Origin: Chiridota heheva
Lineage: Eukaryota; Echinodermata; Holothuroidea; Apodida; Chiridotidae
Direction: 5' to 3'
Assembly: GCA_020152595.1 (NCBI GenBank)
Contig: JAIGNY010001753.1
Location: 471,001 to 535,000, forward strand
Length of the DNA stretch: 64,000 bases
In this document: positions 1-64,000 of the stretch, piece after piece
How positions within the stretch are numbered: the stretch's first letter is position 1
Layout of the letters: the number at the start of each line of letters is the position of its first letter
The notes under the pieces: generated by a model
The model's database searches: none
Seen by the model: only the letters and a program-made list of their open reading frames with translations
Told to the model about the DNA's origin: nothing
Position numbers and translations under genes: made by a program

Positions 1-359
1 CTGACATAAGTCTTTAATCCCTTTTAAACATCCTTGTAAATCTTTTGTGTGCGTGAAGCCACAGCAAAACAAACTTTGATGATTAAAACACAAAAGATTT
101 GATCTCATTGTCCCTGCGAAACGTTGAACATATTTTTCTGGTTCGTAACCACTGATAAACTACTTGAAGTGGACAACTTAAGCTGGTTATTGAACGAGAT
201 TTCCTTTATTCTTAACAATAGTTAATCCGATCACTTTGTACACGATGGATGGCGTGAACAGTGTGATGCAGGGAATCGCATGAAACATTCATTCTTGCTA
301 GCGTTACAGTTCACATTCCTCAAAAATTGTTATGAATTTTATTGCTCTTTCCCACCTGA

Positions 360-470
360 GATTTGGTGGCTTAAAATTTATTTGATATTTTAGGACAGTA
401 GTAAAACAGAATCTGTTAAAAGAACTATAAATAATCACCTGAAGAAATTTTGGGGAAAAAATTAATTAGT
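360..470. mobile_element. Partial copy of the TTAA MITE family (copy A)
   Basis: About 110 bp match the interior of the MITE family found complete at 36341-36905 and 38829-39375. Shared words include GGCTTAAAA, a stretch reading AGTAAAACAGAATCT and the following CACCTGAAGAAA. Neither terminal inverted repeat is recognisable, so this is an internal fragment or a strongly decayed copy. It carries no coding capacity. Confidence 0.55.
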
Positions 471-499
471 AATCAAGTTAAATAAATTTACTTTAAAAC

Positions 500-1350
500 A
501 CATCAAAAAAGCTGTCAGAATTTAGCCAAGCAAAACCAGGTGTATTTGAAATTTGACTTGGTTCATATTTATGAGAGGGCCACTGGTACTAATCACAAGC
601 CAAGAAGTACATACAGGCCTGAGAATCTTCTTATCAGTACCTCCCCCAACCCCAATAGGTCGTGATGTTGCTTGCAAGCTGAGTCACGTTATCCAATGAA
701 AAGTATATTATGATTGTTATACGTCCCACTCAGATACTTTATTGCCAGTATATATGCCATATTATTTTTTAAGTGGCATTTAATAGGGCTTACTGTAAAT
801 TCCATCAAGTGTTCGTATTGTCACAAGTGTGTGTCTGATCTCAGTTAAGTGGTGTTGTTCAGGCTAAGAGTACAGTGGACATGAGAGTGTGTACACTCTA
901 TAAACACCTTGTAACACACATGGTGCTGAAGATTTGTTTGAAACCGAAAATGGTTATTTAGTATTTATACATATCTTTGCAACTGTGTGTTCTTGTTTGA
1001 ACTGTCTCTAGTGTTTTTGTCTCACATAATTTGGCACTAAATACTCTTGCAAATTGTACTGATCATGGCAATCTGCTTTGTACATTACAATGTGGCTCAT
1101 ATTTTCTAGCATTGAACATGCAGTACCAGTAAGTTGAGTTTACGTGATGTAGGGTTGTTTATCTGCACTGATCATATTATATCTGCATATATATCATACT
1201 ATATATATATCTGCATTAGCTCATATTATCTAGCATTGAACGTGCAGTACCAGTAAGCTGAGTTTTTTAGGGTTCTTTATCTGCATAGCCACAGTGTAAT
1301 TTGCTACAGATGTTATATTTATAGCCAAGAATTTGAGATAAAAAAGACTA
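500..1350. other. AT-rich non-coding stretch
   Basis: No coding frame, RNA gene or tandem array was found. A stretch of about 60 bp containing TAGCATTGAAC and GCAGTACCAGTAAG occurs twice (about 1107-1137 and 1229-1260), a small local duplication around a TATATA run. The right edge is the left arm of the DNA transposon. Confidence 0.6.
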
Positions 1351-1780
1351 AACCTGGAAATAGCTGGTTACAAGCTGATTTTTTTAGGATTAGAATTATG
1401 TGTGAAATTACATACCAAAAGTTCCTGTAAATCCTCCTTAAGATTTCCCAGAAATCTAAGATGGCGTCCAAAATGGCCGCCATTTTAAATTTGTATCCCA
1501 ACTTTGTATCCAGGGAGCTTATGAATAAAATAATAAGTGTCTAAACATATGTTTTAAGGGACAAGTAATCCATTGAAAGCATATCATTTAAGAGGTTATA
1601 ACATCCCAAATTACCAAAACCAAGATGGCGTCCAAAATGTCCGCCATTTTATCTATTTTTACCATAATTGCGGAATGTAACAAATATCAACACAGTGTCA
1701 AAACATGTTCTAAATTGGCAGAAGGAATCCATTGAAATATTTGGTTCATATGGTCCTAAACATCCAATCATAAATAATAA
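1351..1780 (+). repeat. Left inverted-repeat arm with subterminal direct repeats
   Basis: The arm is built of repeats about 165 bp apart. AAGATGGCGTCCAAAATG followed by CCGCCATTTTA occurs at about 1458 and again at about 1622. A block starting GTGTCTAAACATATG (about 1536) has a weaker echo starting AGTGTCAAAACATG (about 1696). The right arm carries matching inverted blocks. Subterminal repeats are usual transposase-binding substrates; that role is inferred here. Confidence 0.65.
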
Positions 1781-1845
1781 CCCTACACAAATCATTACCC
1801 CAAACCTATAAGCCCAACAGGAAAATCATTCTTTGTGGCAAAAAC

Positions 1846-4800
1846 TACACACGAAAAAGTTCCATAGCAGCTGAAAAAAGGTCTGCCAATCTTGAACAAA
1901 AAGTAGAAGTACCTCAACTAAGGTCAAGTACTTCTCGGACATTTGACATAAAAAAATATTGTATGTTCTGTTTGGAGCCTGTCAAATTAGACATTAAGAA
2001 ACCATATAAAAGAAGGAGAGTAGTAAGCAACCTTGGACATTCAAGCAACAGTATTAAAATGTGCAATAAAAAAAACAAGACCACTGGGGCAATGTTGTTG
2101 CAGAACGTCTACAACAGACATATGACCTTGTAGCAGCGGAGGCTAAGTCTCATTGAAAGTGTGCCTAATTATTTCTTAAAACAGAGTGAGGAAAGGCCAA
2201 ATGATAATTTGTGGGAGGAAGCATTTAAGAAAGTTTGCGAGTTTTAGGTGATAATGATGAGTGTCAATACTCAGTGCAGGAGCTTCTAGAATACATGAGC
2301 TTGTTCTTGGATGGATTTGAAGGATACTCAGTGAAGCAATTCAAGGCCAAACTGAAAGAACATTACGGTGATGATAGTAGTTGTAACCAGTATTACTGGA
2401 AAACCAAGTGTCATAAGTTTCCGTGACTCAACACACAGGATCCTCCATAAAAAGTGGATTACTGATAAGGTGATTTATGTGAATCGTCAAAGTACCACTA
2501 CACCACAGAGGTCTGTCACGGAGGTCTGTCACGGAGGTCTATCATGGAGGTCTGTCACGGAGGTCTATCACGGAGGTCTGTCACGGAGGTCTGTCACGGA
2601 GGTCTGTCACGGAGGTCTGTCACGGAGGTCTGTCATGGAGGTCTGTCATAGAGGTCATGCTCTCACCTCTATTGCTTGGTATAGCTGTGTATATACACCG
2701 CATTTATGCCTCCCGTGAACTGATTGACATTCTTAGCAGCATTTGCTTTGCAGATAACTACAGAGGTGCAGCGGTTTGAGCAAGCTCTTAAGTCAGATAG
2801 TGACCTGTCATTTGACCTGAATGATTGCACAGTTTGTGTTTGATAACGCTGACTTCAATGTAGCTACAGTTACGGGACACAACACTTTTCATACTATGGG
2901 TGGCATAGCTTGTGAAACACCATCTAGTATTGTAAATAGCTCACCTATCAATTGTGAAGTAAAGTAAAGCTGCACTCTGCTGAAATCACTGTTGCCTTTG
3001 GACAAGTTCCTATGAAGAGGTATAGCAGCCAGGTGTTCCAGGTCTACAGTCTGTTACAATGGAGCCCCTTTAGATTTCTAGCCAAGAACCATCATGCCTA
3101 GGATCAGCAGTTGCCCTAGATGCCCTGTGGGTGTGTTGCTGCATTTTAGAAATATCCCCATGCCCCTCATGGAGTAGCTTTATGACTGTGGCAATGACGA
3201 ACGATCAGCTTGAAAGAAACAGAATCATAACTCTTCCCTTCAGCAACCTGGATCCAATCAATCTAATCACTATCTACTCTGCTATATGCTTTGCTCAAGA
3301 GCAGTGTAAAAACATGACTTTCAGGTATGCCCAGTTACATCTGACCAGCCTTTATACATTAAAGCTGGGAGATTGTAGCTGCTGCAAAAGATCTACACAA
3401 AGTCGTTGTGCGCCTTCATGAATTCCATCTCCTGATGTCTTATCTCAGCAGCATTGAGCAGATTATGTCTGGAAGTGAAATAGCGGAGCTTTGGGAGTCG
3501 GTGTACGTAAAAGGATCCGTTGTACACATGTTAACTGGCCATGCCTTCACTCGTGAACTCAGTGCTCATGTTCTTACATCATCAGCCTTCATTTGTGTTT
3601 TAATGGGTACACCTGGTTCCTTGGACAGCATAGACATAGAGAACCTTTCACAAAGGCCTTCTTAACCAACACTTAATGCCCCTGAAGTAGCTGAGGAGGA
3701 GACTTTAAAGTGTTTAACCAACTCATATCAACATTACTTGGCCAAACAGTAAGTCAGAGCAAGACTGGAAAACTCTGGGTGCAGTATATCCGGCAAGTGG
3801 CACTCATTCAACCCTTCATTTGTGCTGAAAGGACGGGTGAATGGAAACTTCACCTCTACTGTTTGAGATAAATGATTCACATTTCATGTCGCAGGTCACC
3901 ACCATTACGCAAAGGCTGTATCAACAACAAATGGAAGCTTCAGAGCAGACAATGCCAGTTGTGGAGTACAAAGTCTTTACAGAGAAGGGATACTTCACTA
4001 TCCGTCATCTTGATCAATTCTGAAGTGAAATTTTTTCAAACCAGACCATTGAGCAGTTATTAATGTGAATGCTGAAAATATCTGGAGGAATGACTCATGG
4101 CCATGGTATCACAGATAGTACATTAACAAAGTGGGTCCATGCATTACCTCGCTGCATTCCTGCCTGTCGGGCACTGGAGCGGTTCACTGCCACATCTGAG
4201 CAACAAAGAGACCTTTGTTCTAGTACCCAGTCCAGGGACAACAGACATCAGTGTGACTTTTTACAGTGGCTACAGGCACATCCACCATTTGCTGGATACG
4301 AACCAGATTGTCTAGTTTCCATATCAATTGAAATTATTGCAGATGCATCAGTCAACTGCGATGATGCGGTAAATATTTGTCACACTACGTTGCAATGATA
4401 AGGTGGATACAATCAGTACCAAGAAAAAGATTGTCAAAATCACAGGACAGAACACAGAAGTCAACGCAAGTTTGATATTCTACAGAATTATGTGTGTTCT
4501 TAATAAAAGTTCTTAGATAAAAGCGTTCTCCGCTTTCGAGCTTGCTTCTCAACCACCTTCCCTCTTCCATGATGGTGTAATGCGGAAGACTGCAAAGAGT
4601 TTTCTTGGTGTCCATTTGAAATCTTTTGTTGCACAGCAATCCAACGTATCATGGACTTGGTTTTTCACTTTAGATGGTGGCACCTACTTCAAATTGTCAC
4701 TTGGCATCATCCGTCAACCTATGGTGATGTACGTCAGTCATATATACCGTACATCCTGAAGCATTATGGTATTGGATCAACAGTGGTTTTTGATGGTTAT

Positions 4801-5600
4801 GGCAGCACCATGCTTTGATGAAGGTAGCTCAGCACAGGCGGAGAGCTTAGAAGTGTACATTCGGTGAGGTCATATTTGATAATAACACAGCAATTATCCT
4901 CCTCAATCAGCATTCTTGACAAACAGTGTGAATTCAAAATCTGTGGTAAGCAGGCAGAGGCAGATGCAGATTCACTAATTGTGTCCACAGCACTTGCCAT
5001 AGCAGAGTCAGTAGAGCTGCCACTTGTTGTAGGAACAGACACTGACTTATTGGTCATGCTTATGGCTCGGGCAACTACTTCTACTATTGTGTACATGTTA
5101 TACCGCAGCAACCCGATAACCTTGTACAACAAACATGAAATTCAGCTGGCGATCGGAGACTGCAGCCACGCATTGATGGTTATAAATGCTATAACAGGAT
5201 GTGATACTGTTTCTGCCATCTATCATCAGGGCAAACACAAGGCATTTAATCTTGTGCACAAAAAACAGAACTATGATCAGTTGGACACGTTCACAAAGGC
5301 TGAATGCACACGTGCAGAGGTGAAAGAAACAGGAGAAAGTTTCATTCTCAAGTACGGAGGAGCAACTTGTAATCTCTGGATGAATACCGCCATATAGCAT
5401 ATAAACAAGTGATTGGTATGAGTTCCCTTAGTTCATCATTCCAGCTGGCAAGCTTACCCCCAACTAGTGCTGCAGCAAAGCAACATTCCTACACCGCACT
5501 CTAATACCTCACACTTCAACAATAGACGGGAAATCCTCTGCCTCCAACAGACTGGGGATGGCGATCACAGGATGGTACTCTTGCAAGTGGAAATGGTGGA
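1846..5600 (+). pseudogene. Broken transposon gene: cysteine knuckle, central region, FEN/XPG-like nuclease
   Basis: Fragments in changing frames follow the order of a large transposon-associated family that is widespread in invertebrates (recognised from general knowledge). A CxxC element reading YCMFCLEPV is near 1963. VAERLQQTYDLVAAEAKSH (about 2096-2155) is followed at once by a stop. Next come ECQYSVQELLEYM (2250-2300), EVQRFEQALKSDSDLSFDL (2764-2820), FDNADFNVATVTGHNTFHTM (about 2841-2900), IITLPFSNLDPINLITIYSA (about 3227-3285), FHLLMSYLSSIEQIMSGSEI (3423-3485) and GHAFTREL (about 3538-3560). The C-terminal half has four acidic motifs in FEN order: VVFDGYGS (4784-4807), QAEADADSLI (4951-4980), GTDTDLLVML (5032-5061) and GCDTVSAIYHQGK (5200-5235). 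A tail with SLPPTSAAAKQHSY and DWGW follows. The longest intact piece is 4864-5397 (177 codons). Stops, frameshifts and a tandem array at 2508 make it non-functional. Confidence 0.75.
2508..2650. repeat. 13-bp minisatellite (11 copies) inside the transposon gene
   Basis: Eleven head-to-tail copies of GAGGTCTGTCACG with few substitutions (CATG, ATC and CATA variants). It sits between two conserved coding pieces of the transposon gene, ending near 2500 and resuming near 2715. It therefore expanded within, or replaced, coding sequence. Its 143 bp is not a multiple of three, so it shifts the frame. Confidence 0.9.
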
Positions 5601-5829
5601 AAATTCTTAATGTGAATTTTCTAAGAACAGGTGATTCATATCTTCCAATCTTCTTTGAACAAAAAAATGTCCATAGGGAGAAAAAATCTGACGTGTCTCC
5701 TTCTTTCCATTGTAAAAGTTTCACTTTTCAAAAAATCACCTCATTTAGGTGGGTCACAGTTTCTATAAATTAACAGATTATAAGAAAGGTTACAAACGTA
5801 TTTGATGTGTACAAAGGTGTATGAGGGGA

Positions 5830-6282
5830 TTTTGTGATAATCATATGCTATATTGTGAGACCTGGTTGGCAGAGTTTTGGACGGCATTTTGGTCATTTTG
5901 GTTGGTGCCTTATCGTTTTGTAACCTCTTAGTATTTTTTTTGATGGATTCTTTGTTCATTAGAACATATTGTTGGTCATTTTTTTGATTTTGTTTTTTGT
6001 ATTGTGAACTTGTCAGGTATAAATGATATAAAAAAAATAAAAAAATGGTGTCAAAAATGATGTCATCTTAGTTTTGGTCATTATGAGATGTTATAACCTC
6101 TTAGTGATGCTTCCAAGTGGATTACTTGTCCCTTAAAACATATGTTTAGACACTTATTTCTTACTTATCACCTTTCTGGATGCAAAGTTATGATAAGATT
6201 TTCAGGAGTTATAGTATGTAATTCTACACATAATTTTGACCTATCCTGAAAAAAGCAGCTTGTTACCAGCTATTTCCAGGTT
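5830..6282 (-). repeat. Right inverted-repeat arm of the DNA transposon
   Basis: This is the reverse complement of the left arm. The best-aligned part is 6087-6282, holding GATGTTATAACCTCTTA, GGATTACTTGTCCCTTAAAA and CCAGCTATTTCCAGGTT. A second, more diverged block at about 5870-5935 repeats the GTAACCTCTTAGTA motif and a relative of the GGCGTCCAAAATG motif read in reverse. Confidence 0.65.
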
Positions 6283-7690
6283 ATTTCTGCTTGGGTGGTA
6301 TATGATGAAGGGATTAACCTCATTTTCATTGTGTGTAACTGATTGTATGCCTTTTGTGTGCATTATCTTTTTACATAATTTATAATTTCAGTTTCTAAGC
6401 ACTATTTCCTGATTACCTATAAACATAATTTTTGCTCATGTACAATCTGAATGGTATTTATTTCCTGATGGTTGTTATTGGGAGGCCAGTTGCCTAGCTG
6501 GAAACCCAGTGGGTGCAGGGATACCAGCCTGATACAAGTGGTTTGGTTGCCATGACAATATATTTGTGATATTATCACATATTTTAAAAGTTACTAAAAT
6601 GTGAGCTCGATTTTAGCTCACAGTTTGTTAAGCTTGCACGGTTTTGCCTTGACGTGACACCGGTCGGTTTCCAAAACAAAAACCGTTTTAACTGGAGAAC
6701 CAGTTTTCACCGGAAAACTGGTTTTTACCCGTAATGTTAATAAGTCCTGAACATAAAGTGCATTACAGTCACTGCATGCACTGTTATATGATAGCAGTTA
6801 CGATGTTTGTATTACAGTATTATCTGTAAATAATGTTAAAAATGATAACGGATGAATTGATGAATAAAATATATTAATAAACTTTAGTGTTGTTTGCGTG
6901 TAAAGTGATTTTATTACCCCATTTGCTCCTCAAATGATGCAGATTTTTCCCCTTTTGCCAGTCTAGGTCCAAAAAGCATTAAACAGTTCCACAATGTCCT
7001 AAGCCCAGTTCATAAAAAAGTTATGAAAAAGACTGTGTCGACAGGCCATTTATATGCTCTTATTTGCTCACGGTTTCTATTCATAGAGATGATATCAATT
7101 TTCTTGCATGTAAAAAAGAAAAGAAATTTGTTGGATACTTGTAAAACAGATACAAATTTAGCCAGATCTAAATGCATCATCTTATGATGTGATGCTAGCC
7201 ATCGTATACTTGATCATGCAGTACAATTTTTGCTGATTTGCATATAGCCTAACGTTACAATGGGAAAATCTTAGTTGAGATCCCACCCACCTGATACTCA
7301 ACATTTCTGTGAAACATTAACCTTAAAAAAAAATTTATAATAATAAAATCATTAATCTTGCATACCTCTCTGTTGTTTTTCAAGTTCAGTAATCATTCTT
7401 GCTATGCTTTTAATTTAAATTGGCCTCTTTTGTGCATCGCGGTGGCATTTTTAATTATAGTTAAGCCATCAAATTTGGTCCTACCCTACAGCCTTATAAG
7501 GTATTCCCCAAAATTGCATGAACGGGAGTGTACAGAAAAGAAAATGCCAGCTAATGAACAGTGTCCCACTCCCCATCAAATTTGTATTTTGATCAAAATG
7601 AAAAAAATATAAGTGTATACCCTGCAATTTCTATACAAATGATACGATATATGATGATTGAATACATCATAATTGAAAATTAAACTGAAT
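6283..7690. other. AT-rich non-coding stretch with one hairpin
   Basis: No coding frame or tandem array. A perfect 11-bp inverted repeat (AACCAGTTTTC / GAAAACTGGTT, 6698-6708 and 6713-6723, 4-nt loop) lies in a local cluster of ACCGGTTTT-like words. At 6605-6630 GATTTTAGCTCACAGTTTGT resembles one unit of the 46-bp array at 9953. Short open frames here (for example 7358-7612) show no family resemblance. Confidence 0.6.
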
Positions 7691-7699
7691 TTCATTGTA

Positions 7700-8028
7700 T
7701 TCACTTAATTTGTCCCATATACCAGAACACCTCTTTCCTCCACCATTTCCGATCTTTTCAAGAACATTCTACCTCCAACTTCATCACCTTTCTCTGCAAC
7801 AGCAATTTATTCCACCTGATCTAAACCTCCCTTTCCTTCCCGTCTCTGCCTTACCTTCCTCACCTTCATTTATTATAGTCTTAACTTCTTTTTGTATTCA
7901 CCTTCTATCCCTCCTTTCCTCTATCCCTCCTCTCTGTCCTAACTCGGGCACCTTAGTTTTTAACACCCTCTTGGCACATTTGACTGACTGTCGCGGTGCC
8001 GTTAAACATCAACAAACCAAACCAAACA
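7700..8028 (+). mobile_element. LINE 3' untranslated end
   Basis: A pyrimidine-rich stretch ends in TGTCGCGGTGCCGTTAAAC and then ATCAACAAACCAAACCAAAC. The same terminal motif and CAAA-type tail close the better preserved LINE at 12189-13018 and recur at 48351-48406. Only the 3' UTR is present here, so this is a 5'-truncated insertion. Confidence 0.65.
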
Positions 8029-9400
8029 TCGTATTCCATACTTAAACAGGACCTTATTTCAGCAATGCACTATAAAAACATTTTATTCTTACAACACGGC
8101 CACTCACCCAAGTAAAATCAATTCTTCAGCACTCTGTAGATAAGATTTTGAGTTCTATATTGATTTAAAACACTTCAATAATAAGCAATATTCTTGGTCA
8201 CTCAGAATTGTATAAAAGGCAAAGCTCATCCATAATTGAACATTCTGTTTGTTCTTTCTACTTATGAAACGAAATGATGTGCAGAGTGGAATGCAGAGAT
8301 AATATTATTAATTTATGCATACCCAACAGGCCATCACCTAACACAAAAAACTTATATAAACTACCTCCACTTTGAACCAATGAAATCATTTGAACTTGTA
8401 CCCCAAGTGAATCACACCTGCCATGGGTCAATTACATACACACGTGATTGGTACGGAAGATTCCATCGCTAGTGCAATTATGAGTAAACATAATTACGGA
8501 GAACGGAAGAAATTTTTCAAAACAAAATGCATGAAATCCTTCGTTCTTTTTTAAATCTGAACAATTTTGATAAGGACAATTCAAAAGTATAAGTTACATA
8601 TGAAAATGAGATCAGACTGGAAAAGAAACTATTTGAGTACATGAATGGTTGTTTTCTCTTGTGCTCTCATTGTGAATCATATAGCAGCTTCCTGATAAGT
8701 AATACTGATAACACGGGGATAATTTATCTTTGCATCTTGTTATTCCCGGGCCATAACGATAACGAATTTCACTCCTCTAAGCCATGCTGTTTTATAGGAC
8801 AGTTTCCCAGAATCAAACTTTAAAACTGTCGAAGATATGATACTCAGCGTCAAGGAACAAATTATCGGCAAGTGAAAAAGATGTGAAATCCCGCTAGCTT
8901 GTTGTTTGGTGCGTGGGAAAAAATCACCTCTTGTACTGATTTACAAACAGTGGGAATAAAGTTAACTTTTTTGACCAATGACGGCACTGAAGTCATGCTC
9001 ATAAGTCATGATATTCATTCACAAGTTTTATAACCAGGGACTGTCGCGCCTATACACAATGTGTTGTAAATTGAAGTTAATGGAGTCTGGATGTGGTCTT
9101 GCACATGTAGGGCGGGGATGGTTGTGAATTTATAAGTGAATGGTCTTGCGATGTGGTATTGTTATCGCCCGGACTTACAATAGATTGAAAAAGTATTTTA
9201 CAAAACAAAAGAACTTGGGAGAAAATGTTCAGGGTTAAATTAAGAAGGGATTATAAAGAAATGACGGTGCAGTTATTTTGTTTGTGGAAATATTAGCCCA
9301 GAAAGAAGACAGAAAGAGACATTATTGAGCAGAATTGAGCCTGTTATTACAGGTACATGTAATATTCATGACTGCATTTTCAAACATTCTTATTTCTCAA
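8029..9400. other. AT-rich non-coding stretch
   Basis: No coding frame, RNA gene, tandem array or recognisable element end was seen. The 60-codon open frame at 8641-8823 has no repeat, motif or splice context to support it. Confidence 0.55.
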
Positions 9401-9755
9401 TTGTATTATTGATTAATTTTGCATAGATATCACATACTAATCGTAATATTGATTAATTCTGCATAAATATCACATACTAATAATATTATTAATTAGATCT
9501 GCATAAATATCACATATTAATCATATTATTGATTAAATCTGTATAAATATTACATATAAATCGTATTATTGATTTAATCTGCATAAATATCACATATTAA
9601 TAGTATTATTGATTTAATCTGACTGAATAAATATCACATATTAATTGTATTATTGATTTAATCTGCATAAATATCACATACTAATCGTATTATTGATTAA
9701 ATCTGCATAAATATCACATATTAATCGTTTATTGATTTAATCTGCATAAATATCA
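9401..9755. repeat. 40-bp AT-rich minisatellite (about 9 copies)
   Basis: Units of about 40 bp carry ATTATTGATTAAATCTG followed by CATAAATATCACATA. GCATAAATATCACAT recurs at about 9421, 9461, 9501, 9581, 9665 and 9705, with diverged copies between. There is one small insertion (ACTGA) near 9620. No coding potential. Confidence 0.85.
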
Positions 9756-9952
9756 AAAGATACTTCAAAATACCTTCTTACACAAAGCATGAACTTTCTT
9801 TGTATTGAAATCAAACCAAAATTATTTTTTTTGCAGTGATTTTGTTTTTCGGTACTTCTGTTTTTTCTAGTTTTTTTTTATAAAACATAAATCAGAGACT
9901 TCAGCCGTAATTTTGCGAAAGCGGTTTGAGTTACAAAACCGGTAGATCATGC

Positions 9953-11353
9953 AAGCTTACTGTTTGTCCGCATCTTGCGATCAGCTATTTGATTTAAGCT
10001 GACTGTTTGTATGCATCTTACGGTCACCTCGTTGATTTTAGCTCACTGTTTGTATGCATTTTTCGGTCAGCTCATTATTCATTTAAGCTCACTGTTTGTA
10101 TGTATCTTGCGGTCACCTTATCGTTGATTTTAGCTCACTGTTTGTATGCATCTTACGGTCAGCTCACTGTTGATTTTAGCTCACTGTTTGTATGCATCTT
10201 ACGGTCAGCTCATCGTTGATTTTAGTTCTCTGTTTGTATGCATCTTATGGTCACCTCGTTGATTTTAGCTCACTGTTTGTATGCATTTTTCGGTCAGCTC
10301 ATTATTCATTTAAGCTCACTGTTTGTATGTATCTTGCGGTCACCTTATCGTTGATTTAGCTCACTGTTTGTATGCATCTTACGGTCAGCTCACTGTTGAT
10401 TTTAGCTGACTGTTTGTATGCATTTTACGGTCAGCTCATCGTTGATTTTAGTTCTCTGTTTGTATGCATCTTACGGTCACCTCGTTGATTTTAGCTGACT
10501 GTTTGTATGCATTTTTCGGTCAGCTCATTATTCATTTAAGCTCACTGTTTGTATGTATCTTGCGGTCACCTTATCGTTGATTTAGCTCACTGTTTGTATG
10601 CATCTTACGGTCAGCTCACTGTTGATTTTAGCTGACGTGTTTGTATGCATCTTACGGTCAGCTCATCGTTGATTTTAGTTCTCTGTTTGTATGCATCTTA
10701 CGGTCACCTCGTTGATTTTAGCTCACTGTTTGTATGCATTTTTCGGTCAGCTCATTATTCATTTAAGCTCACTGTTTGTATGTATCTTGCGGTCACCTTA
10801 TCGTTGATTTTAGCCCACTGTTTGTATGCATCTTACGGTCAGCTCACTGTTGATTTTAGCCCACTGTTTGTATGCATCTTACGGTCAGCTCATTGTTGAT
10901 TTTAGCTTACTGTTTGTATGCATCTTACGGTCATCTCGTTGATTTTAGCTTACTGTTTGTCCGTATCTTACGGTCACCTCGTTGATTTTAGCTCACTGTT
11001 TGTATGCATCTTGTGGTCAGCTTATCGTTGATTTTAGCTCACTGTTTGTATGAATCTTGTGGTCAGCTCATCGTTGATTTTAGCTCACTGTTTGTATGAA
11101 TCTTGTGGTTAGCTCATTGTTGATTTTAGCTCACTGTTTGTATGAATCTTGTGGTCAGCTCATTGTTGATTTTAGCTCACTGTTTGTATGCATCTTACGG
11201 TCAGCTCATCGTTGATTTTAGCTCACTGTTTGTATGAATCTTGTAATTAGCTCATTGTTGATTTTAGCTCACTGTTTGTATGGATCTTGTGGTCAGCTCA
11301 TTGTTGATTTTAGCTCACTGTTTGTACGCGTCTTGCGGTTAGCTCATTGTTGA
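9953..11353. repeat. 46-bp minisatellite (about 31 units) with a five-unit higher-order repeat
   Basis: Each unit has GCTCACTGTTTGTATGCA, then TCTTACGGTCAGCTCA, then a T-rich GTTGATTTTA. Unit length varies through small indels. The variant word CGGTCAGCTCATTATTC appears at 10064, 10291, 10517 and 10744. This gives a 226-227 bp higher-order period of five units, with at least four copies. Open frames of 70-84 codons over it simply read the repeat. Confidence 0.92.
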
Positions 11354-11990
11354 CCCATACAAGCGCTCTATAAATGTCAATGATTGATTGGAAGACGGGT
11401 TTATATTCAATTGCAATCTTACTATCTTATCTTCTTATGAATTTTTGAGCTTAAAGGGAGCTTGCTACTGTATGTGTGTTCAAAATTATCATGTCTGACA
11501 CATAAATTAAGCTATTTATTGAATTGTCTTTTAAGAAGAACATTGAGCATTAAATTCCGAAATTTGATTCTTTTTATTTTGAAAATATATGTAAATTTCA
11601 ACAGTTCCCTTTATGGGAATTGTGGAGGTAGAATTTATACGCCTTACAAAAAGTGAGGATCTATTTGTCCAGGTTCCCTAGATGCAACAATAGGTTATTG
11701 CATATCATTATGCTACTAAATCGTGCCCTGGCTCCTGGTGATGGTATGCACCTCTCATGTGAAAATTCAATAGAAATAATATTACACAAGGGTATATGGA
11801 GGACCTGCCCAAGTGCCCCCCTCATTAAGTGTTTGTACCCCCTCTCCCCTGCAAAAAGTCTTGACTTATGGGCTTGCGGACAGCCTGTAATTTGAACGTA
11901 TTGTCCCATTGACTTTTCTGTACATGTGCAGTCCCTGTAAATTATGTATGTCTACCCTGACCTGCAGTATAAAGATATGGGGTAACTACT
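11354..11990. other. Non-coding stretch between array and SINE/LINE composite
   Basis: Mostly unique AT-rich sequence. The open frames on both strands between 11653 and 11909 overlap each other and show no family features. The right edge is a 12-bp target-duplication copy at 11991-12002. Confidence 0.5.
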
Positions 11991-13090
11991 CTTACAAACC
12001 TTATCTACCAACTGTGGTGTAGCGGTTATCATACATGTCTACAGACCATGAGGCCCTGGGTTTAAGCCTGGGTTAGGTAGACACACCAGTGCACCACAAC
12101 TGGTTATCAAAGGCCGTGGACATTGACTTGGTTATCGATGTTATGTCTGTCCGTACGTCGTACCTGTGTTCTCGTCCGGTTGTATTAAGCGTTTTGTGAT
12201 AGCATTGTTCTTACTTCATTACTCAATCTTAAATGGGATAACCTCACCTGCCACCTCCTCCTCCGGAAACTCTTTTCTCCCACCCTCTGCAGGAAAAGTG
12301 TTCTTTTCTTCTGGATACCCAGCCATGTTGGCATCCCTGGCAATGACAGGGCTGATACAGCCGCTAAGCTTGCCCTTAACCTCCTCCCTTCCCCTTTTCC
12401 CCAAACCCTCTCTGACATCAAACCGCTTATCGCTTCTCTTGTTCGTGACCGCTGGCAAACCTTATGGAACTTCCAAATTGATAACAAACTCCATGTCATC
12501 CAGCCCACAATCCTGATCAAATCCACCATCAACAACCTTTCTCGTATCGACAACATTCATATTACCCGTCTTAGAATTGGTCACACCCACCTCACTCACT
12601 CCCACCTCCTTATTGGTTCCCCCCAACCCCTCTGTAACAATTGCCACTGCATCCTCACAATCCAACACGTTCTCCTTGCTTGCCCCCTATACAACCTCCC
12701 CAGAGCTTCCCTCGCTCCCCACAACTCAATTGCTGAGTTCTTCCAGAAAAATCCTCCGGATAAAATAATCTCCTTCCTTCAGCATGCATCCCTCTACAAC
12801 CATATTTAATTCTCCTCTTCCACCCCCTCTCTACTTTGTTTTTGTTTTACCCATGCACCTCTCTCGATCACAGCTTTCTGGCTTTTGTTCTTGAATTTCT
12901 CTCATTCTCCTCCTGGTCTCTTTCTTTACTACCTCTAAAATGATCTGACCTCTCAGGCACAATTTGACCTTCGTTGTCGTGGTGCCGTTAAGACCTCATC
13001 AAACAAACAAACAAACATAACCGATACGCAGGCGACGACCCCGTCATTGTAATTGTGTGTTCACTCGTCGTCGTCGCCCTTACAAACCTT
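11991..13090 (+). mobile_element. SINE/LINE composite bounded by a 12-bp target duplication
   Basis: CTTACAAACCTT occurs exactly at 11991-12002 and 13079-13090. Just inside the left copy is a tRNA-like promoter: a box-A-like TGGTGTAGCGGTTATCAT (12013-12031) and a box-B-like GGGTTTAAGCC (about 12057-12068). A 5'-truncated LINE occupies 12189-13018, and about 60 bp follow its CAAA tail before the second duplication. Either a LINE inserted into a SINE or the two were copied as a chimera; I could not find a separate duplication around the LINE alone. Confidence 0.6.
12189..13018 (+). mobile_element. 5'-truncated LINE: RNase H domain, zinc knuckle and 3' UTR
   Basis: An open frame from 12189 to a stop at 12807-12809 encodes about 205 residues. 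It starts inside an RNase H domain: a DS acidic motif at 12198, then FFWIPSHVGIPGNDRADTAA at about 12306-12365. It continues with RLRIGHTHLTHSHL and a CNNCHC...H...C knuckle near 12636-12680. This RNase H plus C-terminal knuckle order is typical of I/Jockey-type non-LTR elements that carry RNase H. A pyrimidine-rich 3' UTR follows, ending GTCGTGGTGCCGTTAAG and a CAAACAAACAAAC tail. The endonuclease and reverse transcriptase are absent. The frame is intact but lacks a start and is only a fragment. Confidence 0.85.
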
Positions 13091-13539
13091 GCATGAATTG
13101 TGCTTCTTACCCTGGGGTTACATTTGAGGCATCCGAGCTGTTAAACATTGATTTATATTGTGTATTAACGTAATAGATGGTGCACATACGTAATCAGGCA
13201 CAGCAGTAACAAACAGAGCCCAACCAGATGAGACTTCAATTTGTTCATGATATGTTGGGTATCATGATATCACGATATTGTTTTTTCTATGATATAAAAA
13301 ATACCAGCCAATACCTGACTAAGTTATTTTGATATGTCTCGTTCATATGTTAACTGCATATTAAAACAATAGTATATGTGAAAGAACACTTCAGACACAT
13401 TCCAAGTGAGTAAAATTTGAATGGAATATTAGCAGTAAATCTTATTCTTTTGTGCTGCCATCCATTTATCCTGAATGAAAAATGAAATGTACTTGTTGAA
13501 AACCTTATTTGTGAATAGTCACAACTTAAAGCTTAATCC

Positions 13540-13930
13540 ATTATACAGGAAGGACTGGTGCTTATCCCTGGTTTCCATGGCACAAGTGGATGAGAGTACA
13601 TGATTCCCCCTAGATGGAATGCCAGTTCATTGCAGGTTAACAATATATGGATTGTCTAAAAGAAAGGTTTTTAATGATTTACAGTACAACAAATTTTGTG
13701 TAAATGTTGTCAGACTTTTAAATGAGACTTTTCTGTATCACGTGCACTCCGACACCCACCTGCCCTTCTCCCCCCACCCTCCTATTGCAGGTGCCAGCAG
13801 TGCTGGTACTCATTTTACAGCTGAGTTGACTCTAGCAAGTAGAGAAAAATGTCATGCTCAAGGACACCCAGAACCTTTCACATATGAGCATGACTCGTTA
13901 ACCACTGAGCCACTGTACCTCTGTAGTCAC
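13540..13930 (-). mobile_element. tRNA-like SINE-type repeat
   Basis: On the - strand, CAGTGGCTCAGTGGTTAACG (13892-13911) has the form of a tRNA box A, with GGTTCTGGGTGTCC about 40 bp further on as a weak box B. The body includes, read on +, CTCAAGGACACC and ATGCCAGTTCATTGCAGGTT. These words are familiar from dispersed repeats of marine animals (general knowledge). It is decayed. The 119-codon open frame across it (13619-13978) reads the repeat. Confidence 0.5.
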
Positions 13931-14118
13931 AACTTAAATGTCGTTATACATCACAATACAGTTCTTCATGAGCCATGATAATTGTTATCTGATTTACTCA
14001 TATCATAACTGCTGAGTGCTACTTGAACACTCGTCACTTTATACCTGTAGAAAGGGGGTACATGTAAGTAAGTGCACCAGATTTGCTGAGTAACTCAGTG
14101 TTCATTTCTTTCTTCCAG

Positions 14119-14317
14119 ATTTTGAGGAAACTCCATAAAGCCTGTCAGAGATACCCCGCCTGGAAGAGCGTCAACAATCCCAATCACAAACCATGGATAT
14201 ACCCGGAACAAATGTCTTTACCACGGCTCAAGATGGCCGACATCATGTCCAAGAACAGTTTCTCATCGGAGGAATCTTTAGATGATGGCGATCTTAAAGA
14301 GGAGGATTTCAAAGGAG
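14119..14317 (+). CDS. Internal exon of an uncharacterised protein gene
   Basis: The exon is preceded by a strong acceptor (TTTCTTTCTTCCAG, ending at 14118) and followed by a donor, GAG then GTGATT at 14318. It reads in one frame from its first base, giving about 66 residues: a basic N-terminal part with LRKLHKACQRYPAWKSVNN, then KPWIYPEQMSLPRLKMADIM, then an acidic Ser/Asp/Glu stretch. It ends after the first base of a codon, which fits the phase of the exon at 53530. Base composition is more GC-balanced than its surroundings, as expected of coding DNA. I do not recognise the family, and upstream exons must lie outside or undetected in the window. Confidence 0.55.
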
Positions 14318-15090
14318 GTGATTTCTTTAATTATGGCCTTTGACCTCTCACCTTTGTTTTGTAACCTACTTCACTCTGTTACTTCCTCAACCAACCACTG
14401 ACTGACTAAATATTCTTCAATCTGAAAAGAGCTTTGGTTTGAAAGACTCATAATTTAGATTTGTTTTCCCCTTTTCCATTTTTTGAAAGCATTAATAGCT
14501 TGGTGTGCTGTTCGTCCCTGGGTTTTCTGATTTGCTTTCCTGCAGTTGCACCCAATCAGAAATAATTATTTACCCTTTCTTCTGAGTTATTTTGGTAATT
14601 GATGGTCTGAGCGTTTGGGGTATATTTGATATAGAATATCATGCTTTAGTATAGTTTGTAGTAGCTGCACTGGTTTGCAGTGTTTTAATTCATACTACAT
14701 AAGTGTTTTGAGGTGATGGGTTTACCTTCTTTTATTTGTATGAATTGTATTTAATTATAATTGCAAAGTTTGTATAGGAGTCATGATGGATTACCATCAT
14801 CAGTCAGTAGCTTAAAGGTTGACAGGTTTACATATAATAAAACACACTGGGCTAAGTGATTTATTAATGTTTGCATTGGTTGCACCAATCGCCAGTACTA
14901 GCTGGTATTTGCAGTAACAGCAGCACATGTACTTCGCTGGTACCTGCATCTACTATTGAGGAAAAGGGTAACTCCCAAGCAGATGGAGGTAGCTTGGTTT
15001 ATTTTAGCATTAAGCTTGATATGGTGACAGAATTGCATTATTGTTCAGAGTACATTCAGAATAGGTAAATTCAACATAGAAAAATTAATA
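14318..15090. other. Start of the inferred long intron
   Basis: Unique AT-rich sequence after the donor at 14318. No tandem array, element end or convincing exon was found before the hairpin array at 15091. Confidence 0.5.
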
Positions 15091-15360
15091 GCTGCTCATG
15101 CTCATGCAGCCATAATGGCTGCTCATGCAGCCATAATGGCTGCTCATGCAGCCATAATAATGGCTACTCATGCAGCCATAATAATGGCTGCTCATGCAGC
15201 CATAATAATGGCTGCTCATGCAGCCATAATAATGGCTGCTTATGTAGCCATAATAATGGCTGCTCATGCAGCCATAATATTGGCTGCTCATGCAGCCATA
15301 ATAATGGCTGCTCATGCAGTTTTAATATTGGCTGCTCATGCAGCCATAATGGCTGCTCAG
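15091..15360. repeat. 21/24-bp hairpin minisatellite (about 12 units)
   Basis: Units are 21 or 24 bp, differing by one AAT triplet, and read GGCTGCTCATGCAGCC plus ATAAT(AAT). Each unit holds a perfect stem, ATGGCTGC / GCAGCCAT, with a TCAT loop. All lengths are multiples of three, so open frames (Ala-Ala-His repeats on +) run through on both strands. No other sign of coding was seen. Confidence 0.9.
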
Positions 15361-16234
15361 TTGTTAAAGAACCAATTAATACCCGTGCTATTCCCATGCA
15401 CACCAGGAGCAAAGGGGTTACATCTTTAGAATGACCAGACCTTGATTTTAAGCCACCAGGTTGACAGCTTGTGCCTAACTAGTTCATGTATAATTGTGTT
15501 GATCCTTCCATCTGTGTTTGTTTTTCCTTAGAATAAATAACCTTTTTTAGTAAGAAAATTGTAATATTAGTTGATGGCTGAAATATGTCAGTGAGCTGAT
15601 TAGATGGCATAGCTTAATGGTACACAGCAGGTCGTTACAGTTCTGCCATTGTATGGTGAAGGTATTTCTCCTTTTATATTTGTTTAGTTGTTAGAAGCTG
15701 CAGACTTTGCATTGCTTAATATCAAAAGGATTGATTTTCTGTGATACAGACGGCAGTATCTGACAGTTAAATGACAAATATAGAATGGCGTCTCTGAATA
15801 TATACATACCTTAAATCAGACTGTTGGTATATAGTTTTTAACTACACGTTATGCCAACTTTACTTATATTCCTTTATAAAGGTACCTCTTGTTTTTGCAG
15901 GATAGCATTAGGTTTTATATCCAGGAAGAATGTTATGAATTTCAAACGAACCACACTCCCCCAGAAGCACCCTCCCCAGTAGGTTATTGGTGACTGACAA
16001 AATAGGTCAAAAGGAACTGTCAGGAATGACTGATTTTGGAAAGAATGAAAAAGGAAGATGTTGGTTACCATCATAGAATAAAACTTGACTTGAACAAATG
16101 GTCTGAAAAATTCATTCATTAATCTTCCATTTTTGCTCCAATTCCAAGTAAATACAAATAATTGTTTATCAGCATGCTATGACTTATTCGTTATGAACTA
16201 TAACATCTTAGAAATTGCACTCTTTTTAAGTTTT
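15361..16234. other. Non-coding stretch with a possible tRNA-like SINE remnant
   Basis: Mostly unique AT-rich sequence. At 15604-15650 GATGGCATAGCTTAATGG followed by TACACAGCAGGTCGTTACAG resembles a tRNA box A and anticodon-arm region. No box B was found, so this is at most a SINE relic. Confidence 0.3.
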
Positions 16235-16383
16235 CCCGCTTGCTCTTTATCACGTGTGCCCTTTCCTTGAGTTTTGGCCCCTTGCCCTTTATCACGTGTG
16301 CCCTTTCCTTGAGTTTTGGCCCCTTGCCCTTTATCACGTGTGCCCTTTCCTTGAGTTTTGGCCCTTTGCCCCTTATCAAGTGT
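16235..16383. repeat. 42-bp minisatellite (3.5 copies)
   Basis: Three nearly identical 42-bp units and a partial one carry CCCTTTATCACGTGTG, then CCCTTTCCTTGAGTTTTGG. The unit is 14 codons long, so a repeated peptide frame appears on the - strand. It shows no other coding features. Confidence 0.9.
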
Positions 16384-17069
16384 AGGTGTTACTGCTTCTT
16401 AGATTTTTAGTACCAGTGACTGGTTTCTTGTTTAGGTTCAACACCTTACAGACAGAACTTCTCCTTCTATGGCATAAAAAGACCATTGGGGCGGAGGAGG
16501 GGGGAATGGGGTGGACAAAGCATTTCAGAGCAATAATGCATTAATTTATTCTTTGAATGTTGGTTCACATAGCATGGAGAAGATAAGAAAAAAGATCAAT
16601 ATATATATATATATTTATATGTGATTATTATATTTCTATTTTAATGTGATAATAGTATAGATTTCAAATGAAAATAACTTTTTTGTATTTTTTGGAGAAA
16701 ACACTAATTGTGATACGTCTATACCACAGGACTAGATGTTATAATATACATTACAGGATAAGTTGATTTATCAGATATGTTCATTATATATGATGGAGGA
16801 CAACAAATGGAACAAAATGTTAAAAAATATTTAAAGCATGCGTTACGGAGCAGTAAAGTGTGAAGATTGAAAAATAGAAATGATTGGTGCAAGAAGTGAC
16901 TCCAATACCTCATTTATTTTTTTATTTTCTATTTTTTTGTAGAATAGAATATACTGGTGAAACTTCAAAATAATTTTGATTGCAACTCAAAAGCTAAAGA
17001 ATAAACTTACTCCCACTCAAAAATGCAGACAAGTGGATACGAACATTTGTATCAACAGTTATCACTTGC
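16384..17069. other. AT-rich non-coding stretch
   Basis: Contains a short TA run near 16600-16618 and T-rich tracts. No coding frame, array or element end was found. Confidence 0.55.
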
Positions 17070-17612
17070 TATCACGCAGGCCTGCCATCACGTGCCATCA
17101 CACAGGCCTGCCATCATGTGCCATCACACAGGCTTGCCATCACGCAGGCCTGCCATCATGCAGGCCTGCCATCATGCAGGCCTGCCATCATGCAGGCCTG
17201 CCATCATGCAGGCCTGCCATCATGCAGGCCTGCCATCATGCAGGCCTGCCATCATGCAGGCCTGCCATCATGCAGGCCTGCCATCATGCAGGCCTGCCAT
17301 CATGCAGGCCTGCCATCATGCAGGCCTGCCATCATGCAGGCCTGCCATCATGCAGGCCTGCCATCATGCAGGCCTGCCATCATGCAGGCCTGCCATCATG
17401 CAGGCCTGCCATCATGCAGGCCTGCATCATGCAGGCCTGCCATCAAGTGCCATAATGCAGGCCTGCCATCATGTGCCATCGCTCAGGCCTGTCATCATGT
17501 GCTATCTATCACGCAGGCCTGCGTAATGGCCTGACATCACGCAGGCCTGCCATCATGCAGGCCTGAGGCCTGCCATCACGCAGGCCTGTCATCATGCAGG
17601 CCTGCCATCACG
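17070..17612. repeat. 16-bp palindromic minisatellite (about 33 copies)
   Basis: The unit is CCATCATGCAGGCCTG. It contains the perfect 10-bp palindrome GCAGGCCTGC, and so an AGGCCT site every 16 bp. The centre (17150-17430) is almost uniform, while both edges carry variants such as CACG, CACA and GTGC. Because 16 is not a multiple of three and the unit lacks stops in register, all three + frames stay open for 138-167 codons. None is a credible gene. Confidence 0.95.
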
Positions 17613-18007
17613 TCTACATAAAGTGTTTGAATAATCTAGAGTTCCAGAAAAATATGGCTTCATATTTTGGCCAAATACTCCTTTAGAGTGATGGCTTTTC
17701 TTTAGGTGCTGTTAGTTGACTCGCTTGTGTATCATTCCCAAGTAATATTTCTTGTGGTGCAAGTAACTTGCAATAATTTTGTATCACATGTTAAATTTAT
17801 TATCATGGAAATGATTTTTTGAAATGGTTCTCATTGTTTTATGAATTTAGAAGTTTAATTTCTTTGTTTATGAATAATTTTACCTCAAAACATGTGATTT
17901 TGAAGTTAACTTGTAGGTTGCATGGATATAGGTTTGACCTATTTGTTTTTCATTCTTAAGAAATTCTGCCTGAATTGAGGGAAGAAATTTTCTTTCAATA
18001 CTGCTGG

Positions 18008-21000
18008 AATGCAATTAACATATCCTATTGCAGGAGTGTGAGCAACATATCCTATTGCAGGAGTGCGAGCAACATATCCTATTGCAGGAGTGCGAGCAAC
18101 ATACCCTATTGCAGGAGTGCTAGCAACATATCCTATTGCAGGAGTGCGAGCAACATATCCTATTGCAGGAGTGCTAGCAACATATCCTATTGCAGGAGTG
18201 TGAGCAACATATCCTATTGCAGGAGTGCGGGCAACATATTCTATTGCAGGAGTGCTAGCAACATATCCTATTGCAGGAGCACAACCAACATATTCTATTG
18301 CAGGAGTGCGAGCAACATATCCTATTGCAGGAGTGCTAGCAACATATCCTATTGCAGGAGTGCGAGCAACATATCCTATTGCAGGAGTGCGAGCAACATA
18401 TCCTATTGCAGGAGTGCTAGCAACATATCCTATTGCAGGAGCACAACCAACATATCCTATTGCAGGAGTGCTAGCAACATATCCTATTGCAGGAGTGCTA
18501 GCAACATATCCTATTGCAGGAGTGCTAGCAACATATCCTATTGCAGGAGTGCGAGCAACATATCTTATTGCAGGAGTGCTAGCAACATATCCTATTGCAG
18601 GAATGCGAGCAACATATCCTATTGCAGGAGCACAACCAACATATCCTATTGCAGGAGTGCTAGCAACATATCCTATTGCAGGAGTGCGAGCAACATATCC
18701 TATTGCAGGAGTGCGAGCAACATATCCTATTGCAGGAGTGCTAGCAACATATCCTATTGCAGGAGCACAACCAACATATCCCATTGCAGGAGTGCTAGCA
18801 ACATATCCTATTGCAGGAGCACAACCAACATATCCTATTGCAGGAGTGCGAGCAACATATCCTATTGCAGGAGTGCGAGCAACATATCCCATTGCAGGAG
18901 TGCTAGCAACATATCCTATTGCAGGAGCACAACCAACATATCCCATTGCAGGAGTGCTAGCAACATATCCTATTGCAGGAGCACAACCAACATATCCCAT
19001 TGCAGGAGTGCTAGCAACATATCCTATTGCAGGAGCACAACCAACATATCCTATTGCAGGAGTGCGAGCAACATATCCTATTGCAGGAGTGCGAGCAACA
19101 TATCCTATTGCAGGAGTGCTAGCAACATATCCTATTGCAGGAGCACAACCAACATATCCCATTGCAGGAGTGCTAGCAACATATCCTATTGCAGGAGCAC
19201 AACCAACATATCCTATTGCAGGAGTGCGGGCAACATATCCTATTGCAGGAGTGCGAGCAACATATCCCATTGCAGGAGTGCGAGCAACATATTCTATTGC
19301 AGGAGTGCAACCAGCATATCCTATTGCAGGAGCACAACCAACATATCCTATTGCAGGAGTGCTAGCAACATATCCCATTGCAGGAGTGCTAGCAACATAT
19401 TCTATTGCAGGAGTGCAACCAGCATATCCTATTGCAGGAGCACAACCAACATATTCTATTGCAGGAGTGCAACCAACATATCCCATTGCAGGAGTGCTAG
19501 CAACATATCCTATTGCAGGAGCACAACCAACATATCCTATTGCAGGAGCACAACCAACATATCCTATTGCAGGAGTGCGAGCAACATATCCTATTGCAGG
19601 AGTGCTAGCAACATATCCTATTGCAGGAGCACAACCAACATATCCTATTGCAGGAGTGCTAGCAACATATCCTATTGCAGGAGTGCTAGCAACATATCCT
19701 ATTGCAGGAGTGCTAGCAACATATCCTATTGCAGGAGTGCAACCAGCATATCCCATTGCAGGAGTGCTAGCAACATATCCTATTGCAGGAGTGGGAGCAA
19801 CATATCCTATTGCAGGAGTGCGAGCAACATATTCTATTGCAGGAGTGCGAGCAACATATCCTATTGCAGGAGTGCGAGCAACATATCCTATTGCAGGAGT
19901 GCGGGCAACATATTCTATTGCAGGAGTGCAACCAACATATCCCATTGCAGGAGTGCTAGCAACATATCCTATTGCAGGAGTGCTAGCAACATATCCTATT
20001 GCAGGAGTGCGGGCAGCATATTCTATTGCAGGAGTGCAACCAACATATCCCATTGCAGGAGTGCGAGCAACATATCCTATTGCAGGAGTGCTAGCAACAT
20101 ATCCTATTGCAGGAGTGCTAGCAACATATCCTATTGCAGGATTGCGAGCAACATATCCTATTGCAGGAGTGCGAGCAACATATCCTATTGCAGGAGTGCT
20201 AGCAACATATCCTATTGCAGGAGCACAACCAACATATCCTATTGCAGGAGTGCTAGCAACATATCCTATTGCAGGAGTGCTAGCAACATATCCTATTGCA
20301 GGAGTGCGAGCAACATATCCTATTGCAGGAGCACAACCAACATATCCTATTGCAGGAGTGCTAGCAACATATCCCATTGCAGGAGTGCTAGCAACATATC
20401 CTATTGCAGGAGTGCTAGCAACATATCCTATTGCAGGAGTGCGGGCAACATATTCTATTGCAGGAGTGCAACCAACATATCCTATTGCAGGAGTGCGAGC
20501 AACATATCCTATTGCAGGAGCACAACCAACATATCCTATTGCAGGAGTGCTAGCAACATATCCTATTGCAGGAGTGCGAGCAACATATCCTATTGCAGGA
20601 GTGCGGGCAACATATTCTATTGCAGGAGTGCAACCAACATATCCCATTGCAGGAGTGCTAGCAACATATTCTATTGCAGGAGTGCGAGCAACATATCCTA
20701 TTGCAGGAGTGCGGGCAACATATTCTATTGCAGGAGTGCTAGCAACATATCCTATTGCAGGAGTGCGAGCAACATATCCTATTGCAGGAGTCGGGCAACA
20801 TATTCTATTGCAGGAGTGCTAGCAACATATCCTATTGCAGGAGTGCGAGCAACATATCCTATTGCAGGAGTGCGGGCAACATATTCTATTGCAGGAGTGC
20901 TAGCAACATATCCTATTGCAGGAGTGCGAGCAAGATATCCTATTGCAGGAGCCGAGCAACATATTCTATTGCAGGAGTGCAACCAACATATCCCATTGCA

Positions 21001-21957
21001 GGAGTGCAAGCAACATATCCTATTGCAGGAGTGCAACCAACATATCCCATTGCAGGAGTGCTATCAACATATCCCATTGCAGGAGTGCTAGCAAGATATC
21101 CTATTGCAGGAGTGCGAGCAACATATCCTATTGCAGGAGTGCAACCAACATATCCTATTGCAGGAGTGCGAGCAACATATCCTATTGCAGGAGTGCGAGC
21201 AACATATCCTATTGCAGGAGTGCTATCAACATATCCTATTGCAGGAGTGCAACCAACATATCCTATTGCAGGAGTGCGAGCAACATATTCTATTGCAGGA
21301 GTGCGAGCAACATATCCTATTGCAGGAGTGCGAGCAACATATTCTATTGCAGGAGTGCAACAAAGATATCCCATTGCAGGAGTGCTAGCAACATATCCTA
21401 TTGCAGGAGTGGGAGCAACATATTCTATTGTAGGAGTGCGAGCAACATATCCTATTGCAGGAGTGCTAGCAACATATCCCATTGCAGGAGTGCTAGCAAC
21501 ATATCCTATTGCAGGAGTGCTAGCAATATATCCAATTGCAGGAGTGCGAGCAATATATCCAATTGCAGGAGTGCGAGCAACATATCCTATTGCAGGAGTG
21601 CGGGCAACATATTCTATTGCAGGAGTGCTAGCAACATATCCTATTGCAGGAGTGCTAGCAACATATCCTATTGCAGGAGTGCGAGCAACATATCCTATTG
21701 CAGGAGTGGGAGCAACATATTCTATTGTAGGAGTGCGAGCAACATATCCTATTGCAGGAGTGGGAGCAACATATTCTATTGTAGGAGTGCGAGCAGCATA
21801 TCCTATTGCAGGAGTGCTAGCAACATATCCCATTGCAGGAGTGCTAGCAACATATCCTATTGCAGGAGTGCTAGCAATATATCCAATTGCAGGAGTGCGA
21901 GCAACACATTCTATTGCAGGAGTGCGAACAACATATCCTATTGCAGGAGTGCAACCA
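18008..21957. repeat. 27-bp minisatellite, about 146 copies over 3.95 kb
   Basis: The unit has a constant core, CAACATATCCTATTGCAGGA, plus a variable hexamer. The commonest variants are GTGCGAG, GTGCTAG and GCACAAC; rarer ones are GTGCAAC, GTGCGGG and GTGGGAG. Variants alternate in patches, for example GCACAAC units alternating with GTGCTAG units at 18760-19060. A block of about five units near 21405-21545 recurs near 21755-21900. Single-base deletions at about 20790 and 20951 break the register. Units are stop-free in several frames, giving open frames of 1,038 and 865 codons on + and 902 on -. These overlap, so they are almost certainly not genes. Confidence 0.97.
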
Positions 21958-23530
21958 CTTCCTGTTGTGAACGCACAAGATCCCTGCCTGCTTGTATAGT
22001 CAGACAGTGGCACGTTGTGTGTGTGTGTGATGTTTCATGCACAGTATTATGAGAAACTTATTTTATCTTATTTTTTTCTAACTTGTTTGTCAGAAAGAAA
22101 AAGTAAAAGTAAAATATTAGTAAGATAATACTACAATGGTAGTCACTAGACGAAAATGACTGATCAAAACAAGATAAAGCTGAAACCGAAAAAAAGATTC
22201 CCTGGGATTCAAACCTACAACTGCTGGTTCAACAAAAATAATAAATACAGAAGTCCATCACCTTAATTAACTTGGGCGATGTCAAGCGATGTCAATAATT
22301 AGGGTTTTATTTAACACAAGGGCCAATGAATTGCACAGCAAATGATTGAAATTTCAACCAATCAAACAATTTGATTTGAATTCTAATTTTGTGTCCATAT
22401 GATGATTTCACCTCTAATGCTATGATATAGATATGATATGATATGATAATGATGACTTGCTAGTTATATCTGCAGTTACCCATCCATAACTTTAGCAAAT
22501 TTTGTAACCTTGTCAAAACCTGTCAAAAAACGTATGTCAAAGGCATGAAGCTTATCTCAATAGAATAGTACTGTAGGTCCTACATAGTCCCAATATTTAC
22601 ACTGCATAGTATAGTGTACAGATTTACACTGTATTCTTTAAAGCATATAATATAGTGTACATAGTGTAATATTCACATGTACACTGCATTCTATATATCA
22701 TATCAGATTGTTTTCTAGTTTGGTTATTTCTGTGTCTGTCATTTTCTTTTAATTCTTTCATACAATATGTAGGTTGTGTAAACATTCCTTATACTTTACT
22801 ATGCAAAAAGTCATTAAAAGAAAATAAATCTCTCAGACCACTAAAAGGTTCTTCGTATTTTGATTTGATTATTTAGTATTCTATGTTAAAGGATGAGTAA
22901 TGGTTGGAAAAACCATTGAGTAACTCAGTCTTTAAAATTTGGGAAAATATCTATATATTGATTTATGGCTGATCAATTTAAAAAAAAAAAAACAATTGAT
23001 GAAGTATATGTCCATTACCTTGATGTGCTTCCTCATCATTTAATTCTTCAAAACTGACCTTTACATAAAGATATGGAGAACTGAAATTCCCCTGGTGACA
23101 TCACAAATAAATATGTTTTCTTCAATAAATACATTAATTCTATCCTTTAACTCTTGGGATTTCTGGTTAAGTGTATTATAACATTCCAACATTAATGTAA
23201 AATGAGATCTTACAAAAAAGATCATATGGTATATGGCCTTAAAGGAATATTTCCATGTTTTTTCCTAATCATTCATAAGAAAGAGAATTTTTTTAGAAAT
23301 CATGTTGATATGTTATTCCTGCCAGGAGATATTTAAGGTTCACAAAAAAATGCCAATAAACGAATAGGAAAAGGCTCAGTATGACATCACATTCTCCCAC
23401 ACAGTTGATGTATTTCATTCAAATCTGTCATCCTTTTTTATTGGTTCAGATGCGATTGCATCAGGAACCTATGCGGTCATGATGGCGTGTGTGTGGGTGG
23501 GTGGATGCGTGTATGTGTGTATATGATGGC
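21958..23530. other. AT-rich non-coding stretch
   Basis: Low-complexity words include a GATATGATATGATA run near 22425-22450 and ATAGTGTACA repeats at 22600-22690. On the - strand a box-B-like GGTTTGAATCCC lies at 22204-22215, but no matching box A is clear. No coding frame was seen. Confidence 0.45.
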
Positions 23531-24258
23531 CAGCTTGTAAACACGATATCTCAAGAATGGTTCAGTGGATTCATGTCATATGTCTTATACATACAGCCCA
23601 TGGTCCGTAGATGTGTCCTATTGTTTTTGGTGGTGATGTCATGCATATTAATGAGTAGACGGGGCTTAATGTAATAATCTTAAAATGCCTATATTTTAAC
23701 AACCATATATATGTTTTGTTTCATATTTGGTACAGTCATGATGTTTGCTAGTGTGTACACGTTCATAGTATAAAGGCTTTGAATTTCATTAATATATATA
23801 ACATGATTTTGCTGAAAAGTGGTTGCAAACACGATATTTAAAGAACAATAAATTGGATTAAAGTCATATGTGATACACAGATTGCGCATGGTCCGTAGAT
23901 GTGCCCTATTGTTCTAGGTGGTGATTTCCTGCATATTAATGAGTAGGCAGGGCTTAATGTAAAAATTTTGAAATGCTCATATTATAACAACTACATATAT
24001 GTTTTGTTTCATATTTGGTAGTTATGTTTGCTAATGTGTACATCTTCATGGTATAAAAACGTTGAATTTCATTAGTATGCATAGTGGGCGGGGCTTATAA
24101 TCATTTTGCTGAAAAAAGCTTGTAATTACAGTATCTAAAGAATGATAAACTGGATTAAAGTCATATGTGATACACAGATATTCCATGGTCTGTGGATGTG
24201 CCTTATTGGTTTTGGTAGTGATACCATGCATATTAATGAGTAGGCGAGGCTTAACCTA
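23531..24258. repeat. About 290-bp tandem repeat (2.5 copies)
   Basis: Three successive blocks share GATTAAAGTCATATGTGATA, CATGGTCCGTAGATGTG, GCATATTAATGAGTAGGC and ATATGTTTTGTTTCATATTT. Anchors at 23544, 23832 and 24129 give periods of 288 and 297 bp. Divergence between copies is appreciable, so the duplication is old. No coding frame is shared by the copies. Confidence 0.85.
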
Positions 24259-25867
24259 AATTCTTCAAATATGATACATGAGCAACCCTATGTCTGTTTT
24301 GCATTTATACTTGCTATGATAATGTTGTTAATTATGGTGCACATGCTAGTGTTGTCAATAGGTAAGTCTATTTTATTGATCTGCATCATGCATGGTGGTC
24401 ATGGCTTATGAATTTCCTGGAACAAATATTTCATGATATGCAATGACATGACAGTTAATATGAAACTTGCAAATCAAACAGCATATGATAAAAAGCTTTG
24501 GAACCACAAATAAAAAAAAGCATTCGGAACCACAAAACCTTTGGTTCTGGTTAATAAATCCTGCTAGAAAAATAAACTGATTAAAGTTAGGTATTTATAT
24601 ACATTGCCAAATATACCTTACTTTAATCACTTTTGGAAAATTGTTTTTAATCATACAGAAACAACCAAATAACGTTCAAAGAAATACATAAACATTTGCA
24701 ATGAAATTGCCTCTATGACATCATCAAACACGAATTCATCATCCTGTACAAAAACTTGCTTTTGTAATTAAATTTGGAACAAAGTTTGATTTAAATCTGT
24801 ACTCCAAAAGCAAAAAGCACCCCTAATAATTGGACAATCCAATTGTCAAAATACTGGTGTGAAAAGTCACTGAAAGATTTTGAATGATATAGAAAAAGGT
24901 GGTTGATATGCATAAATAATTGGATGGGTCATTTTTTGCCTAGATCTTGATGCCTTGTCACGCACACTGTAACATACATAGAGTGTTGTTATTCAATTTC
25001 AGGCATTGATGATATTCTTATTTAGAGCAGGGGGCATGTAATTCTTCATGTTATAAATGTGGCAAAAGATTTAGAAAATAAGAGTGCGCTTCAGTTGATT
25101 ATGATTCACACATTTTGATATTTTTTGAATAAACATGAAATTTAAAAAAAATATATACAAAAAGAATATAAAAAAAGATTTATTTAACTACTCCAGTTTT
25201 CTGCTTAGGACAATATACATTTTGTTTTTGAAGTTAACCACGACCCATTGAGTGTGTCCCACATAACAAGATGTTTGTATTGAATGTCATTCTTTTGGGC
25301 ATGGAAAACCATTGCTCTCATTAAATATCCATTATGATGTTATGCATGAGAGCCGTTTCCGTTCTTGTTCTGCAAATGTAAATAACAGACAGCAGCAATC
25401 ATCTCCCAAATGGAAAATCAGATGACGTCATAGCATGATAGACAAACACAATTCACACTTAATGACGTCTGAACACCATCGCTAGATAGATCATGATGTT
25501 TCTCTACCTACTTGTAGTATAGATAACCATTTGATAGGCTGCCAGTATTGCCAACTTTGGATTAGAAATGCTGCATAATCTTTGTTTAATCGCAGGTAAT
25601 GCTATATCATACGTCAACACCGTACGTCTTTGGTGTGTAATTAATGGTTTAGATCATGCTGAAGTTGTATGACCTGGATTTGATATCAGCTGTAGATATT
25701 CAATTCAGTGGGGGAAAGATTTAACAGATTGTAACCAAAGTTTAAAGTAATTAAATTCTTCTTGAAATGTTTGTGTATTCGCTGTAACGCTATGTGTACA
25801 AGTCTAAGTACAGGTTACACTACTCTCCAGAAAACCTTTAACTATACAGAACAGAGTAGTCTTTAAA
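24259..25867. other. AT-rich non-coding stretch
   Basis: No coding frame, array or element end was found. Small dispersed words such as GACATCATC occur but do not define an element. Confidence 0.5.
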
Positions 25868-26403
25868 TTAAGCACTTGCTTCCGAGTTACGACTAATGTA
25901 ATGTAATTTATTAAAAATTTTAAAAGCACTTGCTCCCGAGTTACGACTAATGTAATTGTAAATCATTGAATTTCTCAAAAGCACTTGCTCCCGAGTTTCG
26001 ACTAATGTAATGTAATTTTTAATTTCTCAAAAGCACTTGCTTCTGAGTTACGACTAATAATGTAATTCTTTGAATTTCTCAAAAGCACTTGCCTCTGAGT
26101 TACGAAAAATGTAATGTAATTCATTAAATTTCTCAAAAGCACTTGCCTCTGAGTTACAATTAATGTAATGTAATTCTTTAAATTTCTTAAAAGCACTTGC
26201 TTCTGAGTTACGACTAATGTAATGTAATCTATTAAATTTCTCAAAAGCACTTGCTCCCGAGTTACGACTGATGTAATGCAAATCATTACATTTCTCAAAA
26301 GCACTTGCTCCAGAGTTACAATTAATGTAATGTAATTCATTTAATTTCTCAAAAGCACTTGCTTCTGAGTTACAACTAATGTAATGTAATTCATTCAATT
26401 TCT
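25868..26403. repeat. 54-bp minisatellite (about 10 copies)
   Basis: Units carry AAAAGCACTTGCTCCCGAG, TTACGACTAATGTAATG and an AT-rich TAATTCATTAAATTTCTC. Unit length is about 54 bp (18 codons), so two - frames of about 113 codons read a repeated peptide. The frames shift where single-base indels occur, which argues against coding. Confidence 0.9.
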
Positions 26404-29400
26404 ATCCTAATTTTCAGTCACTGAAGATCACCACACTGTAGCTTTTGACTAATTTTGGTAGAGAGCATGACAGAGATTCCAAACCCTTTGGTCATATAAT
26501 TCAACTTCTCCTATTCAAATAATGTTGATTGTAGTCATTGGTGACTGTAAGAGATTTTACTTGGAGAGACAAAATATAACTGGGGGTGGGGGGGAGACAA
26601 AATATAAGGGGAAAAAGTGATTTTTATATTTTATATTATACATAAAAACTGATTAGCAAATCTTTGGGGAAAAGCACTCTATGGCCAGCTGCCACTGGTT
26701 GTTATGAAGTATGCAAATTGGGTCCACAAATTGAACAGTCTCTTAATTTGTGTGCCATTGTTGACTCACCCCCCCCCTCCCCCTCGCCCCTACCCAAGAC
26801 AGTTTATATTGTAACATGCTTTAAGCATGCAGAAAAAAGTGTTTTATAGAACCTAATAGTAATTGTTTGGGAATAAAATGCAACCTGACCTTGTACAAAA
26901 TGCATTTTCCCTTCTTAGTCATCCCTTCCTAGAATCAAATCTGAATTCTTTATGTTTGGTTTTTGTTGGCCACAGATAAGTGACAGCAATTCAGGTAAAT
27001 ATGTTTTCTGCATCTTATAATTCTCTACTCTCAAATATTCTTTCTTCTCATTAACAGTGGTTCCTCGCTCAGTCAGTATGATAGCGGAAGATTTGTCCAC
27101 AGAACCGCACTTGGTATATGTGTCAAAATAAATGTTTTCTCATTAATACATAAACTTAACATTCTAACCCAAATATGTAGAATAATCTTCTTTTAAAATC
27201 AGAAGTTTGACATGGGAATAGGGAGAACTAATGACAATTTTAATTAATTATTATTTTATTAAGAGAACAGAATATTTTTTTGGTTGATATCTTTACAAAG
27301 GCTCAGATATTTAACAAAACAAGTCATTGAGATGTTCATTATTTGAAATGATCAATTATTGACTGCATTTTTTTTTTTTTTAATACTGACGTAATTTTGA
27401 GTAGGAAACCTGACATTGTAGTTATAGCAAAGAACAAATACAGAACAAATACATTTTCACAAAGCGGTCGGGAGCAAACTCAGCATGCTTTGTAAAGTGT
27501 GTGAAGTGAAGTTAAGTTCACATTATTCAAAAGCACATTTGCAAACCAAAAAGGTTAAATTTCATATAGATTTTACCCACTGTACTTTGTTTCATGTCCA
27601 TTTTAATACTACGGCATATAGCAATGTAATAGTTTTTTTTTTTGTAAGGGTCTTAGTATCATGGTACATCTCATTCACTTTGGAAGTTATTGGTAACAAC
27701 TATACTTTCATATTATGGAATTTGGGTAATTGTTTTGACAGTGCTTCTGTTGTGGTGTTAAGTGTATACTTTTGGTTGTTATAGTTGTGATTTTATGTGG
27801 ATAGAATTGAAACACTGACAATATTGACATTAATCATTGTTTTATTCAGTGACCTCATGCCCGATAATGCATTTTGATGAATATTCACAACTTACTTATG
27901 CTTCATTAACAATTTGATGGATCAGTTTAATATGCATTTTGACTCTCTTCTGTGGTTTGTCACAAGTTGCATATTGCTATCTTTATGTGCATAGACATGA
28001 TGGAGTACAGTACATGTACATCATAAACAAAAACCAGCAGCCTTTTTAAGGAAAAGTTTCATTGTTCCTGAGATCATGGAAAACTGAGGGCAGATTGTGA
28101 TTATTTTTAAGATTGTAGTACTACTATACCAGCATATACCAGATTTATGTTTTCACGCTGTAGGTCAAAACAGAGCTTCAACTTCGGGTGAAATATGATA
28201 TTTCTTATGATATGATATTTTTTTGCATCAATTGAAATGTTGATTGGGGGCAGGATTTAGAAATTTTAGTCAGGCTTAGATCTGCAAACTGTTGTCAAAA
28301 AAGTGCACAACAGCGACTTGACATTATGAGGATTAAAAACTGTAGTCAAATGATGACATCACAGATGTGTCTATTTGCTTAAATATGATTTTGCCCAAAA
28401 TTGCAAAAAAAGCTGTAAAATGATCAATTTTTAATGGGATTTTGTGTTGCTTTGAGAGCAATCTGACTACTATTTGCCTCTAGATGTTGACTGTTTGCCC
28501 TTCAGTTATTTCATAGTGAATTTCATTTCAAGAAGAAACAGACCTGTTGAAATTGTAGTCAGTAAGCTCATTCTTATATATGGGCATATCTTGTCACTTG
28601 GATAAAAAGGATGAGGTCCACTAATAAAGGTTATATTTACAGGAGAATAGTCTCGGACATAATTACTGAATTTTATTTAAGAAAATGATTAATTGTTTGG
28701 ACTGATGTTAACTGGACATGTGCCCCTCCACCATCCTCCGTCCTCTCCCCTCCACCACCCCCCACCCTTTTTGGCCTGGATGGTTAGTCATTTTTGATTT
28801 TGATTTCAACTCCCTTATCAAGCAAATTTGTTCAATTAACAAATGTTCAGACTTTGAATTTTACATCACAGAAAGTACTACAAGAAATAACGTCAAAGGA
28901 AAAGTGACAACACTTTATAAGTGCTGAATAGTTTGTGAGAAATTGAACAAAATGATAATTATTTATGTGGATCATATGGCGTCATCATTACGAGGAAGTG
29001 TTACTGGCGTTTTGAACCGGGGCATCTTTGTCATTTCTTCTTACTTTAAGCCTAATGGTGAGTTTTGAAGTTCTGATAACCTCATCCTCATCTGCATATG
29101 TTTCTATTCTAATAAGTTGTCATCCCCAAATCTGTAAATCTATCATATTTTGCTAGGAAGTGCAGGAGGAAATTAATCTGGCTGGTCAGTTCTGACCAGT
29201 AATGAGAAGTTGTTTATGCTTCCAATTCTAGCTAGAACTGGATCTCCTAAAATATTTGACCATATTTGTAATGTGGAAAGCAATGACATGTACAACTAAA
29301 AAGTAGTTAAAAGATATTTAATAATATTTTTAAATCACAAGAAACCATAAATGCATGACTTTCAGTTTAGCAATGCTCAGGTTTCATGTGAAAAATGGTC

Positions 29401-29482
29401 GCAAAACAAGTACGTTGAGAGCCAGTGTGGATTTTGTGTATTGTATTCGTTGACCAGTGGTTGGATGACTCTCACACCATGC
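26404..29482. other. Long AT-rich non-coding stretch
   Basis: Scattered poly-T, poly-C and poly-G tracts, for example near 26582, 26768 and 27370. No open frame has a recognisable domain or matching splice signals. Frames at 27485-27784 and 28718-28927 look like chance frames. Confidence 0.5.
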
Positions 29483-29591
29483 ATTCATGATATCAATGCA
29501 CATACTATCAAGGCCGTCAAGAGCCAATTGAAGGATTCTTGTACTTGTTTCCCCTTTTGATAAGCTATACAGTAGATGATGTCAATGCACA
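29483..29591. repeat. One diverged unit of a roughly 105-bp repeat
   Basis: The sequence ATCAATGCACATACTATC, then GAGCCAATTGAAGGATTCTT, then CCCCTTTTGATAAGC ends at a second TGTCAATGCACACAC. It matches the tandem copies at 31215-31600. The LINE fragment 29592-31115 lies between the two sites, so the LINE may have inserted into this repeat. Confidence 0.55.
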
Positions 29592-31115
29592 CACAATTTA
29601 TTCATCAACATAACTATAGGCCACTGGCCCTTAGTACAATAATAATCACTGATACATACTTTAAAAATTGAGCAAATTATGAAATATATACATGACTCAG
29701 CCTATATGAAATGAATACAATTCAATGAATAACAACTTGCGGTTCACAACACTGAAATTTAAATATTATTTTACAAATCTTGACCTTTTTTAAAAGGCAA
29801 CGAATATAAATCTATTTAAATTATTTAAAATTAGGGAATTATTCTTTTGCATCAAACTTAAAAACTTCTGTCTGTCAGGGAAACATGTGAAATAAGCAGG
29901 TATAACATTGTTTCTATAATCTTTATAACAGGGACAGACAAGAATAAAATGGAATTCATCTTCTACAAAACCTAAAGCACACTTATTCTTTCCTCAAACG
30001 GGTTATTGTTCCATCTCCCAGTTTCAAGTCTTAAATCATGACTAGACAAACGATATTTACAAAGACTTTGTTTATATTCACAAACTGAGATGCAATTTAA
30101 ATACTTTTCACAAATGAAATCAGCTTTAAAGGTACGATACGTTATCAATCTCCTACTTGAATTTATTTCCCAGTCCAATTTTAAACATAGATATTTTGGA
30201 GTATTTGCTCAAAAAGTATTGTAAAAGCCATTTTGCTTCAGACCCCCTGGTTCAACCAAGCTTCCCCAAAACTCACAGAAAAGAATACATTTTTAAGTTA
30301 AAAGGTCCAACATACGAAACCTTTCTGCTAAAGAAAGTTGCTCCTGGTAAGTTAGAGAGCATAAATGATCGCCAGTCAAGCTGCTCCTGGTAAGCTAGAG
30401 AACATAAACGATCGCCAGTAAACCTGCTCCTGGTAAGCTAGAGATCATAACAATTGCCAGGCAACCTGCTCCTGGTAAGCTAGAGAACATAAACGATCGC
30501 CAGGCAACCTGCTCCTGGTAAGCTAAAGAACATAAATGATCGCCAGGCAACCTGCTCCTGGTAAGCTAGAGAACGTAAATGATCGCCAGGCAACCTGCTC
30601 CTGGTAAGCTAGAGAACATAAACAATCACTAGGCAACCTGCTCCTGGTAAGCTAGAGAACATAAACAATCACTAGGCAACCTGCTCCTGGTAAGCTAGAG
30701 AACATAAACAATTACTAGGCAACCTGCTCCTGGTAAGCTAGAGAACATAAACAATCACCAGGCAACCTGCTCCTGGTAAGCTAGAGAACATAAACAATCA
30801 CCAGGCAACCTGCTCCTGGTAAGCTAGAGAACATAAATGATCATCAGGCAAACGAAGAAGAAGTCTCCACCAATATTTTAAAACAGACATGGCTCTATTT
30901 ACAAAAAGAAAGTGGCACTCTAATTCTTCCCTCACTGCACAATTACTTGTGCTAATAGGCAGCTTTAAAACATTTGTACAAAACATGTAATGTACTTTTT
31001 CTTTCTCACTAGCTCCTCCAGCCCTGAACAGTTGAATTTTGTAGTCAAATAGTTTTAACATAGTTTTTGTGGGAACATCACCAAAATTTTGAACAGATTT
31101 CTTATAATAAAGAAT
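29592..31115 (-). mobile_element. LINE fragment (end of reverse transcriptase to 3' end) interrupted by a minisatellite
   Basis: Read on -, 31103 to 30850 encodes FGDVPTKTMLKLFDYKIQ, then TNVLKLPISTSNCAVREELE, then VLKYWWRLLLRLPDDHLC. This order (LFD, STSN, GEL-like, KYW) is characteristic of the region after the reverse transcriptase in several animal LINE lineages. After the array, 30340 to 29790 continues with QLSLAERFRMLDLL, RLITYRTFKADFICEKYL, KYRLSSHDLRLETGRW and, one frame on, GFVEDEFHFILVCPCYKDYR, a C-terminal knuckle. A 3' UTR with GGGCCAGTGGCC and AATAAA follows. Stops and frameshifts make it dead. The clade was not assigned. Confidence 0.8.
30337..30850. repeat. 43-bp minisatellite (12 copies) expanded within LINE coding sequence
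   Basis: Units contain GCTCCTGGTAAGCTAGAGAA, CATAAACGATCGCC and AGGCAACCT. On the LINE's strand one unit reads LPGDRLCSLAYQEQ, matching the LINE's own residues at the right edge of the array (LPDDHLCSLAYQEQ). The unit is 43 bp, one base more than 14 codons, so the frame changes at each copy. Array and LINE are continuous on both sides. Confidence 0.9.
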
Positions 31116-31180
31116 AAAATGGTTTGGTATTTTGATTTGCTAATCTACTATAAGTTTGAGCCTAAAAACTAGAATTAGAC

Positions 31181-31600
31181 AGAATCAAACTGAGATATTT
31201 GTAATTAGTAACATAACATCAATGTACATACTCTATGCGGGCCTGGAGCCCAAGAACCAGAATTAAAAAGAATCAAACTGAGATATTTGTAATTAGTAAC
31301 ATAACATCAATGTACATACTCTATCAGGGCCGTTGAGAGCCAATGCGAGCCTGGAGGATTCTTGTACATGTGGCCCCTTTTGATATGCCATAGAGTAGAT
31401 GCTGTCAATGCACATATTCCATCAGGGTCCCTTGAGAGCAAAACAGGCTCGGGGGAGGCATTATTTACTCGTCCATTTTGATGAGCCATAGATGTCCATT
31501 TTGATGATGCGGGCCTGGGGATAGATGACATCAGATGACATCAATGCACATACTCTATCCAGTTCCCTAACACCCAATGTGGGCATGGCATGCGGGATTT
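31181..31600. repeat. Nested direct repeats: an 88-bp duplication and about 105-bp units
   Basis: AGAATCAAACTGAGATATTT starts at 31181 and again at 31269, extending about 55 bp each time. Further right, ATCAATG(C/T)ACATACTCTAT, then GAGAGCCAATGCGAGCC, and CCCCTTTTGATATGCC-like words recur about every 90-110 bp in decaying copies. No coding potential. Confidence 0.65.
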
Positions 31601-31629
31601 ACACACTAGCTCCCCATCAATACCCAAAA

Positions 31630-31773
31630 ATAATAATAAAGAAAAATTCCCTTCCCTTTAGACCTTTCCCCCCCCCATATTGGTGAAATAAACAAGTCTC
31701 AATGATTAGCCCCCCCCCCCTCCCTCCCCAACCCCCACCACTTCCCTGTTGAAAAATCCTGGCTATGCCAGTG
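31630..31773 (-). mobile_element. hAT-type element end (remnant)
   Basis: Read on -, the sequence begins CACTGGCATAGCCAGGATTT at 31773 and runs into G-rich tracts (C runs on +, about 31667-31732). This matches the terminal repeat of the micro-MITE at 56865 with one change in the first 13 bases. The opposite end was not found, so the extent is approximate. Confidence 0.45.
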
Positions 31774-32333
31774 TAAGAAAGCTCTTCCTTGAGGGAACAG
31801 GAGGGGAAGGGAAGGTTGGATGTCGGAGTGTGGTTACATTTCATGGGAATGTTTTAAATATGATTTTATTGGTACTTTAGTAGTTTTACGTGGGTGTGTC
31901 TTGCGTCTTAACATACAATAAGTGGCATGTTCTCAACTTAAACTAACTGTTTTAGGGAAATATGTTGTGTTTTTTTTGTGTTTTTTTTTCAGATTCAGTT
32001 ATAAAACAAGGGGTGGATATCTTATTATGTGAATGTTTGTGTTCATTTCCAAAAAAAAAAGGCCCAATTACTTCCACATTTTGTATAAACAGCTGATTTT
32101 CCATATTATTCTCATCATTTGATTACTTTCATCTTCAACATCTGTGATTAACTTTGAGAAATCTTGTAGTTTTTGTGAAACTTGTTTCATTCCTTTTGTC
32201 ATTTACCTTTGAATTTTATTCAACTTAATTTATGATAAAAATCTATTTAGAATTTGCAATACATGTTCTAAAGACCAAGAGTAATAGAGTATTCAGAATT
32301 TTGAATTTGAGGTATAAATCTTTGTATATTGAA

Positions 32334-33213
32334 GTGTTTGACTATTCTTTAGCAGCTATAAGAGAATACAGATTAAGTATGTTTGGCTATTCTTTAGCAG
32401 CTATAAGAGAATACAGATTAAGTATGTTTGGCTATTCTTTAGCAGCTATAAGAGAATACAGATTAAGTATGTTTGGTTTAGCAGCTATAAGAGAATACAA
32501 ATTTATGTTTGGCTATTCTTTAGCAGCTATAAGAGAATATGTTTGGCTTTTCTTTAGCAACTATTACAGATTAAGTATGTTTGCAGCTATAACAAAATAC
32601 TAATTCTTTAGCAGCTATAAGAGAATACAGATTAAGTATGTTTGGTTATTCTTTAGCAGCTATAAGAGAATACAGATTAAGTATGTTTGGCTATTCTTTA
32701 GCAGCTATAAGAGAATACAGATTAAGTATGTTTGGTTTGCAGCTATAAGAGAATACAGATTAAGTATGTTTGGCTATTCTTTAGCAGCTATAAGAGAATA
32801 CAGATTAAGTATGTTTGGCTATTCTTTAGCAGCTATAAGAGAATACAGATTAAGTATGTTTGGCAATTCTTTAGCAGCTATAAGAGAATACAGATTAAGT
32901 ATGTTTGGTTATTCTTTAGCAGCTATAAGAGAATACAGATTAAGTATGTTTGGCTATTCTTTAGCAGCTATAAGAAAATACAGATTAAGTATGTTTGGCT
33001 ATTCTTTAGCAGCTATAAGAGAATACAGATTAAGTATGTTTGGCTATTCTTTAGCAGTTATAAGAGAATACAGATTAAGTATGTTTGGCTATTCTTTAGC
33101 AGCTATAAGAGAATACAGATTAAGTATGTTTGGTTATTCTTTAGCAGCTATAAAAGAATACAGATTAAGTATGTTTGGCTATTCTTTAGCAGCTATAAGA
33201 GAATACAGATTAG
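32334..33213. repeat. 45-bp minisatellite (about 19 copies)
   Basis: The unit has GGCTATTCTTTAGCAGC, TATAAGAGAATACAG and ATTAAGTATGTTT. The segment 32475-32740 contains shortened and rearranged units; 32765-33213 is regular. The 45-bp length is 15 codons, so + frames of 154-161 codons read a 15-residue repeat. Substitutions and stop-free shadow frames give no sign of protein-level selection. Confidence 0.93.
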
Positions 33214-33527
33214 GTAGAATGCTTTCATAACACTATTATTTTTAAACGCAGCCCAACAAATGATTGGCCGCTGGTATATAGAGTGTAGAGAAACAATTGT
33301 AGTTTGCTATAGTTTGAAAATGACTATTCGTTTTGTTTCTTACTAAAATAGGAGTTGATGAAGGACTTTGCACTTGAAAGTAAATATTCAGTTTACTTTA
33401 TGTTTCTTACTAAAATATTGATGAAGGAAAGACTTTGCAGTTGGAAGTGAATAATTATATTCTTTATGTTTCTAATGAAAATAATAATTTTGTCTTATTC
33501 TTTGGAATAGTAGGGTAGTATTGGGGG

Positions 33528-33808
33528 AAGGGAAACCAAGGGGAATGAAGGGAAACCAAGGAGAACAAAGGGAAACCAAGGGGAACAAAGGAACACCAAG
33601 GGGAACAAAGGGAAACCAAGGGGAACAAAGGGAAACCAAGAGGAACATAGGGAAACCAAGGGGAACCAAGGGGAACAATGGGAAACCAAGGAGAACAAAG
33701 GGAAACCAAGGAGAACAAATAGAAACCAAGAGGAACAAAGGGAAACCAAGGGGAACCAAGGAGAACAAATAGAAACCAAGAGGGACAAAGGGAAACCAAG
33801 GGAACAAA
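33528..33808. repeat. 20-bp purine-rich minisatellite (about 13 units)
   Basis: The unit is GGAAACCAAGGGGAACAAAG, with occasional 10-bp half-units (GGAACCAAGG). The + strand is almost pyrimidine-free. Overlapping - frames of 97-119 codons read Phe/Pro/Leu repeats and are not credible genes. Confidence 0.92.
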
Positions 33809-34264
33809 TGATGAGTTGGTCAAAATAGCAATCTATTACTTTTTTAATTTAAAAGAGCTACAAAAAGGCAACCGATCGCACTATTGTTGCGAAGGAAGTC
33901 TACAATATTGTGAAAAGCAGATTTAGTGCAAAATGTGCTTTGTTATTCAGGTTAGGTTCAGAAAGCCATTTTTTTTTTTTATTTGAGTGCAAAAGGTGAT
34001 GATGATTAATGCAGTGGTGCATGCAAAACAAAATCTTAAAATGCTTGAAAATTATATTTGATCAGAATTAGTATGTGTTGCAAGCGAACAAGGAAATAAA
34101 AACAACATTGTGGTTATACAACTCCCTGGTTATACAGAAAGTCTTAAAATGCTGCACATTGTTGCAGTCTTCACACTAGAATTCAAAATTTTAGGGGTTC
34201 CCCCCTCCCCTGTGTGATTTTTTGAAGGAAAAAAATCCAAATTGCAAAAGGATAAAAATATTTA

Positions 34265-34525
34265 CACAGAGGCCAAAAAGGCCAAAACCCCAAAAAGGCC
34301 AAAACCCCCCAAAAAGGCCAAAACTCCCAAAAGGCCAAAACCCCTAAAAACCAAAACCCCAAAAAGGCTAAAACCCCAAAAAAAATCCCCCAAAACCAAA
34401 ACCCCAAAAAGGCCAAAACTCCAAAAAGGCCAAAACCCCAAAACCCAAAACCCCAAAAAGGACCAAAAGGCCTCCCCAAAAAGGCCAAAACTCTCCAAAA
34501 AGTCAAACCCCAAAAAGGCCAAATT
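34265..34525. repeat. Degenerate C4A4-rich tandem repeat
   Basis: Irregular 15-18 bp units of AAAAAGGCCAAAACCCC. The complementary strand is a series of GGGG tracts separated by TTTT and GGCC. Overlapping open frames on both strands (96-129 codons) simply read the repeat. A T-run and a C-rich tract follow at about 34550-34590. Confidence 0.85.
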
Positions 34526-34796
34526 TGGATGAAAAAGGCCTATATTGGCTTTTTTTTTTTTTTTGCGGAATTCCCCCTCCCACCCCCCTTTAATTATTTT
34601 TGAGCTGATATTTGATAATATGTGCGGAATCCCGCACCTCAATGTGAACACTGCATTGTTAAATGTATTAGTGAAATGTGTTGTAATTTGTCCAATGCAA
34701 CATCATGGTGACAGACAGTCTGACAACTGGTGAAAATCAGATTTAAATGCCATGTGAAAATTAACGCAACGGAACACAGCATCATTCTGAAAAGAA

Positions 34797-34880
34797 AGTT
34801 GGTGAAATAATTGGTGAAATAATTGGTGAATTGATTGGGGAAATAATTGGTGAATTGATTAACAAAATGATGGATTGGTG
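34797..34880. repeat. Short 12-14 bp tandem repeat
   Basis: Six or so imperfect copies of TTGGTGAAATAA / TTGGTGAATTGA. Small, AT-rich and non-coding. Confidence 0.75.
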
Positions 34881-35002
34881 AAGTGATTGTGAATTTGACT
34901 GCAATAGTGTGCAGTGTTTAAATATTGATATGCAACATTATTGTTAATGGACATTTTTGAATTATTGAAATTTAACATTTGAGTGCAATGAGTGGTGTGT
35001 TG

Positions 35003-35893
35003 TAACAGTTCCCTACCTAGTTGACAAGGTGATCAAACTATCTTGCTGAACAGTTCCCTACCTAGTTGATAAGGTGATCAAACTATCTTGCTGAACAGCT
35101 CCCTACCTAGTTGACAAGGTGATCAAACTATCTATCTTGCTGAACAGTTCCTACCTAGTTGACAAGGTGCTTGAACAGCTCCCTACCTAGTTGACAAGGT
35201 GATCAAACTATCTTGCTGAACAGCTCCATACCTAGTTGACAAGGTGATCAAACTATCTTGCTGAACAGCTCCCTACCTAGTTGACAAGGTGATCAAACTA
35301 TCTTGCTGAACAGCTCCATACCTAGTTGACAAGGTGATCAAACTATCTTGCTGAACAGCTCCCTACCTAGTTGACAAGGTGATCAAACTATCTTGCTGAA
35401 GAGCTCCCTACCTAGTTGACAAGGTGATCAAACTATCTTGCTGAACAGCTCCCTACCTAGTTGACAAGGTGATCAAACTATCTTTCTGGACAGCTTCCTA
35501 CTTAGTTGACAAGGCGATCTAACTATCTTGCTGGACAGCTTCCTACTTAGTTGACAAGGTAATCAAACTATCTTACTGAACAGCTCCCTACCTAGTTGAC
35601 AAGGTGATCAAACTATCTTGCTGGACAGCTTCCTACTTAGTTGACAAGGTAATCAAACTATCTTGCTGAACAGCTCCCTACCTAGTTGACAAGGTGATCA
35701 AACTATCTTGCTGGACAGCTCCCTACCTAGTTGACAAGGTGATCAAACTATCTTGCTGAACAGCTCCCTACCTAGTTGACAAGGTGGTCAAACTATCTTG
35801 CTGAACAGCTCCCTACCTAGTTGACAAGGTGATCAAACTATCTTGCTGAACAGCTCCCTACCTAGTTGACAAGGTGATCAAACTATCTTGCTG
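35003..35893. repeat. 45-bp minisatellite (about 20 copies)
   Basis: Each unit has GAACAGCTCCCTACCTAG, TTGACAAGGTGATCAAAC and TATCTTGCT. The variant GGACAGCTTCCTACTTAG occurs as a patch (35490-35665). One unit near 35160 is shortened. Every unit contains in-frame TAG and TGA words, so no long frame forms, unlike most other arrays here. Confidence 0.95.
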
Positions 35894-36340
35894 TAAAAAT
35901 AATCTGGAAGTTGCTGTTAGTTCAATAGCAATCAAGATTATAGTAGTATGAGTAAGGATATCAATTATATGGCCACAAACCCTATTATTCTCTTCCATTT
36001 ATTTTCTTTAATCATTAATTTTCTGTAAATAGATTTATAGGTCTCTTATCATGGGGTAAAGTCTATTTCTGGTAATTGAATGAGGTCATATTATCATAAA
36101 TGATGATATCTACTTTGCTATTGTATTGTTAATATAGGAGTTGAATGATGTTTGCTTTGGTTGCCTGCTACAACTGACCAGCATTCAATGGTTGGGTGAA
36201 TGGTTAACAAATATTAGGGGAACTAACTTGGTGCTCGTCTGTGGTAAAAGAGAATTCCTAGCTGGATTGCTGGGCATAAAATATTCTGTAGTGTAATTTG
36301 TGTGTTGGGTTTATATTACAGCTTGCAAAAGCCTTATTAA

Positions 36341-36905
36341 AGGATTACTTTATTGGTCAAGCATGTTCATCTTATATGGAAAAAGGACTTCAAAAGAACA
36401 AAATGGTGCAGAAAGCATTCATAAATCTTATTCCTTTAAGGAGATATTTCAAGTTTAAAGTTTGGTATCATTTGTGTAGAAATGACTGAAATCCGACTAC
36501 TTGTGGTGTCTTAGCCTCAGATTCCTCAAAGTCTTTATGTGTTCTATCATATTTTGTCCTGCGATTCTGTGGCTAAAAACCATGGGATATGTCAAAAAAG
36601 TAGTAGAACTGAATCTAGGAAGAGTATTTATAATATACCACTTAAAGAAAGTTAGAGGATAAATAATTTAAATAGTGAAAAATTTAAATAAACTTTCTTT
36701 AAATACATAATAAAGACTTTGAGGAGTCTGAGGCTGTGACATCACAACTAGTCTGATTTCAGTCATTTATACAGAAATGATACCAAACTTTAAACTTGAA
36801 TTTCTCCTTAACGGAAAAAGATTTTTGGATGTTTCTTCACCATTTTGTTTCTAGTGAAGTCCTCTTTCAAAGAAGATGAACATGCTTGACCACTAAACTA
36901 ATCCA
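36341..36905. mobile_element. TTAA MITE, complete copy (copy B)
   Basis: A 565-bp element with inverted arms of about 190 bp, flanked by TTAA at 36337-36340 and 36906-36909. The ends read AGGATTACTTTATTGGTCAA and, inverted, TGGATTAGTTTAGTGGTCAA. The arms share GCATGTTCATCTT, CAAGTTTAAAGTTTGGTATC and CTCAAAGTCTTTAT. TTAA duplication is typical of piggyBac and Kolobok elements; the superfamily is not resolved. There is no coding capacity. Confidence 0.85.
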
Positions 36906-36909
36906 TTAA

Positions 36910-38600
36910 GGCGTTGATTTAAGGAGATTGTGCAATGATGTGGACAAGTTCCTCTAAATTTGTTGGATGTAACGATTATCTTTAAGTCATGTTTTCATCA
37001 AGGAAACAATTCAGGGGTTGTTCTACAAATTAATTTATCAAACCAGTACTTAACAAGTTTTATTTCTTGTACGTTTCTTGAAGTTTTGCTCTTTGGCAGG
37101 CTGGTGATCCTTATTTGATTTAATAGATCATTTTTAATCTTGCAAATTGCCTTTTTTCCCTAAATGCATCAATCTATTTTTCCTGAATTACAGCTGGCTG
37201 CTGGGTAGGGAGGGACATAATTTTCCTCTACCCAGGGGTGCAGCAAGGTGCACATTCATTATGGTCATGTCATGTATTATAAATATTATTTGAAAGATAA
37301 TTATAATTATCTGTGATATTTAAAATACAAAATGTCAGCTAATTATCTCATGGCCATGGTTTTGCTTACTTTGAGTCCTATTCAGTAGAAACTCAAATCA
37401 TGATGATTAAGGTCATATGTACAACTTATATTGGAACAAAATGTTTTGTGGATAAATATTTTTTTAATGGATAAAAATACATAAATTTGATAGTTGTTAA
37501 TCAGGAGTCTGAAGTGAATGTCAGGTTATGTGATCTGAATAGTCTTCCAAATGTATTGTTTTTCATTTAATTGCAGCCTGTCCCTATCAATTTGATTGAC
37601 CAGAGGTGAAATTGTGGACCACTGTGAAGTATATACTTACATTAATCAAAGCAAAAGACATGACCATGATTAGATTTTTTGCTCAATTTGTTTGTTTTTT
37701 TAATTTGAAAAATAATAATTTTGAAATTAAATTAAATTTTTGAAATTAATTTTAAATTTGTAAATAGTTTCAGAAAATTTTATTCCCACCCCCTCCCCTT
37801 TATATTGGAAGAGGTGAATCCATTAAACTTTATTTCTTGGAATTGTCAGTAATATTTAACACAGGCTATATATATGCAATTTATGTTCAAATTTCAAATG
37901 ATTCTTCTCTCAATTACACTTTCGAGCTGGATTCATGAATGCTCTCTGCTGACTTGAGTATTGTCACAAACTGCATAAAATAAAGTCAGATTTATTTCTG
38001 AGCAATTAAGTATTTATACTTTTTAGGAACTGAAGTCTTTGTAGTAATGTTGATGCATGTGGATTGACTTCTTAACTTTATGGTTTTATTGAAATATTTA
38101 ATCATATATTATTATTATAATAACTATTTTATTTCCTGTGAAATTTTGTATCTTCTTGAGGATCTTGCAGGGGTATGACTGGGCCCAGATGCTATGAGGT
38201 GTCTTGCAGGGATTATGACTGGGCCCAGATGCTATGAGGTGGCCCATAATGGGGGAAACGTCTTTAGCAATAAAACAAGTTCAATTTAACTACTTCTGCA
38301 TCGACTGTTAGAAACATAATTTCAAGAAACTTTACCCCAATTATTGTTGGGGCCCTATGATGCCTTATCTACAACAGGACAGTTTAGACTTTTGTGAAAA
38401 CTTTATTTATGATGGGTATATTTTTTAAGGTATTATATAAGACATGTGCCTTTCAAACTGTCAACAAGTTTTTATATACATTATATATTATTTAAATTAT
38501 AATAATGAATATTTAGAAATTTGATATATCAAAACTCACTAATAAACATTTATGATCAACAAATAACTATATATATGTACATTTATATCAATATATAATA

Positions 38601-38651
<51 letters not shown>

Positions 38652-38828
38652 CAAATCTGTGCTCTTTTGTAGAAATATAGATGTTGTTTTGCTGTATATC
38701 TTGTCTGTGTTGTCTCTTTATTGGAGTGAAAGCCTCCAAATAATGGTTTAGTCTGATCCACTCTTTATTGAGATTTTTCAATTTTTACAAAATTTGTGAT
38801 GTTTGAATGGTCAGACGATTTAATTTAA
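36910..38828. other. AT-rich non-coding stretch
   Basis: Includes two copies of a roughly 41-bp direct repeat (TGACTGGGCCCAGATGCTAT, at about 38177 and 38217) and an alternating AT run at 38606-38650. Open frames are short and lack features. Confidence 0.5.
38606..38650. repeat. (AT)n microsatellite
   Basis: An almost uninterrupted alternating AT tract of about 40 bp with AT-rich flanks. The Tyr/Ile-rich - frame across it is an artefact. Confidence 0.9.
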
Positions 38829-39375
38829 AAGATTAGTTCAGGGTTCAATCAAGAGTATCTTATATATGAAAGAGGACTTCATAAGAAACAAAACGGTGAA
38901 GAGAGCATTCCAAAATCTTGCTCCTTTTAATAAGGAGGTATTTAAGTTTGAAATTGTGTATTATTTGTGTAGAAATGACCTAAATCAGACTAGTTGTGAC
39001 ATCACGGCCTGAGATTCCTGAAAGTTTATAATATGTATTCTATCATATTTTGTCCAGCGATTTTGTGGCTTAAAAACCATTGGATATGTCAGGAAAGTAG
39101 TAAAACAGAATCTAGGAAGGGTAGTTTTAAAATACCATCTGAAGAAAGTTTGAGAAAAAATAATTCAAACAGTAAAAAATGAAATGAACAATTGTTGGGA
39201 AAGTGAGAATGAGGGAACCATTGCCCTTCTATAGTAGACTTATCAAACAAGTCATTTCTACTCAGATAAGACAGAGCTTTAATAATCTCCTTATTGGATT
39301 AAGATATTGAAGTAATTTCTTGACCATTTTATTTCCTCTTTCATATACTGTAAGACTGACCACTGAAAAAATCCT
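38829..39375. mobile_element. TTAA MITE, near-complete copy (copy C)
   Basis: TTAA at 38825-38828 is followed by AAGATTAGTTCAGGG. The interior matches copy B (GGCTTAAAAACCATTGGATA, AAAACAGAATCTAGGAAG). The right end runs through ACCATTTTATTTCC to GACCACTGAAAAAATCCT. The right-hand TTAA is lost. A 29-bp minisatellite begins 20 bp beyond. Confidence 0.75.
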
Positions 39376-39395
39376 ATGTAAATCTTTAAAAGAGT

Positions 39396-41246
39396 GATCC
39401 TTACCACGCCCCCAAGAAGGGTTTGATCCTTACCATGCCCCCAAGAAGGGTTTGATCCTTACCACGCCCCCAAGAAGGGTTTGATCCTTACCACGCCCCC
39501 AAGAAGGGTTTGATCCTTATCATGCCCCCAAGAAGGGTTTGATCCTTATCATGCCCCCAAGAAGGGTTTGATCCTTACCATGCCCCCAAGAAGGGTTTGA
39601 TCCTTACCACGCCCCCAAGAAGGGTTTGATCCTTACCACCCCCCTAAGAAGGGTTTGATCCTTATCATGCCCCCAAGAAGGGTTTGATCCTTATCATGCC
39701 CCCAAGAAGGGTTTGATCCTTATCATGCCCCCAAGAAGGGTTTGATCCTTACCATGCCCCCAAGAAGGGTTTGATCCTTATCATGCCCCAAGAAGGGTTT
39801 GATCCTTACCATGCCCCCAAGAAGGGTTTGATCCTTACCATGCCCCCAAGAAGAGTTTGATCCTTACCACGCCCCAAGAAGGGTTTGATCCTTAACATGC
39901 CCCCAAGAAGGGTTTGATCCTTATCATGCCCCCAAGAAGGGTTTGATCCTTATCATGCCCCCAAGAAGGGTTTGATCCTTACCATGCCCCCAAGAAGGGT
40001 TTGATCCTTACCACGCCCCCAAGAAGGGTTTGATCCTTACCACCCCCCTAAGAAGGGTTTGATCCTTACCATGCCCCCAAGAAGGGTTTGATCCTTATCA
40101 TGCCCCCAAGAAGGGTTTGATCCTTATCATGCCCCCAAGAAGGGTTTGATCCTTACCATGCCCCCAAGAAGGGTTTGATCCTTATCATGCCCCCAAGAAG
40201 GGTTTGATCCTTACCATGCCCCCAAGAAGGGTTTGATCCTTACCATGCCCCCAAGAAGGGTTTGATCCTTACCACGCCCCCAAGAAGGGTTTGATCCTTA
40301 TCATGCCCCCAAGAAGGGTTTGATCCTTATCATGCCCCCAAGAAGGGTTTGATCCTTATCATGCCCCCAAGAAGGGTTTGATCCTTATCATGCCCCCAAG
40401 AAGGGTTTGATCCTTATCATGCCCCCAAGAAGGGTTTGATCCTTATCATGCCCCCAAGAAGGGTTTGATCCTTACCACCCCAAGAAGGGTTTGATCCTTA
40501 CCACCCCCAAGAAGGGTTTGATCCTTATCATGCCCCCAAGAAGGGTTTGATCCTTACCATGCCCCCAAGAAGGGTTTGATCCTTACCACGCCCCCAAGAA
40601 GGGTTTGATCCTTACCACGCCCCCAAGAAGAGTTTGATCTTTACCACGCGCCCAAGAAGAGTTTGATCCTTACCACGCCCCCAAGAAGGGTTTGATCCTT
40701 ACCACGCCCCCAAGAAGGGTTTGATCCTTACCACGCCCCAAGAAGGTTTGATCCTTATCATGCCCCCAAGAAGGGTTTGATCCTTATCATGCCCCCAAGA
40801 AGGGTTTGATCCTTACCACGCCCCAAGAAGGGTTTGATCCTTACCACGCCCCAAGAAGGGTTTGATCCTTACCATGCCCCCAAGAAGGGTTTGATCCTTA
40901 CCACGCCCCCAAGAAGAGTTTGATCCTTACCATGCCCCCAAAAAGAGTTTGATCCTTATCACGCCCCAAGAAGGGTTTGATCCTTACCATGCCCCCAAGA
41001 AGAGTTTGATCCTTACCATGCCCCCAAAAAGAGTTTGATCCTTATCATGCCCCCAAGAAGGGTTTGATCCTTACCATGCCCCCAAGAAGGGTTTGATCCT
41101 TACCACGCCCCCAAGAAGAGTTTCATCCTTACCACGTCCTCAACAAGAGTTTGATCCTTACCACACCCCCAAGAATAGTTAGATCCTTACCATGCCCCCA
41201 ACAAGAGTGGTAAGGATCTAATTCTTCTTGGGGCATGGTAAGGATC
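39396..41246. repeat. 29-bp minisatellite (about 62 copies) with an inverted terminal segment
   Basis: Forward units (39396-41208) read GATCCTTACCACGCCCCC then AAGAAGGGTTT. Variants are CACG/CATG, TTATC/TTACC and shortened C runs. The final 38 bp (41209-41246) are the reverse complement of the repeat: GGTAAGGATCTAATTC...GGGGCATGGTAAGGATC. The junction forms a 13-bp perfect inverted repeat, TTAGATCCTTACC / GGTAAGGATCTAA. Units near the right edge are the most diverged. Confidence 0.95.
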
Positions 41247-43087
41247 AACATTGTTCTGTCAGAATAAATTGATATTCATTAATGGTTTATAGACACATAG
41301 CATTTATTTCTATATGGTTTCAAACTTAAAATCTTACAATAGTTTTGAGTTTGGCAAATCAAAGTTTTAAAAACTTTTGTCATAGTTTATTATAATAATT
41401 AAGGCTGAAAATTCAAAATGCTGTAAAATTGGCAATTTGCAATGATTTTGGTGCAATTTTTGACTATTTTCATGCTATAAAGCACATTTTCCTCCTTGAA
41501 GCTCAAATAAAGTGCTTTTGTGCATAGATCTTTAAGGAAGATAGCATGCAGAAAAAATTGCTTGAGGTCTGAAACATTCAAAAGATTTGAAATAGGTAAA
41601 ACATAACTGATTTTAATTGGTCTACATGTAGTTGTTTTCATGGCTAAATTGCTATATTTTTTGTATTTTAAAATTTGTCTAATGTTGCATCTACATTTAC
41701 CTAGACATGTCAGTACAGCGAGGTATTCCACACTCGCTAACTTAAAATCTTAGAGGGCACTTTTTGTCAAATTGCTGTTGTTTGCTTATTTATGTTTATT
41801 GTGTATTTTGACAAATTATCATTGTTTTCTTTACAATCTGTGAAGTAATTACACTTATAATTATTGTTAAAAAGACCTGCAAATAATTTGTATCTTTTTT
41901 GTGAAATGAAGTGAAAAAATGTTTTCACTGTTATTTTTTGTCACAACATTTTAGCATTTTAGCATTTTCATATGCATCTGTCAATTTGCCCTCCCCTCCT
42001 CTCCCAGCACCATAATTTTTTTAAAAAAATCATGTGATAGTGGAATACGGTAGCCATATGATCATTTAATACTGAAGCCAAATTGAATAATCATCCAAAT
42101 TGGTTGCTAAGTTGTTCCATGATGTCACACTTCTTAGAATGTTTATTGTTGTCTGTTATTGCAAACCATACAGTCATGAAATGTAAAGAATACAATCTCA
42201 AAATTTAATCAAAAAATAAATTCAAAAGGAGCAAATTAAAGTAAGAGATAAAAAATTAACAGCACAACATTTCAGACAGTTAAGATTCTGATAACAAGTT
42301 TTTGGGTGTTTTTTGCAAACTTACAACCAACAGCTAACTAGAAAATTGTTTTCATCATTTTCAGTGACTACAGCTAGGAAAGAAATGTAAAGTTTTTGGC
42401 TGTCTGCTTTTTCCCACATCACACATTTTGCCTCTTTATCCACAAATATTTCAACTTTAGGATGAGGGGAAATAAAAATAATACGTTTTTAAAAGTGAAA
42501 GGCTACGTAAAAGCAATAGAGATAATTTCCGTCACAGCCCATGCACCTTTAAAGCACATTTGGGTTCTGAATTAAAAACGTATTCTGCTCTGCATGCAGA
42601 TCTAGACCCGTTTCTTTGTTTAGAATTGCAATGGTGGGTAAAGTCCTTATTTCATGGTACTATGGTAACCAGTTTTGCATGGTTGAAATTTCACAGTGCT
42701 TGTTATAGAGCATGACTTCAGAAAGCAACATTAAAACAAACACTGTTGACATTTCTGTTTTTATAGCTTCACTTTCCAGGGGCATGAGCTCTAGATGGTA
42801 CACAAAATGACTGACTGCCCTAGATGTACCACAAGATGTATTGGAAAGATATGTGGACATTGGTCCCTTGTTTAATAGAGCTTTCAATTCTGAACATAAC
42901 AAGTCTTAAATCATTATTGAAAATGACATCTTTAGCTGTTCTCTGTTAAATACTACAGCTGATTAAGTCTGAGGATTTTTCAATATATGAAAAAAAAAAA
43001 TCGATTTATGATCAGAAGAAAGCTCAAAATCTTTACATTTCTTATAGATATGAAATCAATGTAGCTAATGATGTGGGGGCATACATG
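41247..43087. other. AT-rich non-coding stretch
   Basis: No array or element end is clear. Around 42340-42430, AGTGACTACAGCTAGGAAAG resembles part of the dispersed repeat seen at 44740 and 47350. The 80-codon - frame at 42660-42902 has an ordinary amino-acid mix but no recognised domain or splice support. Confidence 0.45.
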
Positions 43088-43200
43088 AGTTTCCCCCCTT
43101 TCCTTTCTCTTCCCCTCCCCTCCCTTCCCCTCCCCTTCCCTTCCTCTTCCCCTCCCCTTCCCCATCCCATTGAGTCCCCTCTTCTCCTTCCCCTTCTTAA
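43088..43200. repeat. Polypyrimidine tract
   Basis: About 110 bp of C and T on the + strand with CCCCTCCCCTTCC-type words. It is a homopurine/homopyrimidine tract with mirror-like stretches. Confidence 0.85.
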
Positions 43201-43629
43201 TTTTCCATTCCTTTCACATTCCCTACCTTATCCCATATGCTCTGCCAACAACGTGATTTTCAGAATGAAACTTGAGAGAACTATTTCTTACATAATTCAA
43301 TGTCTCGAGACATGACACTACACATCAAGTTTGAACCTGTGTAACTAAATTCTTGGACCTGGGTATCACAACAACAGTGGACATGAGTGGACAACCTCTG
43401 GTATGGTAGATTGACAATTGTTGACTGCAGGAAAATGTTGACTGGCTGGTGGTGCACAGGAACATTTTAATTGACACCATGAGCAGTGTTGGCTAAGGGA
43501 AAAGGATGATATGCAGAAACTCCAGCCCTTGCTCTGGGTATCATAAGCTGTGGACACCCCAAAGTGCTACAGTTGAATTACTCCACAAAGTGTTTGCTGA
43601 GGAAGAGTTGCTGGAAATGATGGCATGCA

Positions 43630-44158
43630 GGAAGAACCCCTTGGAGGAACCCCTTGAAGGAACTTCTTGGAGGAACCCCTTGAAGGAACCCTTGGAGGAA
43701 CCCCTTGAGGGAACTCTTGGAGGAACCCCCTGAAGGAACCCTTGGAGGAACCCCTTGAAGGAACCCTTAGAGGAACCCCTTAAAGGAACCCCTTGGACGA
43801 ACCCCTTGAAGGAACCCTTTGGAGGAACTCCTTGTAGGAACCCCTTGAAGGAACTTCTTGGAGGAACCCCTTGAAGGAACTCCTTGGAGGAACCCCTTCA
43901 AGGAAGCCTTGAAGGAACTCCTTGGAGGAACCCCTTGAAGGAACCCCTTGGAGGAACCCTTGGAGGAACCCCTTGGAGGAACCCCTCGGAGGAACCCCTT
44001 GAAGGAAGCCCTTGAAGGAACCCCTTGGAGGAACTCCCTGGAGGAACCCCCTTGAAGGAACCCCTTGAAGAAACCCCTTGGAGGAACCCCTTGAAGGAAC
44101 TCTTCAAAGGAATCCTTTGTAGGAACTCCTTGAAGGAATCCCTTGGAGGAACCCCTTA
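43630..44158. repeat. 13/26-bp minisatellite (about 40 half-units)
   Basis: Two 13-bp half-units, GAACCCCTTGAAG and GAACCCCTTGGAG, alternate over 529 bp with many single-base indels. Open frames on both strands read Gly/Phe/Leu/Pro repeats and shift with the indels, so they are not genes. Confidence 0.92.
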
Positions 44159-44739
44159 AGATACACCACTGTTTGCTTTTCAGAATGATTTTAATAGTAT
44201 CAAATGAAGTGAATGAATTCTGATTCTCTTTTTGTGAGTTTCTCTTTCTTCTTAGTCGAGCTTTCCCTGGGTTATTCAAAGAAAATGTAAGTGGTAACAG
44301 TGCTTTAAATGTGTAACTTTGTTCATGTTTTATTTTTACGTTTTGTAGTTTTTCATCCAGTTTTGTTTGCTTTGGATGTCATGGTTCCATAGCATGACAA
44401 TTAAAACATTAGACTTCGTTTTTCATTTCATAAATGTAAATGTATAAATGTGGTCTTATTTTCATTATAGAGGCAAGGTAAATTAACATGTAAAGCTGTC
44501 TTGTCTTCAGCGTATCGGGCAGTGATGCATGCTGTATTACTCTGTTTATTGTCTACAATCAGTTTCTTTTCAGTCAAGATTAATCATCTTCGCTCATCAT
44601 TTGCAATTTCTCATCGTAAGATCTCAGTTTTAGTTTTTTATGTTGCTTTTGTGTTTTATTATTTGTAGAAAAAGTAGCCTTTATGAGACTAACCAGTCTT
44701 ATCAACAGAAAATTTATTTAAAATTGGTTACATATTAAC

Positions 44740-45240
44740 AATTATACAGCATTTTAAAAATCTCAGGCATCAATTTGCATATTTCATGCAAATTTTATGT
44801 ATTTCAAGGTGACCTTGGTATTTTCTATTTCAAACCTTTTGTTTTTTAAATGTCTATCATAATTCTTTGAAGTGGTGCAGCAAGCTCTGGCCAAAGGTTT
44901 TTAAGACTGCCCAATCAAATTCGAGCAGGAATAGGCTAAATTCCGGTCATTTTGAGTGACTATAAGATTTAGGAAAGAAATGAAAAGAATTACATACAGA
45001 TTTTGTGATGTTCGCCCACACATGTACATACAGATTTTGTGATGTTTGCCCACACATGTACATCTCAAATTTTGCATGAATTAATAACAGATCAAACTTT
45101 GATCAGCCGTGACTCAAACACTGAAAGTGTTTTTCAAAATTCAAAAACTGATCTGCTCAGATGTTGAAACTCTTTCGACCAACAAAGAAAGTGAAACATG
45201 TTCACAGACCTTTAAGATCTGACCTACATTTTCAAAAAGT
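44740..45240. repeat. Dispersed repeat X, copy 1
   Basis: Shares with 47350-48490, in the same order, ATCAATTTGCATATTTCATG-like, GACCTTGGTATTT, TTAAATGTCTATCATAATTC, GTGACTATAAGATTTAGG-like and a later CAGACCTTTAAG-like word. A 45-bp segment (ACATACAGATTTTGTGATGT) is tandemly doubled at about 44990-45060. The nature of the family is unknown. Confidence 0.5.
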
Positions 45241-45581
45241 AGGTGGAGATGTTTGTAAATTTTGACAAAAAATATGCAAAAATCATCCAAATTGATCAGG
45301 TAGGACGATAAAGTAAGTTATCTTTACAAGGTATGTTAATCTAAGTTTTGTCACAACTCCTCAAAGCCTGCATGTTCCATTTGCAGACAGCCAGGAGAAC
45401 TTGATGAAAGATTTATGTTCCTATCAACGTTTACTGAGCTAATGTATAGCTTTTTTATAAGTTATACAATATTTATAATAGTTGTAAAAAGATTAAAAAG
45501 AAGAATATTAAAGAGTATAGTTTCTCTGTGTTTACTTATAGCAGTGATGTGAAACTTTCCCTATTTGTTTCCTGTATTTAG

Positions 45582-45890
45582 CATAAAACTCTTGGCGAAA
45601 GGGCCTTTGCTTATAAAGGTCCTTGGTTGTGGAATTCACTCCTAACTGAACTTAAATGTATTGGTAATGTATCCCTGACTTCCTTCAAAACTAAGCTTAA
45701 AACTTGTTTGTTTAAAAAGACATTAATCTAATGTGCAGCTTGATCCATTGTATTTCTATTTATGTTGTCATTTCTGTATTCTTATTTGTGTTTTCGTATC
45801 TAATTTCCTTGTATGTAAAGCGCTTTTGAATGTTTTTACAAAATTAGCGCTATATAAATTTATGTATTATTTTCATTATTATTATTATTT
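45582..45890 (+). mobile_element. LINE 3' end (L2/CR1-like) with stem-loop and ATT tail
   Basis: A 49-codon frame ending at the stop 45729-45731 reads LGERAFAYKGPWLWNSLLTE, then SLTSFKTKLKTCLF. This is the typical C-terminus of L2/CR1-like animal LINEs. About 85 bp further is the paired AAGCGCTTTT / TTAGCGCTATATAAATT motif known from the 3' ends of such elements. A run of ATT repeats follows. A TAG directly precedes the recognisable frame, so the element is 5'-truncated or broken there. Confidence 0.8.
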
Positions 45891-46105
45891 TATGAAAGAA
45901 TGTCAATTTTATTATTATCTAAAGAAACAAATGTTGTATTTAAATTATTAGCTTATTGGTATTAGGTTTATTATTATTATTATTATTATAAGATTTCCCC
46001 TGATGGCTGGAGGAAGCTTATTAGTTGGTATTATGGTTTTATTATTCATGAAAGAATGTTAATTTTGTGTATATCTAAAGAAACAAATGTTGTATTTAAA
46101 TGTCA
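45886..46105. repeat. ATT microsatellites and a duplicated LINE-tail segment
   Basis: ATGAAAGAATGTCAATTTTA followed by ATCTAAAGAAACAAATGTTG occurs at about 45892 and again, diverged, at about 46048. Between them lie an ATT run and one isolated partial unit of the neighbouring 45-bp array (TTTCCCCTGATGGCTGGAGG, about 45993). Confidence 0.75.
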
Positions 46106-46106
46106 A

Positions 46107-46872
46107 AGGAGCTGCCATAGTTGGTACCTAAGGTTTCCCCTGATGGCCGGAGGAAGCTGCCATAGTTGGTACCTAAGGTTTCCCCTGATGGCCAGAGAAG
46201 CTGCCATAGTTGGTACCTAAGGTTTCCCCTGATGGCCGGAGGAAGCTGCCATAGTAGGTACCTAAGGTTTCCCCTGATGGCCGGAAGAAGCTGCCATAGT
46301 TGGTACCTAAGGTTTCTTCTGATGGCCAGAGGAAGCTGCCATAGTTGGTACCTAACGTTTCCCCTGATGGCCGGAGGAAGTTGCCATAGTTGGTACCTAA
46401 GGTTTCCCCTGATGGCCAGAGGACGCTGCCATAGTTGGTACCTAAGGTTTCCCATGATGGCCGGAGGAAGCTGCCATATTTGGTACCTAAGGTTTCCCCT
46501 GATGGCCAGAGGAAGCTGCCGTAGTTGGTACCTAAGGTTTCCCCTGATGGCTGGAGGAAGCTGCCATAGTAGGTACCTAAGGTTTCCCCTGATGGCCGGA
46601 AGAAGCTGCCATAGTTGGTACCTAAGGTTTCTTCTGATGGCCAGAGGAAGCTGCCATAGTTGGTACCTAACGTTTCCCCTGATGGCCGGAGGAAGTTGCC
46701 ATAGTTGGTACCTAAGGTTTCCCCTGATGGCCGGAGGAAGTTGCCATAGTTGGTACCTATGGTTTCCCCTGATGGCCGGAGGAAGCTGCCATAGTTGGTA
46801 CCTAAGGTTTCCCTGATAGCAGGAGGAAGCTGCCAAAGTTGATACCTATGGTTTCCCCTGATGCCAGAGGAG
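46107..46872. repeat. 45-bp minisatellite (17 copies) with a seven-unit higher-order repeat
   Basis: Units contain GCTGCCATAGTTGGTACC, TAAGGTTTCCCCTGATGG and CCGGAGGAA. A run of variant units starting with GTAGGTACC at 46253 recurs in the same order at 46568, 315 bp (seven units) apart. The array length allows frames of 216-246 codons on both strands, which read only the repeat. Confidence 0.95.
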
Positions 46873-46987
46873 TTATTTTGTTGCTTTTCAACAAATTCAC
46901 ATCCTGAGTGGAAATCGTATCAATCAAACATCCAATCAAAAAGATGGATCAAACAATGAATGCATGGACACAGTGGTAAAGTTTGAC

Positions 46988-47110
46988 TTTTCTCCAAGAT
47001 GCATCTTTTCTCCAAGATGCATCTTTTCTCCAAAATGCATCTTTTCTCCAAGATGCATTTTTCTCCAAGATGCATCTTTCTCCAAGATGCATTTTTTCTC
47101 TAAGATGCAC
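46988..47110. repeat. 18-bp palindromic minisatellite (7 copies)
   Basis: The unit TTCTCCAAGATGCATCTT contains the 12-bp perfect palindrome AAGATGCATCTT in most copies. Small length differences occur. Overlapping frames on both strands are artefacts. Confidence 0.9.
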
Positions 47111-47349
47111 AAAGACATCAATTCTCCGAAACAGTACAAATTCTTTCCAAATCAGGATTTGCTGTTCTCCATGTTTTTCCTTTGAATCAAGCCCTAGGGG
47201 CCTATATTTTTCAAATTTTGAATCAGAATTTACCATTTTAATAGCAATTTCGAACAGAAAAAACAAAACAAGGCCCGGGCCGTCTGCAAAGAGACTTTAA
47301 ATTGTTGTAACTATAAGGAACAAAATTGTATCAAAAACTTCCATTAAAA

Positions 47350-48490
47350 TCAATTGACCATTTTGCAGCGTTTTTTAATCTCCTGCATCAATTTTGCTTA
47401 TTTTATGCAAATTTTGTTATTTATAACAGAGCGACCTTGGTATTTGTTTTTGTTAATCTTTGGATTTTCTAAAGGACCATGGACATCAAGCAGATTTTAG
47501 ATTTGTTAAAGGGCATGGAATTCTGAATAGAATAGTTTGTTTAATTTGTAAAAAGCTTATTTAGTTTTTAAGTTATGACTAAACAAAGTTTCATGATTTG
47601 TTAAAAAGGAACACATTTCAAAATCTGTACACAATTCTTTTAATTCTGTCCTTCAATTCCAGCTACTTTGTGAATTTCAGAATGTCTTTTCTAGATACAT
47701 GATGATTCAGGGTGTGACAAAGTTCCATAAATTTTGACCGAAGTCCAATTCTATTTTTCAGACAACATCATTACGAATAAATCTTGCAATAAATATTAGG
47801 TCTTCACACCCGCAGAATCGTGGATTTCTGCGGGTGCTATTTTTAGACTCCAGCCCTACGCAAGTAACTAATACCACCACGCCCATCATCGACTCTAAGC
47901 AATCAGGAATTAATTGGATTTTGAAGGATGAATAAATTATGGAGTTGGTAGTATTTGCCTAAGTGTATCAATAATGAAGAAATGGGACCAGAAGTTTATA
48001 GCCTGAGTTATTTGTCATGATTGACAGAGGAATAAAAAAAACAGGTAATGAAGGATCCTTCCCTCTTTGATGTCATACATTATTGTGCAATAACAGCTAA
48101 AAATCCAAAATTCTATAAGTTGTTCAATTTTTAACCAATTTTAATGGAATATTTTGCTGTTCTAATGGTTTGGATCATATTTCAAACCAATTAAGTCCAT
48201 GTTGCCTATAGATGTCCATAGCCCTTTAAATGTTTATTATAATTCTTTCAACTTACAGTAGTGCAGCAAATTCCGAGCATGAGTATGACTAAGTATGACC
48301 AGTGACTGACTTCTAGGAAAGCACTTTCAAGAATTACGTCAAGATTTTGAGTTGTTCACCTCGTTGTCGTAGTGCCGTTAAGCCCTCATCAAACAAACAA
48401 ACAAAACCTGATTTAACTTCGATGAGACATATTCTAATGCTCTTTCAACTCATTGAAATTGCTACATGTCCATAGGCCTTTTTTAAAATT
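47350..48490. repeat. Dispersed repeat X, copy 2
   Basis: The homologous segments of copy 1 are found here at about 47370-47480 and 48225-48345, separated by about 750 bp that copy 1 lacks. That spacer contains a perfect 11-bp hairpin, CACCCGCAGAA / TTCTGCGGGTG (47807-47817 and 47826-47836). A LINE 3' tail is inserted at 48351. Confidence 0.45.
48351..48406 (+). mobile_element. LINE 3' tail, very short insertion
   Basis: TCGTTGTCGTAGTGCCGTTA is followed by AGCCCTCATC and a CAAACAAACAAAC tail. This is the terminal motif of the LINE at 12189-13018. Only about 50 bp are present, so this is an extreme 5' truncation or a SINE borrowing the LINE tail. Confidence 0.65.
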
Positions 48491-49144
48491 TAATTTAATT
48501 TTTTTAAGCTCCTGCTACCCTTAACTCCCTTTGATTTCTTTTTTTGCATTTTCTTTGCATATACGTGAGTAATATCTGTCTGTGCGTCTTTAGTAACTCC
48601 AGGTACAGAAAGCATTGTTTACAAAGCTTGCTTGCAGACTTTGTACAGGAAGCATTGTTTACAATGCTTTGCTTGCAGACTTTTCTGCTGATGCGACCCT
48701 TCTGCTATCCCTCTCCAGTGTGACTTTGTTAAATGTTGCTTGCATGCGTAAAGCATGGTTTGTGAAACAGGAATTTGATTTTTAACGAAGAGTTTGCAAT
48801 GAAAATATGGGGAACTGATATATGATTTTATTGTGCCTTTTGCATGTAAATAAATTCATTAAAAACAAACAATATGACATTTTTATCATGTGGTTATAGC
48901 TAAGATCATGTCGCAGATGATTTTCCATTTTTTCCTCTCTCCACAAAAGCTCATCAAGGATATATTATTTGTTTGTTTCATCTTCATACACATGGTAAAT
49001 GCAATGTGATGTAGAGCTGATTCTTTAGCTGGGGGAAGGGGGTGAACGAGCTCCCGACATGCAGCAATGCTTGCCGCACGCCCCTCTCTTCAAGGAACAG
49101 CAACTGTTTTACAAAATACGTTACACAAAGGGCATTGGTTCATT
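48491..49144. other. Non-coding stretch
   Basis: A local duplication of GTACAGAAAGCATTGTTTAC / GTACAGGAAGCATTGTTTAC lies about 45 bp apart at 48602 and 48647. Nothing else was recognised. Confidence 0.5.
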
Positions 49145-49280
49145 GGTTGGAAAAATGACCTAAAAAAGTCACTCACCAAACTTGGCGAGGCTTAATTGAT
49201 TAAGTGTGGCGAGTACCACAGTATGTTATAAAATTCGTACTCGCCACAATTTTTTCTTCAGGTGAGTGGTTTTTCCAACC
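49145..49280. mobile_element. Small stem-loop MITE-like element
   Basis: 136 bp with imperfect inverted ends (GGTTGGAAAAATGACC / GGTTTTTCCAACC). An inner perfect 12-bp inverted repeat, TGTGGCGAGTAC / GTACTCGCCACA, lies at 49205-49216 and 49237-49248. No clear target duplication was found. The whole could fold into one long hairpin. Confidence 0.55.
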
Positions 49281-49363
49281 TTGATTTATAAACAAATTAA
49301 TACTAAACTTCACTCGACACCAAATAATTGAGTAACAAGGAGTTAATAACATTGCAGGTACAG

Positions 49364-49501
49364 TATGTACGTAAGGGGTGTATGTAAGGGGCGTATGTAA
49401 GGGGCGTATGTAAGGGGCGTATGTAAGGGGCGTATGTAAGGGGCGTATGTAAGGGGCGTATGTAAGGGGCGTATGTAAGGGGTGTATGTAAGGGGTGTAT
49501 T
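49364..49501. repeat. 13-bp minisatellite (about 10 copies)
   Basis: Near-perfect copies of GCGTATGTAAGGG, with GTGTATG variants at both ends. Very uniform in the centre, so probably young. Confidence 0.93.
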
Positions 49502-49751
49502 TTTGTTACACTCAAAATATCTAGAGAGATTTATTCATTTCCTAAGAATTTCATCAAATTCTAAAATGACCTGACTATATCAAAATATTAGCTGTGGTGG
49601 CTGAGTCCACCCTCAAAACTAGCAAAAAAGAGGGAAGTATATGAAGATGTATTTACTACATTTATGTTATTTTTATCGCAATTTTTGGTGGGAAGATTTT
49701 TGACACCTTTATTCAAAACCGTTCGAAATTTTATCATTAATCTCAACTCCG

Positions 49752-50135
49752 AGAATGCATTCAAAAATCTTATTCCGTTAAGGAGATATATATTATATAT
49801 GTAGAAATATGTATTGGCGCCCTCATCCTCATATTCTTAACAATTGTTAAAGAAAATTGATGCAACTTTTTGATTGTTTCAATTATATTTCCTTGAACTT
49901 TCTTCAGGTGTTAAATCATAATCACCCTCATAAGATTCTGCTTTACTAATTTCCTGATATATTCAATGGATTTTAAGCCACAAAATACAGGACAACTTAT
50001 GATCAAATACATAAAGACTTTGAGTAATCTGAGGCTGTGATGTCACAACTAGTCTGATTTCGGTCATTAATTTCTACACAAATGATACAGAACTTTGAAA
50101 TATCATCTTAACTTGCTTTACCCCTGAACTAATCA
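49752..50135. mobile_element. TTAA MITE, left-truncated copy (copy D)
   Basis: In the opposite orientation to copy C. The interior (CCACAAAATACAGGACAACT, CACAACTAGTCTGATTTCGG) and right end (CCCCTGAACTAATCA) match the family. TTTA follows in place of TTAA. The 26-bp minisatellite starts 33 bp beyond this end. Confidence 0.7.
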
Positions 50136-50167
50136 TTTAGCATATCAACTGTTCATGTACAGCAGAA

Positions 50168-52078
50168 GCAGTGTTAGCATTTGATTCTCAATGCAGTGTT
50201 AGCATTTGATTCTTAATGCAGTGTTAGCATTTGATTCTCAATGCAGTGTTAGCATTTGATTCTTAATGCAGTGTTAGCATTTGATTCTCAATGCAGCGTT
50301 AGCATTTGATTTCTCAATGCAGCGTTAGCATTTGATTTCTCAATGCAGCGTTAGCATTTGATTTCTCAATGCAGCGTTAGCATTTGATTTCTCAATGCAG
50401 CGTTAACATTTGATTTCTCAATGCAGCGTTAGCATTTGATTTCTCAATGCAGCATTAGCATTTGATTTCCCGATGCAGCGTTAGCATTTGACTTCCCGAT
50501 GCAGCATTACCATTTGATTTCTTAATGCAGCGTTAGCATTTGATTTCTCAATGCAGCGTTAGCATTTGATTTCTCAATGCAGCATTCTTAATGCAGCGTT
50601 AGCATTTGATTTCTCAATGCAGCTTTCTTAATGCAGCGTTATCATTTGATTTCTCAATGCAGCTTTCTTAATGCAGCGTTAGCATTTGATTTCTCAATGC
50701 AGCTTTCTTAATGCAGCGTTAGCATTTGATTTTCAATCTTAATGCAGCGTTAGCATTGATTTTCAATGCAGCTTTCTTAATGCAGCGTTAGCATTTGATT
50801 TCTCAATGCAGCTTTCTTAATGCAGCGTTAGCATTGGATTTCTCAATGCAGCTTTCTTAATGCAGCGTTAGCATTTGATTTCTCAATGCAGCTTTCTTAA
50901 TGCAGTGTTAGCATTTGATTTCTCAATGCAGCTTTCTTAATGCAGCGTTAGCATTTGATTTCTCAATGCAGCTTTCTTAATGCAGCGTTAGCATTTGATT
51001 TCTCAATGCAGCTTTCTTAATGCAGCGTTAGCATTGGATTTCTCAATGCAGCATTACCATTTGATTTCTTAATGCAGCGTTAGCATTTGATTTCTCAATG
51101 CAGCATTCTTAATGCAGCGTTAGCATTTGATTTCTCAATGCAGCTTTCTTAATGCAGCGTTAGCATTTGATTTCTCAATGTAGCGTTAGAATTTGATTTC
51201 TCAATGTAGCATTAGATTTTGATTTCTCAATGCAGCATTAGATTTTGATTTCTCAATGCAGCTTTAGAATTTGATTTTTTAATGCAGTGTTAGAATTTGA
51301 TTTCTCAATGCAGCATTAGAATTTGATTTCTCAATGCAGCGTTAGAATTTGATTTCTCAATGCAGCGTTAGAATTTGATTTCTCAATGCAGCGTTAGAAT
51401 TTGATTTCTCAATGCAGTGTTAGAATTTGATTTCTCAATGCAGCGTTAGAATTTGATTTCTCAATGCAGCATTAGAATTTGATTTCTCAATGCAGCGTTA
51501 GAATTTGAGTTCTCAATGCAGTGTTAGAATTTGATTTCTCAATGCAGCATTAGAATTTGATTTCTCAATGCAGCGTTAGAATTTGATTTCTCAATGCAGC
51601 ATTAGAATTTGATTTCTCAATGCAGCGTTAGAATTTGATTTCTCAATGCAGCGTTAGAATTTGATTTCTCAATGCAGCGTTAGAATTTGATTTCTCAATG
51701 CAGCGTTAGAATTTGATTTCTCAATGCAGCGTTAGAATTTGATTTCTCAATGCAGCGTTAGAACTTGATTTCTCAATGCAGCGTTAGAATTTGATTTCTC
51801 AATGCAGCATTAGAATTTGATTTCTCAATGCAGCATTAGAATTTGATTTCTCAATGCAGCGTTAGCATTTGATTTCTCAATGCAGCGTTAGAATTTGATT
51901 TCTCAATGCAGCATTAGAATTTGATTTCTCAATGCAGCCTTAGAATTTGATTTCTCAATGCAGCATTAGAATTTGTTTCTCAATGCAGCGTTAGAACTTG
52001 ATTTCTCAATGCAGCGTTAGAACTTGATTTCTCAATGCAGCTTTCTTAATGCAGCGTTAGCATTTGATTTCTCAATGT
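50168..52078. repeat. 26/40-bp composite minisatellite over 1.9 kb
   Basis: The basic 26-bp unit is AGCGTTAGCATTTGATTT then CTCAATGC. In about 50575-51175 it alternates with a 14-bp insert, AGCTTTCTTAATGC, making a 40-bp higher-order unit. From about 51186 the variant TTAGAATTTG replaces TTAGCATTTG for most of the array, with a return to the older form at the right edge. About 68 basic units. Frequent TGA and TAG words prevent long frames. Confidence 0.95.
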
Positions 52079-52488
52079 GACAAAAATGTAAGGAAAGAAA
52101 TTTCTCATGGGAGGGAGTGGGAGTTCATAGAGTGTTACATATTCTAAGAAGTAAAAAACTAATATGTCCCTTTTATTCAAGTGAAGGGAGTGGGAATAGC
52201 GGCGAGGTGTGAACCGACGAAGGTACATTCCAAAGCTTTTTCTTACTGATGTGAATGGTAGACTGGATACATTGATTAATTTAAGCTTATTGAAAAATGT
52301 GCATTCAGTTTGTTTGCAAACCAGGAAATACACAAAACAAGGCATAAAAAAAGATAAATGAAAAGCCTGGAGGAATAAATAGGTCTTGAAATACAGTGTT
52401 GAGCCATATGTAGAGACAATGTTACATGTGGTAGAGATAGCAAAAGTCTAGATTTTGCTTGGGGCTTGTCCCGGGGCTTTTTATGCCC
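52079..52488. other. Non-coding stretch between two arrays
   Basis: Unique sequence. The 99-codon and 74-codon - frames (52046-52345, 52276-52500) overlap, partly read the neighbouring array and have no recognised features. Confidence 0.45.
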
Positions 52489-52607
52489 ACTGATATTCAC
52501 CCCTGATATTCACCCCTGATATTCACCCCTGATATTCACCCCTGATATTCACCCCTGATATTCACCCCTGATATTCAACCCTGATATTTACCCCTGATAT
52601 TCACCCC
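52489..52607. repeat. 13-bp minisatellite (about 9 copies)
   Basis: Copies of CTGATATTCACCC with very few changes (CAACC and TTACC variants near the right end). Confidence 0.93.
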
Positions 52608-53529
52608 TTCTTATAGATTCATCATTTTTACTCTCTGATCATACTATAATTTGAGTAATACTAAAACGATTGTCAATTGACTCACACACTAAAAACCAAA
52701 TGTCCATTGAAAACATGAATGCCAATACCTACTGCTGTACCGTAAATGTTTTTTTTGTTATGGCACTTATGCTGCACGGTAGTTCCATAGTAATATCTAT
52801 TTGTTAGAGTTATGGTTAGCCCCAACCTAACCCGAGTTATATTTCTTTGTCATGTTAAGGCACTTATACATTTCCGTCGCTATCCGTGATAGTGTGCATC
52901 TCAACGGGCATTGTTTTGTATGGAAATTACTGTGTGTTACTCAACGGGCATTCACAGCTACGCAGTTTGTACATGCAGTAAACTCAATGGACATTCGGTT
53001 TTTTGTGTGTTTCAATGGACATTCTTTTTTTGTGTGTGTTTCAATGGGCATTCAGTTGGCATTCGTTTTGGTATCACCCAGGGGCGGTGGAGCTGGGGGG
53101 CTTCAGCCCCTCCCCTAATAATTATAGGTGAACATGAGTTTTCACGTTACCCGACCTAATTAGCACCCCCTTCAATATCGTTATCACATATTACCTGATC
53201 TCATTAGCCCTCCGATCTCCCCCCCCCAATATTTTGAATGCTTCACTGCCCCTGTTACCCCTATAATTTCTTCATTTGCATCTTTTGTAATTTATGATTC
53301 AGAAGACAACTCAATACATTGTTAGCAATTCATCTCATGTTGTCTCATCTCGTCCATAGACCTTGAGTATAATTCTGGAGTATATATACATTAGATTTTT
53401 CCAAATTTGCTCTTTCCTTTCAAATGCTTCTTTTTAAGATATTCATGTACAATATTTCATTTGCAATTTTCATGTACAGAATCCATTTCATTATAAATCA
53501 TATTCCATTCTTCAATCTTTGTTTTACAG
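52608..53529. other. End of the inferred intron before the terminal exon
   Basis: Contains four dispersed TCAACGGGCATT / TCAATGGACATT words (52902-53055) and G/C-rich words (CCCAGGGGCGGTGGAGC, near 53079) that loosely resemble a hAT-type end. A pyrimidine-rich run and CAG at 53527-53529 form the acceptor of the terminal exon. Confidence 0.5.
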
Positions 53530-54422
53530 GCTCATCGTTGCCACCACCAACTCCCCCTCCGGAGCCCACAAATGGTATAGTCGAGTCAAATCGTGCACTG
53601 CCACTTCCACCACCTGAACTTTTTCAAGAAAAATCGTTGCCAAATAATCATGTGGGTAAAGAAAAAGAAATTGCTCCTCAGAGTAAGGGGTTTGATTCTC
53701 CCCAAAGTCATCCTGAACCTGGTCTTATTCCCGAAGAAAACATTCTCAGTAATGTGCCTGTATCACATGACCAGTCTTCCCTTCCAAGTCAAACCACTTC
53801 AAGAACCGCCCAATCAGAACACTCCATTCCTTCTCCACAAAATCATTCGGCGTTCATCGCACCCCAGCATCCTTACAACAGGGATGAATACCGTTATAAA
53901 AGTGCACCCGTAGTCAATCAGGCAGACTTGCCGCACGTTCCGCCTCGTATAATAAATCCGCCCCATAAGTTTAATTCCCAACCCACGGTTCATTATTCCA
54001 GTACGCATACATTAAACTCCCAGTCCAGCTCAAATGGACCCTCCCCACATTCAAGCCCAAGTCCGTTACGGTTTATGAAAAAGAGATTTTCAAAGAAGGG
54101 TGGACAAGGCACACTCGCGTCACCAGATGATATCAAGAAATCAGTCCATGTGCAACATCAGCCATTACTGAATCCTGTCGACTATCGGAACATGGATTTA
54201 GAACATCTTCAGAAAGAGTTGCTGATTCGGGAACACAAAGCGAGAATGTCTGTGATGCAGGAGGAGCTTGAAATGAAGAGGCGGGAACATCAGGTGAGGA
54301 TGGAAATGATGGAGGAGATAAGAAGGGGCGTGGCATTCCTTCCTATGGACAAGCAAGTACTTCTGCAACGAACATCTTCAGTGGTAACGAACGAGATGAT
54401 AATGAGTCAACCTGAGATGTAG
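53530..54422 (+). CDS. Terminal exon of an uncharacterised Pro/Ser-rich coiled-coil protein
   Basis: The acceptor TTTGTTTTACAG ends at 53529 and the frame stays open to TAG at 54420-54422, about 296 residues. The exon completes a split glycine codon, matching the phase left by the exon at 14119-14317 (GG then SSLPPPTPPPEP). Residues 1-180 are rich in Pro, Ser, Gln and His and look disordered. Residues about 182-196 are basic (RFMKKRFSKKGG). Residues about 214-272 are a charged, probably coiled-coil helix containing LEHLQKELLIREHKARM and EELEMKRREHQVRMEM. GC content is clearly higher than in the flanks. Helices like this often end animal proteins with Myb/SANT-like DNA-binding domains, but no such domain is visible here. 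Candidate poly(A) signals lie at 54562 and 54660. Confidence 0.82.
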
Positions 54423-56056
54423 AGGGCAGCATATTGTATTCATTTTTCTCATTGAACCATAAGGATTAGTTCCAGAGGCATGTGGGGGGGGGGGGACTTC
54501 CAGAGGCATGTAAGGGGGGGGGAGGGGGACTTCCCTCTGTGACGAGAATGGGAATTATCAAAATAAAACTGAACAACATTGTTCAAATTGAAAGATAACT
54601 GGGTAAAATTGAGGTTGAACTTGATGAAATTAAGAAACATTTGTAAGTATTTCCAGTAAAATAAAGAATTGCTCAAAAATTGATAAAATGAAGAAAATTT
54701 CTTCAAAATTGAAATATTTCCTGAAAATAGACAGATATTTTTTGATAAGTGGCAATGTTTAATGTAAACTTAATTTACCAGTGCAATTTTCCCGCTTGTT
54801 GGGGGTGGGGGTGACCCTGAAACGCATTCATGTTATGCAGAAACATAGGTAATCGGATGCCTAATATATTACCCCTGAAATACCCAAGCACTCAGGGGCT
54901 TTGATTACCCTCTGTGCCTAGCCCAAAAAGGGCTTCGCACTCATGCTGACGGGTAAAAAGCCGTAAAGAACTTAATGGATCTGCCCTTGGTTTGAATTGT
55001 GAGGATGTTCCTGTTTGAGGTAGCATATGTGATATTACAAATTGCGGCCCCATGAGCCAATACTACAATGTGTGACCTCTAAACTAATCCTATACGAAGT
55101 CAACATCAAGGTCTATTCAACTTCCAAATGTTGATTTTGTTCAAGCATTTTATAAGACCCGCAGGTACAGTTAAACGTGACAAAAGAAAGGTGAATCATG
55201 TTTGCAAGTCCATGTTTGCAAGTCCATCTTTGAAAGGATTGAAGTTTAATCAATTTTTACTCTTTTCGTTATCATGTATATATGGCAAGGAATCGCATTG
55301 TGGAAGTTGATGGGTGATGATATATATTTATTGATCAGTACTATTTTTTTGAAGATGGTTATTTGTGGAGAAAGCTTTCACGGTTGGGGGGAATTGTTCT
55401 GGAACAGCGAAGTGGAGAGCTGTTGTGATGATAGAAGGAGGATAAGGTCACAGTTGTGTTTACACTTGGGTAATCATGCGGATCAGTGCATGGTGTTTAT
55501 ATCTATTGACTCAAAAGATGAAATTCTCTTGTAAGTTTGCAATAAAAATGTTTCATACACTTGAAAAAAGGATAATTATTGTTGTAAATTGTTCCATCAT
55601 TTGTATGGTATATATTTCTGATCTGTGCACAAGTTTAATATCGAGCAATAATCACCCTTTCAAGGCTATATTGAACAGGCAATTACCAATGATACATTCA
55701 GACATTGTTGAAACGTCTGTCGATTGGAAAACTACAAAACTAGACCATGAACTTGATGCAAACCCAGGACCTAGAAGACACAGACTCTAGTCACTAAACT
55801 AATGATAGTATTCAATATAAAGTTTCATATATTTTTTTATATAATTTAATTAGTTGTAAACAACAATAGAGGAGATATTAAGAGAAAAGGGAGTACCCGA
55901 AAATGTTCTTCAGTCGATGGCCGAAATTATCATTTTGTAAAAACCTGAGCTATGCCAGAAATGGTCACAATCTTTAATTACAGTCATTGTAAGATGTATT
56001 GTTTTATCAAGGAGCTAGCAGGTGATTCCTCCCCTGAGTATTTCTGTCATCACTGG
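54423..56056 (+). other. Probable 3' UTR and downstream non-coding DNA
   Basis: A duplicated TTCCAGAGGCATGT with long G runs lies at 54472-54533. AATAAA words lie at 54562-54567, 54660-54665 and 55541-55546, with a GT-rich stretch near 54797-54815. Which poly(A) site is used is unknown. Short frames at 55128-55790 lack features. Confidence 0.45.
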
Positions 56057-56110
56057 TCAGCTCAATTGGTAGAACATCAGTCGTTTAACCTGCTGCCCTC
56101 TTGATTGGTG
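56054..56110 (+). mobile_element. tRNA-like SINE head (relic)
   Basis: TGGTCAGCTCAATTGGTAGA, then ACATCAGTCGTTTAACCTG, resembles the D-arm and anticodon arm of a Lys-type tRNA. No good box B follows, so it is not a functional tRNA. Probably a decayed SINE head. Confidence 0.4.
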
Positions 56111-56856
56111 CTCAGCATATTGGGATCGGAGCAGGTGATACAGGCTTGTGTGCTGTTTGTCGGCTGCCATCTTCGGAAGGGTGGGGAGGGGGGGAGCATT
56201 TTGAGCATGCATCATGGTAAACCCTATATAAGAACTGCATATTATTATTCCCAGGGACAGGGGACAGATTCAGACCTTCAAAAAGAGGGGGTTTACCATC
56301 ACAAGTTGGGTTGAATTAAGCATGAGAAATTATAAAAAAAATTACAGCAAATGGAGGGGGGCTGGTCCTTTCAAAGCTCTGGATGCCAATAATCCCATCA
56401 TTTCAGCAGATGGGGAGAATTTAATTTTCTGTTGTTTTTTTTGTTTAAAAAACTTTGTAGAAATATTTCATTCTTTAATCCAAATTTCTAAAAACAAATA
56501 CTGTATGTCTTTGAGCCACCAATTAATTTGCCAATTTTTGTAGTATAATTGTCAATTACTAATCCAATCAATTTATATTAGAGTTTTTGATTTAAGACTG
56601 CTTAATATAGGATAACTCACTATTCCTTAGATTATTATAGTGCTTCTGTATTATCAAATCATGATTTTAAAAGAAGAAAAAATGCATCTTTTACTCTGAA
56701 TTTGATCTTATTGCTGTCAACCTTGTTTAAAAGGGCTTTGAACATGAAAGGGTGGTTTTTGGCAAGGAGTTATGTAACTTAAGGTGTAAATGTTGATAGT
56801 TAAATGACAAATAAACAGTTTTTATTCAACAGTGAAGACAGATTGATATGTATCAC
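56111..56856. other. Non-coding stretch
   Basis: No coding frame with features, array or element end. Small G-rich tracts occur at about 56180-56195 and 56355. Confidence 0.5.
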
Positions 56857-56864
56857 ACACCCAT

Positions 56865-56911
56865 CAGTGGCATAGCCAGGATTTCCATATTATTGGGGGG
56901 CTATGCCACTG
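56865..56911. mobile_element. 47-bp hAT-type micro-MITE with perfect 8-bp target duplication
   Basis: Perfect 13-bp terminal inverted repeats, CAGTGGCATAGCC / GGCTATGCCACTG, enclose only 21 bp. ACACCCAT flanks it exactly at 56857-56864 and 56912-56919. An 8-bp duplication and a CA-starting terminal repeat of this form are the signature of hAT transposons. The left end continues AGGATTT, as in the remnant at 31752-31773. It has no coding capacity and must be an internal-deletion derivative. Confidence 0.88.
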
Positions 56912-56919
56912 ACACCCAT

Positions 56920-58329
56920 TATTGTAACTCACATTTTGTCCTTTACACATTTGGGAACAATTTCAGCCTGGAGCTTTTCCTGTTATGTTTCAATAATACT
57001 TGTCATTTCTGTAGGATTTTGTGGTATGTCAGCATGTGATCCATAGCATCATTGAGCTACATGTATTTATCATTATTTGTGGGTACAGTATATAAGATAT
57101 TTCTTTGACTGCAAAAAGGTTGTGTTATTATTATAAAAGTACTTAATTTTTGGACCCACATTATATATATTTTTTGGTCTATTTGAATAGTTTTGATTTT
57201 CCCAGTCTACTTCCATGGTTCATGTAATCTGTTCCTAGTTTTATGATAAGTTATGATTAGGGCACTTGAAAGGAAAGCAGTAGGGGCTGGAAAGGAGGAG
57301 TGGGGCTTGGTAGGGTGCAGGCAGGCGAGCAGAGCAGGAAATGCCCTTAAATTATAAAATTGATATTGGGGTAAAATTTAGGTATTTTGGAGGATTAATA
57401 TTTTTTTGTAGGGCTAGATCCAAATGGCTCTAAAAAATTTGTTGTCAAGTTTTTGTAACAAGATTTAATGAAAGACAAACATTTCTTGGGGCATTATTTA
57501 TTTTCTTTGCCTGATTTCATAACCCCCACAGCTAAAGTCACTTTTTCCCATCCCCCACTCTCATTATCTCTGACATTTATGTTTGATATATTACTTCTTA
57601 CATGTAATGAACATCTGTTTTAATTTTACTATGAATCTTGAGAAAAATATGTAGAGAAAGTTGTTTGTTTGTTAGTGTCTTCACTGATGATAAAAACACA
57701 AAGTGTATTAATTCATTTCAAAGCGTGGAAATTTAGGTAAGGTTGTAGCATAAAGGTTTCTAAATATTGTATCTAATTTCAAATTTTCACTCCCATTTTC
57801 ATTTCTTTGGTTTTGAAAACTTGATAAGATTCTTACTATGATATTCAGATTCGTTATTTTTGTGGGTGAAGTAATTATTGATTGCAAGTGTAAGATATTG
57901 TATTTCCACTTTAGCATTTCTTCCTGTTGGGTAGAATTTCAAGAGTAAAAATTGTAAGAAATGTTGCTAAGTGAAATGATTTTGTTTCCTTCAAAGTATG
58001 ATGAAATGTTAAAAGTCAGCTTGAAGTATGTTGCATTCATTAAAGGATAACTAGAGTTGAATCAACTAAATGTGTGATTGAATAAGTTTCAAATTTAGAT
58101 TACAACATTTCTTGATAACCAAATATATCTTATTTCATGCATACAGAATATCATTTGGGGTTTGTCAAAATGATTGCTTAAGAACTGCCTGTACAGTATG
58201 TATGCACGAAAATATCTGAAAAAATCTTCCGATTGAGCATGAATCTAGATGTATTTTTGATATGATTAAAAAGTAAGGTAATGGTGTGTGCAGAGAAAAT
58301 AGGTTTAATGTCTTCCTTAGTACTCTCAA
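56920..58329. other. AT-rich non-coding stretch
   Basis: No coding frame with recognisable features, no array and no element end. Confidence 0.5.
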
Positions 58330-60074
58330 GAGTATGAAACAGTGGCACGTACCTAAGGGAATCCAATGAAACAATGGCATGTACCTAAGGGAATCCAATG
58401 AAAGAGTGGCATGTACCCAAGGGAATCCAATGAAACAGTGGCATGTACCCAAGGGAATCCAATGAAACAGTGGCATGGCATGTACCCCAAGGGAATCCAA
58501 TGAAACAGTGGCATGTACCCAAGGGAATCCAAGGGAATCCAATGAAACAGTGGCATGTACCCAAGGGAATCCAATGAAACAGTGGCATGAATCCAAAGAA
58601 ACAGTGGCATGTACCCAAGGGAATCCAATGAAACAGTGGCATGTAAAGGGAATCCAATGAACCAGTGGCATGTACCAAGGGAATCCAATGAAACAGTGGC
58701 ATGTACAGTGGCAACCTAAGGGAATCCAATGAAACAGTGGCATGTACCCAAGGGAATCCAATGAAACAGTGGCATGTACCCAAGGAATCCAATGAAACAG
58801 TGGCATGTACCCAAGGGAATCCAATGAAACAGTGGCATGTACCCAAGGAATCCAATGAAACAGTGGCATGTACCCAAGGGAATCCAATGAAACAGTGGCA
58901 TGTACCCAAGAGTGGCATGTACAAGGGAATCCAATGAATCCAATGAAACAGTGGCATGTACCCAAGCGAATCCAAAGAAACAGTGGCATGTACCCAAAGG
59001 GAATCCAATGGAACAGTGGCATGTACCTAAGGGAATCCAATGAAACAGTGGCATGTACCCAAGGGAATCCAATGAAACAGTGGCATGTACCCAAGCGAAT
59101 CCAAAGAAACAGTGGCATGTACCCAAGGGAATCCAATGAACAGTGGCATGTGGCAATGAAACAGTGGCATGTACCAAGGAATCCAATGAAACAGTGGCAT
59201 GTACGAATCCAATGAAACAGTGGCATGTACCAAGCGAATCCAATGAAACAGTGGCATGTACCCAAGGGAATCCAATGAAACAGTGGCATGTACCCAAGGG
59301 AATCCAATGAAAGAGTGGCATGTACCCAAGGGAATCCAATGAAACAGTGGCATGTACCCAAGGGAATCCAATGAAACAGTAACATGTACCCAAGCGAATC
59401 CAATGAAACAGTGGCATGTACCCAAGCGAATCCAAAGAAACAGTGGCATGTACCCAAGGGAATCCAATGAAACAGTGGCATGTACCCAAGGGAATCCAAT
59501 GAAACAGTGGCATGTACCCAAGGGAATCCAATAAAACAGTGGCATGTACCCAAGGGGATCCAATGAAACAGTGGCATGTACCCAAGGGAATCCAATAAAA
59601 CAGTGGCATGTACCCAAGGGAATCCAATGAAACAGTGGCATGTACCCAAGGGAATCCAATGAAACAGTGGCATGTACCCAAGGGAATCCAATGAAACAGT
59701 GGCATGTACCCAAGGGAATCCAATGAAACAGTGGCATGTACCCAAGGGAATCCAATAAAACAGTGGCATGTACCCAAGGGAATCCAATAAAACAGTGGCA
59801 TGTACCCAAGGGAATCCAATGAAACAGTGGCATGTACCCAAGTGAATCCAATGAAACAGTGGCATGTACCCAAGGGAATCCAATAAAACAGTGGCATGTA
59901 CCCAAGGGAATCCAATGAAACAGTGGCATGTACCCAAGGGAATCCAATGAAACAGTGGCATGTACCCAAGGGAATCCAATAAAACAGTGGCATGTACCCA
60001 AGGGAATCCAATGAAACAGTGGCATGTACCCAAGGGAATCCAATGAAACAGTGGCATGTACCCAAGGGAATCCA
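58330..60074. repeat. 32-bp minisatellite (about 54 copies)
   Basis: The unit reads GGAATCCAATGAAACAGTGG then CATGTACCCAAG. The right half (59240-60074) is regular. The left half (58330-59230) has many truncated, fused or inserted units. Because 32 is not a multiple of three and the unit lacks - strand stops, - frames of up to 665 codons arise in several registers and overlap. They are not credible genes. Confidence 0.96.
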
Positions 60075-60235
60075 AAGTGCATTTGTTAGGGGTTGGGGGC
60101 CAGTCATGTTGTTTTTTGGTTAAGAGCTTAATTTTGAGGGGCCCAGAATTAAACAGTGGCATGTACCCACTCTAGGGATTAGGAAGAATCCAAAGTGCAT
60201 ATTTAGTGGGAGGGGGCTAGCAATATACATGCATG
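60075..60235. repeat. Duplicated right flank of the 32-bp array
   Basis: AATCCAAAGTGCATTTGTTA and a G-rich GGTTGGGGGCCAG (60070-60104) recur diverged at 60189-60223. The recurrence is preceded by one isolated partial unit, AAACAGTGGCATGTACCCA (60152-60170). The array edge plus flank was therefore duplicated as a block. Confidence 0.65.
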
Positions 60236-62439
60236 TTCACTTAACCCTTTCATGTTTCGGGCTAAGGGCTACATTTTGAGTGGTCCATGGTGGCCCCTGT
60301 ATGCTCCCTGGACTACCCCCATGATGTGTATACTGTTAGCGTGACACATTAACTTCTCCTGAGGAATGGGTGGGGACAAGCAGTGCTGCCCAGATGGTGG
60401 CAGGGGCCCAGAGGAAAGTTGGCCCGGGCTCAGGGGTCCTAAAATGTACCTGAGTATATTTTCTGGAACAAAAAGGAAAATTGACCATGATAATCATAAC
60501 CACAGGGGCAAAAATTGGCGAAATCCAAAGCTTGACAATGGGGAATACGGTAAATTGGACTAATAGCTGAAAACCTTTTTTTTTTTAATGTCAAGATTTT
60601 TTTTTGAGATATCAGGGGCCCTAGAAATAGCTGAAGACTTTTTTTGGTTTTGTTGGATATGAGTGGCCCTGGAAATAGCTGAAGACTATTTTTTTAATCT
60701 GCAATTTTTGTATTGAGATATCGGGAGCCATAAAATTAGCTGAAGACTTTTTTTTAGTTTTGCTCTTCAGATCTGTTTGAGATGAGGGGCCCCCCAAATG
60801 TTAATTTGGCCCGGAGCCTCGTGATTTTCCAGCGGCTCTGGATACTAAGTAGTAGCAAACTTTAATGATATGATATTTGTTCAAGCTGCAATTTTGGAAA
60901 CAGGAAAAAGATGCAGATAGTATGCTCTCTTATTAAAACACAATGTTAATGTAGGTCATGCTTTGCTACCTCTGTTATTACTCTTCTTAGAAGTTAAATT
61001 GACATTGCAAGCATCAAAGATCTTGTTCACTTTCAGTGAATTCAGTCACAGTTTGTTGGTTTAGTGGTAGATTTACAAGTAGACAGAGAAGTTTATTTCA
61101 TTCCAACCCATCTCCTTTCAACTACAAATTGGTTGCTAAGATGTGCAAGCACCATGCTTATCATATCTGCAAATATATCAACGATAGGACGTGACGTGAT
61201 CTTAAAAGGTTTGATCTATTCAGGAGTGATCCACTTCACTGATGTGGGTTGTTAGCATGTCACATGCACAATAAGGGATCAATTACTTCATTTGCATATT
61301 TCAGGACATTTTTGCTGATTATTTTGATCAAATCCATTGAATCTTTTATTTTGAAACTAAAAATATATTTTTTCTTTGTGAATTTCCACAAATATTTCCT
61401 GCTTTTAGACTGAAGTAAAGGTAGAGAATTTGGCCTCAAATTTGACATTTACTGTAATGCCAAACAAGGTTTGTTTTTGTGGACTAACTGGTGGTTTTTA
61501 CTGGCAAAAGTATTATGCACGCTTTATGACATTTTTCCAAATGGGTCGAAGTGAAACTTGTAGACAAAGAGTTCAATGTTTGTCACTCATGACTTACAGT
61601 ATGAATAATCAGCACATATTTGTGATTAGTTTCATAGAAGAATATAATATTAAGGAACGTGAAGAAATAAACATGGTCTAATAATCAAAGTTCTTCACAC
61701 AATCGATCATTTTAGACATATTTTGCAGTAAAGAGAAAAAAATATAGTATTTTTCTTTTAATTATAATTTCACGATCATCAGTAGTAAAATTTCTTTCAA
61801 GTTAAAGATCCTTAAGGTGTACTGATGATATGTGTGAGTTTTTTTTCTTTTTTCTTTAACCAAAAATATCTTTTAAAATTAAGTTCATATTTATCTTATT
61901 TGATAATCTGAAGCTTGTCATTTTGGCATCATTCTTTGTTTTAGTATTACCAAGTGTGTGCTTTATAGTTTTAATTTTTTAAATCACAAATATGTTGAAA
62001 AGACATATAAGCAAATTGAAGGAATGCTTGTATGGACAAATAGAGGAAACTAGTCTTTTAAGCTGCAGATGGCAGTTGGTTAAAAAGAAAGGATTGGCAG
62101 AAGGAAGTATGGCGCTCTGATTGGTCTTACCATTAATCATAATGATTCATACAAGCTCATTAATTTACATTCATTGACAGAAATCAGTAAAATAAATATA
62201 TTTAGTCATTGACATAAGTCATACAAATTGTTATATTTAAATTCATTGACAGAAGTCAGTTAAATGAATATATTTACATTCATTGACAAGTCATAAATTC
62301 ATACAAATTCATGGTTTGTAAAAGACTACTTAATATTGAAAGCTTGATTAGCTACATTCATAGACCTAAGTGCATTTTTTGGTCTAATTTTTCAAATAAC
62401 AAATATATTTAGAAATAAACAATCACTCAAAAACAAAGA
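60236..62439. other. Non-coding stretch
   Basis: A decayed roughly 75-bp repeat containing AGCTGAAGACTTTTTTT and GATATC(A/G)GG(G/A)GCC occurs about three times between 60565 and 60800. CATTGACA(G/T)AA(A/G)TCA-type words recur at 62170-62300. Frames at 60366-60563 and 61430-61681 have no recognised features. Confidence 0.45.
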
Positions 62440-62950
62440 TTAATCCTGAAGTTAATCACCCTGAAGTTAATCACCCTAAGGTTAATCACCCTGAGGTTAA
62501 TCACCCTGAGGTTAATCACCCTGAGCTTAATCACCCTGAGGACAATCACCATTAGGTCAATTACCCTGAGTTTAATCACCCTGAGGTTAATCACCATTAG
62601 GTTAGTCACCCTAAGGTTAATCACCCTGAGGTTAATCACCCTGAGATTAATCACCCTGAGGTTAATTACCCTGAGGTTAATCACCCTGAGGTTAATTACT
62701 CTGAGGTTGATCACCATTAGGTTAATTACCCTGAGGTTAATCACCTTGAGGTTAATCACCCTGAAGTTAATCACCCTGAGGTTAATCACCCTGAGATTAA
62801 TCACCCTGAGGTTAATCACCCTGAGGTTAATCACTCTGAGGTCAATCACCCTGAGGTCAATCACCATTAGGTTAATCACTATCAGGTTAATCACCCTGAG
62901 GTTAATTACCTAAAGGCTAATCACCCTGAGGTTAATCACTTTAAAGTTAA
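62440..62950. repeat. 15-bp minisatellite (about 34 copies)
   Basis: The unit is CCCTGAGGTTAATCA with many single-base variants. Its 15-bp length gives open frames of five-residue repeats, 155 codons on - and 68 on +. Highly diverged copies at both edges suggest an older array. Confidence 0.93.
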
Positions 62951-63450
62951 CCATGCTTTTAGTAATTGGCTTGTAAATATTTTCAAAGTTCCTCAGGGTT
63001 ATTAATGTTGATATTCTTTCAGTCCTTGTGATGTAGGGTCCTTTGTTAGTAACTAATGTTTTAAGACATTATGATTATGATTCAAATTGAGAGTTAATCT
63101 TACTGCAATCTTAAACTTTATTGAGGAAATATACCAACAAAATGTGTTGTAATCTTAAGATTAAATTATCAAAGCTGGTCACATTTATTTTCTTACCTAA
63201 GGGCAGATAAGAAATGCTCCTTTAAATGTTTTTGATGTTAAACTGCAATTTAATGAAATGATGTTTAAGAAGGACCAAACCTAAGCTCAGAATGATTTCT
63301 GAAGGTTTAATAGGTATATAGAGTGGAAGTGATGGGTGTAGCCAGGCTTAGATTTAGGGTGGGGGTCATAGAGCAAAAAAACAGCACTGATGGCACACAC
63401 AAAATTCCAATATTGTGTCAAAAAAGCAGCTTTTATAAAACGAAGATCAT
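62951..63450. other. AT-rich non-coding stretch
   Basis: Near 63336, GGGTGTAGCCAGGCTTAG followed by GATTTAGGGTGGGGG loosely resembles the hAT-type end at 31752-31773 and 56865, but is too diverged to call. Confidence 0.4.
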
Positions 63451-63722
63451 TCCCTCAAAATCTGGACCTTTTATCAAAATTTAGACCTTTTACCAAAATT
63501 GTACCTATTATCAAAATCTGGACCTTTTATCAAATCTAAACCTTTTATCAAAATCTGGACCTATAATCAAAATCTGGAAATTTAATCAAAATCTGGACCT
63601 TTAATCAAACTCTGGACCTTTAATCGAAATCTGGCCTTTTAATCCAAATTTGGACCTTTAATCAAAATCTGGACCTTTAATCAAAATCTGGACCTTTAAT
63701 TAAAATCTGGACCTTTAATCAA
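63451..63722. repeat. 19-bp minisatellite (about 14 copies)
   Basis: The unit is AATCAAAATCTGGACCTTT, with ACCAAAATT and CTAAACC variants on the left and near-identical copies on the right. Confidence 0.9.
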
Positions 63723-63798
63723 ATTTCTTTTGGCAAAATTTCTGACCTTTCTACCTTTTGAGGAGCTGTTGGGGGTCAAACAACCCGGTTGAACCCTT

Positions 63799-64000
63799 GC
63801 AACACCCATGCTGGGAATAGGAACAATTTCTCTCAACTCATGGGAAACATCCATGCTACCTGGAAATAGGAACAAGCTCTCTGAAGCCATGGGCAACACT
63901 CATGCTACCTGGGAATAGGAACAAGCTCTCTCAACTCATGGGCAACACCCATACCACTTGGGAATAGTAACAAGCTCAAGTCATGGGCAACACCCATTCT
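63799..64000. repeat. About 49-bp tandem repeat continuing beyond the window
   Basis: Four units carry TGGGAATAGGAACAAGCTC, TCTCAACTCATGGGCAAC and ACCCATGCTACC. The last is cut by the window end, so the array is longer than seen. Confidence 0.88.

Follow-up and report, generated by a model that had tools for sequence, protein, structure and literature searches.

Results

The window analysed here, a 64,000-nucleotide stretch of the Chiridota heheva genome, holds an element at roughly 1322–6300 that starts with TAG, ends with CTA and carries one decayed gene between two inverted arms (Table 1), its ends having been corrected from other copies. The outer 40 bp of the arms (1351–1390 and 6243–6282) are 93% complementary and an inner 41 bp (1532–1572 and 6118–6158) is 100% complementary; self-BLAST pairs 1351–1433 with 6197–6282 (81.6%) and 1494–1627 with 6064–6195 (84.6%). 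The matched arms of this copy thus measure about 220–280 bp, not the 430–450 bp of the first-pass annotation, whose bracketing of a single decayed gene by inverted arms holds and whose limits of 1351 and 6282 fall some 20–30 bp inside the true ends. Since other copies share sequence beyond both limits, typically TAGGCCAAGAATTTTAGATCAAAAAAGGCCCA on the left and TAGGCCAAGAATTTTAGCTTT (reverse complement) on the right, the left end of the window copy is placed at ~1322 and the right end at ~6300. The left end reads TAGCCAAGAATTTGAG..., and the right end is decayed and was placed by eye, the best match found by script being only 9/17. In the left arm region a AAGATGGCGTCC-type unit is repeated at 1452–1500 and 1616–1664.

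Table 1. Features of the element and its decayed gene in the window
Feature	Position	Strand	Basis or remark
Outermost left end, decayed TAGGCCAAGAATTTTAGATCAAAAAAGGCCCA	1322..1350	+	homologous left ends in other copies
Left inverted arm	1351..1627	+	arm complementarity, self-BLAST
N-terminal gene remnant with CxxC (KKYCMFC)	1855..2028	+	by eye
13-bp tandem array	2504..2656	+	replaces gene sequence
Putative transposase remnant, first candidate catalytic D (FVFDNADFN)	2827..2931	+	family B, 41% identity over 32 aa, E 1e-7
Putative transposase remnant, second candidate D (VTSDQPLYIKA)	3316..3369	+	family B, 8/11 identical, E 8e-4
Putative transposase remnant, third candidate acidic residue (LWESVY)	3369..3608	+	family B, 36% over 72 aa, E 2e-13
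Putative nuclease part, N-terminal half, two frames: TLDGG (first-D motif), VVFDGY	4526..4815	+	family B counterparts LDGG, VVFDGY
Putative nuclease part, C-terminal half: EADAD, GTDTD, GCDT	4828..5394	+	sequence reading, profile alignment
Right inverted arm	6064..6282	-	arm complementarity, self-BLAST
Outermost right end, strongly decayed	6283..6300	-	placed by eye from the right ends of other copies

The gene was read as 25 stretches in three frames with several stops, the stretches being picked by eye and partly with invertebrate proteins as a guide. Its EADAD, DTD and GCDT motifs all lie inside the single open stretch 4828–5394, and VVFDG lies upstream in the same frame, in an open stretch that ends at 4815; three stops occur between the two stretches, and ~4863–4933 is read in other frames. 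Domain searches with single open stretches and with the read-through returned matches judged to be chance only, and no relatives of the gene were found in the viral and prokaryote collections scanned. The 13-bp tandem array is absent from the first-pass annotation; at its position, 14 other loci (13 copies) have 222–248 bp of other sequence. An origin of the array by growth from gene sequence is unsupported: across nine other loci, no match exceeded 9/13.

The window copy is one of many broken-down copies of an old transposon in the same genome. The C-terminal part of the gene gives 151 match rows across the 1.1-Gb assembly, a count that includes the window's own and in which some rows are pieces of one copy. 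An arm accompanies the gene at 24 of the 29 other gene loci and is missing at 5/29, and 33/39 arm matches lie at most 7 kb from a gene match; for this distance test the gene matches were entered by hand, and two loci scored as unlinked (L034 and L035) contain gene blocks. Gene and arms are thus linked across the genome, and the pattern that the first-pass annotation had named as contrary to its reading, gene copies without arms or arms without a tie to the gene, was not what we found. In the window's family (family A), a 3-bp target duplication is present at 6/9 end pairs vs 6/72 mismatched pairings, and in a second family (family B) at 7/7 vs 2/42; a 4-bp duplication is present at none of the 16 end pairs of the two families, and at the window copy no target duplication can be made out. 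The 3-bp duplications in other copies mark an inserted element. Aligning other copies, as had been suggested, gave approximate ends and the duplication length, and the reading of the locus as the fossil of a transposon is supported by arm–gene linkage and the duplications elsewhere.

Family B has a different arm sequence and the same protein plan. Both families have TAG ends, the 3-bp duplication and, at the arms, a motif of the AARATGGC type. Each carries one gene in which a putative transposase is followed, in the same order, by a putative FEN-type nuclease part. Matched transposase blocks are 36–41% identical between the families, and the three acidic positions are conserved; the N-terminal remnant gives a short, weak match to family B (E 0.085). 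The best Pfam match of the transposase part is DUF6589 (PF20231), with E 0.0047 in one family B piece. Transposase models matched neither the family B pieces nor the read-through of the window gene, in which no helicase match was found either.

The C-terminal part was compared with FEN-1 in a profile alignment against 49 archaeal FEN-1 proteins, in which six of the seven catalytic carboxylates of FEN-1 are aligned with columns that are at least 86% acidic; of the 130 block shuffles, 107 placed no carboxylate in this way and none placed more than three. Inside the locally aligned stretch, 6/6 carboxylates coincide in order and spacing, and the GCDT...GVGKK stretch is aligned with the GTDY...GIGPKK stretch of FEN-1. 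The remaining carboxylate, the first, lies outside the local alignment and is aligned only with the global option (probability 8%). The HHalign probability of the FEN-1 alignment is 30%, and the profile–profile score is modestly above shuffles, being reached by 2/150 and 3/100 of them. The profile search proposed by the first-pass annotation was negative for the Pfam XPG models in every copy tested and positive for Pfam PF02739 (5′-3′ exonuclease) in 2 of 20 members (best E 7.4e-4); NCBIfam SSO5209 matches 8/20 members at a comparable best of 8.6e-4. XPG_I run over the whole genome gave five matches of exon size, all of them away from the listed copies. The Protein Data Bank search returned no match supporting FEN/XPG, and PHROG gave weak matches only (best E 0.034). 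AlphaFold2 models, made without relatives and with 26 rows, had mean pLDDT values of 33.4 and 37.7 and were unusable.

Discussion

The locus is best read as a dead ~5 kb cut-and-paste DNA transposon that probably encoded a DDE-type transposase and a FEN/XPG-type nuclease and probably belongs to AcademX, a lineage of the Academ superfamily. Its paired arms begin with TAG, other copies show a 3-bp target duplication, and remnants and relatives of its single gene retain two conserved parts. Judged from sequence, the first part is likely a DDE-type transposase and the C-terminal part likely a FEN/XPG-type 5′ nuclease, and a single protein probably joined the DNA-moving enzyme to the flap-cutting nuclease. 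A protein left unnamed by the domain libraries searched can now be linked to demonstrable ends of a transposon and to target duplications of 3 bp. Its less degraded relatives in the same genome, with long open frames, offer material for studying a flap nuclease within a transposase, and annotators should mask genes of this kind as mobile elements so that they do not enter host gene counts.

The nuclease of AcademX is reportedly of the XPG type. The Academ superfamily reportedly goes back to Kapitonov and Jurka 2010 (as cited in PMC4455052), and Kojima 2020 is reported to describe AcademH and AcademX. No description of an XPG nuclease in Academ was found in the literature searched, part of whose text was available. 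Extracts of one source attribute 3–4 bp duplications and a nuclease to AcademX, and 9–10 bp duplications and a helicase to AcademH (PMC10045372); extracts of another give a mean length of 5,565 bp for curated bivalve Academ elements (PMC10294476), similar to the ~5 kb found here. Our element resembles AcademX in being a DNA transposon with inverted terminal repeats, in its target duplication (3 bp here, 3 or 4 bp in those extracts) and, at moderate strength only, in bearing an XPG-type nuclease, whose carboxylates are in register with FEN-1 and which XPG_I does not match. AcademH would be a fellow member of the superfamily should the assignment to AcademX be correct, but differs in its superfamily II helicase and the 9–10 bp duplication of those extracts, against 3 bp and no helicase match here. 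The element also has TAG ends and long arms that contain internal repeats. Its anatomy, the length of its duplication and the content of its gene all agree with AcademX; membership of this lineage is likely but unproven, and the element matches a transposon type that is already known. The Academ-type membership first proposed thus agrees with the duplication, the arms and the putative nuclease, as a filing by features. It is improbable that the element belongs to another, perhaps unnamed, superfamily that carries the same kind of nuclease and works alike. Such a placement would suit a transposase part whose best Pfam match, to DUF6589, is not strong, and a filing made by features; however, the pair reported for AcademX, nuclease and 3–4 bp duplication, is present at the strengths given above.

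The C-terminal part shares with FEN-1/XPG 5′ nucleases the order and spacing of the carboxylates and a GxG-K stretch after the last D; unlike them, it sits in one gene with a transposase-like part, and Pfam XPG_I is blind to it. The FEN/XPG-like nuclease of the first-pass annotation therefore gains from the carboxylate register, which strengthens the claim moderately, and weakly from PF02739, with no support from XPG_I or the Protein Data Bank and with structure models too poor to use. A slimmer chance attaches to a FEN likeness by accident, the domain being a non-nuclease or another metal-binding fold. The lack of XPG_I and Protein Data Bank matches, the unusable structure models and the weak bare profile score would suit such an accident, but the coincidence of all six aligned carboxylates, which no shuffle approached beyond three, the alignment of the GCDT...GVGKK stretch and the PF02739 matches argue against it. 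That a host gene or unrelated repeat sits by accident between two inverted repeats is scarcely credible. In its favour, no target duplication survives at the window copy and five of the other gene loci lack an arm; against it stand the many sites that have both gene and arms, and the duplications of 3 bp.

For a transposon encoding a transposase fused to a nuclease, the transposase would recognise the arms and free the 3′ ends, which would be joined to a target whose two strands are cut with a 3-bp offset; the 3-bp gap would then be filled by host repair. The fused nuclease may act on the 5′ strands or flaps, either at the ends of the element or at the joint formed on insertion, and both strand cuts could then come from one protein. 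A bolder proposal, tentative and somewhat unlikely, is that the fused nuclease is obligate for transposition, cutting the second strand or the flap and so setting the length of the duplication, and that DUF6589 is the unrecognised transposase core of the superfamily. Besides the weak DUF6589 match in the family B transposase piece, a same-frame neighbour occurs on C1684, where a 40% relative of the window's transposase piece (17389–17664) is accompanied by a weak DUF6589 match (17797–18243; E 0.04, below cut-off), each row being a 501-aa open frame. The genome search with DUF6589 placed 26 of 54 rows over the cut-off. A possible third family was also seen near C1684 and C2364.

The element and its decayed gene

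The window (C1689:471001-535000 of a 1.10-Gb genome in 3,744 contigs) holds at 1351-6282 one gene enclosed by two inverted arms, as the first-pass annotation proposed, and arm complementarity, self-BLAST and frame reading all bear this out. The arms are 93% complementary over the outer 40 bp and 100% over an inner 41 bp, and self-BLAST of the window aligned them in two blocks, one of 87 columns (82%) and one of 136 (85%). The gene is decayed, being legible only as short stretches in three frames with several stops. The annotated outer limits, 1351 and 6282, had to be moved, as the copies agree further out (51 ends at 50 loci). A typical left end reads TAGGCCAAGAATTTTAGATCAAAAAAGGCCCA, followed by AACCTGG, where the annotation had begun, and a typical right end reads TAGGCCAAGAATTTTAGCTTT; the two share 17 bp and diverge beyond. 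The right end of the window copy is badly decayed.

Coordinates of the features discussed (window positions unless a locus is named)
Feature	Position	Remark
Arms and gene, first annotated	1351-6282	limits since revised
Left end	~1322	
Right end	~6300	
Gene remnants	1855-5394	CxxC stretch, transposase-like blocks, FEN-like part
Tandem array in gene	2504-2656	13-bp unit, ~12 units
Open stretch	4828-5394	189 residues
AARATGGC-type motif	1458, 1470, 1475, 1622	also in arms of loci L032-L060
AARATGGC-type motif, L061	1282, 6634	family B
AARATGGC-type motif, L062	2010, 7320	family B
Minisatellites	mostly 9399-63997	72 rows, some overlapping
Open stretch	12189-12806	LLNLKWDNLTCHLLL upstream
Tandem array	18017-21952	27-bp unit

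Where the window has the 13-bp array, different sequence of 222-248 bp is present at 14 further loci, which represent 13 copies. Among the fetched loci L001-L093, an exact match to 12 bases of the array unit is confined to the window's own, which suggests that gene sequence was lost here and the array substituted for it.

Mobility and linkage of arms and gene

This is a mobile element, which makes 3-bp duplications on insertion and whose gene accompanies its arms at many sites. The 189-residue open stretch matches the genome in at least 151 rows, counting its own (150 of 614 candidates scored), and some of these are pieces of one copy. Linkage was examined in both directions, with regard to gene copies without arms and arms without a gene. 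The window's arm adjoins the gene in 24 of 29 fetched loci other than the window; it is lacking in L008, L010, L020, L025 and L027, although L025 does match the stretch 5830-5926. Conversely, a genome search gave 40 nearly full-length arm matches, one the window's own, and 33 of the other 39 have a gene match no more than 7 kb away, as judged from part of the gene tables, with one batch of rows picked mostly for arm-bearing contigs. Because this set was partial and so chosen, the 0.05 expected by chance is an underestimate, yet the true value is still small against 33. L034 and L035, scored as unlinked arms, do hold gene blocks.

Alignment of the copies, suggested with the annotation to fix the ends, also gave the length of the target duplication. 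Among nine elements of the window's family (family A) with both ends, picked by eye and omitting L004 (outer left arm unmatched), six have identical 3-bp flanks (CAG, ATT, ATA, ATA, TAA and CCA), compared with 6 of 72 mismatched end pairings. The flanks differ on C3447, C2691 (left end matched at only 8/17) and C1382 (11/17), and no 3-bp duplication was seen at the ends of the window copy. A shorter derivative of ~3.1 kb (L002, on C3712) has both arms, the duplication CCA and the nuclease part.

In the search with the 189-residue stretch, rows at ~33-37% identity, mostly stop-free where they match, led to a second family with other arms and the same protein plan (family B). These elements are ~5.6 kb long; their arms match without gaps over 126 and 132 bp, at 80-83% complementarity, and their ends read TAGTAGAGTCAA. 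Two copies, L061 and L062, share 93.5% identity across 5.7 kb. The family B arm, queried from L062, is present in all 10 family B loci with sufficient flanks, which represent nine elements (L061 and L082 overlap). Exact 3-bp duplications flank 7/7 elements with both ends available, against 2/42 mismatched pairings. The window's arm was found in 0/29 family B loci, of which only 10 were fetched with enough flank to include an arm, and the family B arm in 0/29 family A loci. A genome search with the L061 protein scored 65 of 1,585 first-look candidates. The gene is not intact in the two family B copies read, which need at least two frames each.

A probable FEN-type nuclease part

The FEN/XPG-like motifs of the annotation stood in their register with FEN-1, and library searches were mostly negative. 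Pfam XPG models matched no copy tested, and Protein Data Bank searches gave no convincing match; PF02739, a 5'-3' exonuclease model, matched 2/20 members (best 7.4e-4) and NCBIfam SSO5209 matched 8/20 (best 8.6e-4). Pfam XPG_I has five matches in the genome, four over the cut-off and none at a listed copy, which are probably host gene exons. We aligned a profile of the nuclease part (26 rows, two of which come from a single copy; HHalign kept 20) with FEN-1 of archaea, represented by 49 proteins (50 of 53 loci were used and one sequence was dropped as too short). The local alignment gave P = 5.4e-4 and a probability of 30%; the insert-free profile scored 23.2, against 16.9 when reversed, and 2/150 full shuffles and 3/100 block shuffles attained 23.2. 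By itself this score is modest. The carboxylate register is stronger evidence: the FEN-1 residues D80, E152, E154, D173, D175 and D236 each align with a column of 86-100% acidic residues, in the full profile as in the insert-free one, whereas block-shuffling the insert-free profile 130 times placed none in 107 cases and three at best. D27 lies outside the local alignment; a global-option run put it on the LDGG aspartate with a probability of 8%. The family B motifs follow the order LDGG, VVFDGY, GDAD, GEDTDLL and FSGCDTTS, with variation among copies, and the nuclease stretches of the two families align at 23-32% identity. Register, order and spacing together make a FEN-type nuclease very probable. 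Two structure predictions gave no usable model. The gene copy at L021 has a long IY repeat run, a microsatellite, upstream of its FDGY motif.

The putative transposase part and probable classification

Three blocks are shared between the window and family B, FVFDNAD (41% over 32 aa), VTSDQPL (8/11 identical) and LWESVY (36% over 72 aa), with one conserved acidic residue in each, whose order would suit a DDE catalytic set. Pfam DUF6589 matched one family B piece (E 0.0047). In the genome, 26 of 54 DUF6589 rows exceed the cut-off; some of the open frames are very long, two of them >1,700 aa. Within C1684:17389-18243, a weak DUF6589 match shares its frame with a stretch related to the transposase piece of the window.

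One gene likely encodes both a DDE transposase and a FEN-type nuclease, and the nuclease would cut the 5' strands or flaps where the transposase does not. Academ transposons are reported to encode an XPG nuclease; the word XPG did not appear in connection with Academ in the portions of the Academ literature consulted. For AcademX, one report gives 3-4 bp duplications and a nuclease, and it says that the unequal duplication lengths of AcademH and AcademX seem related to the helicase and nuclease they encode (PMC10045372), which fits the proposed nuclease role and does not show it. The window's family resembles AcademX in its 3-bp duplication and putative FEN-type nuclease. Of the proposed Academ-type fossil, the mobile element with its duplications and nuclease-like gene was upheld, and membership in AcademX is probable; it is no new kind of transposon. 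Academ is described as near-exclusive to bivalves among the molluscs studied, where curated elements average 5,565 bp (PMC10294476), and Academ-1 is listed in a hard clam table (PMC8905726).

Arm motif and other repeats

AARATGGC(C/G/T)(G/T)CC, a motif framed after the arms had been seen, occurs 44 times in 8.7 kb of arm and 10 times in 80.9 kb of neighbouring sequence, and the stricter AARATGGCNGCC 24 and 7 times; in family B, too, each arm has the motif at its inner edge. It resembles the YY1 site, and may on that account be a promoter or transposase site. Minisatellites are abundant in the window. The open stretch at 12189-12806 looks by eye like a non-LTR retrotransposon's RNase H part.
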